Source: Stella humosa
GTDB lineage: Bacteria; Pseudomonadota; Alphaproteobacteria; ATCC43930; Allostellaceae
Length of the DNA: 64,000 nt
Assembly (NCBI RefSeq): GCF_006738645.1
Contig: NZ_AP019700.1
Span: 186,001 to 250,000, forward strand
Direction of reading: 5' to 3'
Shown here: one piece after another, positions 1 through 64,000 of the stretch
How the letters are laid out: each line of letters opens with the position of its first letter
Position numbering within the stretch: position 1 is the first letter of the stretch
The notes under the pieces: model-generated
Told to the model about the DNA's origin: nothing
The model's database searches: none
What the model saw: the letters and a program-made list of their open reading frames with translations, nothing else
Made by a program: the position numbers and the translations under genes

Positions 1-960
1 CAGCCGCCGCAGTTCACGGTCGCCGGCCTCGCCGATCGGGCGTGCCGGCAGGTAGCGGTCGGCCAGTTGCGTCGCCAACCGCTGCGGCAGCACCTCGGCC
101 AGGATCGTCCGCCCCTCGGCCCGCGGTCGCGTGCGCTTGCGGTCCAGCAGGAAGGCTGCCGCGTCGATGTCCGGCAGCAGGTCGATGGTGATCGCCTGGC
201 CCGGCCGCCAATAGGACGATATCTGCAGGATGGCCGGCCCCGACAGGCCGCGATGGGTGAAGAGCAGCGCCTCGCGGAAGCGCCCGGCGCCGCAGCGGGC
301 GACCACGGCCGGGATGGATACCCCGCTCAGTGCCTGCATCGCCGCCAGTTCCTCGTCGGCGAAGGTGAGCGGCACCAAGCCCGGCCGGGTCTCGCTGAGG
401 GCCAAGCCGAATCGCCGGGCGACGGTGTGGGCCAGGCCGGTCGCCCCCATCTTCGGGATCGACAGGCCGCCGGTCGCCAGCACGACCGAATCGGCCGTGA
501 AGCTGCCCCGGTCGGTCTCCACCCGGAAGCGGTCGTCCCGCTCCACGGCGCCGATCCGGTGGGCCAGGCGCAGCTCGACGCCGGCCGCGCCGCATTCCGC
601 CAGCAGCATGGCCACGATCGCCCGCGCCGACCCGTCGCAGAAGAGCTGGCCCAGCGTCTTCTCGTGGTGGGCGATGCCGTGGCGATCGACCATGGCGATG
701 AAGTCATGCTGGGTGTAGCGCGACAGCGCCGACTTGCAGAAATGCGGGTTGTCGGACAGGAAGCGGTCGGGCGCGCTGTCACGGTTGGTGAAGTTGCAGC
801 GCCCGCCGCCGGAAATCAGGATCTTCTTGCCCGGCGCCTCGGCATGGTCGAGCAGCAGCACCCGCCGGCCGCGGCGGCCGGCGCTGATGGCGCACATCAG
901 CCCGGCCGCGCCGGCCCCCAGGATCACCAGGTCGAAGGCCGGCGCTGCGTCCCCGCTCAT
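1..960 (-). CDS. NAD(P)/FAD-dependent oxidoreductase, HI0933/BaiN-like, C-terminus outside window
   Basis: The first 320 codons of a flavoprotein are present; the C-terminus lies beyond the left edge. The start is the ATG at 960. A dinucleotide-binding GAGAAGLMCA motif sits near residue 13, followed by the family hallmark GKKILISGGGRCNFTN and, in the middle, ATGGLSIPKMGATG. These motifs are typical of the HI0933/YhiN/BaiN flavoproteins (about 390-400 aa), whose physiological substrate is mostly unknown. It lies 29 bp downstream of the PEP-mutase-like gene on the same strand, so the two may be cotranscribed. The family call is firm; the reaction is not. Confidence 0.88.
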   Translation of the reverse strand, partial: MSGDAAPAFDLVILGAGAAGLMCAISAGRRGRRVLLLDHAEAPGKKILISGGGRCNFTNRDSAPDRFLSDNPHFCKSALSRYTQHDFIAMVDRHGIAHHEKTLGQLFCDGSARAIVAMLLAECGAAGVELRLAHRIGAVERDDRFRVETDRGSFTADSVVLATGGLSIPKMGATGLAHTVARRFGLALSETRPGLVPLTFADEELAAMQALSGVSIPAVVARCGAGRFREALLFTHRGLSGPAILQISSYWRPGQAITIDLLPDIDAAAFLLDRKRTRPRAEGRTILAEVLPQRLATQLADRYLPARPIGEAGDRELRRL

Positions 961-989
961 GCCGGGCCGCGGCGTTCGCGAAGGATGGT

Positions 990-1853
990 CTAGCCCGCGA
1001 CGATGTAGGGCTTGGCGTCGACGTCGTAGGCGGGATAGCCCAGCGTCGTGCGCAGCTCCGGCCCCGGCAGGGCGCCGGCCGCGGCCGATTCGCCCGCGTT
1101 CAGCGCGGCCAGGCCGGCCTTCATGCCGGCGATCGCCGGCGACAGCATGCCGGTCGGGAAGGTGCCGATCTTGAAGCCGAGCGCGGTCGCCTGGGCGATC
1201 GTCGGCGTCGCTCGCGGTGCCCCCGGCGACAGGACGGCAAAGGACGGGCGCCCCGCCGCGGCGGCCACGGCGCGGCGGATCTCGTCGTCGTTCTCGGGCG
1301 AATCGAGGAACAGGATGTCGGCCCCTTCCTCGACATACATCTCGATGCGGGCGACGGCCTCGTCGATGCCCTGGGTCGGGCGGCAGTCGGTGCGGGCAAG
1401 CACCAGGATGCCCGACTCCTTGGCCGCCTCGATCGCCGCGCGGATCTTCATCCGCGCCTCCTCGCGCGGCAGGCAGGGCTTGCCGGCCGATGTCAGCGCG
1501 CGCGGCGTGATCTTGTCCTCGATCAGCACGGCGGCGGCCCCTGCGCGGCCATAGGCGCGCACGGTGCGCTGCACGTTCATGGCATTGCCATAGCCATGGT
1601 CGCCGTCGGCCAGCACCAGCGTGCCGGGGGCGGCGCCATGCACCATGTTGAAGGAATCGAACATCTCGCCGAACGAGACGAGGTCGAGGTCCGGTCCGCC
1701 GAGCCGGCTGGCGGCCACGCAGGACCCCGACAGGAAGGCGGTCTGGAAGCCGGCGCCGGCGGCCAGCTTGGCGCTCAGCCCGTCCCACACGGCCGGCATG
1801 ACGACGAAGGCGGGCTCGGCCAGCAGGGCACGCAGACGATCGGGGGGTGTCAT
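990..1853 (-). CDS. isocitrate lyase/PEP mutase family protein (oxaloacetate decarboxylase-like)
   Basis: This 287-aa protein is a single-domain member of the PEP mutase/isocitrate lyase superfamily, TIM-barrel enzymes that make or break C-C or P-C bonds of 2-oxo acids using Mg2+. The N-terminal VMPAVWDGLSAKLA and the GSCVAASRLGGPD stretch match the oxaloacetate decarboxylase/carboxy-PEP mutase-like branch. Metal-binding acidic motifs (LADGDHGYGN, IEDKITPR) are present. The gating loop reads SAGKPCLPREE rather than the KKCGH/KRCGH of true isocitrate or methylisocitrate lyases, so those two activities are unlikely. The ATG at 1853 follows an AAGGA ribosome site; longer upstream reading would run into the carbonic anhydrase gene. 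Confidence 0.85.
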   Translation of the reverse strand: MTPPDRLRALLAEPAFVVMPAVWDGLSAKLAAGAGFQTAFLSGSCVAASRLGGPDLDLVSFGEMFDSFNMVHGAAPGTLVLADGDHGYGNAMNVQRTVRAYGRAGAAAVLIEDKITPRALTSAGKPCLPREEARMKIRAAIEAAKESGILVLARTDCRPTQGIDEAVARIEMYVEEGADILFLDSPENDDEIRRAVAAAAGRPSFAVLSPGAPRATPTIAQATALGFKIGTFPTGMLSPAIAGMKAGLAALNAGESAAAGALPGPELRTTLGYPAYDVDAKPYIVAG

Positions 1854-1948
1854 GTCGCCATCCTTGGGGGTTCCATATGCGCCGGCGACGATAGGCGCGG
1901 CCGGCCGGGCCGACAAGCCGGATGCCGGCCTATCGGGGGACGGTGCCG

Positions 1949-2599
1949 TCAGGTGGCGGGCAGCAGCACGCCGCGGCCGGCGGCATCGGCGGCGGGGGTG
2001 GTCCACAGGTCGCCGCTGTCCAGGTCGTACCACCAGCCCTGCAGCCGCAGCCGGCCTTCGGTGACGGCGTCGGCCACCCAAGGATAGCCGGCCAGGTTGG
2101 CCAGCGACTGCTGGATCGCCGCGCGCTCCACCAGGAAGGGCGCGGCCTTCAGCCGGGCTACCGGCACCGCGCGCCGGCCACCTTCGTCGGCGACATGGTG
2201 GCGGGCGGCGTCGAGCGCCATGCGCACCCAGTCGCCGATGAATTCGCCCAGCGGCGCCCCGCCGTCGGCCATGTCCAGCATGGCCTTGATGCCCCCGCAA
2301 TGGGCATGGCCGAAGACCACCACATGCTCCACCTTCAGGTGGACCACGGCATATTCGATGGCCGCACCCACGCTGTTCGGTCCGCCGCCCGGCCGGTATG
2401 GCGGCACCAGGTTGGCGACGTTGCGGACGACGAAGAGCTCGCCCGGCCCCGCACCCGATAGCAGCGTCGGGTCGACCCGCGAGTCCGAGCAGGCGATCAT
2501 CATGACGGCCGGCGCCTGGCCTTCGTCGACCAGCAGGCGCATGCGCGCGGGCTCGGCCTCGTAGAAGCGGGCCTTGAACTGGCGGATGCCGGCGATCAT
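1949..2599 (-). CDS. beta-class carbonic anhydrase
   Basis: A 216-aa carbonic anhydrase that interconverts CO2 and bicarbonate with an active-site zinc. The zinc ligands are visible as Cys in ACSDSRVDP and His/Cys in FGHAHCGG, and the Asp-Arg dyad lies in the first motif. RNVANLVPPY and NSVGAAIEYAVVHL are also family hallmarks, and the length is normal for the beta class. I chose the ATG at 2599 because the domain begins right after it; the open frame extends upstream only through non-ATG codons and a proline-rich stretch. The gene lies 95 bp upstream of the PEP-mutase-like gene, and a bicarbonate/oxaloacetate link is conceivable but unproven. Confidence 0.93.
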   Translation of the reverse strand: MIAGIRQFKARFYEAEPARMRLLVDEGQAPAVMMIACSDSRVDPTLLSGAGPGELFVVRNVANLVPPYRPGGGPNSVGAAIEYAVVHLKVEHVVVFGHAHCGGIKAMLDMADGGAPLGEFIGDWVRMALDAARHHVADEGGRRAVPVARLKAAPFLVERAAIQQSLANLAGYPWVADAVTEGRLRLQGWWYDLDSGDLWTTPAADAAGRGVLLPAT

Positions 2600-2855
2600 G
2601 GCCGCGATGGAGCAGGGCCGATCGGCCGGATGGTCGTGATGGTCGGTCAGGGGCGGTGCTCCCGGCGCGGGGCTGGATGGGGTCGCGAGACGATATCGGC
2701 GCGGGCGTGGCTGCTCAAGGTCGGTCGACTTGCGCAATAATAAGTGCAGCGACTATGAAACTAATATAAAGAGGATGATATTATACAAAGACCGGTAGCG
2801 ATCGCGGCCGGCCGGGCTCTTGGAGCCTCAACCCGTTTGGCAAACACGAAGTCTC

Positions 2856-3872
2856 ATGATGCCCATCGCCACCGGCACGCCGCTCGACATCCTGCGGACC
2901 TATCGCGCGGCGATGGTCACCACGGTGTCCGACAATGACCAGATGGTGCTGTCGCAGGACGCGCTCGATGCCGACACGCTGCCCGAGACCGACTGGGCCC
3001 GGCAGTATTTCTGGGTGACGGAAGAGGCCCTGCGCTGCATCGCCAAGGCGATGGTCCTGGGCGAGAAGACGACGTTCCGCCGCATCCTCGACCTGCCCTG
3101 CGGCCATGGCCGGGTGCTGCGCGGCCTGCGCGCGGCCTTTCCCGCGGCCGAGATCACCGCCTGCGATATCGACCGCGACGGCGTCGATTTCTGCGCCCGC
3201 ACCTTCGGCGCCAGACCCGTCTATGGCGATGCCGATCCGGACCGCATCGACCTCGGCGATGCCCGCTTCGACCTCATTTACTGCGGGTCGCTGCTGACCC
3301 ACCTCGACCAGGACCTGTTCCGGCGCTTCCTGCGGATGATGTCGCGGCATCTGGCGCGCGACGGGCTGCTGGTCTTCACCACCCACGGCCGCTGGTGCAT
3401 CACCTTTCACCGCACCGTGCTGCCCTTCACCGACCCTGTCGCCTGGCAGGCGATCGAGGCGGGCTATCGCGACTGCGGCTTCGGCTATCGCGACTATGCG
3501 GCGACGCCGGGCTACGGCGTGTCGCTCACCAGCATCGGCTGGGTGCAGCAGGCGATCGACGCCGACCCCTCGCTGACGACCATCGGCATCGCCGAGAAGG
3601 GGCTCGGCAACTACCAGGACGTCTTCGTCTGCCAGAAATGGCCGATCGACGACATCTACGGGCCTATGCATCCGAAGACCCGCCCCGCGATCTATCGCGG
3701 CCGGACCGAGGTCGACGGCCCGCCCGCCGTGGAGCGCGGTCCCCGCCGCTCCGGTGGCTTCGCCCCCGAACTGCATGCGGGCCCGGATGCGCCCGCGCCC
3801 GCCGCAATGCCCCCGGCCGCGCCCGACAGGCCGCTGCGGGGGTGGCTGCGGCGCCTCTTGGGTGGCGCGTAG
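2856..3872 (+). CDS. class I SAM-dependent methyltransferase
   Basis: A 338-aa methyltransferase of unknown substrate. Motif I is ILDLPCGHGRVL (residues 78-88), where PCGHG replaces the usual GxGxG. It is followed by an acidic strand (ACDIDRDG) and the post-motif FDLIYCGSLLTHLDQD, all typical of a Rossmann methyltransferase. The last 50 or so residues form a proline/alanine-rich linker ending in a basic amphipathic segment (GWLRRLLGG), perhaps a membrane or partner contact. The ATG at 2856 has GAAG 5 bp upstream; a second ATG follows directly at 2859. The 250-bp upstream region is strikingly AT-rich (2735-2790) and probably holds the promoter. Confidence 0.82.
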   Translation: MMPIATGTPLDILRTYRAAMVTTVSDNDQMVLSQDALDADTLPETDWARQYFWVTEEALRCIAKAMVLGEKTTFRRILDLPCGHGRVLRGLRAAFPAAEITACDIDRDGVDFCARTFGARPVYGDADPDRIDLGDARFDLIYCGSLLTHLDQDLFRRFLRMMSRHLARDGLLVFTTHGRWCITFHRTVLPFTDPVAWQAIEAGYRDCGFGYRDYAATPGYGVSLTSIGWVQQAIDADPSLTTIGIAEKGLGNYQDVFVCQKWPIDDIYGPMHPKTRPAIYRGRTEVDGPPAVERGPRRSGGFAPELHAGPDAPAPAAMPPAAPDRPLRGWLRRLLGGA

Positions 3873-3880
3873 CTGCAATT

Positions 3881-3901
3881 GCCAAGAAGGTTATCCTTGG
3901 C
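3881..3901 (+). terminator. possible stem-loop after the methyltransferase gene
   Basis: GCCAAG at 3881-3886 can pair with CTTGGC at 3896-3901 eight bases after the methyltransferase stop codon. No clear T-run follows, so this is only a weak terminator candidate. Confidence 0.25.
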
Positions 3902-4018
3902 GATGCGGGTTGTTGGACGTCGACCACCGAGTGCGGGGCGGGCCGGTAGCATTCGACAGCAACCGACTGGTAGGGCCCTCTCGGGTGGGCCGTCGGCGTA
4001 ACTTTCCAGGTGTGCCTG

Positions 4019-4357
4019 TCACTCCTCCGGCAGGAACGTCAGCAACTGAACGCGAAGCTGGGGGATCTCTTCGGTCGCCGTCTTCCATAGGATGCGGCGG
4101 TCGATGTCGAAATAGGCGTGGACCAAACGGTTGCGCATTGCCACGACGGCCGGCCATGGCACGCCCGGACAAGCGGCCCGCGATTCCGCGGACACCCGCG
4201 ATGCCGCCTCGCCGATGATCTCGATCGCCCGCACCAGAGCGAACAATAGCATCTGGTCCCGGTCGAGCTCCGTCGCCTGCCGGCCATCGACGAAGCGCAG
4301 GGCGGCATCGGCCGCCTCGACCATGTGGCGAATCCGGATCGCGTCGTCAGGCTGCAT
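4019..4357 (-). CDS. hepT: HepT-like HEPN toxin (DUF86)
   Basis: A 112-aa HEPN-domain protein. The diagnostic RX4HXY motif is complete: R75, H80 and Y82 in RNRLVHAY. In characterised MntA/HepT pairs HepT is the toxin, and its motif tyrosine is AMPylated by the partner to silence it. The start chosen is the ATG at 4357, which overlaps the 3' end of the nucleotidyltransferase gene by 11 bp; an ATG at 4378 would overlap by 32 bp. Such overlap is normal for this two-gene module. G+C and codon use are slightly less extreme than in neighbouring genes, and the pair sits directly beyond a tRNA gene, both in line with acquisition by transfer. Confidence 0.9.
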   Translation of the reverse strand: MQPDDAIRIRHMVEAADAALRFVDGRQATELDRDQMLLFALVRAIEIIGEAASRVSAESRAACPGVPWPAVVAMRNRLVHAYFDIDRRILWKTATEEIPQLRVQLLTFLPEE

Positions 4358-4649
4358 ACTGGACCTGTGCCGCTGCAATGACCTCGCTACGGAAATGGCG
4401 GCTCAGGTCATCGGCCGTGCGCAGGTCGACCGTGCGACCTTCAACCAACGACGAAAGCTCTTCGGCGATTGCAGCCAGCGCCAGCAGGCCGGGTTCCCGC
4501 CCCGACTCGAACTCGACGAGGAGGTCGACGTCACTGTCGGGCCGCTGCGTGCCCTTCGCCGTCGACCCGAACAGCGACAGCCGGCGGATGTGCCGGCGGC
4601 GGCAGAGCGCGGCTAGCGCCTCCCGATCACTAAAGAGGTCGGTCACCAT
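4347..4649 (-). CDS. mntA: MntA-like nucleotidyltransferase antitoxin
   Basis: A 100-aa minimal nucleotidyltransferase. The GSX10DXD motif is intact (G28-S29, then D40 and D42), and a downstream acidic strand near DLRT could supply the third Asp. In the studied systems this protein transfers AMP to the HEPN toxin and so neutralises it. The gene precedes and overlaps hepT, and begins 23 bp after the 3' end of tRNA-Ser on the same strand, so it could be reached by transcription through the tRNA as well as by its own promoter. Confidence 0.9.
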   Translation of the reverse strand: MVTDLFSDREALAALCRRRHIRRLSLFGSTAKGTQRPDSDVDLLVEFESGREPGLLALAAIAEELSSLVEGRTVDLRTADDLSRHFRSEVIAAAQVQYAA

Positions 4650-4672
4650 TGCTTCATGTTAAGCGAAATCTA

Positions 4673-4762
4673 TGGCGGAGGGAGCGGGATTCGAACCCGC
4701 GATACGGTCTCCCGTATACACACTTTCCAGGCGTGCGCCTTCAACCGCTCGGCCACCCCTCC
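4673..4762 (-). tRNA. tRNA-Ser (GGA anticodon)
   Basis: A 90-nt class II tRNA with a long variable arm. The acceptor strands GGAGGGG (4756-4762) and TCCCTCC pair with one terminal G-U. The T-arm reads GCGGG-TTCGAAT-CCCGC. The anticodon GGA is complementary to 4726-4728, in the loop CTGGAAA. The 3' CCA is encoded (4673-4675). It reads UCC and UCU serine codons. Confidence 0.95.
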
Positions 4763-4827
4763 GGAGGGGCGGTTTCTACCCTGTGCGGGGGCCGGGTGCA
4801 ACGATTCCGCCATGGTCGAGCGGGCAC

Positions 4828-4860
4828 AAAAAAAGCGGCGACCCCGTGGGGGGCCGCCGC
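4828..4860 (-). terminator. rho-independent terminator of the small secreted-protein gene
   Basis: On the minus strand, a GCGGCGGCCCC/GGGGTCGCCGC stem closed by a short CCAC-type loop is followed by a run of seven T (4828-4834 on the plus strand shows the A-run). It ends transcription from the gene at 4907-5224. Confidence 0.8.
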
Positions 4861-4906
4861 CTCTTCTCGTCGGATCGCCGGGCGACAGGGCCCAGGCGAT
4901 CCTCGA

Positions 4907-5224
4907 TCACTTCACTTCGCAGACGCCCTGGCCGCGCGCGGTGACGGTCGCGGCGTTGTTGGTCACGTCGACCACGCACTGGCGCATGCCGGCCGGGGCC
5001 ATGATCCAGATGCGGCAGGTGCGCGCCTCGGAGCAGGCCGCGCCCGAGATGTCCATGTAGGACTGGGCGCCCAGCGTGTACTGCTTCTGGAAAGCCTGAT
5101 TGGACGGATAGAAGATCTGGACGGTGCCGGGAGCACCCGTGGCGTTCACAACGACGACCGCGTTGGCGGCCATCGGCAGGGCGACGGCCGCGGCGAGGGC
5201 GGCGGCGAAAATCGGAGCCTTCAT
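4907..5224 (-). CDS. small secreted cysteine-containing protein, function unknown
   Basis: A 105-aa protein with a clear Sec signal peptide (MKAPIFAAALAAAVALP, cleavage probably after AANA near residue 21). The mature part is about 84 residues with four cysteines in a spaced pattern (AACSEARTC, RQCVVD, GVCEV), suggesting two disulfides in the periplasm. An AGGAGG ribosome site lies 10 bp before the ATG and a good terminator follows, so it is a well-formed single-gene unit. I do not recognise the family. It is divergent from the small membrane-protein gene at 5423. Confidence 0.8.
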   Translation of the reverse strand: MKAPIFAAALAAAVALPMAANAVVVVNATGAPGTVQIFYPSNQAFQKQYTLGAQSYMDISGAACSEARTCRIWIMAPAGMRQCVVDVTNNAATVTARGQGVCEVK

Positions 5225-5422
5225 GGTCTCTCAAACCTCCTAATTGGTCCCTGCTTCGCCTTGCCCGGGCACGCGGCACGCCGGAAAAGCGCGCCGGTCG
5301 TGCGCCGCCACCCTTCCCCAGGACGAAGCGCCAATTGTTTCTTTAGTCCAAAACGCACCAGCGGTAAAGTTCGCTCGTCGCCTCCGCGGCTGGGGCCGAC
5401 TTCCATTTCATGGGGTTGGGCG

Positions 5423-5743
5423 GTGATCCTGGGACGTATTCTCGGCTGGTTGCTGGTCGCCGCTGCCATTGTCGTGCTCGGGCGCGACCTGATGGACTTC
5501 TGGTATCGCGGTGCCTGGAACTTCATCGCCGCCGGCGATCTGTGGACCCAACTGCACCAGGAAAGCCTGCTAATGCTGCAACCGACGGCGCAGCGACCCA
5601 TCCTGCCGTTTTATCCCGAGGCCTGGACGGCGGCCGTGGCGCCGGCGCTTCGCCAGCCGGCCGCCGCCTTGCTGGGTGCCGTCGGCCTGCTCCTCGTCCT
5701 GCTCTTTCGCCGCCGCCGCCCCCGGCGCGGCGCCTTCCGCTGA
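5423..5743 (+). CDS. small two-helix membrane protein, function unknown
   Basis: A 106-aa protein with an N-terminal membrane helix (residues about 2-20, ILGRILGWLLVAAAIVVLG) and a C-terminal one (AAALLGAVGLLLVLLF), ending in an Arg-rich tail that favours the cytoplasm. Between them lie about 55 residues, including FWYRGAWNF and LPFYPEAW. The GTG at 5423 begins just before the first helix; no ATG is available in frame near it, and the ribosome site is weak. I do not recognise a named family. It converges on lepA. Confidence 0.6.
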   Translation: MILGRILGWLLVAAAIVVLGRDLMDFWYRGAWNFIAAGDLWTQLHQESLLMLQPTAQRPILPFYPEAWTAAVAPALRQPAAALLGAVGLLLVLLFRRRRPRRGAFR

Positions 5744-5783
5744 AGCGGCAGCCGCAATACGGCCGCTGCCGTGGCGTTTCAGC
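5739..5783. terminator. stem-loop between the convergent membrane-protein and lepA genes
   Basis: GCTGAAGCGGCAGCCG at 5739-5754 is mirrored by CGGCCGCTGCCG and TTTCAGC (to 5783), an imperfect inverted repeat with an ATA-containing loop. It overlaps the stop codon of the upstream gene. T-runs are short, so bidirectional termination is only suggested. Confidence 0.35.
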
Positions 5784-5808
5784 CACAGTGGCGTAATGGC
5801 AACAGCCG

Positions 5809-7611
<1,803 letters not shown>

Positions 7612-7666
7612 TTGGCCGGAACATAGGGGGGGCATTCCGGCCGCGCAACAGCCGCGGGTGCCGCGG

Positions 7667-7708
7667 CGCGCGGCCAGATGCCTGCGACGCGCGGCTAGAC
7701 GCCTGCGG
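7667..7708 (-). repeat. two-unit tandem repeat across the glycosyltransferase stop codon
   Basis: Two 21-bp units, 7667-7687 and 7688-7708, differ at only a few positions. On the minus strand the upstream unit contains the last codons and the TAG stop of the glycosyltransferase gene; the downstream unit has TGG in the same place. One of seven gene ends in this window with this arrangement. Confidence 0.8.
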
Positions 7709-8651
7709 CGGGAGGATCGACCGGGATGGGCGGCTCCGCCGGGCGCGGCGGGAAGGTCAGCCACAGGCGCCGGCTCGTGCCGTCGCAGCCGGGGATCGTC
7801 AGCGCGTCCAGCTTGGTCCAGTCGCAGACATGGACGATGCCGAGCCGATCGTGCGGCGGCAGCGGGTCGCACAGCAGGCCTGCATCCGGGTCCCAGGCCG
7901 GCACGGCCATGTGGCACAGCCAGTTGCAGCGCGTCGGCAGCGGCGTGAAGGCCAGCCCGTCGACATGGACGACGCCATTCAGCGCGAACTGCTCCAGCAG
8001 GAAGATGGCCGGCGAGCCGACCTTCTGGCGGCGATACCAGTTCTGCAGGATCCGGCTCCAGCGCGCCCAGTGGGGGGCGTCGGCCCGCAGGGCCAGCACA
8101 CCGGTATTGATCGTGGGCCGGCACATCATGCGCTGGGCGATGGCCGCGCCGACGAGGCCTTCGTACCAGCCATGCAGCCGGTCCCAGTAGGGCCGGCCCT
8201 GCCGCAGCTCGGCATAGGACCGGTCGAACTCCATCACGGCGGCCAGGGTGCCGCCCTCGGCGGTGCGGAACAGCAGCTCCACGGCGTCGGGCGTCTGCAC
8301 CCAGGTGTCGGCATCGAGCCACAGGATCGTGTCGAAGCCGGGGAACAGCGTCGGCAGCAGCGGGCGCGACGTCATCACCTTGATGCCGGGGCGGGCCGCC
8401 TCGATCTCGCGGGCGAGCGGGAAATCGAAGCCCCAGATGGCGTCGACGACGATGGCGCCCGCGGCTGCCAGCCATTGCCGCTGGGCCGGCAGCAGCCCCG
8501 CATCCAGCACGCCGAAGGCCGTGCCGGCGGTCAGCCCGTGGGCCTGCAGCGACCGCAGCAGGCCGCGCAGGAGGGGGAAGTAGCGCGCATCCGCGCCCGA
8601 GACGATGATCCGGCGCGGGCCGGCCGGGGCCGGCGCGGCGCTCGTCGTCAC
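7695..8651 (-). CDS. GT-A fold glycosyltransferase (GT8-like)
   Basis: A 318-aa protein with the features of a GT-A nucleotide-sugar transferase: an N-terminal strand [11 protein letters not shown], a bulky middle, and a DXD metal/nucleotide motif at D113-A-D115 in ILWLDADTW. Later residues [12 protein letters not shown] and the HVCDWTKLD region resemble GT8-type enzymes. No signal peptide or membrane helix, so it should be cytoplasmic. The acceptor is unknown. The start is a GTG at 8651, 16 bp after the htpG stop codon, suggesting cotranscription. The 3' end carries a tandem repeat that includes the stop codon. Confidence 0.72.
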
Positions 8652-8667
8652 CGGCGCGGCCGCCGGC

Positions 8668-10533
8668 TCAGGCGGCGAGGTTGCGGGCGAGCGCGCCGGC
8701 CAGCCGGCGCGAGAAGGCGTTGGGATCGGCCGGCGGCTCGCCCTCCAGGATGCGGGCCTGGTCGAGCAGCAGGTGGGCGACCTCGCCCAGCTCCTCCGAC
8801 GTGCCGGGTTCGGCCGCCCGCAGGGCCAGGCCCTGGATCAGCGGATGGGTCGGGTTAATCTCGAGGATGCGGGGCGACGCCTGGTCGAGCTGGCGGGCCG
8901 CGCGCAGCATGCGTTCCAGGTGCATGTCCATGTCGCCGTCGTCGGCGACGAGGCAGACGGGGCTGTCGGTCAGGCGCTCGGACGCGCGCACGTCCTTGAC
9001 CGCGTCGCCCAGCGCCACCTTGAACAGGCTCAGCAGGCCGTCGATCGGCCGGTCTCCCTTGGGCTCGGGCTTTTCCGCCCCCTCGGGCGCCTCGATCTTC
9101 GCCAGGTCGGCGCCGCCCCGGGTGACGGAGCGGAAGGGCTTGCCGTCATGGCGGCCGACCGCGCCCGTCCAAAACTCGTCGATTGGGTCGGTCAGCAGCA
9201 GCACCTCCACGCCCTTGGCGCGGAAGCCCTCGATCTGTGGGCTGCGGGCAAGCTGGCCGGCATCGTCGCCATGGATGGTGTAGATCGCCTCCTGCCCCGG
9301 CCGCATGCGGCCCGCATATTCGGCCAGCGACACCAGCCCATCGCCCGCCGTCGAGCGGAAGCGCGCCAGCCCCAGCAGGGCGTCGCGATGCTCGGCATCC
9401 TCGTATAGGCCCTCCTTCACGACGGCGCCGAAATTGCCCCAGAAGGTGGCGTATTCCTCGGGCGCGTCGGTCGCCTTGCGTGCCAGCTCGCCCAGGATGC
9501 GCTTCACCAGCCCCTGCCGGATGCGGCGCAGCACCGGGTTGGTCTGCAGCATCTCGCGGCTGATGTTGAGCGGCAGGTCCTCGCTGTCGACCATGCCGCG
9601 CACGAAGCGCAGCCAGGACGGCAGCAGCTCGGCGCACGAATCGGTGACGAACACGCGCCGGACATAGAGCTTCACCTGCACTTGGCGCTCAGGGTGGAAC
9701 AGGTCGAACGGCCGGGTCGAGGGCACGAACAGCAGGCTGGAATATTCCAGCATGCCCTCGGCCCGGCCGTGGATGGTCAGCCAGGGGTCGTCGAAGGCCC
9801 GCCCGACATGGTGGTAGAATTCCTTGTACTGCTCGGCCGTCACCTCGGCCTTGGGCCGGGTCCATAGCGCCGACGCGGCGTTGATCTGCTCTTCCTTGCC
9901 GCCGTCGACCAGGCGGATCGGCAGGGCGATATGGTCGGAATGGGTGCGCACGATCTCGCGGATGCGGGCCGGCTCCAGATACTCGGCCGCGTCTTCCTTG
10001 ATATGCAGGGTGATGACCGTGCCGCGCTCCGGCGCGTCCGCGCTCTCGGCGATGGTGAAGCGGCCCTTGCCGTCCGACGACCAGGACCAGCCGCCGGCCT
10101 CGCCCGCCTTGCGCGAGCGCACCTCTACCCGGTCGGCCACCATGAAGGCGGAATAGAAGCCGACGCCGAACTGGCCGATCAGGCTGGTGCCGCCACCTTC
10201 CGCCTGCTTTTCCATCTGCGACAGGAAGGCGGCCGTGCCCGAGCGCGCGATGGTGCCGAGATTCTCCACCAGCTCGTCGCGATTCATGCCGATGCCGGTA
10301 TCGGCGATGGTCAGCGTGCGCGCGGCCTTGTCCGGCGTGATCGTCACGGCATAGGGCGTGTCGCCGGCCAGCGTCGGGTCGGTCAGCGCCAGGTAGCGCA
10401 ACTTGTCGCAGGCATCCGACGCGTTCGACACCAGCTCGCGCAGGAAGACGTCGCGGTTGGAATAGAGGGAGTGGGCGACGATCTCGAGCAGGCGGCTGGT
10501 TTCCGCCTGAAAAGAAAGCTGTTCCTCGCTCAT
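8668..10533 (-). CDS. htpG: molecular chaperone HtpG (Hsp90)
   Basis: A 621-aa Hsp90 of standard bacterial length. The GHKL ATPase domain is complete: ELVSNASDACDKLR, the DTGIGM loop, GTIARSGT and GQFGVGFYS. The middle domain has the SEDLPLNISREMLQ region with its catalytic-loop arginine, and the C-terminal dimerisation domain follows (NPTHPLI). The start at 10533 gives MSEEQLSFQAET. It is divergent from the helicase gene (142 bp between starts). I could not see a convincing sigma-32 promoter in that gap. It heads the run htpG-glycosyltransferase-lepA. Confidence 0.98.
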   Translation of the reverse strand: MSEEQLSFQAETSRLLEIVAHSLYSNRDVFLRELVSNASDACDKLRYLALTDPTLAGDTPYAVTITPDKAARTLTIADTGIGMNRDELVENLGTIARSGTAAFLSQMEKQAEGGGTSLIGQFGVGFYSAFMVADRVEVRSRKAGEAGGWSWSSDGKGRFTIAESADAPERGTVITLHIKEDAAEYLEPARIREIVRTHSDHIALPIRLVDGGKEEQINAASALWTRPKAEVTAEQYKEFYHHVGRAFDDPWLTIHGRAEGMLEYSSLLFVPSTRPFDLFHPERQVQVKLYVRRVFVTDSCAELLPSWLRFVRGMVDSEDLPLNISREMLQTNPVLRRIRQGLVKRILGELARKATDAPEEYATFWGNFGAVVKEGLYEDAEHRDALLGLARFRSTAGDGLVSLAEYAGRMRPGQEAIYTIHGDDAGQLARSPQIEGFRAKGVEVLLLTDPIDEFWTGAVGRHDGKPFRSVTRGGADLAKIEAPEGAEKPEPKGDRPIDGLLSLFKVALGDAVKDVRASERLTDSPVCLVADDGDMDMHLERMLRAARQLDQASPRILEINPTHPLIQGLALRAAEPGTSEELGEVAHLLLDQARILEGEPPADPNAFSRRLAGALARNLAA

Positions 10534-10675
10534 GCGTACGGCCGTCCGCTGGTTCTGGTGACCCGGGCCGCGATATGGGCCGCACCGGGCGGCGGCGCAA
10601 GGGCGATCTCGCCCGGCGGCCCTCCGTCGACCCTGCCCCTTGTCATCGGGCACCTGACGGGCGACCTTTGCTTCC

Positions 10676-13171
10676 ATGCTGCCCCGCGCGCATTCCCGCG
10701 TCGTCGCCGTCCTAGGGCCGACCAATACGGGCAAGACGCATCTCGCGATCGAGCGCATGCTGGGGCATGCGACGGGCATGATCGGCTTTCCGCTGCGCCT
10801 GCTCGCGCGCGAGAACTACGACCGCATCGTCCGCCTGCGGGGGGCGGCCGCCGTCGCCCTGGTGACGGGCGAGGAAAAGATCATCCCCGCCAACCCGCGC
10901 TACTTCGTCTGCACCGTCGAATCGATGCCGCTCGACCGGATGGTCGATTTCCTGGCGATCGACGAGGTGCAGCTGGCGGCCGACCCGGAGCGCGGCCACA
11001 TCTTCACCGCCCGCCTGCTCCACGCCCGTGGCCAGTCCGAGACGATGCTGCTGGGCTCGGACACCATGCGGGCGATCGTGCGCCGCCTGGTGCCGGAGGC
11101 GGAGTTCGTCGAGCGTCCCCGCTTCTCCACCCTTTCCTATGTCGGCGAGCGCAAGGTGACGCGGCTGCCGCCGCGCTCGGCCGTCGTCGCCTTCTCGGTT
11201 TCCGACGTTTTCGAGATCGCCGAGTTGGTGCGCCGGCAGCGCGGTGGCACCGCCGTCGTGCTGGGCGCGCTCAGCCCGCGGGCGCGCAACGCCCAGGTCG
11301 GCATGTACCAGGCGGGCGAGGTCGACTACCTGGTGGCGACGGACGCCATCGGCATGGGCCTCAACATGGATGTCGACCATGTCGCCTTCGCGCGCCTGGC
11401 CAAGTTCGACGGCCGGGCGCCGCGCCGGCTGACCGCGGCCGAGATCGGCCAGATCGCCGGCCGCGCCGGCCGCCACATGAGCGACGGCACGTTCGGCACC
11501 ACCGCCGACATCGGCCCGATGGAGCCCGAAATTGTCGAGGCGGTGGAGAACCACCGCTTCGACCCGGTCAACGGCGTCTTCTGGCGCAATTCCCGCCTCG
11601 ACATGCGCTCGCTCGACCGGCTGGTCGCCAGTCTGGACCAGCGCCCGCCGTCGGGCCTGCTGGTCCGCGCCCGCGAGGCCGACGACGAGCGCGTGCTGGC
11701 CGCCCTGCGCCGCATGCCCGACATCGTTCAGCGTGCCCGCACGCCCGACGGCGTCCGCCGCCTGTGGGAGGTGTGCCAGGTGCCGGACTTCCGCAAGACG
11801 ATGAGCGACACCCACACCCGCCTGCTGGCGCAGATCTATCGCCACCTGTCGGGCGGCAGCGGGCGCCTGCCGGAGGCGTGGGTGGCGGGCCACCTGGCGC
11901 GCATGGACCGCAGCGACGGCGACATCGACACGCTGGTGGCGCGCATCGCCCATGTCCGCACCTGGACCTACATCACCCATCGCGGCGACTGGATCGGCGA
12001 TGCCGCCCACTGGCAGGACCGGGCGCGCACGATCGAGGACAAGCTGTCGGATGCCCTGCACGACCGGCTGACCCAGCGCTTCGTCGACCGCCGGGCGGCG
12101 ATGCTGGTGCGCCGGCTGGCGACCGACGACGACCTGCTGGCGGCCGTCGCGCGCGACGGCACGGTCATGGTCGAGGGCCACCCGGTCGGCCGCATCGACG
12201 GATTCGGCTTCCGCCCGGACGCGCTGGGCGAGGAGGAGGCGCGCCCGCTGCTGGCGGCCGCCCGCCGCGTGCTGCCGGCCGACATCGCGCTGCGCGTCCG
12301 CCGGGCTGCGGCCGATCCCGACGACGCCTTCCGCCTGGCCCCCGATGGCACGATCGCCTGGGAAGGGGCGCCGATCGCGCGCCTGGCCGCCGGCGCCACG
12401 TTCCTCGCCCCCGCCGTGCTGGTCCATGACAGCGAGTTCCTGACCGCGCCCCTGCGCGAGGCGCTGCGCCGGCGGCTGGCGGCCCGCGTCGAGGCCGAGG
12501 TGGCGGCGACCCTGGCGCCGCTGTTCCGGCTGGAGCGGCTGGCGCTGGACGGGCCCGGCCGGGGCCTGGCCTTCCAACTGGCCGAGGCGCAGGGCTGCCT
12601 GCACCGGGCTGGCGCCGAGCCGCAACTGGCGGCCCTGTCGCCGGCCGACCGGGCGGTCCTGACGCGGGCCGGGGTGCGCTTCGGGGCGGAATGGGTCTAT
12701 CTGGCGCCGCTGCTGCGGCCGGCCGCGGTCGCGCTGCGCGCCATCCTGTGGATGGCGGCGGCAGAGGAGCCGGGGGCGGCCCCCATCCCCCATCCGGGCC
12801 GCCTGGGCGTGCCCGGTGAAGCGGGCGTTTCGCCCGACTTCTATCGGGCCATCGGCTATCCGCTGCTGGGCCCGCGGGCGCTGCGGGTCGACCGGCTGGA
12901 GGCGCTGTCGGCCGCCGCCCGCCGCCTGGCCCGTGGCGGCCCCTTCGCCGCCACGCCCGAGATAGCCAGCCTGGCGGATGCGCGGCTGGCCGACCTGCCG
13001 GGCATGTTGGTGGCGCTCGGCTATCGCATGATCGTCGAGGGCACGGCGACAACCTTCGTGCCGGTTTCCCGTCGCCGCGGCGGCCGGCCGGCCCTGCCGC
13101 CGCAGCCTCCCCCGGAGCCGGATGGCCTGTTCGCGGCGCTTGGGGCCTTGCGCATCGTGGGCCGGGCCTGA
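10676..13171 (+). CDS. Suv3-like ATP-dependent RNA helicase
   Basis: An 831-aa superfamily 2 helicase related to mitochondrial SUV3. Walker A is GPTNTGKT (residues 14-21), motif II is DEVQ in AIDEVQLAADPERG, and motif VI is QIAGRAGR; TDAIGMGLNMD precedes it. Mitochondrial Suv3 is thought to descend from this alphaproteobacterial family, where the role is likely RNA unwinding or decay. The C-terminal half is Arg/Ala-rich and diverges. The ATG at 10676 places the P-loop close to the N-terminus as in relatives. The S4-domain gene begins 2 bp after the stop codon, so the two form an operon. Confidence 0.93.
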   Translation: MLPRAHSRVVAVLGPTNTGKTHLAIERMLGHATGMIGFPLRLLARENYDRIVRLRGAAAVALVTGEEKIIPANPRYFVCTVESMPLDRMVDFLAIDEVQLAADPERGHIFTARLLHARGQSETMLLGSDTMRAIVRRLVPEAEFVERPRFSTLSYVGERKVTRLPPRSAVVAFSVSDVFEIAELVRRQRGGTAVVLGALSPRARNAQVGMYQAGEVDYLVATDAIGMGLNMDVDHVAFARLAKFDGRAPRRLTAAEIGQIAGRAGRHMSDGTFGTTADIGPMEPEIVEAVENHRFDPVNGVFWRNSRLDMRSLDRLVASLDQRPPSGLLVRAREADDERVLAALRRMPDIVQRARTPDGVRRLWEVCQVPDFRKTMSDTHTRLLAQIYRHLSGGSGRLPEAWVAGHLARMDRSDGDIDTLVARIAHVRTWTYITHRGDWIGDAAHWQDRARTIEDKLSDALHDRLTQRFVDRRAAMLVRRLATDDDLLAAVARDGTVMVEGHPVGRIDGFGFRPDALGEEEARPLLAAARRVLPADIALRVRRAAADPDDAFRLAPDGTIAWEGAPIARLAAGATFLAPAVLVHDSEFLTAPLREALRRRLAARVEAEVAATLAPLFRLERLALDGPGRGLAFQLAEAQGCLHRAGAEPQLAALSPADRAVLTRAGVRFGAEWVYLAPLLRPAAVALRAILWMAAAEEPGAAPIPHPGRLGVPGEAGVSPDFYRAIGYPLLGPRALRVDRLEALSAAARRLARGGPFAATPEIASLADARLADLPGMLVALGYRMIVEGTATTFVPVSRRRGGRPALPPQPPPEPDGLFAALGALRIVGRA

Positions 13172-13173
13172 CG

Positions 13174-13473
13174 ATGGTGGACGAGGCCGGGGAGGCGGGG
13201 CGGCTCGACCGCTGGCTCTTCTTCGCGCGCCTGTGCAAGAGCCGGTCGCTGGCCGCGCGCCTGTGCGAGGAGGGGTTCGTCGCGGTCGACGGCGCGGTCG
13301 CGCGCCGGCCGGCGCGCACGATCCGGGCCGGCAACCTGGTGGCGGTGACCATCGGCCGGTCGCAGCGGCGGGTGCGGGTGCTGGCGCTGGGCACGCGCCG
13401 CGGGCCGGCGCCCGAGGCCCAGGGATTGTACGAGGATCTCGGCACCGTGCCGGTGCCGGACGATTGGGGCTGA
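13174..13473 (+). CDS. S4-domain RNA-binding protein (HslR/Hsp15-like)
   Basis: A 99-aa protein that is essentially one S4 RNA-binding domain: RLDRWLFFARLCKSRSLAARL, then the turn VAVDGAVARRPARTIRAGN and the closing strand. Hsp15 homologues bind stalled 50S subunits carrying a nascent chain. The C-terminal 25 residues are acidic/proline-rich. It is packed directly behind the helicase, a pairing commonly conserved in alphaproteobacteria, which suggests a joint role in RNA or ribosome handling. Confidence 0.9.
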   Translation: MVDEAGEAGRLDRWLFFARLCKSRSLAARLCEEGFVAVDGAVARRPARTIRAGNLVAVTIGRSQRRVRVLALGTRRGPAPEAQGLYEDLGTVPVPDDWG

Positions 13474-13493
13474 AGGCCCCGGAGGGGGGAAGC

Positions 13494-14258
13494 ATGGGAA
13501 CGCTTGCGGGGAAGATCGCCTGGATCACCGGCGCCGGGTCGGGGATCGGCCTGGCCGGGGCGCACGCGCTGGCCGAGGCAGGGGCCACGGTCGTGCTGTC
13601 GGGCCGGCGCGCCGGCCCGCTGGACGAGGCGGTGGCGGCCATCGCGGCGGCCGGCGGCCGGGCCGAGACGCTGGCGCTCGACGTCACCAATGCGGACGCG
13701 GTGCAGGCGGCGGCCGCCGGCATCGCCGACCGCCACGGCCGGGTCGACATCCTGGTCAACAATGCCGGCAGCAACGCGCCCAACCGCTACTGGAAGAACA
13801 TGACGCCGGCCGACTGGAACTTCGTCGTCGGCGTCAACCTGAACGGGCCGCTCTACTGCACCCAGGCGGTCCTGCCGGGCATGCGCGCAAGGCGCGACGG
13901 GCTCGTCATCAACATCGCGTCCTGGGCCGGCAAGTTCGACACGCTGCTGACCGGGCCCGCCTACAACGCGACCAAGCACGGCCTCGTCTCGATGACCATG
14001 TCGCTCAACATCGAGGAATGCGTGAACGGCATCCGCGGCACCGTCATCTGCCCGGGCGAGGTGGCGACGCCGATCATGCAGAAGCGCCCGGTGCCGCCCA
14101 GCGCCGAGGAGATGGCGCGGATGCTGAAGCCCGAGGATCTGGGCCGGACCATCCGCTTCGTGGCCGAGATGCCGCCGCACGCCTGCGTCCATGAAATCCT
14201 GATGGCGCCGACCTGGAACCGCATGTGGCTGGGCGGCGACGACCTGCCGAAGCGCTAA
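13494..14258 (+). CDS. short-chain dehydrogenase/reductase (SDR)
   Basis: A 254-aa classical SDR. The cofactor motif is TGAGSGIG (residues 12-19), the structural motif is NNAGSN, the catalytic Ser is in INIASWAGK, and the YXXXK pair is Y157/K161 (YNATKHG). PGEVATPI follows. The Arg-containing GRRAG after strand 2 favours NADP(H), by inference. The substrate is unknown. A GGAGGGGGG ribosome site precedes the ATG at 13494. The gene ends in a three-unit tandem repeat that includes its TAA stop codon. Confidence 0.92.
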   Translation: MGTLAGKIAWITGAGSGIGLAGAHALAEAGATVVLSGRRAGPLDEAVAAIAAAGGRAETLALDVTNADAVQAAAAGIADRHGRVDILVNNAGSNAPNRYWKNMTPADWNFVVGVNLNGPLYCTQAVLPGMRARRDGLVINIASWAGKFDTLLTGPAYNATKHGLVSMTMSLNIEECVNGIRGTVICPGEVATPIMQKRPVPPSAEEMARMLKPEDLGRTIRFVAEMPPHACVHEILMAPTWNRMWLGGDDLPKR

Positions 14259-14298
14259 GGCGTGGCCGAAGCGCTAAGCGGGGCCGAAGCGTTGAGCC
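14246..14298 (+). repeat. three-unit tandem repeat across the SDR stop codon
   Basis: Units begin at 14246, 14265 and 14283 (periods 19 and 18 bp). Each starts with GCCGAAGCG; the first two then read CTAAG and the third TTGAG. The TAA in unit 1 is the SDR stop codon; the later copies are non-coding and out of frame with it. Confidence 0.85.
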
Positions 14299-14460
14299 GG
14301 ACTATCGCCTGACCATAGATTAAGTATCGGAAAGCCCGAATTCGTGCGGGGTTGAAGCCGTTCGGGGGCGCGTGTTAGCAACCGGCCAAAGGCGCGCGCC
14401 CCCACTCTTCCTGCACAGACCGGGCCTTTTGCCCCGCGCCGTTCCGGAGACCATCTGAAA

Positions 14461-14796
14461 ATGACCTACGTCGTCACCGAAGCCTGCATCCGGTGCAAGT
14501 ACATGGACTGCGTCGAGGTGTGCCCGGTCGACTGCTTCTATGAAGGCGAGAACATGCTCGTCATTCACCCCGACGAATGCATCGACTGCGGGGTGTGCGA
14601 GCCGGAATGCCCGGCCGAGGCGATCATCCCCGACAGCGACGGCCAGGCCGAGAAGTGGCTCCAGCTCAACAGAGACTATTCGACCCAGTGGCCGAACATC
14701 ACGCGCAAGTTCGATGCCCCCGAAGATGCCGATTCCTTCAAGGGCGTTCCCGACAAGTTCACCCAGTTCTTCAGCCAGGAACCGGGCAAACGCTGA
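14461..14796 (+). CDS. fdxA: 7Fe ferredoxin FdxA
   Basis: A 111-aa ferredoxin of the Azotobacter FdI type, holding one 3Fe-4S and one 4Fe-4S cluster. The cysteines fall at 9, 17, 21, 25 (first set, with an extra C12) and 40, 43, 46, 50 (second set). The 50-residue C-terminal extension ([15 protein letters not shown]) is typical of the family. It is a cytoplasmic low-potential electron carrier. The 200-bp upstream gap has TTGAGC (14292) and TAGATT (14316) at 18-bp spacing, a weak promoter candidate overlapping the last repeat unit. A stem-loop follows the stop codon. Confidence 0.97.
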
Positions 14797-14806
14797 GCGC
14801 GCGGCG

Positions 14807-14832
14807 GGGGCGCCGGATTCGCCCCTATATTT
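14807..14832 (+). terminator. probable terminator of fdxA
   Basis: GGGGCG (14807-14812) pairs with CGCCCC (14820-14825) around a 7-nt loop, followed by TATATTT. It lies 10 bp after the fdxA stop codon and would isolate fdxA from the CarD gene. Confidence 0.5.
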
Positions 14833-15065
14833 CGTGACGATTTTCTGATATTGTCCCTCCGGGTTCTAGGGGCGGTCATTGGGCCGCGCCGGCTCGTCTG
14901 CGTAGCACGGGTGACCGGACTACCGGAGGGTGCAATGGGGTCAGCGGCTTCCTGAGGGTCGCCCGCGGGCCTCGTTCTGCGTCTTCCGGCCAGGACGGTG
15001 CGTGCCACCGGACCCGCCGTCGCGCCCGAAGCGGCCGCCTGATCTTTGTCAGGTCCGAAGGCAAG

Positions 15066-16232
15066 ATGAAGAAATCCGCCCAGAGTTCCGAGACGCCGGC
15101 GATGCAGCCCCCGCCTGCAGCCCGGGCCGAGCCGCAGCGCGGCGGCAGTGTGATCGCAGCATCCAGGCCAAAGGCCAGAGCCGCAGCGGCGGCCGAAACT
15201 CCGAGGAAGGTCGCAGCCGTGGCGAAGAAGAGCGAAGTCGTGGCGACGGTCAAGTCGCCCGCCAAGGCCGCGCCCGCCAAGGTGCCATCGGCCAAGACGG
15301 CCAAGACCGCCCCCATGGAAGCGGGTGCCGCCGGCGAAGATCCGGCAGCGGCCGCAGCCAAGGCAAAGCCGGCGCCCGCCCCGGCCAGGAAGGCGGCGCC
15401 GCCCAAGTCGGCGGCAAACCCCGACATACCGGCTGCCGCGGCCGGGACGCCAGCCAAGTCCCCGCCGCCGGCCAAGCCCGCAGCGGAATCGAAGAGTGGA
15501 ATGACGGCAAAGGTGGACGCGAAATTGAAAGCAGCATCCAAGACGGATACCAAGCCGGCAGCGGAGACCAAGCCCGCCACCACGGACGAGGCCAAGGGCC
15601 GGCCGACGGTGTCCTCGCCCCCGGCGCTGAAGATCGTCGAGAACGTCGTGGCGGCAGCCCCCAAGGCGCCCGTCATGCCGCCGCTGCTGAAGCCGGTGCC
15701 CAAGCCGCTGCCCCTGAAGGTCGTCGACGGTTCGGCCGAGGGGCCGGGCTTCGAGGTCGAGGACCATGTCGTCTATCCGACCCACGGCGTCGGCAAGATC
15801 ACGGCGATCGAGACGCAGGAGATCGCCGGCCACATCCTCAAGGTCTTCGTCGTCCAGTTCGAGAAGGACCGGATGACGCTGCGGGTGCCGGTGGGCAAGG
15901 TGCGGGCGGCCGGCCTGCGCCGCCTCAGCACGCGCAAGGAGATGGACGCGGCCCTGGCCAAGCTGCGCGGCCGCTCGCGCGTCAAGCGTACCATGTGGAG
16001 CCGCCGGGCCCAGGAATACGAGGCCAAGATCAATTCGGGCGACCCGGCCTCGATCGCCGAGGTCGTGCGCGACCTGCACCGTAATGCCGGCCAGCCGGAC
16101 CAGTCCTACAGCGAGCGGCAGATCTACCAGGCCGCCCTGGACCGGCTTGCGCGGGAATTGGCCGCGGTCGAGCGCATCGACGAGGAAGCGGCGACCCAGC
16201 GCCTGGAAAAGATGCTCCAAGCCGCCGCTTGA
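15066..16232 (+). CDS. carD: CarD family transcriptional regulator with a ~220-residue Lys/Ala/Pro-rich N-terminal extension
   Basis: A 388-aa protein. From about residue 225 it is a normal CarD/CdnL regulator: FEVEDHVVYPTHGVGKI (the RNA-polymerase beta-binding Tudor-like fold), FEKDRMTLRVPVGK, then the helical DNA-binding part with AKLRGRSRVKR. CarD stabilises open complexes, notably at rRNA promoters. The first 224 residues are low-complexity Lys/Ala/Pro with AAKTA- and KPAPAP-type runs, like a histone H1 tail. Usual bacterial CarD is about 160-190 aa, so the extension more than doubles it. GAAGG precedes the ATG at 15066. The extension stays open without stops and in the same frame, so it looks real. 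It follows fdxA, a common order in this group. Confidence 0.92.
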   Translation: MKKSAQSSETPAMQPPPAARAEPQRGGSVIAASRPKARAAAAAETPRKVAAVAKKSEVVATVKSPAKAAPAKVPSAKTAKTAPMEAGAAGEDPAAAAAKAKPAPAPARKAAPPKSAANPDIPAAAAGTPAKSPPPAKPAAESKSGMTAKVDAKLKAASKTDTKPAAETKPATTDEAKGRPTVSSPPALKIVENVVAAAPKAPVMPPLLKPVPKPLPLKVVDGSAEGPGFEVEDHVVYPTHGVGKITAIETQEIAGHILKVFVVQFEKDRMTLRVPVGKVRAAGLRRLSTRKEMDAALAKLRGRSRVKRTMWSRRAQEYEAKINSGDPASIAEVVRDLHRNAGQPDQSYSERQIYQAALDRLARELAAVERIDEEAATQRLEKMLQAAA

Positions 16233-16299
16233 CACGGCGCCGCCCGGCGGCCGAAGGGTGGCCGGGCTGGCGACGAGTAGGACGGAGGACGGGTTGCCC

Positions 16300-17103
16300 A
16301 TGCGGGACGGATCGAGCATCGCGACGCTGCGGGCCACCCGGCGCGTCTGGGCCATCGGTGCGATCCATGGCGAGGCCGAGCGGCTGGAGCGGCTGCACGA
16401 CCAGATCTGGTCGCGCCTGGCGGCCGGCGACCGGATCGTCTATCTCGGCAACCATCTGGGCCGCGGCCCCGGCGTCCGCCGGACTGTCGACGAGATGATC
16501 CGCTTCCGCCGCGAGGTGATCGCCCGGCCGGATTTCTTCGCCGCCGACATCGTCCATCTGCGCGGCGCGCAGGAGGAGATGTGGCAGAAGCTGCTGCAGA
16601 TCCAGTTCGCGCTGAACCCGCGCGAGGTGCTGGGCTGGATGCTGCGCCAGGGGGCGGCTGCTACCATCGAGGCCTATGGCAGCCACGAGGAACAGGCGCT
16701 GGCCGCCGCGCGCGACGGCGTGCGGTCGCTGATGCGCTGGACGGCGGCACTGCGCGCCCAGATCCAGGCGGCCGAAGGGCATTCGGCGCTGGCCACCAGC
16801 CTGAAGCACGCCGCCGTCACCGACGACGGCAACCTGCTCTTCGTCAGCGCCGACGTGGCACCCGACCGGCCGCTGCACGCCCAGGGCGACGTGCTGTGGT
16901 GGGGCACGGGGGCCGGCATCGATTCGCTGGACGATTCCTTCGCCGGCTGCCGTCTGGTCGTGGCCGGCTACGACCGCCGCGGGCGCGGCGTGCGCATCGG
17001 CAGCCACGCCGCCATCCTCGATGGCGGCGCCGGGCAGGGCGGCACCATCTGTGCCGCCTGCTTCACCACCACGGGCGAACTCGTCCACCGGCTTGACGTC
17101 TGA
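16300..17103 (+). CDS. PPP-type metallophosphatase-like protein lacking metal-binding residues
   Basis: A 267-aa protein aligned by eye to the PPP serine/threonine phosphatase fold. The positions of the three signature motifs can be recognised but are altered: GDIHG is GAIHG (20-24), GDYVDRG is GNHLGRG (50-56), and RGNHE is RGAQE (88-92). Most of the metal ligands are thereby lost, so catalysis by the standard mechanism is unlikely. Spacing, hydrophobic pattern and the C-terminal HRLDV end are otherwise intact, which argues for a maintained non-catalytic protein rather than a decaying gene. The ATG at 16300 has GGAGGA upstream. It follows carD by 67 bp on the same strand. Its end carries three 15-bp repeats. 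Confidence 0.72.
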   Translation: MRDGSSIATLRATRRVWAIGAIHGEAERLERLHDQIWSRLAAGDRIVYLGNHLGRGPGVRRTVDEMIRFRREVIARPDFFAADIVHLRGAQEEMWQKLLQIQFALNPREVLGWMLRQGAAATIEAYGSHEEQALAAARDGVRSLMRWTAALRAQIQAAEGHSALATSLKHAAVTDDGNLLFVSADVAPDRPLHAQGDVLWWGTGAGIDSLDDSFAGCRLVVAGYDRRGRGVRIGSHAAILDGGAGQGGTICAACFTTTGELVHRLDV

Positions 17104-17135
17104 CAGCTCGACGTCTGACGGCTCGAGGTCTGACA
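17091..17135 (+). repeat. three exact-period 15-bp tandem repeats across the stop codon
   Basis: Units 17091-17105, 17106-17120 and 17121-17135 each read GCTYGASGTCTGACR. The TGA in unit 1 is the stop codon of the phosphatase-like gene; units 2 and 3 supply two more TGA codons in the same frame. A short CACCGGC-CAC-GCCGGTG hairpin (17134-17150) follows. Confidence 0.88.
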
Positions 17136-17166
17136 CCGGCCACGCCGGTGCCCCCGAAAGCTGGTA

Positions 17167-17481
17167 TCAGCCCTCGACCGGGCGGCAGACGGCGCGGACC
17201 ATGCGGCTGACCGCGGCCTCGCCGCGCTCGGCGTCGGTGCGGAGCTGGCGGTCGTAGCGGATCACCCACACGCCGCGCTCATCCTCGACCGCGACCGCCT
17301 TGCCGCCCTTCAGCAGCGCCGGCATGGCCTTCTCGCCCTGGATCGTGGCCAGCGCCTCGACGGCGGCCTTGGCATTGGCCTGGCAGGCCGTCATGGAGGC
17401 GTGCTCGGTCAGTGCCGGGGCGAACATCGGGTCGCCGGCGGCGGTGAAGAGGGAGAGGACGAGTAGCACCTTCACGGCCAT
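17167..17481 (-). CDS. small secreted protein, function unknown
   Basis: A 104-aa protein with an N-terminal signal peptide (MAVKVLLVLSLFTAAGDP). The mature part contains HASMTACQANAKAAVEAL and ends with a second cysteine (RAVCRPVEG), so one disulfide is possible. The length, a central basic strand (WVIRYDR) and a Cys near each end resemble small uncharacterised periplasmic proteins of alphaproteobacteria. No named family recognised. It converges on the phosphatase-like gene and lies downstream of minE on the same strand with a 95-bp gap. Confidence 0.68.
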   Translation of the reverse strand: MAVKVLLVLSLFTAAGDPMFAPALTEHASMTACQANAKAAVEALATIQGEKAMPALLKGGKAVAVEDERGVWVIRYDRQLRTDAERGEAAVSRMVRAVCRPVEG

Positions 17482-17575
17482 GGTCGGCTCCAGCCTGGGT
17501 TGATCGCGTCGCGGTCGATGGCTGGCAGTCGTGCGACGCGACCGAAAGGTTCAAGCCGCGATGGCGACCGTGGCG

Positions 17576-18103
17576 TCAGGCGGGGCTGTGGGCCAGGCCC
17601 GGGCCGCCGGTGATCGGCTTGCCCGCTGCCTTGTCGCCCTTCTCGGCGGCGCCCTTGTCCGATGCCACCTTCTCCGGAACGGCCTTGTCGGCCGCCGGCT
17701 GATCGGCCGCGGCCTTCTCGGGCGCCTTCTCCGCCCCTGCCTTCTCCGCCGTTCCCTTGTCGCCGTCGGCTTCCGGCGCCTTCTCCGGCGGCTTGGGCTG
17801 GCGGATCAGCTTCACGTCCGGGCCAGGCAGCTCGACATTGACCTCCAGGAAGGAGATGTCCTTGCCGCGCTCCAGCTTCACCATCACCTTTTCCTGGTCG
17901 ATCACCAGGTACTTGGCGACGACCTCCAGGATCTCGCGCTGCAGCGCCGGCAGGAACTCCGCCCGATCGCCGCGGTCGGCGCGCTCGTGCGACAGCAGGA
18001 TCTGCAGCCGCTCCTTGGCGACGGATGCCGCGGCCGGGGCGGCGGCGACCGGGGGCGGCGGCGGTGCCGGGCGCCGGGACCGGAAAAGATCGAAGAGACG
18101 CAT
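17576..18103 (-). CDS. minE: cell division topological specificity factor MinE with a long charged C-terminal tail
   Basis: A 175-aa MinE. The conserved core (residues about 25-100) shows AKERLQILLSHERADR, which carries the MinD-contacting helix, and the dimerisation domain REILEVVAKYLVIDQEKVMVKL. MinE displaces MinD from the membrane and drives pole-to-pole oscillation. Residues 1-24 include an unusual run of prolines. Residues 102-175 are a Lys/Glu/Ala/Pro repeat-like tail (EKA, DKA, AEK blocks) absent from most MinE proteins, which are about 90 aa. The start ATG overlaps the minD stop codon (TGATG), so translation is coupled. Confidence 0.95.
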   Translation of the reverse strand: MRLFDLFRSRRPAPPPPPVAAAPAAASVAKERLQILLSHERADRGDRAEFLPALQREILEVVAKYLVIDQEKVMVKLERGKDISFLEVNVELPGPDVKLIRQPKPPEKAPEADGDKGTAEKAGAEKAPEKAAADQPAADKAVPEKVASDKGAAEKGDKAAGKPITGGPGLAHSPA

Positions 18104-18921
18104 CAGGCGGCACCTCCGAACAGGCGGGCGAAGAACCCGCGCGGCCGCGGCGCGGCCGGGAAGCGATGCTCGAGCTGCTCGCCCAGCAGGCGCGACACGG
18201 CGTCGGCATAGGCCTTGCCGGCGGCACTCTCGGTGTCGAGGATGACGGGGTTGCCGGTGTTGGACGCGCGCAGCACGGCCTCATTCTCGGGAATGATGCC
18301 GAGCAGCGGGATCGACAGGATCTCGAGGATGTCCTCGACCTTCAGCATCTCGCCGCGCGCCACCCGGCCGACATCGTAGCGGGTCAGCAGCAGGTGCTGC
18401 TTCACCGGCTCCTCGTCCTTCTCGGCGCGCAGCGTCTTGCTGCCGAGCAGGCCCAGGATGCGGTCGCTGTCGCGCACGCTCGACACTTCCGGGTTGGTGA
18501 CGATGATCGCCTCGTCGGCGCAGTACATGGCGAGCTGCGCGCCCTTCTCGATGCCGGCCGGGCTGTCGCAGATGATGTAGTCGAACTGCTCGCGCAACTG
18601 GTCGATGACGCTGACGACGCCTTCCTTGGTGAGGGCATCCTTGTCGCGCGTCTGCGAGGCGGCCAGGACGTAGAGATTCTCGAACCGCTTGTCGCGGATG
18701 AGCGCCTGGCTGAGCTTCGCCTCGCCGTTCACGACGTTGACGAAGTCGTACACGACCCGCCGCTCGCAACCCATGATCAGGTCGAGGTTGCGCAGGCCGA
18801 CGTCGAAATCGACGACGACGGTCTTCTCGCCACGCATGGCGAGGCCGGTGCCGATGGCGGCGGTCGAGGTGGTCTTGCCCACCCCGCCCTTGCCGGACGT
18901 CATGACGATCACTTTTGCCAT
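18103..18921 (-). CDS. minD: septum site-determining protein MinD
   Basis: A 272-aa ParA/MRP-family ATPase. The deviant Walker A is SGKGGVGKTT (residues 9-18), followed by VVDFDVGLRNLD, and the CDSPAGIE Walker B region. The C-terminal end holds an amphipathic membrane-targeting helix with basic residues. MinD-ATP binds the membrane, recruits MinC to block FtsZ away from mid-cell, and is released by MinE. It is the middle gene of minC-minD-minE, 27 bp after minC. Confidence 0.98.
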   Translation of the reverse strand: MAKVIVMTSGKGGVGKTTSTAAIGTGLAMRGEKTVVVDFDVGLRNLDLIMGCERRVVYDFVNVVNGEAKLSQALIRDKRFENLYVLAASQTRDKDALTKEGVVSVIDQLREQFDYIICDSPAGIEKGAQLAMYCADEAIIVTNPEVSSVRDSDRILGLLGSKTLRAEKDEEPVKQHLLLTRYDVGRVARGEMLKVEDILEILSIPLLGIIPENEAVLRASNTGNPVILDTESAAGKAYADAVSRLLGEQLEHRFPAAPRPRGFFARLFGGAA

Positions 18922-18948
18922 GGGGGAGGGTCTCCTTTCCCTTGGAGT

Positions 18949-19806
18949 CTATGACAGCCGATCGAAGACCAGCGCGTCGTCGACGATGCGGACGCCGACG
19001 CGCTGGCCGATGAGATCGGTCTCGATCTGGTCGGCGATACGGAAGAGGCCGGCGATCGACACCAGTTCCGGGTCGAAGCGCTGGCAGAACAGGCGGGCCT
19101 CGCGGTCGCCCGAGGCACCGGCGATCGCCTTGCCGCGCAGCGCGCCATAGACATGGACGTTGCCGTCGGCCAGCACTTCGCCGCCGGCATTGACCGTGCC
19201 CAGCACGATCAGGTCGCCGTCGCGGGCATAGACCTGCTGGCCCGACCGCACGGGCTCGGTCACGACCCGGGTCTTGCCCTTCACCACCCGCTGGATGATG
19301 GGCGCCGGCGCCGGGGCGGCGGGGGCCGGAGCGGCCGCCGCGGGCGGTGGCGGCGGTGCCACGGTGCGCGCGGCCTCTGCCGGCGGGTCGGGCAGGGCGG
19401 CGGCGTTGGTCCGGCCGGCGGGCCGGGCGCTGGGAAAGGCGGCCAGGCCCGCCCGGCGGGCGGCCTGGGTCAGGTGCGGGGTGCCGTTCTGCACGCCGAC
19501 GCAGATCAGCCCGGCATCGGCGATGGCCGCGCTCAGGGCCTGGAAATCGACATTGGGCGGGGCCGGCCAGCGCGCCAGCGTCTCCAGGTCGAGGATGACC
19601 GGCGCATCGCGGTAGAAGTCGGGCGCCTGGGCCACCTTGCCGGCCAGTTGCTGGCCGAAGTCGGCGCGCGCCGGGTCGATCAGGCGCAGGACCATGACCA
19701 TGGCGCTGCCGCCGCGCAGCTGGAAGGGCGCGCTCTTCAGTTCGGTAGCGGCTGGTTGATTCGTCGCTGCGGCCAAAGATGCCACCCTATCGGGCCCGGT
19801 TGCCAT
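18949..19806 (-). CDS. minC: septum site-determining protein MinC
   Basis: A 285-aa MinC. The N-terminal FtsZ-inhibiting domain (about 20-125) reads FQLRGGSAMVMVLRL and PVILDLETL. A linker of Ala/Pro repeats (about 145-170) joins it to the C-terminal beta-helix (VRSGQQVYARDGDLIVLGTVNAGGEV, ADGNVHVYG). The beta-helix binds MinD and dimerises. The alanine/proline linker is longer than in Escherichia coli MinC. The start is the ATG at 19806; the 161-bp gap to the divergent PLP-enzyme gene should contain the min operon promoter. Confidence 0.96.
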   Translation of the reverse strand: MATGPDRVASLAAATNQPAATELKSAPFQLRGGSAMVMVLRLIDPARADFGQQLAGKVAQAPDFYRDAPVILDLETLARWPAPPNVDFQALSAAIADAGLICVGVQNGTPHLTQAARRAGLAAFPSARPAGRTNAAALPDPPAEAARTVAPPPPPAAAAPAPAAPAPAPIIQRVVKGKTRVVTEPVRSGQQVYARDGDLIVLGTVNAGGEVLADGNVHVYGALRGKAIAGASGDREARLFCQRFDPELVSIAGLFRIADQIETDLIGQRVGVRIVDDALVFDRLS

Positions 19807-19967
19807 GGCAAATCTTACATCTTGTGGTCAAAGTCGCAAGCTCTTCCATATCTAGTGGGTCATCCGCAGTGCCGCAGCATGCTTCTATGGCTTGTCGGAA
19901 ACGGCGGAAGGGGGGATCATGCGGCCATTCCCACCCCCTCGTCCATTCCCCCTTGCCGGAGCCCGCA

Positions 19968-21344
19968 ATGCCCGACGACCAGTCCCGCACGAATTCCGAG
20001 ATCGTGTCCCGTTATCGCGAGATGACGCCGAAGTCGGAAGCCCTCTTCGCCCAGGCGAAGGCGATCTTCCCCAGCGGCGTCACCCATGACGGCCGCCACC
20101 TCGACCCCTACGGCATCTATGTCGACCGTGCCGAGGGTGCGTACAAATGGGACGTCGACGGCAACAAGTACATTGATTTCTTCGGCGGCCACGGCGCCCT
20201 GCTGCTCGGTCACAACCATCCGGTCGTGATGGAAGCGGTCGGCCCGGCACTGGCCAAGGGCACCCACTTCGGCGCCAACCACGCGCTGGAAGTGCAGTGG
20301 GCGCAGGCCGTCCAGGCCCTGGTGCCGACGGCCGAGCGCGTGCGCTTCACCTCGTCCGGCACCGAAGCGACGCTGATGGGCCTGCGCCTGGCCCGCAGCT
20401 ACACCGGCCGCCACAAGCTGGTGCGCTTCAAGACGCACTTCCACGGCTGGCACGACCACATGACCGGCGGCTATGCCAACCACTTCGACGGCACCTCGCC
20501 GGTCGGCGTGCTGGACGGCATCAGCGACGCCGTGGTCCTGGTCGCCCCCAATGACCGCGACGGCGTGCGCGAGGCCCTGAAGGGCGGCGACATCGCGGCC
20601 GTGATCCTGGAGCCGACCGGCTCGTCGACCGGCATGGTGCCGACCGCCCCCGGCTTCCTGGAGTTCCTGCGCGAGGAGACCGAGAAGCACGGCACCGTCC
20701 TGATCTTCGACGAGGTCGTGACCGGCTTCCGCGTCGCCCCCGGCGGGGCCCAGGCCCATTACGGCATCAAGCCCGACCTGACGTCGCTGGCCAAGATCCT
20801 GGCCGGCGGCCTGCCGGGCGGGGCCATCGTCGGCCGCAAGGACCTGTTCGACGCGCTCGACTATGCGGCGACCGCCGTCTCGGGCAAGGAGAAGATCCAG
20901 CACCCCGGCACCTACAACGCCAACCCGGTCTCGGCCGCGGCCGGGATCGCGGCCCTGGACCACATCCGCACCAGCGACGCCTGCGCCGTCGCCAACGCCA
21001 TGGGCGACCTGGTGCGCGACAAGATCAACCAGGTCTTCGTCGAAGAGGGCGTGAACTGGGCCTGCTACGGCACCTTCTCCAGCTTCCACACCTTCCTCAA
21101 CCCCAAGGGCCGCAAGATCGACCCGCTCGCGTTCGATGCGCTGGCGATCGACTACGAGGAACTGAAGGGCAAGCCCAAGGGCCTGTCGCATCGCATCCGC
21201 GTGGCGATGCTGGTGAACGGCGTCGACCTCAACGGCTGGCCCGGCGGCAACATCTCGTGCATGCACACGGCGGCCGACATGGAAGCGACGGCGGAAGCCT
21301 ATCGCGAGACCATCCGCATGCTGCGCAAGGAAGGCGAGATCTGA
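19968..21344 (+). CDS. class III aminotransferase (glutamate-1-semialdehyde aminomutase-like)
   Basis: A 458-aa PLP-dependent enzyme of aminotransferase class III. The Schiff-base lysine is K276 in SLAKILAGGLPGG; FDEVVTGFRVAPGG supplies the cofactor-binding Asp; SSGTEATLMGLRLAR is the phosphate-binding turn. Overall it resembles glutamate-1-semialdehyde 2,1-aminomutase, but alphaproteobacteria normally make aminolevulinate from glycine, so a different omega-amino substrate is more likely. The ATG at 19968 gives MPDDQSRTNSEIV. The genes downstream include a channel and two Old Yellow Enzymes, giving no clear pathway. Confidence 0.85.
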   Translation: MPDDQSRTNSEIVSRYREMTPKSEALFAQAKAIFPSGVTHDGRHLDPYGIYVDRAEGAYKWDVDGNKYIDFFGGHGALLLGHNHPVVMEAVGPALAKGTHFGANHALEVQWAQAVQALVPTAERVRFTSSGTEATLMGLRLARSYTGRHKLVRFKTHFHGWHDHMTGGYANHFDGTSPVGVLDGISDAVVLVAPNDRDGVREALKGGDIAAVILEPTGSSTGMVPTAPGFLEFLREETEKHGTVLIFDEVVTGFRVAPGGAQAHYGIKPDLTSLAKILAGGLPGGAIVGRKDLFDALDYAATAVSGKEKIQHPGTYNANPVSAAAGIAALDHIRTSDACAVANAMGDLVRDKINQVFVEEGVNWACYGTFSSFHTFLNPKGRKIDPLAFDALAIDYEELKGKPKGLSHRIRVAMLVNGVDLNGWPGGNISCMHTAADMEATAEAYRETIRMLRKEGEI

Positions 21345-21366
21345 TCCTGCCGCCCTGTCCGGCGGC

Positions 21367-22353
21367 ATGAACGGTCTACCAGGTCCGGCGGCGCTCGCGT
21401 CGCCGGACCTGCGCCACTTTCCCCTGCCCCTCTTCGCCTCGGTGATGGGGCTGATGGGCCTGTCCTTCGCCTGGCGGCGGGCGGCGATTGTCTTCCCCGA
21501 CCTCCCGGCCGTCATCGGCGAGGCGATCCTGGCGCTGGCCGTCGTCTGGTTCCTCGTGGTGGCGGGGCTCTATGCCGCCAAGGCCGCGACGCGCTGGCCG
21601 GATGTCCTGGCCGAGGCCCGCCACCCGGCGCGGGCCAATTTCCTCACCGCCATCTCGATCGCCGTCATGCTGATCGGCACCGGCCTGCTGCCGCATGCCC
21701 CGCGCTTCGCCGAGGCGGTGTGGCTGGCGGGCGTGGCCGGCAACGTCGCCCTGGCAGTCGTGATCATCCGCCGCTGGATCCTGGAGCGGTTCGAGCCGGC
21801 CCAGGTGACGCCGGCCTGGTTCATCCCCGTCGTCGGCAACGTCGTGCCGCCCCTGGCGGGGGTGGAACTGGGCTATGTGGAGCTGTCCTGGTTCTGCTTC
21901 GCGGGCGGGCTGGGGTTCTGGCTGGTGCTGTTCCCGCTGACCATGGGCCGCCTCTTCACCGGCGATCCGCTGCCACCCGGCCTCAGCCCGATGCTGTTCA
22001 TCTTCCTGGCGCCACCCTCGGTCGGTTTCCTCTCCTGGCTGGAGCTGAATGGCGGGGTGCTGGACGCGGCCGCCAATTTCCTTTTCCATCTGGCGCTGTT
22101 CATCGCCCTCTGCCTGGCGGCGATGGCGCCGCGCTTCCTGCGCGTGCCCTGGTCGCTGATCTCGCTCGCCTATACCTTTCCCCTGGCGGCCCTGGCCGCC
22201 GCTGCCCTGCGCTATCACCAGATGGCGGGCAGCCGGGTGACGCTCGTCCTGGCCGCCGGCCTCCTGATGCTGGCGTCGGCCGTGGTCGCCGCCGTCTTCG
22301 CCGGCACCGTGCGGCGCTTCGTCGCCGGTGCCTTCTTCCGACCGGAGCCCTGA
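21367..22353 (+). CDS. SLAC1/TehA (TDT) family membrane channel or transporter
   Basis: A 328-aa integral membrane protein with about ten hydrophobic segments. The opening FPLPLFASVMGLMGLSFAW and the middle TPAWFIPVVGNVVPPLAG are characteristic of the tellurite-resistance/dicarboxylate transporter family, the fold of plant SLAC1 anion channels. Members carry anions such as tellurite, malate or sulfite; the substrate here cannot be told. It starts 22 bp after the PLP-enzyme stop codon and is probably cotranscribed with it. Confidence 0.85.
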   Translation: MNGLPGPAALASPDLRHFPLPLFASVMGLMGLSFAWRRAAIVFPDLPAVIGEAILALAVVWFLVVAGLYAAKAATRWPDVLAEARHPARANFLTAISIAVMLIGTGLLPHAPRFAEAVWLAGVAGNVALAVVIIRRWILERFEPAQVTPAWFIPVVGNVVPPLAGVELGYVELSWFCFAGGLGFWLVLFPLTMGRLFTGDPLPPGLSPMLFIFLAPPSVGFLSWLELNGGVLDAAANFLFHLALFIALCLAAMAPRFLRVPWSLISLAYTFPLAALAAAALRYHQMAGSRVTLVLAAGLLMLASAVVAAVFAGTVRRFVAGAFFRPEP

Positions 22354-22398
22354 AGCCGGCAAGGCCAGGCGGGCTCGCAAGCGAGGCATACGCAAACC

Positions 22399-23475
22399 TT
22401 GGCCGATCCCATCCTGTTCCGCCCGCTGCCCCTGCGCTCCCGCATCGCGCGCAACCGCATCGTCCTGGCGCCGATGGCGCAGTATTCCGGTATCGACGGC
22501 ATGCCGCAGGACTGGCACCTGGCCAACCTCGCCACCCGCGCCGTGGGCGGCGCCGGCATCGTCTTCACCGAGGTGGCCTACGTGGCGCCCGACGCGCGCA
22601 TCTCCGCCGGCTGCCTTGGCCTGTGGAACGACGCGCAGGAGGCGGCCTTCGCCGGCATCACCCGCTTCATCGCCGGGCAGGGCGCCCTTTCGGCAATCCA
22701 GGTCGGCCATGCCGGCCGCAAGGGCTCCACCACCAAGGCGTGGGAGGGCGGCAAGCCCCGGCGGCCGGCCGATGGCGGCTGGAACTTGGTCGGCCCGACC
22801 GACCAACCCTGGTCGGACGCCAGCAACATCCCCCGGGCGATGGATGCCGGCATGATCGCGGACGCGGTGGCCGCCTTCGCCGCCACGGCCGCGCGCGCGC
22901 GCCGGGCCGGGTTCGACATCTTCGAGATCCACGCCGCCCACGGCTATCTGCTGAACGAGTTCCTGTCGCCGCTGGTCAACACCCGCGACGACCAGTATGG
23001 CGGCGACCCGGTGCGCCGGTCGCGCTTCCTGATGGAGGTGATCGACGCCGTGCGCGGCGAGTGGCCGGATCACCTGCCGCTCTTCATCCGCCTGTCCTGC
23101 TCGGACTGGGTGCCGGGCGGCATCACCATCGACGACACGGTCGAACTGTGCCGGCGGATCGCCGCCCGCGGCGATGTCGACCTCATCGACTGCTCGTCGG
23201 GTGGCGTCGACCCGCGCCAGCAGATCGCCTTCTTCCCCGGCTACCAGGTGCCGTTCGCCGATGCCATCCGCAACCGGGCCGGCATCGCCACGGGGGCGGT
23301 CGGCATGATCCAGTCCCCTTTCCAGGCTGAGGAGGTGCTGGCCAACGGCCGGGCCGACCTCATCTTCCTGGGCCGCACCCTGCTGGCCGACCCGCACTGG
23401 CCGTTGCACGCCGCCCGCACGCTCGGGGCCGAGGTGCGCTGGGCCGACCAGTATCTGCGCGCCACCCGTTTCTGA
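22399..23475 (+). CDS. NADH:flavin oxidoreductase, YqjM-type Old Yellow Enzyme, copy 1
   Basis: A 358-aa FMN enzyme of the thermophilic-like (YqjM) class of ene-reductases. FEIHAAHGYLLNEFLSPLVN carries the two substrate-binding histidines; DCSSGGVDPRQQ and FLGRTLLADPHW are FMN-phosphate and C-terminal motifs. The redox-tuning cysteine of YqjM is replaced: the motif reads PMAQYS (A27) instead of PMCQYS. The start is a TTG at 22399, since no ATG lies in frame before the conserved N-terminus. It is a tandem paralogue of the next gene, same length, about 75-80% identical by eye. Substrates are likely activated alkenes; the physiological one is unknown. Confidence 0.9.
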   Translation: MADPILFRPLPLRSRIARNRIVLAPMAQYSGIDGMPQDWHLANLATRAVGGAGIVFTEVAYVAPDARISAGCLGLWNDAQEAAFAGITRFIAGQGALSAIQVGHAGRKGSTTKAWEGGKPRRPADGGWNLVGPTDQPWSDASNIPRAMDAGMIADAVAAFAATAARARRAGFDIFEIHAAHGYLLNEFLSPLVNTRDDQYGGDPVRRSRFLMEVIDAVRGEWPDHLPLFIRLSCSDWVPGGITIDDTVELCRRIAARGDVDLIDCSSGGVDPRQQIAFFPGYQVPFADAIRNRAGIATGAVGMIQSPFQAEEVLANGRADLIFLGRTLLADPHWPLHAARTLGAEVRWADQYLRATRF

Positions 23476-23510
23476 CCTTTCGCCGCCCGCCTCCCGGAGA
23501 CGCCCGCCCC

Positions 23511-24587
23511 ATGCCCGACACGCTGCTTTTCAGCCCGCTCACCCTGCGCTCGGTCACCACGCGCAACCGCATCGTCGTCTCGCCCATGTGCCAGTACAGC
23601 GCCACGGACGGCGTGCCGGAGGACTGGCACCTAGCCAACCTCGCCGCCCGCGCGGTGGGCGGTGCCGGCATCGTCTTCACCGAGGTGGCGCACCTGGAGG
23701 CGCGTGGCCGCATCACGCCCTGGTGCCTCGGCCTGTGGAACGACGCCCAGGAGGCACAGCTCGCCCGCATCGCCCGCTTCATCGACGGTCAGGGGGCGGT
23801 GCCGGCGATCCAGGTCGGCCATGCCGGCCGCAAGGGCTCGACGGGTAAGCCGTGGGAGGGCTCCAAGCCGCTGTCGGTGGCGGCCGGCGGGTTCGACGTG
23901 ATCGGCCCGACCGACCAGCCCTGGGCCGAAGGCTACCCGGTGCCGGCCGCCATGGACGCGGGCACGATCGCCACCGTGCTGGCCGCCTTCGCCGATGCCG
24001 CCCGGCGCGCCCATCGCGCCGGCTTCAAGGTCTTCGAGATCCACGGCGCGCACGGCTACCTGATCCACGAGTTCCTGTCGCCGCTGGTCAACACCCGCAC
24101 CGACGAGTATGGCGGCGACGCCGCCGGCCGGTCGCGCTTCCTGATGGCGGCGATCGATGCCGTGCGCAGCGAATGGCCGGCCGACCTGCCGCTCTTCATC
24201 CGCCTGTCCTGCACCGACTGGGTGGCGGGCGGCCTGACGATCGACGACACGGTCGACCTGTGCCGGCGGCTCGCCGCCCGCGGCGACGTCGACCTCATCG
24301 ACTGTTCCTCGGGCGGCGCCGACCCGCGCCAGCAGATCGCCTTCTTCCCCGGCTACCAGGTGCCGTTTGCCGATGCCGTGCGCAACAAGGCCGGCATCGC
24401 GACCGGTGCGGTCGGCATGATCCAGTCGCCCTACCAGGCCGAGGAGGTGCTGGCCAACGGCCGGGCCGACCTCGTCTTCCTCGGCCGCACGCTGCTGGCC
24501 GACCCGCACTGGCCGCTGAAGGCCGCCCGCACCCTGGGCGCCACCGTCACCTGGCCCGACCAGTACGCCCGCGCCAGCCGGTTCTAG
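23511..24587 (+). CDS. NADH:flavin oxidoreductase, YqjM-type Old Yellow Enzyme, copy 2
   Basis: A 358-aa ene-reductase closely related to the preceding gene. Here the classical PMCQYS motif is intact (C27, Y29), as are the His pair in IHGAHGYLIHEFL and the FMN motifs CSSGGADPRQQ and LGRTLLADPHWPL. The ATG at 23511 follows CGGAGACGCCC. It lies 35 bp after copy 1, so the two share an operon. Having both a Cys and an Ala version side by side suggests different redox potential or substrate preference after duplication. Confidence 0.94.
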   Translation: MPDTLLFSPLTLRSVTTRNRIVVSPMCQYSATDGVPEDWHLANLAARAVGGAGIVFTEVAHLEARGRITPWCLGLWNDAQEAQLARIARFIDGQGAVPAIQVGHAGRKGSTGKPWEGSKPLSVAAGGFDVIGPTDQPWAEGYPVPAAMDAGTIATVLAAFADAARRAHRAGFKVFEIHGAHGYLIHEFLSPLVNTRTDEYGGDAAGRSRFLMAAIDAVRSEWPADLPLFIRLSCTDWVAGGLTIDDTVDLCRRLAARGDVDLIDCSSGGADPRQQIAFFPGYQVPFADAVRNKAGIATGAVGMIQSPYQAEEVLANGRADLVFLGRTLLADPHWPLKAARTLGATVTWPDQYARASRF

Positions 24588-24631
24588 ACGGATCACGCGC
24601 CATCCCCGCTTGACGACGGGGATGGCGGCAT

Positions 24632-24664
24632 CGCCCAATCAGGTGCCCGCCCAATCAGGCGAAC
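24632..24664 (+). repeat. two-unit 16-bp tandem repeat between genes
   Basis: CGCCCAATCAGG occurs at 24632 and again at 24648, each followed by a diverging TGCC or CGAA. It lies between the second Old Yellow Enzyme and the carboxymuconolactone decarboxylase gene and does not contain a used stop codon. Confidence 0.7.
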
Positions 24665-24686
24665 GAATCCAGGGAAGGAAACAGGC

Positions 24687-25067
24687 ATGGACCAGGATCG
24701 CTACGACCGGGGCCTCGCGGTCCGGCGCGAGGTGCTCGGCGCCGAGCATGTCGACCGCTCGATCCAGGGGGCGGACGACTTCACCCGGCCCTTGCAGGAG
24801 TATGTGACGGAATCCGCCTGGGGGGCGATCTGGACCCGGCCCGGCCTGCCGCGGCACACCCGCTCGCTGCTGAACCTGGCCATGCTGACGGCGCTGAACC
24901 GGCCGCACGAGATCAAGCTGCACATCAACGGCGCGCTCAACAACGGCGTGACCAAGGACGAGATCATGGAGGTCTTCCTCCAGACCGCGGTCTATTGCGG
25001 CGTGCCGGCTTCGATCGACAGCTTCCGCATCGCGCGCGATGTCTTCAAGGAACGGGGTATCGATTGA
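24687..25067 (+). CDS. carboxymuconolactone decarboxylase family protein
   Basis: A 126-aa all-helical protein of the carboxymuconolactone decarboxylase/AhpD superfamily. TRSLLNLAMLTALNRPHEIKLHINGALNNGVTKDEI and FLQTAVYCGVPA match 4-carboxymuconolactone decarboxylases (PcaC), which act in protocatechuate breakdown. The single Cys in YCGVPA rather than CXXC rules out an AhpD-type peroxidase. No other beta-ketoadipate gene is near, so the substrate may differ. Its stop codon overlaps the start codon of the following dehydrogenase (TGATG), so the two are translated as a pair. Confidence 0.88.
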   Translation: MDQDRYDRGLAVRREVLGAEHVDRSIQGADDFTRPLQEYVTESAWGAIWTRPGLPRHTRSLLNLAMLTALNRPHEIKLHINGALNNGVTKDEIMEVFLQTAVYCGVPASIDSFRIARDVFKERGID

Positions 25068-25975
25068 TGGTCGCCAACCAGGCAGAACAGGTCGGCTTCG
25101 TCGGCCTCGGCATGATGGGCGAGCCGATGGTCAAGCGCCTGCTGGGCGCGGGCCATCGCGTGGCGCTGGCCGATGCCGACCCGGCGCGGCTGGCGGTCTT
25201 CGCGGGCGAGGCGGCGGCGAGCCGGCCGCCGACGCTGGCGGCGATGGGCGAGGCCTGCCCCGTCGTTATCACCATGCTGCCCAACGGCCGCATCGTCGAG
25301 GATGTGGTGTTCGGCCGCGACGGTGCCAATGACGGGCTGGTGGCTGGCCTGGCGGCGGGCTCGGTCGTGGTCGATATGAGCTCGTCCTCGCCGGTCGGTA
25401 CGCGGGCGCTGGGCCAGCGCCTGGCCGAACGCGGCATCCGCTTGGTCGACGCGCCCGTGTCGGGCGGCGTCAAGCGCGCGGTCGACGGCTCGCTCGCCAT
25501 CATGGCCGGCGGCGATGCCGCCGACGTCGACCGGCTGCGGCCGATCTTCGCCGCCCTGGGGCGGCAGGTCTTCCACACCGGCCCGGTCGGCACCGGGCAC
25601 GCGATGAAGGCGCTCAACAACTACCTGTCTGCGGCGGGCCTGCTGGCGGCGGGCGAGGCCATGCTGATCGGCCAGAAGTTCGGCTTGGCGGCCGAGACCA
25701 TGGTCGATGTCTGGAACGCGTCGACCGGCCGCAACAACGCCACCGAGGTGAAGTTCAAGCCCTTCATCATCCCCAAGACCTGGGCCGCCGGCTTCAGCAT
25801 GGGGCTGATGGTGAAGGACCTGCGCACCGCGCTGGAAGTGGCCGAGGCGACCGGCGAGCCGGCCGACTTCGCGCGCCTCTGCACCGAGATCTGGGCGGCG
25901 GCCGAGGCCAAGGTGGGACCCGGCGCCGACCATACCGAGATCGTGCGCTACCTGGACGAGATGGACGGCGACTAG
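25067..25975 (+). CDS. NAD(P)-dependent 3-hydroxyisobutyrate dehydrogenase family enzyme
   Basis: A 302-aa beta-hydroxyacid dehydrogenase. The Rossmann motif GFVGLGMMGEPM opens the protein; VDAPVSGGVKRAVDGSLAIMAGG is the substrate-binding signature; the catalytic Lys lies in GHAMKALNNYL. Relatives oxidise 3-hydroxyisobutyrate, tartronate semialdehyde or similar acids. The ATG at 25067 shares an A with the stop codon of the carboxymuconolactone decarboxylase gene, so a shared pathway for a small hydroxy or keto acid is likely. Confidence 0.92.
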   Translation: MVANQAEQVGFVGLGMMGEPMVKRLLGAGHRVALADADPARLAVFAGEAAASRPPTLAAMGEACPVVITMLPNGRIVEDVVFGRDGANDGLVAGLAAGSVVVDMSSSSPVGTRALGQRLAERGIRLVDAPVSGGVKRAVDGSLAIMAGGDAADVDRLRPIFAALGRQVFHTGPVGTGHAMKALNNYLSAAGLLAAGEAMLIGQKFGLAAETMVDVWNASTGRNNATEVKFKPFIIPKTWAAGFSMGLMVKDLRTALEVAEATGEPADFARLCTEIWAAAEAKVGPGADHTEIVRYLDEMDGD

Positions 25976-26054
25976 CCGGCGGCGGGCCGCCCGCCCGACA
26001 CTGCGACGACGAGGGGGCGGGGCCGTGCATCCCGCCCTCCGCTGGAGGAAGCCG

Positions 26055-26858
26055 ATGACCGAGCCCCATGTCTACGAGGTCTTTGCGATCAAGTACGCGG
26101 CGATGCCCGACCGCCAGCCCTGGATGAACTTCATCGGCGTCGATGCCCATGACGGGCCGCTCGGCCTCGACTTCTACATCTGGCTGATCCAGGGGGGCGG
26201 ACGGACCTGGGTCATCGACATCGGCTACGACCGCGAGGTGGCCGAGAAGCGCGGCCGCACCATCATCCGCAACCCGGTCGAGGGGCTGGAGCTGATGGGC
26301 GTCGATGCGGCCGCGGTCGAGGATGTCGTCATCACCCACATGCACTGGGACCATGTCGGCAATGTCGGCCTGTTCCCCCGGGCCCGCATCCACGTCCAGG
26401 ACCGGGAGATGCAGTACGTCACCAGCCGCTACATGCAGTATCCGGCCTTTCGCCATGCCTACGAGCTGGACCATGTGCTGGAGATGGTGAAGGCGCTCTA
26501 TGGCGAGCGGCTGGTGTTCCATGACGGCGACCAGGAACTGGCGCCCGGCCTGTCGGTCCACCATGTCGGCGGCCACACCATGGGCTTGCAGGCGGTCCGC
26601 GTCTGGACCCGCCGCGGCTGGGTCGTGCTGGCGTCCGACGCCAGCCACCTCTACCCCAACATGGAGCTGTCGCGGCCCTTCCCGATCGTCTTCCATGTCG
26701 GCGAGATGCTGGAGGGGCACAAGAAGCTGCGCCGGCTGGCCAGCTCGGGCGACCACCTCATCCCCGGCCACGACCCGGACGTGATGCGCCGCTACCCCGC
26801 GCCCCGCCCGGAGCTGGAGGGGATCGTCGTGCGCCTCGACGTCGAGCCGGTGGCGTAG
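26055..26858 (+). CDS. metallo-beta-lactamase fold hydrolase, AHL-lactonase-like
   Basis: A 267-aa MBL-fold protein. The zinc motif HXHXDH is H95-M-H97-W-D99-H100, and further ligands fall in GGHTMG, ASDASH and IPGHDP. The order and the single-domain architecture resemble N-acyl-homoserine lactonases (AiiA/AttM), though many such proteins hydrolyse other lactones. It is likely cytoplasmic as no signal is seen. The ATG at 26055 has GGAGGAAG 4 bp before it. It converges tightly (5 bp) on the LysR gene. Confidence 0.85.
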   Translation: MTEPHVYEVFAIKYAAMPDRQPWMNFIGVDAHDGPLGLDFYIWLIQGGGRTWVIDIGYDREVAEKRGRTIIRNPVEGLELMGVDAAAVEDVVITHMHWDHVGNVGLFPRARIHVQDREMQYVTSRYMQYPAFRHAYELDHVLEMVKALYGERLVFHDGDQELAPGLSVHHVGGHTMGLQAVRVWTRRGWVVLASDASHLYPNMELSRPFPIVFHVGEMLEGHKKLRRLASSGDHLIPGHDPDVMRRYPAPRPELEGIVVRLDVEPVA

Positions 26859-26863
26859 GGGTT

Positions 26864-27793
26864 CTATTCCGCGGCGGCGGCGGGCAGCCAGCAGGCGTCC
26901 CAGGGCGGCTCGCCGCGGAAGCGGTCGGCCAGGAAGTCGACGAAGAGCCGCACCTTGGCCGCGAGGTGGCGGCTGACGGGGTAGACGGCATAGATGGTGA
27001 GCTGCGGCAGCGTCCATTGCGGCAGCACCACCTTCAGCGCGCCCTCGGCCAGGTGGTTGCCGACATAGAAGGTCGGCAGCATGACGATGCCCTGGCCGGC
27101 CAGGGCGGCGGCCAGCAGCGCGTCGCCATTGTTGCAGGCAAGGTTGCCGGCAAAGCCGAAGGCCGCCGTCTCGCCCCCCGGCCCGGTCAGCGGCACCTCC
27201 GAGGTGGTGGCGTAGGTGTAGCGCAGGAAATTGTGCGACGGCAGCTCGTCCGGGTGCGCCGGCTCGCCGCGCGCGGCCATGTAGGCCGGGGCCGCGCACA
27301 GCAGCAGGCGGGTCGGCGCCAGGCGCCGCGCGATCAGCGAGGAATCCTGCAATCGTCCGATGCGGATGACCAGGTCGTAGCCGTCCTCGACGATATCGAC
27401 CAGCCGGTCGGACAGGGTGACGTCGGCCTGCAGGTCGGGATACTGCGTCTGGAAGGCGGCCAGCGCCGGGGCCAGGTGGCGTACCCCGAACCCGGTCGAG
27501 CAGTTGAGGCGCAGCGTCCCGCGCGGCATGGATTGCAGGGCGGACGCCGCTTCCTCGGCCTCGGAAAGCTGGTGGATGATGTCGCGCGAGCGGTCGAAAT
27601 AGGCCCGTCCCACCTCGGTCAGGTTCAGCCGTCGCGTGGTGCGTTGCAGCAGGCGAACGCCCAGCCGGTCCTCCAGGGCGGCCACATGCTTGGACACCAT
27701 GGCCCGCGACAGGCCGAGCGCGTCGGCCGCACCGGCGAAGCTGCCCTGCTCCACCACCTTCACGAAGGCTTCCATGCTCTGCAGCCGGTCCAT
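26864..27793 (-). CDS. LysR family transcriptional regulator
   Basis: A 309-aa LysR regulator. The winged-helix DNA-binding domain is at the N-terminus (MEAFVKVVEQGSFAGAADALGLSRAMVSKHVAALE), then RTTRRLNLTEVG and a periplasmic-binding-like effector domain. The pattern resembles the CrgA/AaeR branch that controls aromatic or aldehyde metabolism and efflux. It is divergent from the nonapeptide-repeat gene, with a 137-bp intergenic region where it most likely binds; AT-rich bases at 27845-27875 are a candidate site. Confidence 0.94.
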   Translation of the reverse strand: MDRLQSMEAFVKVVEQGSFAGAADALGLSRAMVSKHVAALEDRLGVRLLQRTTRRLNLTEVGRAYFDRSRDIIHQLSEAEEAASALQSMPRGTLRLNCSTGFGVRHLAPALAAFQTQYPDLQADVTLSDRLVDIVEDGYDLVIRIGRLQDSSLIARRLAPTRLLLCAAPAYMAARGEPAHPDELPSHNFLRYTYATTSEVPLTGPGGETAAFGFAGNLACNNGDALLAAALAGQGIVMLPTFYVGNHLAEGALKVVLPQWTLPQLTIYAVYPVSRHLAAKVRLFVDFLADRFRGEPPWDACWLPAAAAE

Positions 27794-27930
27794 GGGTCCC
27801 CGTCGATTGTTTCTGGATAAGAACGAATATGTTGAGAGGAGCGCAGATTATCAATTTCGGAGGCGAGGTCTATCTCTTCGTCATCGGCGCCGGGGAAATT
27901 CCTCGCCGCCCCAGTCTCAAGGAGAAGACC

Positions 27931-28209
27931 ATGACCAACCTTCGCACGCTGACCGCCGCCGCCCTGATCGCCCTTGCCGCCGCCGCTTCGCCGCTGGCCG
28001 CATCGGGCCTGGACGAGGGCAAGTACGGTCGCAACCTCGATGACGGCAAGTACGGCCAGAGCATCGACGAGGGCAAGTACGGCCAGAACCAGGACGAGGG
28101 GAAGCTCGGCCGCAACCAGGACGAAGGCAAGGTGGGCGCCAACACCGACGAAGGCAAGTACGGCCGCAATCTCGACGACGGCAAGTTCGGCGCCAACGAC
28201 CCGCGCTGA
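27931..28209 (+). CDS. secreted protein built of seven 9-residue repeats
   Basis: A 92-aa protein. Residues 1-25 form a Sec signal peptide (MTNLRTLTAAALIALAAAAS then PLAAS). Residues 27-89 are seven head-to-tail nonapeptides matching [LIQT]-D-[ED]-G-K-[YLVF]-G-[RQA]-[NS], followed only by DPR. The mature protein is therefore nothing but repeats. The pattern is not the RTX consensus and is strongly hydrophilic. A good AAGGAGAAG site precedes the ATG at 27931. I do not know the family. The divergent LysR gene may control it. Confidence 0.86.
   Translation: MTNLRTLTAAALIALAAAASPLAASGLDEGKYGRNLDDGKYGQSIDEGKYGQNQDEGKLGRNQDEGKVGANTDEGKYGRNLDDGKFGANDPR
28009..28197 (+). repeat. seven 27-bp tandem coding repeats
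   Basis: Seven in-frame 27-bp units encode the nonapeptide repeats of the secreted protein at 27931. Every unit has GAC at its second codon, GGCAAG (one GGGAAG) at codons 4-5 and GGC or GGT at codon 7. Third-base variation shows that they are not a very recent expansion. Confidence 0.9.
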
Positions 28210-28267
28210 TCCTGCCCCCTTCCGACTGGCCGGCCGCGCGCCGGAGAGGTTCCACGAGAGGTCGCCC

Positions 28268-29107
28268 ATGACCGCGATTGCCCCCCTGTTCGTGTCCCAC
28301 GGTGCCCCGGATATGATCCTTGGGCACTCCCCGGCCCGGGCGTTCCTCCAGGACCTCGGGCGCAGGCTGCCCCGGCCCCAGGCCGTCGTCGTCGCCAGCG
28401 CCCACTGGGATAGCGGCCGGCCGCTCGTCGGGGGCGCTGCCCGCCCCGATACGCTGCACGAGCTTTGCGCCGGTGCGCGCGGGCTCTGCCAGAAGCGCTA
28501 TGGGGCGCCGGGCGCGCCGGCCCTGGCCGACCGCATCGCGGGGCTCCTGGTCGATGCCGGCCTGCCGGCCTCGGTCGACCGCGAGCGCGGGCTCGATCAT
28601 GGGGCCTGGGCGCCGCTGGCGTTGATGTTTCCCGACGCCGACATCCCGGTGGTGCCGATATCGATCCAGTCCCGGCTGGGGGCGGCCCACCATCTGGCGC
28701 TGGGCCGGGCCCTGGCGCCGCTGACCGATGCGGGCGTCCTGGTGCTGGGGTCGGGCGGTATCACCAACAACGTCCATGCCAGCCACGGCCGGCCGGTCGA
28801 CGCGCCGTGCCCGGAATGGGTCAGCCGGTTCCAGGAATGGCTGGCGGACGGGCTCGCGGCGGGCGATCCGGCGGCGCTGGCGGCCGCTCTCGAACGCGCG
28901 CCCGGCCGGCGCGAGAACCACCCGACGCCGGAGCACCTGATGCCGTTGTTCGTGGCCTTGGGTGCGGCCGGGCCCGGTGCCGCCGTCCGGCGCCTGCATG
29001 CCAGCGTCGCCCATGGCGCGCTGGCGATGGATGCCTACGCCTTCAACCCGCTTGCGACCGGCGGCAGCGCTGCCGCCCGGTCGCGCATCCTGGAGGATGT
29101 CGCATGA
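28268..29107 (+). CDS. DODA/LigB-type extradiol ring-cleavage dioxygenase, copy 1
   Basis: A 279-aa non-heme metal dioxygenase of the LigB superfamily, DODA branch. SHGAPDMIL near the N-terminus, VVASAHWDS, LDHGAWAPL, HLALGRALAPL and NHPTPEHLMPLFVALGAA carry the conserved histidines and Asp of the active site. The family opens catechol rings (for example DOPA) at an extradiol position. The ATG at 28268 is preceded by GAGAGG. Its stop codon overlaps the next gene's ATG by 4 bp, so the two paralogues form a translationally coupled pair. The copies diverge strongly (roughly 45-50% identical by eye). Confidence 0.9.
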   Translation: MTAIAPLFVSHGAPDMILGHSPARAFLQDLGRRLPRPQAVVVASAHWDSGRPLVGGAARPDTLHELCAGARGLCQKRYGAPGAPALADRIAGLLVDAGLPASVDRERGLDHGAWAPLALMFPDADIPVVPISIQSRLGAAHHLALGRALAPLTDAGVLVLGSGGITNNVHASHGRPVDAPCPEWVSRFQEWLADGLAAGDPAALAAALERAPGRRENHPTPEHLMPLFVALGAAGPGAAVRRLHASVAHGALAMDAYAFNPLATGGSAAARSRILEDVA

Positions 29108-29880
29108 CCGGCCCGCTCTTCCTGTCGCATGGCTCGCCCATGCTGTACCTGACCGACACGCCGGCGCACCGCTTCCTGGCCGGCCTGGAGATCGGCCGCC
29201 CGCGCGCCATCGTGGTGGCGTCCGCCCATTGGGAAACCGATCGCCCTGCGGTCGGTGCCGCGGGCCGGCCCGGGACGATCCATGATTTCGGCGGGTTCCC
29301 CGAGGCCCTGCACCGTGCCCGCTACCCGGCGCCGGGCGATCCGATCGTGGCGGGCGAGGTGGTAGCTGCCCTGGCTGCCGCCGGCATCCCGGCGGTGCTC
29401 GATCCCGGGCGCGGCCTCGACCATGGGATCTGGGTCCCGCTGGCGATCGCCCTGCCGGGGGCCGAGGTGCCGCTCGTGCCGCTCGCCCTCCAGCCGGAAC
29501 TGGGGCCGCTCCATCACCTGGCGCTGGGCCGTGCGCTCGCGCCGCTGGCCGCAAGCGGAATCCTGGTCGTCGGCTCGGGCGCCGTCACCCACAACCTCCA
29601 TGCCACCCGCGGCCAGGCCGTCGATGCGCCGGCCCCGGCCTGGGTCGACCGATTCCGCGACTGGGTGGCCGAAACGGTGGCGGCCGGCGACGCCGATCGC
29701 CTGTGTGCCTACCGCACCGAGGGGCCCGCGGCGGAGGTCAACCACCCGACGGAGGAGCATTTCCTGCCGCTGCTGGTGGCGCTGGGTGCCGCCGGGGCGG
29801 GCGCCACGGGCCGCCGCATCCATGCCAGTGTCGAGTATGGGGTCATCGGGATGGACAATTACGCGTTCGGGATCCGTTGA
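29104..29880 (+). CDS. DODA/LigB-type extradiol ring-cleavage dioxygenase, copy 2
   Basis: A 258-aa paralogue of the preceding gene with all the same histidine motifs: SHGSPMLYL, VVASAHWET, LDHGIWVPL, HLALGRALAPL and NHPTEEHFLPLLVALGAA. It is about 20 residues shorter, mainly at the C-terminus. Starting inside the upstream stop codon (ATGA), it may form a heteromer with copy 1 or act on a related substrate. No ferredoxin, hydrolase or transporter for aromatics is adjacent, so the pathway is open. Confidence 0.9.
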   Translation: MTGPLFLSHGSPMLYLTDTPAHRFLAGLEIGRPRAIVVASAHWETDRPAVGAAGRPGTIHDFGGFPEALHRARYPAPGDPIVAGEVVAALAAAGIPAVLDPGRGLDHGIWVPLAIALPGAEVPLVPLALQPELGPLHHLALGRALAPLAASGILVVGSGAVTHNLHATRGQAVDAPAPAWVDRFRDWVAETVAAGDADRLCAYRTEGPAAEVNHPTEEHFLPLLVALGAAGAGATGRRIHASVEYGVIGMDNYAFGIR

Positions 29881-29967
29881 CGGAGCGGTGCAGGGATCGG
29901 CCAAGTTTTTTACATATCGTAGAAACGTGTTAAGAAATGACCGATTTCTTTGCATGGGGCGCTCGAT

Positions 29968-31059
29968 ATGCTCAAGCCAACCTATGTGATCCCCAGCCTG
30001 CCGCCGCCTGATCTCGAGACTGTGCCGATCTTCAAGGCGCTGGCGACTGCGAATCGCGCCCTGGCGGAGTTGAAGGGGCGGGCGGCGACAATTCCAAACC
30101 AAGGCATCCTGATCGACACGCTCGCCCTTCAGGAAGCCAAGGCCAGTTCGGAAATCGAGAACATCGTCACCACGCAGGACGAGCTATTCCAGGCCGACCT
30201 GCTGCCCGGTGGCCCAGCATCGCCCGCCGCCAAGGAAGTGGCCCTGTACCGCGATGCGCTCAAGCTTGGCTATGACCGTCTTCGCGAAAGAGATGGCATC
30301 ATCTCGAATGGCGTGCTGATCGAGATGTTTCAGCTCCTGAAGCGGCGCGATGACGGGTTCCGGACGACGCCGGGCACGGCGCTGCGGCATGATGGAACCG
30401 GAGAGATCGTCTATGTACCGCCGCAAGATGCGGCCGACGTGGTTGGCCAAATGACCCGGCTTGAGCGCTTCGTCAACGACGACGGTGCTTGCTCGCTGGA
30501 TCCGTTGATCAAGATGGCGCTCATCCATCACCAGTTCGAAAGCATCCACCCGTTTCCCGATGGGAATGGCCGGATCGGTCGCATACTCAACGTCCTGTAT
30601 CTGACGCGAACCGGCCTTCTTGAGATACCGGTGTTGTATCTCAGCCGGCATATCACCCGCACCAAGGCCGACTACTATCGTCTGCTGCAGTCAGTGCGCG
30701 ACGATGGGGCCTGGGAGGAATGGGTGCTCTACATGCTGGCTGCCGTCGGAGAGACGGCACAGACCACGCTTGGTCTTGTCGAGAGTATTCGGGCCCAAAT
30801 GGCGGCAGTCAAACACCGGATGCGGACGGAATTGCCGAAGATCTATTCTCAGGATCTTCTGAATAATTTATTCCGACATCCATACACGCGCATAGAATAT
30901 GTGGTCGGCGATCTTGGCATATCCCGTCCTACGGCGACCAAGTACCTGGAGGTCCTTGCCCAGGGAGAGTTCGTCCGAAAGCATCAGGTCGGCCGCAACA
31001 ACTACTATATCAACACTAACCTCGTCCGCCTCTTCGAGGATGTCGCCCGCCGCCGCTGA
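29968..31059 (+). CDS. Fic family AMP-transferase with C-terminal winged helix
   Basis: A 363-aa Fic protein. The active-site loop HPFPDGNGRIGR is complete (194-205), so AMP transfer to a protein hydroxyl is expected. The inhibitory motif (S/T)XXXE(G/N) is present at the N-terminal side (S60...E64-N65, in KASSEIENIV), making this a class II, self-inhibited Fic. The C-terminal 80 residues form a winged-helix-like region (VVGDLGISRPTATKYLEVL). G+C drops clearly compared with neighbours, and codons such as ATT, AAT, TTA appear, pointing to horizontal gain. The ATG at 29968 is preferred over an upstream TTG. Confidence 0.92.
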   Translation: MLKPTYVIPSLPPPDLETVPIFKALATANRALAELKGRAATIPNQGILIDTLALQEAKASSEIENIVTTQDELFQADLLPGGPASPAAKEVALYRDALKLGYDRLRERDGIISNGVLIEMFQLLKRRDDGFRTTPGTALRHDGTGEIVYVPPQDAADVVGQMTRLERFVNDDGACSLDPLIKMALIHHQFESIHPFPDGNGRIGRILNVLYLTRTGLLEIPVLYLSRHITRTKADYYRLLQSVRDDGAWEEWVLYMLAAVGETAQTTLGLVESIRAQMAAVKHRMRTELPKIYSQDLLNNLFRHPYTRIEYVVGDLGISRPTATKYLEVLAQGEFVRKHQVGRNNYYINTNLVRLFEDVARRR

Positions 31060-31077
31060 CGCCGGCGGCTGGCACTG

Positions 31078-31091
31078 CCGGCTATAGCCGG
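31078..31091. other. perfect 14-bp palindrome containing the ugpC stop codon
   Basis: CCGGCTATAGCCGG is a perfect palindrome between the convergent fic and ugpC genes. The CTA at 31082-31084 is the complement of the ugpC TAG stop codon. Confidence 0.6.
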
Positions 31092-32152
31092 GCGCTCGTG
31101 CCCGGGTCGAACAGGTGGATGCGGTCCGGGGCCAGCACGACCGGCAGGTCCTCGCCGGTGCGGATGGGCACGACGCCGTCGATCCGTGCCAGCATGATGC
31201 CGCCGTCGCCGATGCGGCCATGGACGATGGTGTCGGCACCCAGAAGCTCGACCAGGTCGACCTTCAGCGTGAAGGTCGGCGGCCGGCCGTCGGCCAGGTC
31301 CAGATGCTCGGGCCGGATGCCGACGGTGATGGGGCGGCCGGCCGCCGACCCGTGCGCGGTCGACAGAGGTGCTGCGACCCCGCCCGGCAGCGTCACCGAC
31401 AGACCGTCGGCGGCGACCGAGCCGCTCAGGAAATTCATGGCCGGGGAGCCGAGGAAGCCTGCGACGAACAGGGTGGCCGGGTCCTCGTAGAGGGTGATCG
31501 GCGTGCCGATCTGCTCCACCTTGCCGGCATTCATGACGATCAGCCGGTCGGCCAGCGTCATCGCCTCGACCTGGTCGTGGGTGACGTAGATCGAGGTGGT
31601 GCGGAGCGTCTGGTGCAGCTTGCGGATCTCGACCCGCATCTGCACGCGCAGCTTGGCGTCGAGGTTGGACAGCGGTTCGTCGAAGAGGAAGACGGCCGGG
31701 TCGCGGACGATGGCGCGGCCCATGGCCACGCGCTGGCGCTGCCCGCCCGAAAGCTGGCGGGGACGGCGCTCCAGCAGCGCCTCGATCTGCAGGATGCCGG
31801 CGGCGCGGTCCACCCGCTCGCGGATCGCCTCCTTCGACAGGCCGCGGATCTTCAACCCGTAGGCCATGTTCTCGTAGACCGACATGTGCGGATAGAGGGC
31901 GTAGTTCTGGAACACCATGGCGATGTTCCGGTCCTTGGGCTCGACCTGGTTCACGACTTTGCCGGCAATGGCGATGTCGCCCGAGCTGACCTCCTCCAGG
32001 CCGGCGATCATGCGCAGCAGGGTGGACTTGCCGCAGCCGGACGGCCCGACGATGACGATAAACTCGCCATCCTCGATCTCGCAGTCGACCCCGTGGATCA
32101 CCGGCACGGGGCCGAACTGCTTCTTCACGCCACGAAGACTGACCTCGGCCAT
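31082..32152 (-). CDS. ugpC: sn-glycerol-3-phosphate ABC transporter ATP-binding protein UgpC
   Basis: A 356-aa MalK/UgpC-type ATPase. Walker A is GPSGCGKST, the Q-loop is [11 protein letters not shown], the signature is [14 protein letters not shown], Walker B is [11 protein letters not shown], and the switch His is in YVTHDQ. A C-terminal TOBE/MalK regulatory domain ([11 protein letters not shown]) follows. It powers uptake of glycerol-3-phosphate or glycerophosphodiesters. It is last in the minus-strand operon ugpB-ugpA-ugpE-ugpC; AGGAG lies 5 bp before the ATG. Confidence 0.95.
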
Positions 32153-32180
32153 CGGAACTCCTGAAACCTGCGGAAGCCGC

Positions 32181-33023
32181 TCACTTCTCGCTGTCGACCA
32201 GACCCTTGACGAACCATCGCTGCATGGCGACCACGACGAAGACCGGCGGGATCATCGCCAGCATGGTGGTCGCCATCACCACCGGCCATTCGACCTGGTC
32301 GTCGCCCGCCGCCAGCATGCGCCGGATGCCGATCACGATCGTGTCCATGCTGTGGTCGGACGTGATCAGCAGCGGCCAGAGATACTGGTTCCAACCATAG
32401 ATGAAGAGGATGACGAACAGGGCTGCAATGTTGGTGCGCGACAGCGGCAGCAGCACGTCGCGAAAGAACCGCATCGGCCCGGCGCCGTCGATCTTGGTCG
32501 CCTCCACCAGTTCGTCCGGCACGGTCATGAAGAACTGCCGGAAGAGGAAGGTCGCCGTGGCCGACGCGATCAGCGGCACGGTCAGGCCCGGGAAGCTGTT
32601 CAGCAGCTCCAGGTCCGACACCACCTTGAAAGTCGGCAGGATGCGGACCTCGACGGGCAACATCAGGGTGACGAAGATCATCCAGAAGAAGACCATCCGC
32701 AGCGGAAAGCGGAAATAGACCACCGCGAAGGCCGACAGCAGCGAGATGACGATCTTGCCGGTGGCAATGACTAGCGCCATGATCAGGCTGTTCAGCAGCA
32801 TGCCCGAGACCGGCGTGCCGTTCTTGGTGCCCGAGAACAAGGCCGTGCTGTAGTTCTCGATCAGGTGCGGCCCGGGTATCAGCGTCATCGGTGCCGCCAG
32901 CACGTCGCGCAGCGTCAGCGTCGAGGCGACGAAGGTGACATAGATCGGGAAGGCCACCGTCAGCACGCCCACGATCAGGATGGCGTGCGTGACCCAGGTG
33001 CCGGCCCCTTGTTTCTCGATCAT
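32181..33023 (-). CDS. ugpE: sn-glycerol-3-phosphate ABC transporter permease UgpE
   Basis: A 280-aa inner-membrane permease with six predicted helices. The ATPase-contacting EAA loop reads [26 protein letters not shown]. The start ([22 protein letters not shown]) and end ([14 protein letters not shown], the classical VKGL...G-region) are typical of UgpE. Start at 33023, 16 bp after ugpA; the ATPase gene follows in 28 bp. Confidence 0.95.
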
Positions 33024-33039
33024 CGCTTCCGGCCCGCCA

Positions 33040-33921
33040 TCAGTAGTGCACGCGGCGTTCGACGTAGCGGAACTGCACCACCGTCAGCGAGATGACGATC
33101 GCCATCAGGATCACCGACTGGGCCGCCGAGCCGCCGAGGTCGAGGGCCTCGAACGCGTCGTAATAGACCTTGTAGACGAGAATTTCGGTCGCCCGCGCCG
33201 GCCCGCCCGACGTCACCGCATGGATGATGCCGAAGGTGTCGAAGAAGGCGTAGACGATGTTGACCACCAGCAGGAAGAAGGCGGTCGGCGACAGCAGCGG
33301 CAGGATGATCGTCCAGAAGCGCCGCGTGCGGCCCGCGCCGTCGATGGCGGCCGCCTCGATCAGGGACTTGGGGATCGCCTGCAACCCGGCCAGGAAGAAG
33401 ATGAAGTTGTAGCTGATCTGCTTCCAGGTGGCGGCCAGCACGACCAGGATCATCGCCTGGTTGCCGTCGAGCAGGTGGTTCCAGTTGTAGCCCAGCGCCT
33501 TCAGCACGAAGGAGATGCTGCCGATGGTCGGGTTGAAGAGGAACATCCACAGCACGCCGGCGATCGCGGGCGCCACGGCGTAGGGCCAGATCAGCAGGGT
33601 CTTGTAGGTGGTGGCGCCGCGGATGACGCGGTCGGCCGACACCGCCAGCAACAGCGCCAGCCCGAGCGCGAGGGCGGCGACCGACAGGCTGAAGATCGCC
33701 GTGACGGAGAGCGAGTTGAGGTAGCCCGGGTCCTCGAGGATGGCGGCGAAGTTGTCGAGCCCGACGAAGCGGGTGCGCAGCCCGAAGGGGTCCTGGCGCT
33801 GCACCGCCTGGTAGATCGCCTGGCTTGCCGGCCAGATGAAGAACACCAGGGTGATCAGGATCTGGGGCGCCACCAGGATGTATGGCAGCACCTTGTTGTT
33901 GTAGCCGACGCGGACGCGCAT
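33040..33921 (-). CDS. ugpA: sn-glycerol-3-phosphate ABC transporter permease UgpA
   Basis: A 293-aa permease partner of UgpE. Hydrophobic helices include [19 protein letters not shown], and the EAA loop is [28 protein letters not shown]. The periplasmic [18 protein letters not shown] segment is a hallmark of UgpA. With UgpE it forms the membrane channel for glycerol-3-phosphate. It lies 55 bp after ugpB. Confidence 0.95.
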
Positions 33922-33976
33922 GGCGGCGGGCTCCGCCCCCGGGCCGCGAACGGCCGGGGGCGATACCCTTCTCCGG

Positions 33977-35305
33977 CTACTTGTTGTCGCGCTCGAACTG
34001 CCGCAGCAGGGCGTTGCCGCGCTGCACCGCAGAGTCGAGGGCGGCCTTGGCCGCCTTCTTGCCGGCGAACACGCCTTCCATCTCTTCCTCGATCATGTCG
34101 CGGATCTGGACGAGGTTGCCGAAGCGGATGCCCTTGGAGTTGGGCGTCGGCGGGTTCAGCGTCATCTGCTTGTTGGCGATCTCGAAGCCGGGGTTCTTCT
34201 CGTAGAAGCCCTGCTTCTGGGTCAGCTCATAGGCCGCCAGCGTGATCGGCAGGTAGCCGGTGCGCTGGTGCGAGGCCGCCTGCACGTCGGGCTTCGAGAT
34301 GTGGGCGAAGAATTCGGCCACGCCCTTGTATTCGTCGGGCGTCTTGCCGCCCAGCACCCACAGCGTGGCGCCGCCCAGGATGGAGTTCTGCGGCCCGCCG
34401 TTCGGGCCCTTCGTCAGGTCGGGCCAGTAGGGCATCATGCCGAAGCCGACGTCGAACTTGGCCGTCTTCAGGATGCTCGACAGGCCGGCCGAGGAGGCGA
34501 TGTACATGCCGCATTCGGCGTTGGTGAACTTGACCTGGCTGTCGCCGCGACGGCCGCCATAGTCGAATTCCTTGGTCTTCTGCATCTCGGCGATGCGCTC
34601 CATGTGCGTCACATGGGCCGGGCTGTTGAACTGGAACACCGTGTCCAGCCCGCCGAAGCCGTTCTCCTTGGTCGCCATCGGCAGGTTGTGCATGGCGCCG
34701 AAATTCTCGATCAGCACCCAGGACGGCCACGCCGTGGAGATGCCGCAGGGCACGCCCGAGGCCTGCAGCTTCTTGGCCGCGTCGCGCACTTCGGACCAGG
34801 TCTTGGGCGCCACGTCCGGCAGGCCGGCCTTCTTGAAGGCGTCCTTGTTGTAGTAGAAGATCGGCGAGGAGCTGTTCAGCGGCATCGACAGCATGCGGCC
34901 GTCGGTCGTCGTGTAGTAGCCGGCGACGGCGGGCAGGTAGACCTTGGGGTCCCAGCCGATGCCGGCCTGCTCCATCACCTCGTAGACCGGCTTCACCGCG
35001 CCCTTGGCGGCCATCATCGTCGCCGTGCCGACCTCGAACACCTGGATGATGTGCGGCGCGCGGCCGGCACGATATGCGGCGATCGCGCCCGTCATCACTT
35101 CGGTGTAGTTGCCCTTGTTGACGGCAACGATCTTGTACTTTTTCTGGCTGTCATTGTAGCCCTTGGCCAGTTCGTCGACCCAATCGTTCAGGGCGCCGGC
35201 CATGGCATGCCAGAACTGGATCTCGACCGGCTGCTGGGCGGCAGCGGGGCCGGTGGCCAGCGCCGCCACGGCGGCGGCGGCCAGGAGGTTTCTGCGGGAC
35301 AGCAT
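33977..35305 (-). CDS. ugpB: sn-glycerol-3-phosphate ABC transporter substrate-binding protein UgpB
   Basis: A 442-aa periplasmic binding protein. A signal peptide ([20 protein letters not shown], cleavage after AAA near residue 23) precedes the extracellular-binding domain. [45 protein letters not shown] and the late TGYLPIT are typical of UgpB. It is the first gene of the operon and has an AAGGATCG ribosome site. The 176-bp upstream region holds the operon promoter; no Pho box was recognised by eye, though ugp genes are often phosphate-regulated in relatives. Confidence 0.95.
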
Positions 35306-35481
35306 TTCGATCCTTCCCTTCGTAAGTCATTGACGCGGCACGTCTTCGCGGCCTTGCTAGCGGCTCGACCCAATCGGGCCGATGGCATTTCCATGAAGCT
35401 TTAATGACAAACCGGCCCCGGCGCCAGCCCCCTGGCGGGCGGTACGGGGGGCTGGTACGATGAGGCTTGTCCGACTCCGCC

Positions 35482-36183
35482 ATGCGCAGCCTCCATTTCG
35501 ACGGTATGGAACTGGCCGTCCGGCTCAAGGTCCATCCGAGGGCCTGCCGTATCGTATTGCGGGTGGACCCCCAGGATGCCTCGATCGACCTGGTCGTGCC
35601 GCGCGGCGTGCGCCTGGCCGAGGCGGTCGCGTTTGCCCGCAGCAAAGGCGAATGGATCCGCCGCCGCATCGAGGCGCTGCCGCCCAAGGTGCCGTTCGTC
35701 GATGGCAACGTCATACCCGTGCTGGGCTGCGACCGCCGCATCCGCCACCGGGGGCTCCGCTGCGCGGAGGCCCGTGGTGCCGTCTGGACGGAGGAGCCGG
35801 GCGAGCTGCATGTCGTGGGCGAGGACGCCCACTTGCCGCGCCGCATCGCCGACTGGCTGAAGCTGCAGGCGCGCGAGGATTTCGCCCGCCGCGCCCGCCT
35901 GTTCGCCGAGACGACCGGGCAGGAGGTGCGGCGCGTCGTCGTCCGCGATACGCGGAGCCGCTGGGGAAGCTGTGCCGTCGATGGCACGCTGTCCTTCTCG
36001 TGGCGGCTGGTCCACGCGCCGGCCTTCGTCATCGACTATGTCGTGGCCCACGAAGTTGCCCACCTGACCGAGATGAACCACGGCCGGCATTTCTGGGCGG
36101 TGGTCGACCGGCTGGTGCCCGACAGCGGCCGGCCGCGCGCCTGGCTGCGGGTCAAGGGCGGCAGCCTCCTGCGCTTCGGCTGA
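35482..36183 (+). CDS. YgjP-like M48-family metallopeptidase (DUF45)
   Basis: A 233-aa protein of the YgjP/SprT-like zinc-peptidase group. The signature HEVAHLTEMNHGRHFW supplies the HEXXH zinc site plus the downstream His, and RDTRSRWGSCA is the family's second hallmark. The cellular substrate of these enzymes is not established. The ATG at 35482 is taken as start; a TTG at 35467 with GATGAGG just upstream is an alternative adding five residues. It is divergent from ugpB. Confidence 0.88.
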   Translation: MRSLHFDGMELAVRLKVHPRACRIVLRVDPQDASIDLVVPRGVRLAEAVAFARSKGEWIRRRIEALPPKVPFVDGNVIPVLGCDRRIRHRGLRCAEARGAVWTEEPGELHVVGEDAHLPRRIADWLKLQAREDFARRARLFAETTGQEVRRVVVRDTRSRWGSCAVDGTLSFSWRLVHAPAFVIDYVVAHEVAHLTEMNHGRHFWAVVDRLVPDSGRPRAWLRVKGGSLLRFG

Positions 36184-36288
36184 CGGCACGGGCCAAGGAA
36201 CCCCAGACGATCATCGGCCAGGGCAACGGGTGGCGTGCCGGTCGGCACCATCCTTGCGTCAGGGCCTCCACCCTACGAATGGAACCGC

Positions 36289-37482
36289 ATGCTGCGCGCC
36301 GGCTCGCCGTCCGCCCTGGTCCTCCTGGTCGCGCTGGCGACGATGACCTCCATCTCCATCGCCATCTACCTGCCGGCCATGCCGACGCTGGCGGCCGACC
36401 TCGGCACCTCGATGGAGCTGGTGCAGCTCACCGTGTCGATCTTCCTGGTCGGCGTCGGCCTGGGGCAGCTCGTCTACGGGCCGGCCTCCGACCGCTTCGG
36501 CCGCCGCCCGGCGCTCCTCTTCGGCCTCGTCGTCTATGGTGCGGGCTCGCTCGCCTGCGCGCTGGCGCCGACGATCGGCGTGCTGTTGGCCGGCCGCGCC
36601 TTGCAGGCGGCGGGCGCCTGCGCCGGCATGGCGCTGGTGCGCGCCATCATCCGCGACACCTACCCGCGTGAGCGGATGGCGGGCGCGCTCTCGACCGTGA
36701 CCGGCGCCATGGCGATCTCGCCGGCACTGGCCCCCATCCTCGGCAGCCAGATCTACCTGGCGTTCGGCTGGCGCGCGGACTTCCTGTTCCTGGCCGGCTT
36801 TGCCGTGTTCCTGCTGGTGCTGGCCGTCACCATGCTGCCGGAGACGAACCACCACCGCGATCCGCTCGCCATGCAGCCGGCCCGCCTGCTGGCCAATTAT
36901 CGCTCGCTGCTGGCCAATCGCACCTTCGTCGGCCACATGCTGGCGGGCGGCCTGGCGCTGTCGGGCGCCTTTGCCTACACCGTGGCCTCGCCCTTCATCC
37001 TGATCGAGCGGCTGGGCGTGCGGCCGGACCTGTTCGCCCTTCTGATGATCTCGACCACGCTTGCCTACGTCACCGGCACCTGGACGGCCCCCCGCCTGGC
37101 GCGGCGCATCGGGCTGGAGCGCGCGCTCCGGGTGGGGGGCGGCATCTGTGCCGCGGCCGCCCTCGTCATGGTGGCGGTCGCGGTCTCGGGCGTCGTTACC
37201 ATCCTCACCGTGGTGGCCGGCATGACCTTCTACATGGTCGGCATGGGCATGACGCTGCCGCTCTCCATGGCGGGCGGCATCGGTCCCTTCCCGCGCATGG
37301 CAGGCGCGGCCTCGGCGCTGATCGGCGCGGGGCAGATGGTGACGGGTTCGCTCGCCAGTGCGGCCTCGGCCGGGCTGGCGGGCTGGGGCATGGCCGGGCT
37401 GGCGACCGTGGTGGTCGGCACTGGCGGCGGCGCCCTGGCGGCCGCCCTCTTCCTGGTGCGGGCGCCCGATGACGCCGCCTGA
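36289..37482 (+). CDS. Bcr/CflA family multidrug efflux MFS transporter, copy 1
   Basis: A 397-aa, 12-helix major facilitator. YLPAMPTLAADLGTS at the first periplasmic loop and GPASDRFGRRPALLFG (motif A) place it in the Bcr/CflA drug-efflux family, which exports bicyclomycin, sulfonamides or amino-acid derivatives such as cysteine by proton exchange. The ATG at 36289 is used; a GTG at 36235 would add 18 poorly hydrophobic residues. It overlaps or abuts a second pump of the same family. Confidence 0.9.
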   Translation: MLRAGSPSALVLLVALATMTSISIAIYLPAMPTLAADLGTSMELVQLTVSIFLVGVGLGQLVYGPASDRFGRRPALLFGLVVYGAGSLACALAPTIGVLLAGRALQAAGACAGMALVRAIIRDTYPRERMAGALSTVTGAMAISPALAPILGSQIYLAFGWRADFLFLAGFAVFLLVLAVTMLPETNHHRDPLAMQPARLLANYRSLLANRTFVGHMLAGGLALSGAFAYTVASPFILIERLGVRPDLFALLMISTTLAYVTGTWTAPRLARRIGLERALRVGGGICAAAALVMVAVAVSGVVTILTVVAGMTFYMVGMGMTLPLSMAGGIGPFPRMAGAASALIGAGQMVTGSLASAASAGLAGWGMAGLATVVVGTGGGALAAALFLVRAPDDAA

Positions 37483-37489
37483 TGCGCCC

Positions 37490-38689
37490 ATGTCGGTGTC
37501 AGTGCCGGCGCCTCGGCGGGCGCTTGTCGTCCTCATCACCGGGCTGGTGGCGCTGGGGCCGCTCTCGACCGACCTCTATCTGCCGTCGCTGCCGGCGCTG
37601 ACCCGCGACCTCGGCAGCGACGTCGGCGCGGCCCAGCTCACCCTCAGCCTCTTTCTGGTGGCGTTCGCCTGCTGCCAGCTCGTCTGCGGCCCGTTGTCCG
37701 ACCGTTTCGGGCGGCGGCCGGTCATCCTTGGCGGCACCGTCGTCTATCTGCTGGCCACCGTCGCCTGCATGCTGGCGCCCTCCATGGAGGCGCTGATCGC
37801 CGCCCGCTTCTTCCAGGCGCTGGGGGCCTGCACCGGGCCGGTGCTGGGCCGGGCCATCGTCCGCGACCTCTATGGCCGCGAGGGGGCGGCCCGCGTGCTG
37901 GCCTATGTCGGGGCGGCCATGGCGCTGGCGCCGGCGGTCGGGCCCATCCTGGGCGGCTTCGTCGAGGTCTGGGTCGGCTGGCGCGCCAACTTCGCCCTGC
38001 TCGGCTTCTATGCCGCGGTGATCCTGCTGGGCGTGGTGACGCTGCTGGAGGAGAGCAACCGCCACCCCGACCCGACGGCGCTGGCGCCGCGCCAGCTCGC
38101 CGCCAACTATCTGGGTTTCCTCTCCAGCCGCCGCTACCTCGGCTACGCCGCCACGGTGGCGCTGGGTTATTGCGGGCTCTTCGCCTTCATCTCGGGCTCC
38201 GCCCATGTCCTGATCGAGGTGGTGGGCCTGTCGCCCGACCGCTACGGGTTCTGCTTCGCGGCCTTCGTGGTCGGCTATGCCACCGGCACGACGCTGGCGG
38301 GCCGGCTGACCCAACGGCTCGGTATCGACCGCATGATCGCGCTGGGGGCCGGCATCGCCTGCGCGGGCGGGCTCGCCATGGCGGCGCTGGCCTGGGGCCG
38401 GGTCGAGACGGTGGCGGCGATCGTCGGCCCCTCGGTCGTCTACATGGTGGGCGTCGGCATGGTCTTCCCCAATGCCCAGGCGGGCGCCATGGGGCCGTTC
38501 CCGACCAAGGCGGGGGCAGCGGCCGCCCTGGTCGGCTTCTTGCAGATGGCGACGGCGGCCGCGGTCGGCATCGCGGTCGGCCATGCCTTCGACGGGACCT
38601 CGATCCCGATGGCGACGGCGATCGGCGTGGCCGGGGTGGGGCTGGTGGTGGTACGGCTGGCCCTGCTGGGCCGGGAAGGCACGCCTTGA
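37490..38689 (+). CDS. Bcr/CflA family multidrug efflux MFS transporter, copy 2
   Basis: A 399-aa paralogue of the preceding pump with STDLYLPSLPALTRDLGSD and the loop GPLSDRFGRRPVILGG. The ATG at 37490 lies 7 bp after the first gene's stop codon; an in-frame ATG at 37469 would overlap that gene by 14 bp and is equally possible. Tandem copies of the family diverge enough (about 40% by eye) to suggest different substrates or a heteromeric role. A Pot-type ABC operon follows 109 bp later. Confidence 0.9.
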   Translation: MSVSVPAPRRALVVLITGLVALGPLSTDLYLPSLPALTRDLGSDVGAAQLTLSLFLVAFACCQLVCGPLSDRFGRRPVILGGTVVYLLATVACMLAPSMEALIAARFFQALGACTGPVLGRAIVRDLYGREGAARVLAYVGAAMALAPAVGPILGGFVEVWVGWRANFALLGFYAAVILLGVVTLLEESNRHPDPTALAPRQLAANYLGFLSSRRYLGYAATVALGYCGLFAFISGSAHVLIEVVGLSPDRYGFCFAAFVVGYATGTTLAGRLTQRLGIDRMIALGAGIACAGGLAMAALAWGRVETVAAIVGPSVVYMVGVGMVFPNAQAGAMGPFPTKAGAAAALVGFLQMATAAAVGIAVGHAFDGTSIPMATAIGVAGVGLVVVRLALLGREGTP

Positions 38690-38798
38690 CGGTAGAGGCC
38701 GGGCATTCCTACCATCGGGACAAGAAACTGGTGCCGCGACGGACGGGGAGACGGATGCGCACGACGGGGAAACGGCAGCCGCGCGCGGCTGCCGGCAA

Positions 38799-39617
38799 AT
38801 GACCATTCAGCTCGCCCGCTACTGGCGGCGCGCGGCGCTCTATGCCGTCGTGGTGCTCGTCTATCTCTTCATCCTGACGCCGGTGATCTTCATCGGCTGG
38901 ATCAGCTTCTTCAGCAACGAGATCATCTCGTTCCCGCCCGAAGGCTACACGCTGCGCTGGTTCTCCAACGTCTGGCAGCAGCGGGTGTTCGCGCGCGGCT
39001 TCATGATGAGCCTGCAGGTGGCCTTCATCGCCATGCTGATCGGCGTGTCGCTCGGCACGCTGGCCTCGATCGCGCTCGTCCGCTACCGCTTCCCGGGGCG
39101 CGAGACGATCAACATGCTGCTGCTGTCGCCCCTGATCGTGCCCGGCATCGTCGCCGGCACCGCGCTCTACATCTTCTACATCGAGATCGACAACTACATG
39201 GAGTGGCGGCTCCAGGCGACGCTGGAAGGCCTCGTCCTGGCCCACGTCATGCTGACCATCCCCTGGACCGTGCGGCTGATCACCGCCAGCCTCGTCGGCA
39301 TCGACCGCTCGGTCGAGGATGCGGCGATGAACCTGGGCGCCAACCGCTGGACGACGTTCCGCCGCGTCACCTTCCCGATGATGCGGGCGGGGCTGGTGGC
39401 AGCCGCGCTCTTCAGCTTCATCACCTCGTTCGAGAACCTGGAGCTGACGCTGCTGCTGGTCGGGCCGGGGCGGACGACGCTGCCGATCGCCATCCTCCAG
39501 TACCTGGAATTCAAGGTCGACCCGACGATCGCGGCCGTGTCCTTCATCCAGATCGTCCTCATCGGTGCCCTGATGCTGATCACCGATTGTTTCGTGAAGC
39601 TGAGCCGGGTGGTGTAG
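38799..39617 (+). CDS. spermidine/putrescine-type ABC transporter permease (PotC-like)
   Basis: A 272-aa permease with six helices. WISFFSNEIISFPPEGYTLRWF in the first loop and the EAA loop VEDAAMNLGANRWTTFRRVTFPMM are typical of PotC. It is the first gene of a five-gene unit: permease, ATPase, binding protein, second permease and gamma-glutamyltransferase. Four bases separate it from the ATPase gene. The substrate of the system is not certain. Confidence 0.9.
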   Translation: MTIQLARYWRRAALYAVVVLVYLFILTPVIFIGWISFFSNEIISFPPEGYTLRWFSNVWQQRVFARGFMMSLQVAFIAMLIGVSLGTLASIALVRYRFPGRETINMLLLSPLIVPGIVAGTALYIFYIEIDNYMEWRLQATLEGLVLAHVMLTIPWTVRLITASLVGIDRSVEDAAMNLGANRWTTFRRVTFPMMRAGLVAAALFSFITSFENLELTLLLVGPGRTTLPIAILQYLEFKVDPTIAAVSFIQIVLIGALMLITDCFVKLSRVV

Positions 39618-39621
39618 GGCC

Positions 39622-40704
39622 ATGTCGCAAGTAACGCTCCGCCATCTCGCCAAGCGCTTCGGTAGCGTGGCCGCCGTCGACGACGTCGATCTCGAGGTCC
39701 GCGAGGGCGAACTGGTGGCGCTGCTGGGCCCGTCCGGCTGCGGCAAGACCACGACCTTGCGCATGATCGCGGGCTTCATCGCCGCCAGCAGCGGGCAGAT
39801 CCTGATCGGCGACAAGGACGTGACCCACCTGCCGCCCTATCGCCGCAACACCGGCATGGTGTTCCAGGGTTACGCGCTCTTCCCGCACATGACGGTCTTC
39901 CAGAACGTCGCCTTCGGGCTGGAGATGCGGCGCGTGTCCAAGGCCGACATCGCGCCGCGCGTGGCAGAGGCCCTGCGCCTGGTGCAGCTGGGCCACCTGG
40001 GCGACCGCCTGCCGCGCCAACTTTCGGGCGGGCAGCAGCAGCGGGTCGCGCTTGCCCGGGCGCTGGTGATCCGGCCGGAGGTCTTCCTGCTCGACGAGCC
40101 GCTCTCCAACCTCGATGCCAAGCTGCGGCTCAGCGTGCGCATCGAGATCCGCCAGCTCCAGCAGTCGCTGGGCCTCACCACGGTCTTCGTCACCCACGAC
40201 CAGGAGGAGGCGCTGACCCTGGCCGACCGGCTGGTGGTGATGAGCCAGGGCCGGGTGCAGCAGATCGGCAGCCCGACCGAGCTCTACGAGCGCCCGGCCA
40301 ACCATTTCGTGGCCGACTTCATCGGCCGCTCGAACTTCCTGGAGGGGACGGTGACCGCCCCCGGCCATTTCCGCACCAAGGGCGGGCTCGACGTCGCCTT
40401 CGCCGATACCGGGGCTGGCCCGCGCGGCGCCGGCGTGCTGGCGATCCGGCCCGAGAAGGCGAGCCTCCAGGCCGGCGATGCGGCCGGGCCGAACGCCTTT
40501 GCCGCCCAGGTTTCCTTCGTGACCTATCTGGGGTCGGCGACCGAGGTGCGCGCCCGCCTGGCGTCGGGCGAGGAGGTGACGGTGACCCAGCCCAACGCGA
40601 CGCCGGTCGACGACCCGCGGCGGGCGACGGCTGCCCTGGCGGTCGGCACGCCCGTCACCGTCTCGTGGCCGCCGGCCGCCGCCCTGTTGCTGGCACCGCC
40701 CTGA
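39622..40704 (+). CDS. spermidine/putrescine-type ABC transporter ATPase (PotA-like)
   Basis: A 360-aa ABC ATPase: Walker A GPSGCGKTT, Q-loop FQGYALFPHM, signature LSGGQQQRVALARAL, Walker [14 protein letters not shown]-loop VTHDQEEA, then a TOBE domain. It belongs to the PotA/FbpC group. It energises the two permeases encoded on either side in the operon. Confidence 0.95.
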   Translation: MSQVTLRHLAKRFGSVAAVDDVDLEVREGELVALLGPSGCGKTTTLRMIAGFIAASSGQILIGDKDVTHLPPYRRNTGMVFQGYALFPHMTVFQNVAFGLEMRRVSKADIAPRVAEALRLVQLGHLGDRLPRQLSGGQQQRVALARALVIRPEVFLLDEPLSNLDAKLRLSVRIEIRQLQQSLGLTTVFVTHDQEEALTLADRLVVMSQGRVQQIGSPTELYERPANHFVADFIGRSNFLEGTVTAPGHFRTKGGLDVAFADTGAGPRGAGVLAIRPEKASLQAGDAAGPNAFAAQVSFVTYLGSATEVRARLASGEEVTVTQPNATPVDDPRRATAALAVGTPVTVSWPPAAALLLAPP

Positions 40705-40762
40705 GCGGCGGGCCCCCCGCGTGCAAGACAAGCCGTAGAACGACTGGGAACGGGAGAGCGAA

Positions 40763-41815
40763 ATGAGCGCAATCGAACGGGTGAGCAAGATGCGTCTGAC
40801 GCGCCGCGGTTTCATGGCGGGAACCGGGGCGGCTGCCCTGGCCGCCGGCTTCCCGATGCCGGCCCTGGCCAAGGGGCCGGTGGTCGTCGGCACGTGGGGC
40901 GGCGACTACCAGGAACTGCTGACCGCCAACTTCGAGAAGCCGGTCCTGGAGAAGAAGGGGATCGAGGTCATCCACGACGTCGGCAATGCCCCGCCGCGCA
41001 AGACCAAGCTGCTGGCCGAGCGCGCGAGCCGCCGCGGCACGCTGGACGTGGCGTGCCTGTCCGACATCGACATGTACGAGATGTCGCAGCAGGGCCTGTT
41101 CGACGATGTCGACATGGAGCGGGTGCCGAACGCCAAGAACATCATCAAGGCGCTGGGCAAGAAGTACGCGATCCCGCACATCTATAGCGGCAAGGTGCTG
41201 GTCTATAACCCGTCCAAAATGAGCCCGACCTCCTTCGCGGACTTCATCGACCCGAAATACAAGGGCCGGATCGGTTTCGCCGACGGGCTCTACATGCAGG
41301 TGATCGAATCCGCCGCGCTCATCAATGGCGGCAGCATGTCGAACTACGAGCCGGCCAAGGCCGCCCTGACCGAGCTGAAGAAGCACGATCCCAAGGTCTA
41401 CCCCTCGAACGAGACCCTGGCCGCCGCCCTGAAGAGCGAGGAGGTGTGGGCGACCGTGATGTGGCGCGCCCGCGGCTTCATGTGGAAGAAGGCCGGCATC
41501 CCGCTCGCCACGATCGCGCCAAAGGAAGGCACGACGCCGATCATCTTCGATGCGGCCGTGGCCAAGAACGGCCAGAACAAGGCCAACGGCTGGGCCTATC
41601 TGGACGCCATGCTTGATCCTGGCGGGCAGGTGCTGTTCGCCGACCGCATGGGCTATGTGCCGACGGTGAGCAATGCCAAGCTGCCGGAGGAGCTGGCCAA
41701 GGAGATCGGCTTCACCGAGGCCGAGCAGGCGAAGTTCAACACGCTCGACTACGACTACGTCGCCAAGAACAACGCCAGCCTGCTGGAGTGGTGGAACAAG
41801 AGCTTCAAGGGCTGA
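40763..41815 (+). CDS. periplasmic polyamine-type substrate-binding protein (PotD-like), Tat signal
   Basis: A 350-aa binding protein of the PotD/extracellular solute-binding family 1. The N-terminus carries a twin-arginine signal (LTRRGFMAGTGAAALAAG, R14-R15; cleavage near ALA-KG), so it may be exported folded. VGTWGGDYQELL, LDVACLSDIDMYEM and IPHIYSGKVLVYN are family traits. GGGAGAGCG precedes the ATG at 40763. With the adjacent gamma-glutamyltransferase, the ligand could be a gamma-glutamyl compound or polyamine. Confidence 0.9.
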   Translation: MSAIERVSKMRLTRRGFMAGTGAAALAAGFPMPALAKGPVVVGTWGGDYQELLTANFEKPVLEKKGIEVIHDVGNAPPRKTKLLAERASRRGTLDVACLSDIDMYEMSQQGLFDDVDMERVPNAKNIIKALGKKYAIPHIYSGKVLVYNPSKMSPTSFADFIDPKYKGRIGFADGLYMQVIESAALINGGSMSNYEPAKAALTELKKHDPKVYPSNETLAAALKSEEVWATVMWRARGFMWKKAGIPLATIAPKEGTTPIIFDAAVAKNGQNKANGWAYLDAMLDPGGQVLFADRMGYVPTVSNAKLPEELAKEIGFTEAEQAKFNTLDYDYVAKNNASLLEWWNKSFKG

Positions 41816-41847
41816 GGCGGTAGCATGGGCAAGGACGGGGATATCCG

Positions 41848-42723
41848 GTGAGCGTCGTCATCGAAGAAGCGGCCGGCGGGCGGCGGCGCTCGATCGCGCC
41901 GGCCCTGGTCGGGCCGGCGACGATCCTGGTCATCCTCGTCCTCGTCATCCCGATGGCGATCCTGTTCCGGTACAGCCTGAACCAGTTCGTCCCCGGCAAG
42001 TTCATGGTCGAGGCGGTGACGGTGGAGAACTACGTCAAGTTCTTCACCGACGCCTATTATCTCAAGGTCCTGTGGACCACCATCCAGGTGGCCGTGGCCT
42101 GTACCATCATCAGCCTGACGCTGGCATTTCCGGTCGCCTATTTCCTGGCCCGCACCACCAGCCGCTTCAAGAGCCTGCTGGTCATCCTGGCGGTCTTCCC
42201 GCTGATGGTGGGCAACGTCGTGCGGGCGGCGGGCTGGATGGTGGTGCTGGGCAACGAGGGGGTGGTGAACGCGCTGCTGCGCTGGGCCGGCGTGATCGCC
42301 GAGCCGATCAAGCTGCTCTACACGCCGACCGCGGTCGTCATCGGCATCATCGCGGTCGTCCTGCCCTACATGATCCTGACCCTGCAGAGCGTGCTGGAGG
42401 GCATCGACTATTCGGTCGAGGAGGCTGCCCTCAACCTCGGCGCCAAGCCGTCGACCACCTTCTTCCGGATCGTCCTGCCGCTGGCGATGCCGGGCGTGCT
42501 GGCCGGCACGGTGCTGGTCTTCATCCTCTGCATGAATGCCTATGCCACGCCCGTGCTGCTGGGCGGGCCGCAGTTCAAGATGATGGCGCCCGCCCTCTAC
42601 GACCAGATCGCGCGCTCGACCAACTGGCCGTTCGGCGCCGCACTCGCCTTCGTGCTGATGACGACGACGCTGACGCTGACTATCCTGTCGACGATCTTCC
42701 TGCAGCGGCGCATCCGCCGCTGA
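41848..42723 (+). CDS. spermidine/putrescine-type ABC transporter permease (PotB-like)
   Basis: A 291-aa permease with six helices. The opening helix LVGPATILVILVLVIPMAILF and the EAA loop VEEAALNLGAKPSTTFFRIVLPLAMPG fit PotB. The start is a GTG at 41848 after GGACGGGG. Its 3' end contains three 14-16 bp tandem repeats that include the TGA stop codon; the gamma-glutamyltransferase gene begins right after them. Confidence 0.92.
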   Translation: MSVVIEEAAGGRRRSIAPALVGPATILVILVLVIPMAILFRYSLNQFVPGKFMVEAVTVENYVKFFTDAYYLKVLWTTIQVAVACTIISLTLAFPVAYFLARTTSRFKSLLVILAVFPLMVGNVVRAAGWMVVLGNEGVVNALLRWAGVIAEPIKLLYTPTAVVIGIIAVVLPYMILTLQSVLEGIDYSVEEAALNLGAKPSTTFFRIVLPLAMPGVLAGTVLVFILCMNAYATPVLLGGPQFKMMAPALYDQIARSTNWPFGAALAFVLMTTTLTLTILSTIFLQRRIRR

Positions 42724-42764
42724 ATCTCCCGGCACCTGATTCCCCAATACCTGATTGCCAGCAC
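42720..42764 (+). repeat. three-unit tandem repeat across the permease stop codon
   Basis: Units 42720-42735, 42736-42750 and 42751-42764 each begin CTGA[AT]T and end [AC]AC. The TGA in unit 1 is the stop codon of the PotB-like gene. Periods are 16, 15 and 14 bp, so later TGA triplets are not in frame. Confidence 0.82.
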
Positions 42765-42779
42765 CCCGGAGGGGCTTCG

Positions 42780-44384
42780 ATGGAACGAGGCATGGTCGTG
42801 GCGCCGCAGAACGATGCGGCGGAGGTCGGCGCGCGCATATTCCTGGCCGGCGGCAACGCCGTCGACGCGGCGGTCGCGACCGCGTTCGCTCAGGGCGTCA
42901 TGGACCAGATGATGTGCGGCATGGCCGGCTTCGGCGCGGCCCATGTCTATCTGCCCAAGCAGGGCGTGCATGCGGTCATCAACTTCTTCTCCAAGGCGCC
43001 GCTGGCCGTGCGCCCCGACATGTGGCGCGACATCCTGGAATACGAGACGCGCGACGGCTTCGGCTTCGTGCTGAAGGGCCGGGTGAACGACCTGGGCTAC
43101 CAGTCGGTGGCCGTGCCCGGCACCGTCGCCGGCCTGCACGGCATGCACAGCCTCTATGGCCGGCTGCCCTGGGCCGACGTGGTGCTGCCGGCCGCCCGCA
43201 TCGCCGAGGAGGGCTATCGCATCACGCCCGCCGTCCATGACTACTGGACGAAGATCGAGAACATGGGCCGGGTCGAGATCATCGACCGCCTGCGCTTCAC
43301 GCCGGAATATGCCTCGCTCTTCTTCGATGGCGAGGGCGTGCCGCTGCGCCCGGGCACCAAGGTCAGCAACCCCGACTATGGCCGCAGCCTGCGCGCCGTC
43401 GCGGCCGATGGCCCGGCCGCCTTCTATCGCGGCGCCATGGCCGACGCGATCGCGGCCGATTTCGCCGCCCGAGGCGGCCTGCTGGCCAAGGCCGACCTGG
43501 AGACCTACGAGGCGGAATGGACGCCGCCCATCTGGGGCAGCTATCGCGGCCTGCGCGTGGCCTCCAACCCGCCGCCCGGCTGCGGCGCCATGCTGCTGCG
43601 CATGTTGCACATCCTGGAGCATTTCGACCTGAAGGCGCTGGGCTTCAACACGCCCGAATACATCCGCGTCGTGGCCGAGGCGATGAAGCGCGCCCAGATC
43701 GTCAAGGACCGCGACATCGGCGACCCCCACTTCGTCGACATCCCGGCCGAGGCGATCTTCGACCGCGAGGCCGCCCGTGCCGATGCCGAGGCGATCCGCC
43801 GGGGCGAGGTGGCGAAGGTGCCGCGCGCGTCGACGGTAGAGGGGGCCGACACCACCCATCTCTGCACGCTGGACGCCGATGGCAACACCGTCACCATGAC
43901 CCACACGCTGGGCATGCAGTCGGGCGTCATCACCCCCGGCCTGGGCTTCATGTACAATGGCGCCATGGCGATGTTCGACCCGCGGCCCGGCCGGTCGCAG
44001 TCGCTGGCGCCCAACAAGCGCCGGGTCAGCTCGCTGGCACCGACGATCCTCTTCAAGGGCGACGACCCGTTCCTCATCCTGGGCGCCCCCGGCGGTTCGA
44101 ACATCCCGATGGGCATCCTCCAGGTGATCCTGAACGTGGTCGACCACGGCATGTCGGTGGTCGAGGCGGTGAACGCGCCGCGCTTCTCGGCCACGGGCGA
44201 CGCCATCGACGTCGCCTCGCGCATCCCGGTCATGACCTGCGAGGCGCTGGGCGCGATGGGCTACCAGACCATCCGCAGCGTCCTGCCCTACATTTGCGCC
44301 CGCGTGCACGCGATCATGGTCGATGGCGACCAGGTCACCGGCGGCGCCGACCCGTCGACGGGCGGCTCCATCCTGACCGTGTAG
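42780..44384 (+). CDS. ggt: gamma-glutamyltransferase
   Basis: A 534-aa Ntn-hydrolase. The catalytic Thr is T358 in DTTHLCTLDADGN; self-cleavage there would give a large and a small subunit. GGNAVDAAVATAF near the start, FMYNGAMAMFDPRPG and ILGAPGGSNIP are further family motifs. No signal peptide is visible, unlike periplasmic GGT, so it probably acts in the cytoplasm on gamma-glutamyl compounds. Being the last gene after a Pot-type ABC transporter, it most likely processes what that transporter brings in. The ATG at 42780 follows the GGAGGGG at 42768. Confidence 0.92.
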   Translation: MERGMVVAPQNDAAEVGARIFLAGGNAVDAAVATAFAQGVMDQMMCGMAGFGAAHVYLPKQGVHAVINFFSKAPLAVRPDMWRDILEYETRDGFGFVLKGRVNDLGYQSVAVPGTVAGLHGMHSLYGRLPWADVVLPAARIAEEGYRITPAVHDYWTKIENMGRVEIIDRLRFTPEYASLFFDGEGVPLRPGTKVSNPDYGRSLRAVAADGPAAFYRGAMADAIAADFAARGGLLAKADLETYEAEWTPPIWGSYRGLRVASNPPPGCGAMLLRMLHILEHFDLKALGFNTPEYIRVVAEAMKRAQIVKDRDIGDPHFVDIPAEAIFDREAARADAEAIRRGEVAKVPRASTVEGADTTHLCTLDADGNTVTMTHTLGMQSGVITPGLGFMYNGAMAMFDPRPGRSQSLAPNKRRVSSLAPTILFKGDDPFLILGAPGGSNIPMGILQVILNVVDHGMSVVEAVNAPRFSATGDAIDVASRIPVMTCEALGAMGYQTIRSVLPYICARVHAIMVDGDQVTGGADPSTGGSILTV

Positions 44385-44413
44385 GCCGGCCTCTCGCCAA
44401 GGCCGTCGCCCGT

Positions 44414-45838
44414 CTATTGGGGGGCGGCGGCCCCCTCGGCGATCGGCAGGCGCAGCCGGAAGACGGTGCCGCTGGCGTCGCTGCGCACCAGGGTGGCATC
44501 GCCGCCATGGGCGCGCATCAGTTCGCGGGCGATGGCCAGGCCCAGGCCCGTGCCGCCGCTGCGGCCGGCGCCGGCGAAGGGCTGGAACAGGTTGGCGATC
44601 GCCTTGGGCGGCAGGCCCGGCCCGTCGTCGGTGACGGAGATCATGGTCTGCCCGCCTTCCACGGTCGCTGTCACGGTGACGCGGGCGGCACCGGCGGCCG
44701 CGGCGTTGTGGCCCAGGTTCGACAGCACGCGGAAGATGAGGTCGCGGTCGGCCTCGATCTCCAGCGCCGGGTCGACCGCGTTCTCCAGCGTGAATTCCCG
44801 CCCGTTCGGCGCCGACAGGATCGGCTTCAGCTCCTCCACCAGCGCGGCCAGGGCAAAGCGGCTGCGCTTCAGCAGCGGCCCGCCCTCGCGCGCGAAGTCC
44901 AGCGTGCGCTGGCAGAGCTGGACGGCGCGGTCGATGGCCGCCATCAGGGTCGGCGACACGCGCCGCACGTCGGGGTCGTCGCTGCCGCTCAGCCGGTCCG
45001 ACAGCAGGCTGACGGTGGTCAGGATATTGCGCAGGTCGTGGTTGATGCGGGTCACCGCCTCGCCCAGGGCGGCCAGGCGCGCGCGCTGGCGCAGGGCCTG
45101 GCGCACGGTCGCTTCCATCGCCGCCAGCTCGCGGCGGACCAGGCCGATCTCGTCGCTGCGCGCCGATGGCGCCTCGGACCGGCTGGCGTCCTCGGGGTTC
45201 TCCTTGAAGCGGATCATGCTGCGCGCGATCTCGCGCAGCGGCCGCACGATCATCCAGCGCAGCGTGACGAAGATGAGGGCGGCGGTCAGGAACGAGATCA
45301 GCAGCGACAGGCCGAGAATGCGCCACGAGAAGGCGATCATGGCCCGGCGCAGGGGGGCCTCGTCGATCAGCAGGTCGACCCGGCCGCCGACCAGGCTGGG
45401 GGCGTTGGCCTTCACCCACAGCACCCGCTCGCCGCCATGGATCAGCGTGCCGAAGGCGTCCGATATCAGCGTGAAGAAGCCGGGGTCGCGCAGGTCGAGC
45501 GACACGTCCATCGCCGGCGGCATGTCGCGGAAGATGCCGCGGCGCACGCTGGTGGCGGTCGGCGGCACGACGATCGCGTGCGCCCCCACTTGGTCCAGCA
45601 GGCGGTTGGCCAGCTCCACCGTGACGGAGGCGTCGGGCGTGGCTTCCAGCGCGATGACGGTAAGCTGGGCCGCACTCACCCGCTGCTCCAGCCAGTCGAC
45701 GCGGAAGCGGGCGACCGACGGGGCATAGACGAACACCTCCACCAGCATGACGAAGAAGACCGTCATCACCAGCAGCCGGCTCGACAGGCCGGTGACCGGG
45801 CCCATCCGGCCGGGCTTGCGCAGCAGGCGGGCCAGCAT
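44414..45838 (-). CDS. sensor histidine kinase without adjacent response regulator
   Basis: A 474-aa membrane kinase. The first helix is at about 19-40 (LLVMTVFFVMLVEVFVYA), then a periplasmic sensor of about 145 residues, a second helix (about 190-215), a HAMP region (RPLREIARSM), the H-box with H267 in RINHDLRNILTT, and a GHKL ATPase with N-box LGHNAAAAG, DDGPGLP and GGTGLGLAI. The HDLRN form is typical of HisKA_2/HWE-near groups. No response regulator is adjacent. It shares an A with the stop codon of the disulfide reductase (TGATG), implying the reductase influences or reports on what this kinase senses. Confidence 0.92.
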   Translation of the reverse strand: MLARLLRKPGRMGPVTGLSSRLLVMTVFFVMLVEVFVYAPSVARFRVDWLEQRVSAAQLTVIALEATPDASVTVELANRLLDQVGAHAIVVPPTATSVRRGIFRDMPPAMDVSLDLRDPGFFTLISDAFGTLIHGGERVLWVKANAPSLVGGRVDLLIDEAPLRRAMIAFSWRILGLSLLISFLTAALIFVTLRWMIVRPLREIARSMIRFKENPEDASRSEAPSARSDEIGLVRRELAAMEATVRQALRQRARLAALGEAVTRINHDLRNILTTVSLLSDRLSGSDDPDVRRVSPTLMAAIDRAVQLCQRTLDFAREGGPLLKRSRFALAALVEELKPILSAPNGREFTLENAVDPALEIEADRDLIFRVLSNLGHNAAAAGAARVTVTATVEGGQTMISVTDDGPGLPPKAIANLFQPFAGAGRSGGTGLGLAIARELMRAHGGDATLVRSDASGTVFRLRLPIAEGAAAPQ

Positions 45839-47250
45839 CAGCCGAGCCGTTGCAGCAGGCGCACGAGCCAGCGGGTGCGCCGGCCGTAGAGGGTGGGGGT
45901 GAAGAAGCTGCCGGCCGCCCGACGCCCGGCCTCGCCCAGGGTGGGGTAGGGCGCGATCATGCCAGCCATGGCGCCGATGCCCAGGCCCCGGCCGACGGCC
46001 AGGATCCAGGGCTGGATCAGCTCGCCCGCATGGGCGGCGGCGATGCCCGCCCCCAGCACCCGGCCGCGACGGTCGGTCACGATCTTCACCAGCCCCTCGG
46101 TCCGGCCCTCGGCGCGGGCGCGGTCGTTGTCGGCCATGGTCGCGCGCAGCACCCGGACCTCGCGGCCCTGGGCGCGCGCCGTCGCCTCCGACAGGCCGAC
46201 CTGGGCCAGCTCGGGTTCGGTATAGGTGGCCCACGGCACGGCGCGATCGCAGGCGCGGGCCGGCCAGCGGAAAAGGGCGTTGCGCAGCACGATGCCGGCT
46301 TGATAGCCCGCCATGTGGGTGAATTGGTAGCCGCCGATGACGTCGCCCAGCGCGAAGATCCGGCGATTGCCGGTCCGCAGCCGGCGGTCGACGGCAATTC
46401 CGCCAGCCGAGAAGGCGATGCCGGCCCGCTCCAGGTCGAGGCCCGCCACGGTGGGACGGCGCCCGGCCGCCACCAGCAGGTGGCTGCCCGCGACTCGCAC
46501 GCCGTCCGCGGTCGTCACGACGATCTCTTCGCCGTCCATGGCGACGGTCGCCGCGCGCGCGCCCTCGTGGATGGCCATCCCCTCGGCCAGCAGCCGATCG
46601 CGGACGACGGCCACCAGCTCGGCGTCGTCGCGCGGCAGGATGGTGGTCCCCTGCAGCACGGTCACCCGGCTGCCGAGGCGGCCGAAGGCCTGGGCCAGCT
46701 CGATACCGACCGGCCCGCCGCCGATCACCAGCAGGTGCCGGGGCAGGGCGGGGCAGTCGAAGATGGTCTCGTTGGTCATGTAGGGCACGCCGTCCAGACC
46801 CGGGATCTGCGGCACCAGCGGGGTGGAGCCGGTGGCGATGACGAAGCGCCTGGCCCGCACCGTCCGGCCACCGGCCTCGACCGTGTCGGGGCCGGTGAAG
46901 CGCGCCGCGGCCTGGAGGACGGTCACGCCTAGCCCCTCGAAGCGGGCGACCGAATCGTGCGGGGCGATGGCGGCGATGGTGGCCCGCACATGGGCGCACA
47001 CGCGCTCGAAATCGACGGCGACCGGGCCGGCATCGACCCCCAGCCGGGCGGCATGGCCGATGCCGGCGGCGGCATGGGCCGCGGCCAGCAGGGCCTTGGA
47101 CGGCACGCAGCCGAAATTCAGGCAGTCGCCGCCCATCAGGCCTTTCTCGATCAGCACCGTGCGCGCGCCCATCTGGGCGGCACCCGCGGCGACGCTGAGC
47201 CCGCCGGAGCCGCCGCCGATGACGCAGATGTCCGCGGCAATGCCATCCAT
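45838..47250 (-). CDS. FAD-dependent pyridine nucleotide-disulfide oxidoreductase (dihydrolipoyl dehydrogenase/MerA-like)
   Basis: A 470-aa flavoprotein disulfide reductase. The FAD motif [15 protein letters not shown], the redox-active pair in [13 protein letters not shown], the NAD motif [13 protein letters not shown] and the FALGDVIGG stretch are all present. The C-terminal HPT...E site of dihydrolipoyl dehydrogenase reads PYPTLGE, so the usual active-site His is Tyr; this form occurs in non-lipoyl members. The start chosen is the ATG at 47250 with GGAGACC upstream; earlier in-frame starts exist at 47268 and 47307. It is translationally coupled to the histidine kinase gene. Confidence 0.9.
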
Positions 47251-47343
47251 GCCCGATTTGGTCTCCATGCCGGCCCGCGGTAGCATCATCGGGCGGGTGG
47301 AAGCCACTCACCTTCCCGTCATGGCTGCGGGGCCGCTCTTGCG

Positions 47344-47372
47344 TTGACTTGCCCCGGTCGCTCCCGTATAAG
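47344..47372 (+). promoter_or_regulatory. sigma-70-type promoter for rpmH
   Basis: TTGACT (47344-47349) and TATAAG (47367-47372) are separated by 17 bp, close to consensus, and lie 45 bp before the rpmH start. This is the best promoter by eye in the window. Confidence 0.75.
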
Positions 47373-47417
47373 CCCGCACTCTCGAAAAACGTCGATCTTT
47401 CCTCGGAGTATTGTGCT

Positions 47418-47552
47418 GTGAAGCGCACCTTTCAGCCGAGCCGCCTGGTTCGCAAGCGTCGCCACGGTTTCCGTGCGCGCATGGCGACCGTTGGCGGCAA
47501 GAAGGTTATCCAGAACCGCCGCTCGCAGGGGCGCAAGCGCCTCTCCGCCTGA
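47418..47552 (+). CDS. rpmH: 50S ribosomal protein L34
   Basis: A 44-aa ribosomal protein, [18 protein letters not shown] then [11 protein letters not shown] and QGRKRLSA: canonical L34. It starts with GTG at 47418. Its stop codon overlaps the rnpA start (TGATG). Basic residues bind 23S rRNA. Confidence 0.98.
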
Positions 47553-47968
47553 TGGCGACGGCCGTCGGACGGCTGACGCAACGGTCGGAGTTCCTGCGCG
47601 TCGCCGCCGCACGGCGGAAATGGGCCGCCCCCGGGTTGGTCCTGCAAGCCTGTGAGCGTGTCGATGCGCCGGCCGAAGGGCCACCGCGCGTCGGCTTCAC
47701 CGCCACCCGCAAGGTGGGCGGCGCCGTCGTGCGCAACCGGGCCCGCAGGCGACTGCGGGCGGTGGCCGCCGCGATCCTTCCCGTGCGGGGGCAACCCGGC
47801 TGGGACTATGTCCTGATCGCCCGCGACGGCACCGCCGGGCGGCCGTTCGCGGCGTTGCTGGGCGACCTGCAGACGGCGCTCGACCGCGTCGCCCGTGCAC
47901 GCCCGGTGCCGCCGGCCATGCCGACGCCCGTGTTGGCACCCTCCGGTGCCGGAATGTCGGCGGCATGA
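47552..47968 (+). CDS. rnpA: ribonuclease P protein component
   Basis: A 138-aa RNase P protein. The RNR signature is [16 protein letters not shown], and [11 protein letters not shown] precedes it. It binds the RNA subunit and helps 5' maturation of tRNA precursors. Translationally coupled to rpmH and, with a 4-bp ATGA overlap, to yidD. The C-terminal proline-rich end is longer than usual. Confidence 0.96.
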
Positions 47969-48237
47969 ACATCGCCACGCGTTGCCTGGTGGTCTGCGCC
48001 CGCGCCTATCAATGGGTGCTGTCGCCGCTCTTCCCGCCAAGCTGTCGGTTCGAGCCGACCTGCTCGGCCTACGCGGTGGAAGCACTCGGCCGTCACGGGG
48101 CGCTGCGCGGCAGCTGGCTCACCCTGCGGCGACTGGTGCGTTGCAATCCGTGGGGAAGTGCCGGATACGATCCCGTGCCTTCCCCGGATTCCGCCCCCGC
48201 GCGGACTCCGTCCTGCTGCGCCGGCCATCGCCGGTAG
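47965..48237 (+). CDS. yidD: membrane protein insertion efficiency factor YidD
   Basis: A 90-aa protein with the family core [27 protein letters not shown] and [17 protein letters not shown]. YidD supports YidC-dependent insertion. The 25-residue C-terminal end ([10 protein letters not shown]) is not conserved. It lies between rnpA and yidC as in most bacteria. Confidence 0.96.
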
Positions 48238-48262
48238 CCATTATCCCCGTGCGGATCCATCG

Positions 48263-49984
48263 ATGACCGATCAAAAGAACCTGATCCTCGCGATCGCGAT
48301 TTCGATCGCCATCCTGCTCGGCTTCCAGTTTTTCGTGCAGAAGCCCCAGCAGGAGGCCGCCCGCCAACAGCAGCAGCAGACCGATCCGGCCGCGCGCCCG
48401 TCCGGCGACGCGACGCCGCCGGCGACGCCCGGGGTTCCGGCCGCCGCACCGGCTGCCGGCTCGGTGCTCGACCGGGCCGCGGCGCTGGCCCGTTCGCCCC
48501 GCGTGTCGATCGATTCGCCCCGCCTGAAGGGTTCGGTCTCGCTGCGCGGCGGCCGCGTCGACGACCTGACGATGAAGGACTACCGCGAGACGGTGCAGCC
48601 CGGCAGTCCGCTGATCGACCTGCTGTCGCCGTCGGAGACCGCGCGGCCCTACTTCGTGCAGTTCGGCTGGATCGCCGGCCCCGAGAACCGCGACGTGGCG
48701 ATGCCCAAGGACGACACGCTGTGGCAGGCGGAGGGCACGGCCCTGACCGCCGAGCAGCCGCTGGCGCTGACGTGGGACAACGGCCAGGGCCTGGTCTTCC
48801 GGCGCACGATCGCCTTCGACGCCAACTTCCTGATGACGGTGACCGACCGGGTCGAGAACACCGGCACGGCACCCGTCTCGCTGCTGCCCTATGCGCTGAC
48901 CAAGCGCTGGCCGACGCCCCACACCGAGGGCTTCTACATCCTGCATGAGGGGCTGATCGGCGTCACCGACGGGGTGCTGCGCGAAATCAGCTACTCCTCG
49001 ATCAAGGACCAGAAGCTGGTCGAGCAGAAGACGACCGGCGGCTGGCTCGGCTTCACCGACAAATACTGGCTGGTCTCGCTGATTCCCGACCCGGCCGACG
49101 CGGTCAGCAGCCGCTTCACCTACGAGCGGCGCGGCACCGACGACGCCTACCAGGCCGATTATCTGGGGGCCACGCGCAGCCTGGCGCCCGGCGCCAGCGC
49201 CGAGACGACGCACCGGGTGTTCGCTGGCGCCAAGGAGGTCCATCTCCTCGACGACTATCGCGACCGGCTGGGCATCGCCCGCTTCGACCGCGCCATCGAC
49301 TTCGGCTGGTTCTATTTCCTGACCAAGCCGATCTTCTACGTCATCGACTATTTCTACCGCTGGCTCGGCAATTTCGGCCTGGCGATCCTGCTGCTGACGG
49401 TCCTCATCAAGGCGGCTTTCTTCCCGCTCGCCAACAAGTCCTATCGCGCCATGAGCAAGCTGAAGCTGCTCCAGCCGAAGATGCTGGAACTGCGCGAGAA
49501 GTACGGCGAGGACAAGCAGCGCCTGAACCAGGAGATGATGCAGCTCTACCGCAAGGAGGGGGCGAACCCCGCCTCGGGCTGCCTGCCGATCGTCGTCCAG
49601 ATCCCGGTCTTCTTCGCGCTCTACAAGGTGCTGTTCGTCACCATCGAGATGCGGCACGCGCCGTTCTATGGCTGGATCCGCGACCTGTCGGCGCCGGACC
49701 CGACGACGCTGTTCAACCTCTTCGGCCTCATCCCCTGGACGCCGCCGCACATCCTGATGATCGGCGCCTGGCCCATCATCATGGGCGTGACGATGTTCCT
49801 GCAGCAGAAGCTGAACCCGCAGCCGCCGGACCCCATCCAGGCCAAGGTGTTCATGATCCTGCCGTTCCTGTTCACCTACCTGCTGGCGGCCTTCCCGGCC
49901 GGCCTGGTGATCTACTGGGCGTGGAACAACCTGCTCTCGATCCTGCAGCAGTGGCTGATCATGCGCCGCGCCGGGGCTGCCTGA
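48263..49984 (+). CDS. yidC: membrane protein insertase YidC
   Basis: A 573-aa inner-membrane insertase. The N-terminal helix ILAIAISIAILLGFQFF anchors it; a Gln-rich spacer follows, then the large periplasmic domain (to about 350), and five helices containing GNFGLAILLLTVLIKAAFFPLANKSY and NPASGCLPIVVQIPVFFALYKVL. The conserved Arg in the groove lies in the membrane part. Inserts proteins alone or with Sec. Starts 25 bp after yidD. Confidence 0.98.
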   Translation: MTDQKNLILAIAISIAILLGFQFFVQKPQQEAARQQQQQTDPAARPSGDATPPATPGVPAAAPAAGSVLDRAAALARSPRVSIDSPRLKGSVSLRGGRVDDLTMKDYRETVQPGSPLIDLLSPSETARPYFVQFGWIAGPENRDVAMPKDDTLWQAEGTALTAEQPLALTWDNGQGLVFRRTIAFDANFLMTVTDRVENTGTAPVSLLPYALTKRWPTPHTEGFYILHEGLIGVTDGVLREISYSSIKDQKLVEQKTTGGWLGFTDKYWLVSLIPDPADAVSSRFTYERRGTDDAYQADYLGATRSLAPGASAETTHRVFAGAKEVHLLDDYRDRLGIARFDRAIDFGWFYFLTKPIFYVIDYFYRWLGNFGLAILLLTVLIKAAFFPLANKSYRAMSKLKLLQPKMLELREKYGEDKQRLNQEMMQLYRKEGANPASGCLPIVVQIPVFFALYKVLFVTIEMRHAPFYGWIRDLSAPDPTTLFNLFGLIPWTPPHILMIGAWPIIMGVTMFLQQKLNPQPPDPIQAKVFMILPFLFTYLLAAFPAGLVIYWAWNNLLSILQQWLIMRRAGAA

Positions 49985-49987
49985 GCC

Positions 49988-50656
49988 ATGGAGGAAGCCC
50001 GCCCCGCGATCCCGGAGACGCCCGAACTCGACGCAGCCGCGATCGAGGCCGGGCGCCTCCTCTTCGCCCAGGAGTGCGGGTTCTTCTGGGCGGCGACCAA
50101 TCCGGGCGACCTGCCGCCCTTCGATCTGCCGGAGATCGCGTTCCTCGGCCGCTCGAACGTCGGCAAGTCGAGCCTGATCAACGCCCTGACCGGGCGCAAT
50201 TCGCTGGCCCGGATCTCCAACACGCCGGGCCGCACCCGCCAGCTCAACTTCTTCCGGCTGGGCACGCGCCTGAACCTGATCGACATGCCGGGCTATGGCT
50301 ATGCCAAGGTCTCGCGCACCGAGGTGGCGGCCTGGATCAAGGTGATCGACGCCTATCTGCGCGGCCGGCCGACGCTGCGCCGGCTCTGCCTGCTGATCGA
50401 TGCCCGGCACGGGTTGAAGGACAGCGACCGGAGCTGGATGAAGATGCTGGATGCGGCCGCCGTCTCCTATCAGATCGTCCTGACCAAGACCGACGAGCCA
50501 TCCCGCGGCGAGCTGGATGCGATCCGCGCCAAGGTCGCGCGCGAGGCCAAGACCCACGTCGCCGCCCACCCGGTGATCGTCGAGACGAGCGCCCGCGACG
50601 GCCGCGGCATCCCCGAGCTCAGGGCCATCCTGACAGCCCTGGCCGATCCGGCCTGA
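49988..50656 (+). CDS. yihA: ribosome biogenesis GTPase YihA/YsxC (EngB)
   Basis: A 222-aa GTPase. G1 is GRSNVGKSS (54-62), G2 TPGRTRQLNFF, G3 DMPGYGYAKV, G4 TKTD, and G5 SARDG. It is needed for 50S subunit assembly. The N-terminal 45 residues form the usual extension. Start 3 bp after yidC; this order is typical of alphaproteobacteria. Confidence 0.97.
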   Translation: MEEARPAIPETPELDAAAIEAGRLLFAQECGFFWAATNPGDLPPFDLPEIAFLGRSNVGKSSLINALTGRNSLARISNTPGRTRQLNFFRLGTRLNLIDMPGYGYAKVSRTEVAAWIKVIDAYLRGRPTLRRLCLLIDARHGLKDSDRSWMKMLDAAAVSYQIVLTKTDEPSRGELDAIRAKVAREAKTHVAAHPVIVETSARDGRGIPELRAILTALADPA

Positions 50657-50850
50657 CCGCCGCCCGCCCGAGCGGGTTACCGGCTGGAAGACAGGGGGCG
50701 TGCGCGGCCGGCGTTTCGACGGGCGCGACTGGACGGTGGCCCCGCCGGCCTGAGGGCGCACGGGGAATCTCCCGCTTTGGCGCCGGGGGCTATTCGGATA
50801 CAGTCCCGGCCCTTTTACCTGCCTCCGCCTGATCCCGGGGAACCCGACCG

Positions 50851-51762
50851 ATGACCGCTGCCGACATTTCCCGCGCCGAGTGGCTCGCCAAGGCGTCGAC
50901 CCTGTCCGAAGCGCTGCCCTACATGCGCCGCTATGCCGGCAAGACCTTCGTCGTGAAATATGGCGGCCATGCCATGGGCGACGAGACGGTGGCCGAGCTG
51001 TTCGCGCGCAACATCGTCCTGCTGCGGCAAGTCGGCATCAACCCGGTGGTGGTGCATGGCGGCGGCCCGCAGATCGGCGCCATGCTGGCCCGCCTGAAGA
51101 TCAAGAGCGAGTTCATCGACGGGCTGCGCGTGACGGACCGCGAGACGGTCGAGATCGTCGAGATGGTCCTGTCGGGCGCCATCAACAAGCAGCTTACCGC
51201 GATGGTGAACGGCGCCGGCGGCGTGGCCGTCGGCCTGTCGGGCAAGGATGGTGGCCTGATCCGGGCCGAGAAGCTGACCCGCACCAGGCGCGATCCCGAA
51301 AGCAACATCGAGAAGGTGCTGGACCTGGGCTTCGTGGGCGAGCCCAAGGTCATCGACGTGTCGATCATCCGCGCGCTCGAGAAGTCAGGCATCATCCCGA
51401 TCATCGCGCCGATCGGGCTGGGGCCGAACGGCGAGACTTTCAATATCAATGCCGACACGGTGGCCGGCGCCGTCGCCGCCGCCCTGAAGGCGACGCGCCT
51501 GCTGCTGCTCACCGATGTGTCGGGCGTGAAGGACAAGGCCGGCGACCTGATGCCGGAACTGACCGATGGCGACGTGCGCCGGCTGATCGCCGACGGCACC
51601 ATCACCGGCGGCATGATCCCCAAGGTCGAGACCTGCCTGGAAGCGGTCGACGGCGGGGTTGAGGCGGCCGTGATCCTGGACGGGCGCGTGCCCAATTCGG
51701 TCCTGCTGGAGATCTTCACCGAGCATGGCGTCGGCACGCTCATCCGTCGCGAAGCCGCCTGA
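50851..51762 (+). CDS. argB: acetylglutamate kinase
   Basis: A 303-aa amino-acid kinase that phosphorylates N-acetylglutamate in arginine synthesis. [12 protein letters not shown] holds the phosphate-binding Lys; [14 protein letters not shown] and DGLRVTD bind substrate; [22 protein letters not shown] is characteristic. The N-terminal helix before YMRRYAGKT suggests the hexameric, arginine-inhibited type, by family knowledge. The 194-bp gap upstream holds no gene I can support. Confidence 0.98.
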
Positions 51763-51787
51763 GCCGCGCGGCCGGGTTGGGTTCGAC

Positions 51788-52489
51788 GTGACGGCCGGCC
51801 CGCGCCGCGCCGTCCTCTTCGATGTCGGCGGGCCGCTTGACCAGGAGACGGCCTTCGAGCAGCGGATCGACGGCGTTATCCTGGCGGCCCTGGCCGCCGA
51901 GGGGTGCCGGCTCGATCCGGGCGCATACGACCGGCTGTGCGGAGCGGCGGTCGCCAGCTTCGCGCCCAACCTCTACGAGGCGGTGGTCTGGTCGGCGCTG
52001 GGCGGCGACCGGGATGCCTGCGGTCGCGCGATGGTGGCGGTTGCCGGGCGGATGGCGGCCGACCCGCCGGCCTTCGAATTGCGGCCGGGCATGGCCGATC
52101 TGCTGGCCGGCCTGCATGGCCGGGGCGTGCGCCTCGGCCTGGTCGCCAACCAGCCGGCCAGTGCGCTGGAAAGGCTGGCGGCGGGGGGACTGGCGCCGTA
52201 CTTCGACCATTTCGCGGTCAGCGGCACGAACGGGTTCCGCAAGCCGGACGTGCGCGCGTTCCTGGCGGCCGCGACCGCGCTGGCAGTGGCGCCGGCTGAG
52301 TGCGTCATGGTCGGCGACCGCATCGACAACGACATTGCGCCGGCCCGCCTGCTCGGCATGGCGGCCGTGCGGCTGCGGACCGGGCGCCATGCGGGCCAGC
52401 GGCCGCGCAGCCTGCGCGAGGTGCCCGACGCGGACGTGGCGGACGTGCCGGGGCTGGCGCTGGCGATCGACCGGCTGCTCGCCGGCTGA
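51788..52489 (+). CDS. HAD superfamily hydrolase
   Basis: A 233-aa HAD hydrolase. Motif I is LFDVGGPLD; the second Asp of DXD is Gly, a variant seen in several HAD subgroups. Motif III has the Lys in FRKPDVRAFLAA and motif IV is VMVGDRIDNDIAPAR. A helical cap is inserted after motif I. The most likely activity is a small-molecule phosphatase. The GTG at 51788 is chosen; an ATG at 51725 would overlap argB by 38 bp. Confidence 0.82.
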   Translation: MTAGPRRAVLFDVGGPLDQETAFEQRIDGVILAALAAEGCRLDPGAYDRLCGAAVASFAPNLYEAVVWSALGGDRDACGRAMVAVAGRMAADPPAFELRPGMADLLAGLHGRGVRLGLVANQPASALERLAAGGLAPYFDHFAVSGTNGFRKPDVRAFLAAATALAVAPAECVMVGDRIDNDIAPARLLGMAAVRLRTGRHAGQRPRSLREVPDADVADVPGLALAIDRLLAG

Positions 52490-52501
52490 CGCCGGCCGGT
52501 G

Positions 52502-53257
52502 CTAACGGCGGCCGAGGCGCGCGCCCAGGTCGACCAGATAGGCCACGACGAAGAGGATCAGGAACAGCTCCAGCCCTTCGCGCAGGCTGCGGAAGACCGG
52601 CGCGCCGCTGTCCGCGCCCGGCAGGTTGGCGACCAGCCGCTCGGCGATGCGCAGGCCGAAGGCGATGACCGCACTGGGCCACAAGGCGGCCGATGGCCAG
52701 ATCCAGTGCAGCGGCGTCCGCCGGATCCAGCCGTCACGACCGCCGAGCAAGACCCACAGCGGCCACAGGATTCCGGTCGCCAGGACCGCCAGGCTCAGCA
52801 CCGTCTTGGGCAGGTCCTCGCTCCACTTGGCGTAGTTGTGGAAGTTGGTCTCGTTCTGGGTGTTGACGGCGCCGATCCATTCCGGCGTTTCCCAGAAGAA
52901 CCATTGCTGGCCCCAGCTCACCTCCTCGGCCGCGATGAAGGCGAGGCCGACGACGAAGCAGCCGGCCCACACCGGCAGCCAGGGGCGGGGCACCCCCGGA
53001 TGCCGCATGATGGCCACCGCCGGCACGAGGCCGGCCAGCGCGATCAGGGCCGACGCATTCTCGACGATGCCCTGCTCGCTGGCGATCAGCAGGGCATAGG
53101 CGCCGGGGATGGGGGCGGCCGCCAGCCCGGCCAGGACAAGGACGGCCAGCACCACCACCGGCGCCAGGACATGGCGGCGAAGATAGGCAGGCTGTGGCGC
53201 GACCTCGTCGCCCGGCCGGCCGGCCAGGGCGAGACGCTGCTGCAGGGACGCAAGCAT
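52502..53257 (-). CDS. multi-pass membrane protein, function unknown
   Basis: A 251-aa membrane protein with about six to seven helices (for example VLAPVVVLAVLVLAGLAAA and VWAGCFVVGLAFIAAEEVSWGQQW). The AAEEVSWGQQWFFW and QNETNFHN stretches are polar and within or between helices, and look like a conserved functional site shared by uncharacterised membrane proteins. The ATG at 53257 starts just before the first charged N-terminal part. It lies downstream of the ABC transporter on the same strand (80 bp) and converges on the HAD gene. Confidence 0.68.
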   Translation of the reverse strand: MLASLQQRLALAGRPGDEVAPQPAYLRRHVLAPVVVLAVLVLAGLAAAPIPGAYALLIASEQGIVENASALIALAGLVPAVAIMRHPGVPRPWLPVWAGCFVVGLAFIAAEEVSWGQQWFFWETPEWIGAVNTQNETNFHNYAKWSEDLPKTVLSLAVLATGILWPLWVLLGGRDGWIRRTPLHWIWPSAALWPSAVIAFGLRIAERLVANLPGADSGAPVFRSLREGLELFLILFVVAYLVDLGARLGRR

Positions 53258-53337
53258 CTCGGGCGGAACTCCGAATGAACCTGTTTGCCCCGATTGTAAC
53301 GCCGTCGTCACCGGATGGTAGCCAAAGTGCCCTTTCC

Positions 53338-55191
53338 TCAGCTTGCGGACGGGGCCGCGCGGCGCCGACGCAACAGTTTCGCGCGGGGGTCGGACAGGCG
53401 CCGCGCCAGCCAACCGGCTGTTTCGCCCACCCGCGTCAGCGCCTCGTCGCGCACCAGCTTGGCGCCCTCGGGATGGCGGGCCAGGGTCAGGCGGCGGTCG
53501 TGGAACTGTTCCAGCTCGCTGCGATGACCGACGCTGATGACCGCGCTGTCGGGCAGTTGCTCGATCAGCCGGCGCAGCATCAGGTCCTGGGTGCGGGTGT
53601 CGAGGGCCGCGGTCGCCTCGTCCATGATGATGATGTCAGGGCGCAGCAGGAACATGCGGGCGAACGCGATGCGCTGCTTCTCGCCGCCGGACAGGATGCG
53701 ATCCCAATCGTCGTCGTCATGCAAGCGGTCGACGAGATGGCCCAGCTCGGCCATCTCCAGCGCCGCCCGCAGCGCGTCGTCCTCGACGGCGTCCGGCGCC
53801 TGGGGATAGGCGGTGATGCGCTTCAGCGAACCGATGGGCAGATAGGGACGCTGGGGCATGAAGAAGAGGCGGGCACCCTTGCGCACCCGGACCTCGCCTC
53901 CGCCCCAGGGCCACAGCCCGGCGACGGCCCGCAGCAGCGTGCTCTTGCCGCTGCCGGATTCGCCGACGACCAGCACCCGCTCGCCGCGGTCGATGCCGAA
54001 ATCGGTCTCGGCCACGACCCCGGTGCCGTCGTCGAGGGTGACCGAGACGTCCTTCAGGTGCAGGGCCGGGCCGTCATCCTCGGTATGGACGATCTGGCCC
54101 ATCGTGCCCGGCGCCTCCGCATGCTCCAGCACGTCGAGCGAGCGCAGCAGCGAGCCGACGCGCAGCGCCGATGCCTTCCAGTCGGCCAGGCGCGGATAGT
54201 TGTCGACCAGCCAGTTGAAGGCGGCCTGCACCGCCATGAAGGCGGTCGCCGCCTGCATCACGTCACCCAGCGACATGCTGCCGGCCAGGTACTTGGGCGC
54301 GCACAGCAGCAGCGGCACGGTCGGCGCCAGGAGTGTGTTGGTCTGCGAGATGGAGGTCGTGCGCATGTACTGGCCGCAAAGGGCCACCCAGGCGCCGCGG
54401 ATGCTGTCGAGGCGGCGGCCCAGGGCCTCGCGCTCCTCGGCCTCGCCGCCCAGCAGCGCAATGCTTTCGCCGTTCTCGCGCAGGCGCACGGCGAAGTAGC
54501 GGAAATCGGCCTCGACCTTGTTCTTGTGCTCGGCCACCGTGACGAAGCGCCGGCCGACCACCAGCATCGCGCCCGTCGTCATCGACGAATAGACGATGGC
54601 CGCGATCACCAGGTAGCCCGGGATCTCGTAGCCGCTGACGCCGATGCCGCCGCCGACCCGCCACAGAACGGTGATGAAGGTGATGGCGCCGACCACCGCC
54701 GACAGCAGGCCGACCGCGAAATCGACCGGGGCGTCGGTGGCGACGCGGGCATCGTCGGCGATGCGCAGCTCGGGATTGTCGTGGTCGCCCGCCATCAGGT
54801 TGATGCGGTAGTAGCGGCCGTTCCAGAACCAGTGGTCGAGCAGGCCGTTGGAGACGTGGCGCCGCCAGTTGATGTGGGTGAAGAACCGCCCGCCGACGCC
54901 GATCACGGCCAGGGTCACGGCCGCCGCCGCCAGGCCCGCCAGCAGCAGGCACTGCGCCCACACCGTGCTGCCGTCGCGACGCTCCAGGGCGTCGAAGAAT
55001 TCCCGATTCCAGACGGTGATCTGGTACTGGATGGCGATCTGGCCCAGCACGATCAGGACTAGGCCGATCGTCAGCGACCAGGCCAGCAGCGCACTCGGGC
55101 CGCGCCAGAAGCCCAGCGCCGCCTGCCAGAAGCGGAGCATGACCAGGCGGCGTTCCTCTTCGCCTGCCGGTGCCGACAACGTCTTCGCCAT
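53338..55191 (-). CDS. ABC transporter with fused permease and ATPase, YddA/SbmA-BacA-like
   Basis: A 617-aa half-transporter. The membrane domain has the ABCD/YddA hallmarks QYQITVWNREFFDALERRD, WRRHVSNGLLDHWFWNGRYYRI and NPELRIADDARV. The ATPase follows with Walker A GESGSGKST (409-417), LSGGEKQRIAFARMFL (about 498) and IIIMDEATAALD. Relatives such as Rv1819c or BacA import hydrophilic compounds, including B12 or peptides. As a homodimer it would be complete. It is divergent from asparaginase II with 222 bp between. Confidence 0.92.
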   Translation of the reverse strand: MAKTLSAPAGEEERRLVMLRFWQAALGFWRGPSALLAWSLTIGLVLIVLGQIAIQYQITVWNREFFDALERRDGSTVWAQCLLLAGLAAAAVTLAVIGVGGRFFTHINWRRHVSNGLLDHWFWNGRYYRINLMAGDHDNPELRIADDARVATDAPVDFAVGLLSAVVGAITFITVLWRVGGGIGVSGYEIPGYLVIAAIVYSSMTTGAMLVVGRRFVTVAEHKNKVEADFRYFAVRLRENGESIALLGGEAEEREALGRRLDSIRGAWVALCGQYMRTTSISQTNTLLAPTVPLLLCAPKYLAGSMSLGDVMQAATAFMAVQAAFNWLVDNYPRLADWKASALRVGSLLRSLDVLEHAEAPGTMGQIVHTEDDGPALHLKDVSVTLDDGTGVVAETDFGIDRGERVLVVGESGSGKSTLLRAVAGLWPWGGGEVRVRKGARLFFMPQRPYLPIGSLKRITAYPQAPDAVEDDALRAALEMAELGHLVDRLHDDDDWDRILSGGEKQRIAFARMFLLRPDIIIMDEATAALDTRTQDLMLRRLIEQLPDSAVISVGHRSELEQFHDRRLTLARHPEGAKLVRDEALTRVGETAGWLARRLSDPRAKLLRRRRAAPSAS

Positions 55192-55413
55192 GACCTGAAT
55201 TTCCCCGAAGCCGCTGGGGCCAGGGCATCGCCAAGGATGCTCGCCGGCGGTCCGCCGCGGCCGGACGGACCCGACCGCGACAACGCCGGACTTGCGCGGT
55301 GGTTGCATGGGCTCTGCACCACCGCGGTTGCGTTCGGCGCACGGTCCGCTTGCCTAGGCCGGTCGCCGGATGCAAGGTCTGCGGCGCCCCCCACGGCCCG
55401 AGGCCCAAGAACC

Positions 55414-56457
55414 ATGAACGAAGCTCCCCTGTCCGCCGTCGCCGCCGCGACCGCCCTCAATCCCGTGCTGGTGGAAGTGACCCGCGGCACCGTCGTCGAA
55501 AGCCGCCATCGCGGCTCCATCGCCGTCGTCGATGCCGCCGGCCGGGTCCTGCACCAGGCGGGCGACGTGGCCCAGGCGGTCTACCCGCGGTCGGCCATCA
55601 AGCCGTTGCAGGCGCTGCTGCTGGTGGAATCGGGCGCGGCCGACCGCTTCGGCCTGGGCGACAAGGAACTGGCGCTGGCCTGCGCCTCCCATCGCGGCGA
55701 GAGCGTGCATACCGAGGCCGTGGCCGCCTGGCTCGGCCGCGTCGGCCTGTCGCCGGGCGATCTCGAATGCGGCGCCCACCTGCCCTACGACCCCAAGACC
55801 ATGGAAGCGCTGCTGCGCGCGGATGGCCAGGCGACGACCCTGCACAACAATTGCTCGGGCAAGCATTCGGGCTTCGTCACCACGGCCCTGCACATGGGCC
55901 TGCCGCTGAAGGGCTACATCCGGCCCGAGCATCCCTTGCAGCAGAAGCTCTACCAGACGATCGAGGAGATGGGCGGGGAGTCGCTGGCCGACACCGGCCG
56001 CGGCGCCGACGGCTGCGGCATTCCGGTCTTCGGCGTGCCCCTGCGCGCGCTGGCGCGGGCCTTCGCCCGGCTCGACGACACGACCGGCCTGGCGCCCGAA
56101 CGGGCGGCGGCGGCGGCCCGCATCCTGAAGGCGATGGCGGCCGAGCCGGTGATGGTCAGCGGCCACGGCAACTTCGTCACCCGGGTGATGGAGGTGGCGG
56201 GCGACACGGTGCGGCTGAAGAGTGGCGCCGAGGGCGTCTATTGCGCCCTGCTGGTCGGGCGCGGCATCGGCATCACGGTCAAGATCGACGACGGCACCGG
56301 CCGTGCGGCCGAGGTGGCGATGGCGGCCGCCCTGCAACGGCTGGGCGCCTTCTCGCCGGCCCAGGAAGCGGCCCTCTCGGCCTTCCTGGAAGTGCCGATC
56401 CGCAACGTGGCCGGCCGGGACGTGGGCGTCGTCCGCTCCGCCGGCCAGCCCTTCTGA
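55414..56457 (+). CDS. type II-like (Rhizobium etli-type) L-asparaginase
   Basis: A 347-aa asparaginase of the AnsA/ReAV family, unrelated to the E. coli enzymes. The Ser-XX-Lys motif is S60-A-I-K63 in YPRSAIKPLQ; a second catalytic Ser lies in CASHRGES; cysteines that bind zinc in ReAV fit LECGAH and DGCGIP. NNCSGKHSGF is also family-specific. It converts asparagine to aspartate and ammonia. The ATG at 55414 follows AAGAACC. Its 3' end carries a three-unit repeat including the TGA stop codon. Confidence 0.9.
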   Translation: MNEAPLSAVAAATALNPVLVEVTRGTVVESRHRGSIAVVDAAGRVLHQAGDVAQAVYPRSAIKPLQALLLVESGAADRFGLGDKELALACASHRGESVHTEAVAAWLGRVGLSPGDLECGAHLPYDPKTMEALLRADGQATTLHNNCSGKHSGFVTTALHMGLPLKGYIRPEHPLQQKLYQTIEEMGGESLADTGRGADGCGIPVFGVPLRALARAFARLDDTTGLAPERAAAAARILKAMAAEPVMVSGHGNFVTRVMEVAGDTVRLKSGAEGVYCALLVGRGIGITVKIDDGTGRAAEVAMAAALQRLGAFSPAQEAALSAFLEVPIRNVAGRDVGVVRSAGQPF

Positions 56458-56500
56458 TAAACGAGCCGTTCTGACGCCAAGACCCGTCCTGACGCGAAGG
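56448..56500 (+). repeat. three-unit tandem repeat across the asparaginase stop codon
   Basis: Units 56448-56464, 56465-56482 and 56483-56500 (17, 18, 18 bp) share CCSTYCTGA and then a purine-rich end. The TGA in unit 1 is the stop codon. The third unit provides the GAAGG ribosome site for the next gene. Confidence 0.75.
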
Positions 56501-56509
56501 GGTACTGCC

Positions 56510-57496
56510 ATGCGCGCCGTCCGCTGCCACGCCTATGGCGATCTCGCCAACCTGTCGGTCGACGAGGTCCCGGTACCCGATCCCGGGCCGGGCCAGGTCC
56601 GCGTCGCGGTCCACGCCGTCGGCATCAACTTCGCCGATGGGCTGATGGTACTGGGCCAGTACCAGGAGAAGCCGCCGCTGCCGTTCGTCCCCGGCCTGGA
56701 AGCGGCCGGCATCGTCGAGGCGTGCGGCGAGGGCGTGACCCGGGTGCGCCCGGGCGACCGGGTGGCGGCTCTGGTCGATACCGGCGCCTATGCCGAATAT
56801 CTGGTGGCGCCCGAGGATCGCCTGTTCCCCGTGCCGGACGGCATGGACCTGGTGACGGCGGCCTCCTTCCCGGTCGTCTACGGCACCTCGCATGTGGCGC
56901 TCGACCGGCGGGCCCGGCTGCAGCCGGGTGAGACGCTGCTGGTCCATGGGGCCGCCGGCGGCGTCGGCCTGACGGCGGTCGAGATCGGCCGGGCCATGGG
57001 GGCGACGGTGATCGCCTCGGCGTCCAGCCCCGAGAAGCTGGCGGTGGCCGCCCTGCACGGGGCCGGGCACCTGATCGACTACAGCCACGAGGACCTGCGG
57101 GCACGCGTGCGCGAAATCACCGACGGCCGCGGCGCCGACGTGATCTACGATCCGGTCGGCGGCGATGTGTTCGACACCTCGCTGCGCTGCATCGCCTGGG
57201 AAGGGCGGCTGATCGTCATCGGCTTCGCTTCCGGCCGCATTCCCCAGGCCCCGGCCAACATCCTGTTGGTGAAGAACATCTCGGTCATTGGCCTCTTCTG
57301 GGGGGCCTATCGCCAGCGTGACCCGCAGGTCGTGCGCGACAGCCTGGACACCCTCTTCGGCTGGTATGGCGAAGGCAAGTTGAAGCCGCACATCTCGCAC
57401 CGTCTCGACTTGGCCGAGGCTGCGGCCGGCATCGGCCTGCTGCGCGACCGGCAGTCGACCGGCAAGGTCGTGCTGACGACCGGTCGCACGGAATAA
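56510..57496 (+). CDS. NADPH:quinone oxidoreductase family (zinc-free MDR) protein
   Basis: A 328-aa medium-chain dehydrogenase/reductase. GINFADGLMVLGQYQEKPPLPFVPGLEAAG is the substrate-domain opening; HGAAGGVGLTAVEIGRAMGA is the cofactor motif; YDPVGGDVF follows. The zinc ligands of alcohol dehydrogenases are absent, as expected for quinone reductases. GAAGG precedes the ATG at 56510. The stop codon overlaps the next gene's ATG (TAATG), coupling it to the methyltransferase. Confidence 0.94.
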   Translation: MRAVRCHAYGDLANLSVDEVPVPDPGPGQVRVAVHAVGINFADGLMVLGQYQEKPPLPFVPGLEAAGIVEACGEGVTRVRPGDRVAALVDTGAYAEYLVAPEDRLFPVPDGMDLVTAASFPVVYGTSHVALDRRARLQPGETLLVHGAAGGVGLTAVEIGRAMGATVIASASSPEKLAVAALHGAGHLIDYSHEDLRARVREITDGRGADVIYDPVGGDVFDTSLRCIAWEGRLIVIGFASGRIPQAPANILLVKNISVIGLFWGAYRQRDPQVVRDSLDTLFGWYGEGKLKPHISHRLDLAEAAAGIGLLRDRQSTGKVVLTTGRTE

Positions 57497-58754
57497 TGGC
57501 CGACCCCGTCCAGGCGCAGTACCAGGCCTATCCCTATCCCGCGCGCGACCCGGCGGACGAGCGCCGGCGCCTGATCACCGGGTCGCCCAGCCACCTGCTG
57601 GAGATCGACCACTATATCTACGGCGCTCGCCGCGATCCGGCCTGGCCGTTCCGGGTGCTGTTCGCCGGCGGCGGCACCGGCGACGGCGCCATCATGCTGG
57701 CCCAGCAACTGGCCGATCGCGGCCAGCCGGCCGAGATCGTCCACCTGGACCTGTCCGCGGCATCGCGGCGGGTGGCGGAAGCGCGCGCCCGGGTTCGCGG
57801 GCTGGCCAACATCCGCTTCGAAACCGGCTCGCTGCTGGATGCCGGCACGCTCGGCCGCTTCGACTATGTCGACTGCTGCGGCGTGCTCCACCACCTCGAA
57901 GACCCCGAGGCGGGGCTGCGCGCGCTGGCCGGCGCGCTGGCGCCGGGCGGCGGCGTCGGCATCATGGTCTATGGCGAGCTGGGCCGGTCGGGCGTCTACG
58001 AGACGCAGGACCTGCTGCGCCGGCTGCCCCGCCCGCCCGCCCGGCGGCCGAGCGCGTGGCACTGGCCCGGCACCTGGTGCGCGCCCTGCCGGAAACCAAC
58101 CTGCTGCGCCGCAACCCGCTGCTGGGCGACCATCTGTCGAGCGATGCCGGGCTGTTCGACCTGCTGCTGCATGCGCGCGACCGCGCCTACCGCGTGCCGG
58201 GCGTGCTGGCGCTGCTGGCCGCGGCCGGCCTGCGCCTGGTCAGCTTTATCGAGCCGATCCGCTACCGGCCGGAGACCTGGACGTCGGACCCTGCGGTCCG
58301 TCGGCGCCTGGGCGAGATGGACGAGCCCGACCGCATGGCCGCGGCCGAGCTGCTGTCGTCGGCAATGAAGGTGCATATCGCCTACGCCGTCGCGGCCGAT
58401 CGCCGTGAGGATACCCAGGCCCGGCCGACGCCGTCGGCCATCCCGGTGCTGCGCGACCTCGATCCCCAGGCGCTGGCGCGGACGCTGAAGCCGGGGGTGC
58501 CGCTGACCGTGCGATTCGACGGGCAACCGCTGGCGCTGCCCTTGCCGGCGCTGGCCGGCCCCATCGTCGCCCGCTGCGACGGGCGTCGCACCGTGGCTGA
58601 CATCCAGAATGATCTGCGGGAAACGGTCGACCGCCGGCTCGACGACCGCGCGTTCCAGGCAGCGTTCGCGCCGACCTACGCGGCATTGAACGGCATCAAC
58701 CGGATGCTGATATCGGGCTACGGCGCGGAGCGCACCGGGATCGTCGGAATCTGA
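57496..58754 (+). pseudogene. class I SAM-dependent methyltransferase, broken by a frameshift at a (CCCG)4 tract
   Basis: The 5' part (57496 to about 58030) encodes a methyltransferase: YQAYPYPARDPADERR, motif I VLFAGGGTGDG, acidic IVHLDLS, and DYVDCCGVLHHLEDP. The 3' part (about 58040 to 58754) continues in the -1 frame as ERVALARHLVRALPETNLL to GYGAERTGIVGI, reading well with typical codon use. The switch lies in GCCCCGCCCGCCCGCCCGG. One more base, or one more CCCG unit, would restore a single protein of about 419 residues. As read, translation of frame 1 would end at 58368 in nonsense. It may be a true mutation, phase variation, -1 recoding or a sequence error. Coupled to the quinone reductase gene. 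Confidence 0.85.
58028..58043 (+). repeat. (CCCG)4 tetranucleotide repeat at the frameshift
   Basis: Four CCCG units at 58028-58043, preceded by one C and followed by G. It lies exactly where the methyltransferase gene changes frame; gain of one unit would repair the frame. Confidence 0.9.
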
Positions 58755-58760
58755 AAGAAC

Positions 58761-58793
58761 GAACGGCCGGACGGGGGGACCGTCCGGCCGTTC
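58761..58793. terminator. perfect 14-bp stem-loop between convergent genes
   Basis: GAACGGCCGGACGG (58761-58774) and its exact complement (58780-58793) enclose a GGGGA loop, 6 bp after the methyltransferase stop codon. No T-run follows, but the strong hairpin between convergent genes suggests a bidirectional terminator or 3'-end protection. Confidence 0.6.
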
Positions 58794-58819
58794 CTGGGCG
58801 GCCGCGGGAACGGGTGGGG

Positions 58820-58851
58820 GCCGGCCGCGCCAGAAGTCAGCCGCGCCAGAA
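58820..58851 (-). repeat. two-unit tandem repeat across the DUF1127 stop codon
   Basis: On the minus strand TTCTGGCGCGGC is repeated with a 16-bp period (58836-58851, then 58820-58835). In the first unit it is followed by TGAC, giving the stop codon; in the second by CGGC. Confidence 0.85.
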
Positions 58852-59073
58852 GGGCTTGTCGTGCTCGCCCAGGGCCTGCGACCGGGTCAGGCCGAGGTCG
58901 CGCAGCATGCGGTCGTCCATCTGCGCCAGATGGACACGCTGGCGATAGCGGTCGTTCCAGTCGACGAGGCCGGCGAACAGCCGGGTCAGCAGGTTCCCCG
59001 GACGGATGGCCAGGGTGCCGACGGACGGCGCGAGGCCAGGACCGCGAGCCGGGCTCAGGGAAGGGGAAGCCAT
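58837..59073 (-). CDS. DUF1127 domain protein
   Basis: A 78-aa protein whose C-terminal half is a DUF1127 domain (YRQRVHLAQMDDRMLRDLGLTRSQALGEHDKPFW). Small DUF1127 proteins of alphaproteobacteria bind RNA or act in phosphate, carbon and RNA metabolism, by family knowledge. The ATG at 59073 has GGAG 9 bp upstream; an ATG at 59088 would add MEYPT. The AT-rich 212-bp upstream region is shared with the divergent LysR gene. Confidence 0.88.
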   Translation of the reverse strand: MASPSLSPARGPGLAPSVGTLAIRPGNLLTRLFAGLVDWNDRYRQRVHLAQMDDRMLRDLGLTRSQALGEHDKPFWRG

Positions 59074-59285
59074 AGTGGGGTACTCCATCGCTCTTCGGAC
59101 GTCATCGGAGCCGGTCCAGACGACCCGTCGTGCCCACCCCTGCGCGGGGTGGTCCGCGAGGATTAGGATAAGAAGGGCTGGGCCGGGAAGTTCCGTACAT
59201 CTTTCATATGACTTGAAATAATGGTGATTTTGCGGAAGAACAAACGATGAATTTTCATGCGAACGATCAATTGAGCTAATCCATC

Positions 59286-60170
59286 ATGCGCCGGGAACTG
59301 CCACCGCTGAATGCGCTCCGGGCCTTCGAGGCGGCGGGCCGCCTGCTCAGCTTCACGCGGGCCGCCGACGAACTGGCCGTGACCCAGGCCGCCGTCAGCC
59401 ACCAGATCAAGAGCCTGGAGGAATGGCTGGGGGTGCTGCTGTTCCACCGCATGCCGCGCCGTCTGGCCCTGACCGATGCGGGGCGCGAGCTGCTGGTTTC
59501 CATCCGCGATGCCTTCGATCGCATCGAGGGATCGGTCGCCCGCGCCAGGCGCGACGATGGCGGCGGGCCGTTGACGGTGACGGTCGTGCCGTCCTTTGCC
59601 GCCAAGTGGCTGGTGCCGCGGCTTGGCCGCTTCCAGGCGGAGCATCCCGACATCGAGGTGCGAATCGCTGCCGACACCCGCCTGTCGAGTTTCGACGACG
59701 GGGTCGACGTGGCGATCCGGGCCGGCCGCGGCCATTGGCCGGGGCTGGTGTGCGAGCGGCTGATGAGCGAGGCGCTCTATCCCGTGTGCAGCCCGCGGCT
59801 ACTGGCCGGGGCGCTGCCCCTGTGCGAGCCCCAGGACCTGCGCCACCACACCCTGCTGCATGACGATTTCGAGCATGACTGGCGGATGTGGCTGCATGCC
59901 GCCGGCGTCGACGGGGTCGACTGGCGGCGCGGCCCGCGCTTCAGCGATTCCAGCATGGTGGTGCAGGCGGCGGTGGAAGGGCAGGGGATCGCCCTGGCGC
60001 GCAGCGCGTTGGCCCAGGAGGACCTGAAGGCGGGGCGGCTGGTGCGGCCGTTCCGAATCGATATCGCGAGCGATCTTGCCTACTACATCGTCTGCCCGGC
60101 GGCGCACACGGGCCGAGCAAAAGTGCGGGCCTTCCGCGACTGGTTGATGCGCGAGGCGGCCGCGGCCTAA
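59286..60170 (+). CDS. LysR family transcriptional regulator, GcvA-like
   Basis: A 294-aa LysR regulator. LPPLNALRAFEAAGRLLSFTRAADELAVTQAAVSHQIKSLE is the typical GcvA/AmpR opening, and FSDSSMVVQAAVEGQGIALARSALA lies in the effector domain. GcvA relatives control glycine cleavage or beta-lactamase; the target here is unknown, with the divergent DUF1127 gene and the NCS2 permease downstream as candidates. An ATGAATTTTCAT inverted repeat at 59247-59258 lies 28 bp before the start and could be an autoregulatory site. Confidence 0.93.
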   Translation: MRRELPPLNALRAFEAAGRLLSFTRAADELAVTQAAVSHQIKSLEEWLGVLLFHRMPRRLALTDAGRELLVSIRDAFDRIEGSVARARRDDGGGPLTVTVVPSFAAKWLVPRLGRFQAEHPDIEVRIAADTRLSSFDDGVDVAIRAGRGHWPGLVCERLMSEALYPVCSPRLLAGALPLCEPQDLRHHTLLHDDFEHDWRMWLHAAGVDGVDWRRGPRFSDSSMVVQAAVEGQGIALARSALAQEDLKAGRLVRPFRIDIASDLAYYIVCPAAHTGRAKVRAFRDWLMREAAAA

Positions 60171-60221
60171 TCTCTGCAGTGAACCAGCGGGCGGTATGGA
60201 CAGTGGAGAGCGCTACCCTGA

Positions 60222-61925
60222 ATGGACCGTAAATCCCAACTGCTGGTCTACGGTCGTGAGGACCGTCTGCCGCCGCATCGCCTTGCCGCCTTGGCATTTC
60301 AGCACCTGATCCTGCTCCTGATGTTCCTGGTCTACCCGGTCATGGTGGGCCGGGGCCTTGGCCTGTCCGACCAGGCCGAGCTGCCGTTCCTGACCATGGC
60401 CATCCTGGCGATCGGGCTCGGCACCGTCGTCCAGTCGCTGCCCGCACCCTGGGGCAGCGGCCATCTGCACGTGCACCAGCCCTCGCCCATCTTCCTGCCG
60501 CTGGCCTTGCAGACGTTGCCGTTCGGCGGGCTGGCGGCACTGGCCCCGCTCGTCGTCGTCGCCGGGGTGACGCAACTGGCGCTGGCGCGCAGCCTGCGCT
60601 GGCTTCGCCGTGCCTTCCCGCCGGAGGTGATCGGCATCGTCGTCATCCTGCTCGGCCTGTCGCTGGTGCCGGGGGCGCTCGAGCGGTGCCTGGAAGAGGA
60701 CGGGCGCGGCGAGGCCGGCATCGGCCCGATGGTGGCCGGGGTGACGCTGGCCATCATCGTCGGCACGGCGATCTATGGCCGCGGTCCCTGGCGCCTGTTC
60801 AGCCTGATGATCGGCACGGGTGCCGGCATCGGCCTGTCGATCGCGTTCGGCCTGTTCTCGCCGGGCGACCTGCGGCGTCTGGCGGATACGCCGGTGTTCG
60901 CCCTGCCGCGGATTGCCTTCGATGGCTGGATCTTCAACTGGAACCTGCTGCCGCTGGTGCTGCTGATCGCCTGCGTGCACACGCTGGATGCGATGGGGGC
61001 CCATGTCAGCGCCCAGAAGCTGGCCGACGCCGACTGGCAGCGCACCGATACCGCGACGGCCGAGCGCGCGATCCGCGCCGTGGGCGGCGGCAATATCCTG
61101 GCCGGGCTGCTGGGCGGCTATCCCGCGGGCCTGTCTTCGTCCAGCGTCGGGCTCTCCTTCACCAGCGGGGCGGTGGCGTGGCGCATCGGCGTGCTGACCG
61201 GCCTTCTTGGCATGGCCTGCGCCTTCATTCCCAAGATCGCGATGTTCCTGGCGATCCTGCCCGAGCCGGTGGTGGGGGCCATCGTCCTGAACGCGGCCGC
61301 CTTCATGATCGCGGCGGGGATGGAGCTGGTCTTCTCGCGCATGCTCAACACCCGGCGGATCTTCATGGTCGGCCTGTCGATCATCGCCGGCATGGCGGCC
61401 CTGCTGCGACCGGAACTGGCCCTGTCGGCGCCGGACTGGCTGAAGCCGGTCATGGGCTCGCCGCTGTTCGTGGGCTCGCTGGTCGCGGTCGGGCTGAACC
61501 TGCTGTTCCGCATCGGCATCTCGGAGCAGGAGCGGCTGGACCTGACGGCGGAAGACCCGCTGCCGATCCGCCTGCGCGACTTCTTCGAGCGCAAGGGCCA
61601 GCAATGGGGCCTGCGCCGGACGCTGGTAGACCATGCCCAACTCGGCACCATGCAGGCGGTCGAGACGCTGTTCGAATCGGGAATACTGGCAGCACCCGGG
61701 GTCCAGGTGTCCCTGCGCTACGACGACCTGCACCTGGATGTCGTCATTGCCTATGCGGGCGAGCCGCTGCCGATCGGCGCCCCCCGGCCGACGCCGGACG
61801 AACTGATGGAAGACGATGCCGCCCTGCTGAAGATGACCGCCCACATCGTGGCCGGCCTGGCGGACGGCTGCCGGCTCCGCACCGACGGAACCGGCAACCG
61901 GCTGGAACTGCGCTTCGAGTCCTGA
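60222..61925 (+). CDS. NCS2-type purine/uracil permease with a C-terminal HATPase-like domain
   Basis: A 567-aa protein. Residues about 20-430 are a nucleobase:cation symporter-2 (xanthine/uracil permease) with about 12-14 helices: VLLIACVHTLDAMGAHVSAQKL, GGYPAGLSSSSVGLSFTSG, ILPEPVVGAIVLNAAAFMIA. After about residue 445 comes a 120-residue soluble domain (QWGLRRTLVDHAQLGTMQAVETLFESG ... DGTGNRLELRFES). Its pattern resembles an RsbW/HATPase_c_2 fold with the catalytic Asn box degenerate. Most NCS2 carriers end soon after the last helix, so this is an uncommon fusion. It converges on the aminotransferase. Confidence 0.82.
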   Translation: MDRKSQLLVYGREDRLPPHRLAALAFQHLILLLMFLVYPVMVGRGLGLSDQAELPFLTMAILAIGLGTVVQSLPAPWGSGHLHVHQPSPIFLPLALQTLPFGGLAALAPLVVVAGVTQLALARSLRWLRRAFPPEVIGIVVILLGLSLVPGALERCLEEDGRGEAGIGPMVAGVTLAIIVGTAIYGRGPWRLFSLMIGTGAGIGLSIAFGLFSPGDLRRLADTPVFALPRIAFDGWIFNWNLLPLVLLIACVHTLDAMGAHVSAQKLADADWQRTDTATAERAIRAVGGGNILAGLLGGYPAGLSSSSVGLSFTSGAVAWRIGVLTGLLGMACAFIPKIAMFLAILPEPVVGAIVLNAAAFMIAAGMELVFSRMLNTRRIFMVGLSIIAGMAALLRPELALSAPDWLKPVMGSPLFVGSLVAVGLNLLFRIGISEQERLDLTAEDPLPIRLRDFFERKGQQWGLRRTLVDHAQLGTMQAVETLFESGILAAPGVQVSLRYDDLHLDVVIAYAGEPLPIGAPRPTPDELMEDDAALLKMTAHIVAGLADGCRLRTDGTGNRLELRFES

Positions 61926-61935
61926 CGCCGTCAGG
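61921..61935. other. palindrome containing both stop codons of convergent genes
   Basis: CCTGACG-C-CGTCAGG is a perfect 15-bp inverted repeat. The TGA of the permease (61923-61925) and, on the other strand, the TGA of the aminotransferase (61931-61933) occupy its mirrored positions. Confidence 0.7.
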
Positions 61936-63124
61936 CAAGCAGGGGGGCCATCCGGTCCATCGCCTTGTGCAGGCGCTCCGGTGCGCTGGCGAAGCACAGG
62001 CGCAAATAGCCCTCGCCGCCCGCGCCGAAGGCGATGCCGGGCGCGATGCCGACCTTGGATTCGCGCACCAGCCGCTTGGCGAACTCCAGGCTGTCGTCCA
62101 TCCCGTCAACCGCGAAGAAGGCATAGAAGGCCGCGTCCGGGCGGGCGATGCGCACGCGCGGGAAGCGCGACAGGCCCTGCAGCACCACCTCGCGCCCGAC
62201 GCGGCAGCGCTCCACCATCTGGGCCAGGAATTCCTCGCCCTCGTTGATCGCGGCCAGCGCGCCATGCTGCAGGAAGGCGGGCGAGCCCGAGGTGTTGAAC
62301 TGCGTCAGCTTGGCCAGCAGGTCGCCGAAATTGTCGGGCGAGGTGATCCAGCCCAGCCGCCAGCCGGTCATCGCCCACGGCTTGGAGAAGCTCTGGACCA
62401 CGATCAGCGGGTCGTCCGGGCCGGCATGCTCCAGGAACGAGGGGGCGACCGGCCGGTCGTAGACGATGCGCGCATAGACCTCGTCGGCGACCAGCCAGAT
62501 CCGCCGCGCGCGGCAGAAGTCCAGCAGCGCCTTCTGCATTTCCGACGGCATGGTCCAGCCGGTCGGGTTGTTGGGCGTGTTGACGAAGATGAGGCGGGTC
62601 CGATCGTCGACGGCCGCGAACAGGCGGTCGAGGTCGAGGCTCCAGCTTGAGCCGTCGAAGGTGAGGTCGACCATCCGCGGCTCGCCCTGCTGGATCTCGA
62701 CGCAGGAGACGATGTTGGGCCAGATCGGGCCGATGATGACGGCATTGTCGCCGGGGCCAACCAGCGCCTGGCAGGTCAGCAGGATCGCCTGCATGCCCGA
62801 GCCCGAGACGGTGATCCGCTCCGGCCCGCAGTCGATGCCGTAGACGCGCTGCGTATAGGCGGCGATCGCGTCGCGCAACTCGGGGATGCCGCGCTGCCAC
62901 GTATAGAAGGTCTCGCCCGCCTGCAGGGCCTTGGTGGCGGCCGCGTTGATGAAGTCGGGCGTCGTCAGGTCGCCCTCGCCGAACCACAGCGGGATGACGT
63001 CCGGGTCGCCGCGCCCGACCATCGCCACCTCGCCGATCTTGGAGCTGGGAAGGATGCCGGCGGCCGGACGCACCGGGGCCGCGAAGGACAGGCGGTCGGC
63101 GAGCGAGGCGGTCTGGTCGGTCAT
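61931..63124 (-). CDS. class I/II PLP-dependent aminotransferase
   Basis: A 397-aa fold-type I aminotransferase. The PLP lysine is K248 in SFSKPWAMTGWRLGW; NTPNNPTG and VADEVYARIVYD supply the ring-contacting Asn, Asp and Tyr; the substrate-carboxylate Arg lies in GYLRLCFA. It is of aspartate-aminotransferase type, substrate not predictable. The ATG at 63124 gives MTDQTASLADRL. Upstream is a 228-bp region with four 15-bp tandem repeats. Confidence 0.93.
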   Translation of the reverse strand: MTDQTASLADRLSFAAPVRPAAGILPSSKIGEVAMVGRGDPDVIPLWFGEGDLTTPDFINAAATKALQAGETFYTWQRGIPELRDAIAAYTQRVYGIDCGPERITVSGSGMQAILLTCQALVGPGDNAVIIGPIWPNIVSCVEIQQGEPRMVDLTFDGSSWSLDLDRLFAAVDDRTRLIFVNTPNNPTGWTMPSEMQKALLDFCRARRIWLVADEVYARIVYDRPVAPSFLEHAGPDDPLIVVQSFSKPWAMTGWRLGWITSPDNFGDLLAKLTQFNTSGSPAFLQHGALAAINEGEEFLAQMVERCRVGREVVLQGLSRFPRVRIARPDAAFYAFFAVDGMDDSLEFAKRLVRESKVGIAPGIAFGAGGEGYLRLCFASAPERLHKAMDRMAPLLA

Positions 63125-63223
63125 TGGCGATGCCCTCGTGGGGAAGCGGCGGCGGAAACGGCCGGCAATCTCGCAAAGGCCTGCCGCAGAGGCAACGTTA
63201 ATCCCGGAGGAGTGGTGGGCGCC

Positions 63224-63283
63224 GGGGAACCGGACGTTGGGGAACCGGACGTTGGGGAACCGGGCGCCGGGGAACCGCACGGG
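63224..63283 (+). repeat. four-unit 15-bp tandem repeat between divergent genes
   Basis: Units at 63224, 63239, 63254 and 63269, each GGGGAACCGSRCGNN; the first two are identical. It lies between the divergent aminotransferase and the gene at 63353, upstream of both starts, and could affect either promoter. Confidence 0.92.
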
Positions 63284-63352
63284 GGCAGGGTCGTTGCGAT
63301 ATGGCGCGGCTTCGGCCTTCCCCTTCATCCGATTTCATGCTTTGCAAAGCGC

Positions 63353-63814
63353 ATGTGGCTCGACGATCCCGATATCGACCTGCGGTGGATTCTGTCCGCC
63401 GACATTCTCCACCTGCAGCGCGCCTGCGAGCGCAGCGGCGTGCCGCTGACCGTCTTTCGGCCCGACCAGTCGGAGAATTCCCGCCTGACGCTGACCGATC
63501 GCACGGCGACCGTCGTGCATCCCAGCCGGGACTGCCCCAGCTCGCGGGAGTTCATGGTGCTGGTGGCCCACCTGCTGGTGTCGGCCCAGCCCTTCAGCTT
63601 CCAGGTGGCCGGATTCGACCATCGCGACCGCTCGCTGCGCGGCATGCTGCGCCTCAACCCCAGCATCGCGCCCGCGACCCTGCGCATCCTGACCGATATC
63701 GGCATGAGCCAGGAGCGCGAAGCCTATGAGGACATCTCGCACCGGATCGAGGAGGCGTTCGCCGCCCTGAAGCGGCAGATCAGCCACTCCCCGATCATTC
63801 TCGAGGACGACTGA
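63353..63814 (+). CDS. hypothetical protein, no family recognised
   Basis: A 153-aa soluble protein with mixed strands and helices (MWLDDPDIDLRWILSADI, ATVVHPSRDCPSSREFM, ISHRIEEAFAALKRQI). No signal peptide, membrane helix or known motif is seen. The ATG at 63353 is chosen; the frame is open further upstream across the 15-bp repeats, giving a GEPDV-type repeat that is probably not translated. Codon use fits a real gene. Confidence 0.7.
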   Translation: MWLDDPDIDLRWILSADILHLQRACERSGVPLTVFRPDQSENSRLTLTDRTATVVHPSRDCPSSREFMVLVAHLLVSAQPFSFQVAGFDHRDRSLRGMLRLNPSIAPATLRILTDIGMSQEREAYEDISHRIEEAFAALKRQISHSPIILEDD

Positions 63815-63816
63815 AC

Positions 63817-63866
63817 GCCTCAGTCGGCCAACGCTCTCAGTCTGCCAGCGCTCTCAATCTGCCAGC
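63817..63866 (-). repeat. three-unit 17-bp tandem repeat across a stop codon
   Basis: Units 63850-63866, 63833-63849 and 63817-63832 on the minus strand each carry GCTGGCAGAYTGAGAGC or a near variant. The TGA in the first (63854-63856) is the stop codon of the minus-strand gene that enters from the right edge. Confidence 0.85.
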
Positions 63867-64000
63867 CACGCTTCCCGGTTGGCATCGACGAAGGCGTCGT
63901 CGTTCAATTCGGGATATGCCGCCAGCACGCGGTCGATCTCGGCCGCCTGGCCGGGGCTCAGCGTCTCGTCCGGGTCCAGGCACCAGGTGCCGGCCATCAG
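63854..64000 (-). CDS. C-terminal end of an unidentified protein, start outside window
   Basis: The last 48 codons of a minus-strand gene, ending ...AFVDANREAWLAD. The visible part (LDPDETLSPGQAAEIDRVLAAYP) is acidic and helical. Too little is seen to name the family. Its stop codon lies inside a three-unit tandem repeat. Confidence 0.6.
   Translation of the reverse strand: MMAGTWCLDPDETLSPGQAAEIDRVLAAYPELNDDAFVDANREAWLAD

Follow-up and report, generated by a model that had tools for sequence, protein, structure and literature searches.

Anti-sigma kinases of the SpoIIAB/RsbW fold dimerise, and CbrA is a carrier-like sensor kinase with an SLC5-like part. For the NAT/NCS2 (SLC23) carriers, a passage of PMC6497670 says that a carboxy-terminal domain is absent, and among the matches listed from open-access papers in PubMed Central there was no NCS2–RsbW fusion. 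In the canonical members, residues of TM8 and TM10 make the two main nucleobase contacts, with Glu-x-x-Gly as the TM8 motif, according to a portion of PMC5972032, which also refers to prokaryotic NAT branches that diverge and whose function is unknown. The contacting residues in UraA are Glu241 and Glu290, as given in an excerpt of PMC5539350. The Stella humosa protein examined here brings known parts together in a new combination.

The window is the whole 64 kb stretch of DNA that was analysed, which sits in a genome of 5.83 Mb. The gene of interest has an ATG start and encodes 567 amino acids plus a stop. A preliminary description made from the sequence alone had placed a carrier with a C-terminal domain of 120 residues here; its position proved exact, and the domain is slightly longer, at about 137 residues. 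The main features are as follows.

60222..61925 (+): NCS2-fold carrier with a C-terminal SpoIIAB/RsbW-like domain, a putative pseudokinase (ORF list, Pfam, model)
60222..61511 (+): membrane part, residues 1–430 (Pfam Xan_ur_permease; UapA, UraA and SVCT1 are the best Foldseek matches in the PDB)
61512..61922 (+): tail, residues 431–567, a degenerate SpoIIAB/RsbW-type domain (AlphaFold2, Foldseek, VIA, hhalign)
59286..60170 (+): LysR-type regulator (Pfam LysR_substrate 1.3e-42, HTH_1 2.1e-22)

The LysR-type regulator lies 51 bp upstream of the carrier gene on the same strand and is possibly co-transcribed with it, and a convergent aminotransferase gene lies downstream. An antisense frame of 594 amino acids over the carrier gene (60213–61997, −) is probably an open-frame artefact of GC-rich DNA and not a gene.

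Family searches detect the tail faintly. HATPase_c_2 (PF13581) matches the window protein with an E-value of 0.021 (15.3 bits) and the tail alone with 0.0011 (19.4 bits), both below the gathering cut-off of 27.4 bits in the Pfam scan. In an alignment of 23 homologous tails (A4, with L066, L073 and L085 left out), the same family matches seven tails at E ≤10, the best at 1.1e-4, and eight other Pfam families match one tail each at the same threshold. The AlphaFold2 model of the tail has a pLDDT of 93.8 and a pTM of 0.87, which rules out a disordered tail, and the 18 best PDB chains found with Foldseek are all SpoIIAB, UsfX or RsbW entries (E 1.4e-5 to 2.3e-4). VIA-align gives Z-scores of 12.1–13.8 for SpoIIAB, UsfX, RsbW and Rv1364c (its RsbW part); LvrC scores 11.6, SiaB 11.2, and the rest, ChpT and DesK among them, 8.3 or less. 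A histidine-kinase-type domain was rejected on this contrast (8.3 at most versus 12–14 for anti-sigma kinases). A profile of the tails also matches the 14 RsbW proteins from the examined loci (hhalign, E 2.7e-7, probability 93). Model, fold search and profile match together identify a GHKL fold of the anti-sigma type, so the RsbW-type fold put forward in the preliminary description is upheld, and the structure prediction and fold search it had proposed as a check returned an ordered domain resembling anti-sigma kinases. Seven PDB sequence matches to the tail at E ~1, all to nickel-binding proteins, were taken as chance. No STAS match was found in the window protein at E ≤10 in Pfam, and its RsbW-type tail differs in this from the C-terminal STAS domain of SLC26/SulP carriers. 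Against both Stella orthologues (L061, L062) the tail has a dN/dS of 0.26, indicating purifying selection.

Despite this fold, the tails have lost the kinase motifs. In a joint alignment, the N-box Glu and Asn, the D-box Asp and GGxG are present in 14/14 RsbW proteins, whereas the N-box Asn, the D-box Asp and GGxG are each found in 0/23 tails. The N-box Glu position still holds Glu in six of the 23 tails, and the D-box glycine is kept in all of them as the sole remnant of that motif. The corresponding sites in the window protein are listed below.

61653..61667 (+): degenerate N-box, residues Q478 to T482, in which Q478 and T482 replace the kinase Glu and Asn (joint alignment)
61752..61760 (+): degenerate D-box, Y511-A512-G513 (kinases: Asp-x-Gly), in which Y511 replaces the Asp and the Gly alone is kept

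The N-box had been recognised as degenerate at the outset. The anti-sigma fold, the loss of motifs and the purifying selection together point to an anti-sigma-type pseudokinase that is being maintained, seemingly catalytically dead. Nucleotide sensing, also raised in the preliminary description, is unlikely on these sequences because the Asn, the Asp and GGxG of 14/14 RsbW proteins are gone from all 23 tails.

Tail-bearing NCS2 carriers form two clades, not one. In a tree of 68 rows, one branch sets off the 39 rows of class A (window-like tail; support 79) and another the 17 rows of class B (the second tail type; support 100), and canonical tail-less rows lie closer to class B than to class A; class A is again separate, with a support of 100, in a subsequent tree that had few outgroup rows. 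Class B (L113–L121, L131, L135, L137, L141, L168, L169, L171–L179) has a different RsbW-like tail, which HATPase_c_2 matches at about 2e-5, below the cut-off, in two of the three scanned. The Stella genome holds four tail-bearing carriers, the window one included; two of the other three are class A and one is class B.

2029714–2031402: tail-bearing NCS2 paralogue, same genome
2753870–2755411: tail-bearing NCS2 paralogue, same genome
3558256–3559752: tail-bearing NCS2 paralogue, same genome
2834076: tail-less NCS2, same genome

At the looser cut-off, and with either tail type counted in every sample, tail-profile matches occur in 8/43 genomes of the order. In the large samples scoring stopped at ten candidates a genome, which makes the counts there lower bounds: at least 21/385 genomes in the class (one of these, G106, being a stand-alone RsbW), at least 4/398 in the phylum sample and at least 7/399 in the order of a betaproteobacterial relative. 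Fusion relatives are found in other Alpha- and Betaproteobacteria and in one bin labelled WS1; named relatives with the fusion include Azospirillum halopraeferens, Falsiroseomonas bella, Aquibaculum arenosum and Allopusillimonas ginsengisoli. The fusions are rare but widespread: such a domain on an NCS2 carrier is unusual, as the preliminary description had it, though not unique. Falsiroseomonas bella has three tail-bearing carriers in tandem (L076:7887–13349), and at L183:1653–3345 (−) a tail-bearing carrier gene is split by in-frame stops.

RsbW-like, STAS and PP2C genes surfaced unasked from an all-against-all comparison of the open reading frames flanking these carriers. Pfam scores on the partners scanned range from 4.5e-15 to 1.7e-27 for HATPase_c_2, from 2.4e-15 to 2.7e-20 for STAS and from 1.5e-35 to 2.7e-50 for SpoIIE. 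At least one of STAS, live RsbW and PP2C lies within 500 bp at 12/47 class A loci, and the gaps at linked class A loci are 4–196 bp, measured between matched domains and not annotated start codons. By the same profile search, partners within 500 bp are found at 0/20 tail-less NCS2 loci and 0/24 class B loci; class B loci have no partner-switching neighbours even within 8 kb, and one control locus, L151, has partner genes within 8 kb. The tail-less control loci come from genomes that also hold tail carriers. The NCS2 profile recognised seven of the 20, and the other 13 were judged by a whole-locus search for STAS, RsbW and PP2C, which found none anywhere. With loci treated as independent, Fisher's test of the linkage gives a p of 0.013 when the tail-less loci are the sole comparison and 2e-4 when the 44 controls are pooled; both values are optimistic because the linked loci include close relatives.

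In a later set searched with frozen profiles, 4/13 loci are linked (L180, L182, L186, L191), all four having both STAS and RsbW beside the carrier; five of the 13 are in genomes already known to hold the fusion. The first linked loci supplied the seeds for the STAS, RsbW and PP2C profiles, one PP2C seed piece being in the wrong frame; the profiles were then iterated on the discovery loci and were frozen for the 13 later loci alone. Unlinked class A loci number 35/47 in the first set and 9/13 in the later one, some of them on short contigs, which were counted as misses in all groups. L183, a broken gene whose pieces were searched apart, and L189, with a weak PP2C match about 1.1 kb off, were likewise counted as misses. 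The linkage counts exclude L138 (the same place as L083), L085 (a fragment), L170 (a long-frame PF00860 match unrecognised by the NCS2 profile) and L146 (an unfused RsbW that has a spurious long frame).

Mapped on a 57-row tree, the linkage requires nine or more changes on starred branches, and its distribution shows no more clustering than labels placed by shuffling (220/500 shuffles as low). Because it is scattered over the tree, the linkage is not one inherited arrangement and has arisen or disappeared repeatedly. Four linked rows fall in the 11-row subclade (SH-aLRT 99) to which the window protein belongs. At the genome level, SpoIIE is present in 19/21 tail-positive genomes of the class versus 119/364 others, a comparison in which genome size and kinship are confounders and G106 again stands for a stand-alone RsbW.

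The linked modules are compact. The gene order is PP2C, RsbW, STAS and one or more carriers at L067, L068 and L108, and RsbW, STAS, carrier at L180, L182 and L186; at L071, L075, L078 and L084 the RsbW domain starts 4–12 bp past the carrier's last codon. All three kinase motifs occur in 13/14 RsbW proteins at linked loci, L182 being without two by the pattern used, and 16/16 STAS proteins match a motif bearing a Ser, which we take to be the SpoIIAA phosphosite. The partner genes look functional from these motifs. Some modules also have sensors of their own: response-regulator, Cache-HAMP or FHA parts are present in the PP2C phosphatases scanned, and hybrid or histidine kinases lie near the carrier at L067, L074, L108 and L124, the hybrid kinase of L108 having a TorS-type sensor. 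The Cache-PP2C gene of L071 and the FHA-PP2C genes of L079 and L080 are about 5–6 kb from the carrier.

Some of these neighbourhoods have further features. A gene for an ammonium transporter–PAS–histidine kinase fusion (L067:1323–3923, +) lies directly upstream of the PP2C, RsbW, STAS, carrier, carrier series, which suggests that a nitrogen signal feeds the relay at this locus. An alanine racemase gene follows the carrier–RsbW pair at L071 (10132–11358, by Pfam) and at L075, L078 and L084 (by BLAST cluster). The STAS–carrier pairs with FHA-PP2C at L079 and L080 come from metagenome bins labelled Bordetella parapertussis, a label that looks doubtful.

No such module accompanies the window gene. 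Profile searches of the whole window found no STAS, RsbW or PP2C gene, near the carrier or farther off, and none of the other fetched Stella tail carriers has a partner gene at a distance of 8 kb or less. The Stella genome does contain a cluster of STAS, RsbW, hybrid kinase and response-regulator–PP2C genes at 586–595 kb, and this module could act in trans on the window carrier. A Na+/Pi cotransporter gene (L128:7476–9164, −) lies between the two RsbW/STAS pairs of the cluster.

On balance we lean, with some reserve, towards a model in which the tail docks STAS proteins and a partner-switching relay controls a non-canonical NCS2 carrier, the module acting in trans in Stella. The tail, presumably cytoplasmic, would be a docking site for unphosphorylated, anti-sigma-antagonist-like STAS proteins. 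A separate live RsbW-type kinase would phosphorylate the STAS protein and cause it to leave the tail, a PP2C phosphatase of the SpoIIE/RsbU type would restore binding, and docking would switch the carrier in its activity or its conformation, so that the carrier would take the place that the sigma factor has in classical partner switching. Since the tail itself should not phosphorylate STAS, it would be a STAS receiver in competition with the live kinase. In its simplest form the chain would run from sensor to phosphatase, STAS, pseudokinase tail and carrier. The suggestion in the preliminary description that the extra domain regulates transport gains indirect backing from the homologous fusions that adjoin STAS, live RsbW and PP2C genes.

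In the membrane part, Pfam Xan_ur_permease matches residues 23–395 (E 3.6e-40), the full-length model has a pLDDT of 86.9, and the top PDB matches are UapA and UraA (both with Foldseek 1.6e-14) and SVCT1; with the 7+7 TM fold of UraA/UapA, the window protein belongs to the NAT/NCS2 (SLC23) group. Motifs were compared across 54 class A carriers, 25 class B carriers and 20 tail-less NCS2 proteins, 13 of which form a distant branch (TSYIES-type TM10), leaving the other seven as the closest comparison. The sites concerned in the window protein are given here.

60987..60989 (+): TM8 substrate/proton acid position, Asp256, where canonical NATs have Glu (alignment)
61131..61169 (+): TM10 NAT signature region, residues 304–316, with Ser307 and Ser308 versus canonical Gln/Glu/Pro and Asn

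The TM1 Gln-His motif is present in the window protein (Q27, H28), and among class A carriers the Gln occurs in 52/54 (the other two being gaps) and the His in 41/54. At the TM10 position none of the 54 class A or 25 class B carriers has Gln or Glu, as all 20 tail-less controls do, and seven class A rows have Pro. An acid in TM8 is kept in 14/54 class A carriers, 15/25 class B carriers and 20/20 controls (Glu in the seven canonical NATs, Asp in the 13 distant ones), and Arg or Lys occurs there in 32/54 class A carriers. All seven canonical controls combine Gln-His, TM8 Glu and TM10 Gln/Glu-Asn; the window protein, with Asp256, does not match the TM8 Glu-x-x-Gly motif of canonical NAT nucleobase symporters. 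These substitutions make a classical nucleobase an unlikely substrate of the tail carriers and the original label of nucleobase permease doubtful.

The same losses raise the alternative that the NCS2 part is a sensor (transceptor), in which a ligand bound to a transport-defective fold would alter the tail's grip on STAS and so feed the relay. TM10 changes comparable to these abolish or strongly reduce transport by UapA, according to a section of PMC5972032, and the ammonium transporter–histidine kinase upstream at L067 is itself a carrier-like sensor. However, in several modules the phosphatase is fed by sensors belonging to the module, an arrangement that puts the carrier at the output end; the window protein retains both a TM8 acid and the TM1 Gln-His, and the loss of canonical residues could equally mean a new substrate. 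We therefore regard a sensory role as rather unlikely, though it is the alternative to be taken most seriously.

A tail that does nothing but stabilise the carrier dimer, as a dimerisation or stability module, is improbable. It would fit the loss of catalytic residues, the majority of loci unlinked to partner genes, and the dimeric state of SLC23 carriers, with UraA needing the dimer for transport in the account given in part of PMC5539350. Yet it leaves the repeated linkage to STAS, RsbW and PP2C genes unexplained, along with a set of tail-specific residues: G432, F454, W462, R465 and D501 are conserved in 23/23 tails and D506 in 21/23, and a purely stabilising role gives no reason for the last five of these. 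Binding of a small molecule, nucleotide or other, in a remodelled pocket with feedback on transport draws on the GHKL fold and the invariant D-box glycine, but the Asn, the Asp and GGxG shared by every RsbW protein aligned are missing from every tail, and we consider it very unlikely. That the linkage is chance or hitch-hiking and the tail an evolutionary relic is scarcely credible, since for all the patchiness of the linkage and its absence in Stella, the tail is under purifying selection and the linkage was replicated in the later loci with none within 500 bp at the 44 controls.

Docking of STAS on the tail remains the preferred reading and, if true, would mean a membrane carrier under direct partner-switching control and would account for a non-canonical NCS2 branch that resembles a nucleobase permease by family search alone. 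A broader proposal, to which we give a little less than even weight, is that these proteins are a separate class of partner switching, in which an SLC23-fold protein bears a dead anti-sigma-kinase domain that binds STAS or lets it go, coupling nutrient uptake, or membrane sensing by a transport-defective carrier, directly to RsbU/RsbW-type relays without a sigma factor. The compact gene clusters would allow STAS docking, phosphorylation and carrier activity to be tested together.

The known systems each share part of this design. Like SpoIIAB, RsbW and UsfX, the tail has the anti-sigma kinase fold over its whole length (Z 12–14) and, near some relatives, STAS and PP2C genes; unlike them, it has lost the ATP-binding and catalytic motifs and is fused to a membrane protein. 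The canonical NAT/NCS2 carriers (UraA, UapA, XanQ, SVCT) have the fold and the TM1 Gln-His in common with the window protein, which differs in its extra domain and in lacking the TM8 Glu and the TM10 Gln/Glu/Pro-Asn. Carrier-like sensor kinases, such as CbrA and the ammonium transporter–histidine kinase of L067, also join a carrier fold to a GHKL domain, but theirs is a histidine kinase, whereas the window protein bears a degenerate domain of the anti-sigma type. A further parallel is with SLC26/SulP carriers, which likewise combine a 7+7 TM inverted repeat with a C-terminal domain from the partner-switching toolbox. There the carrier bears the STAS side, whereas the tail carriers bear the RsbW/SpoIIAB side on the related SLC23 fold, which would make them the mirror case of the SLC26 STAS domain.
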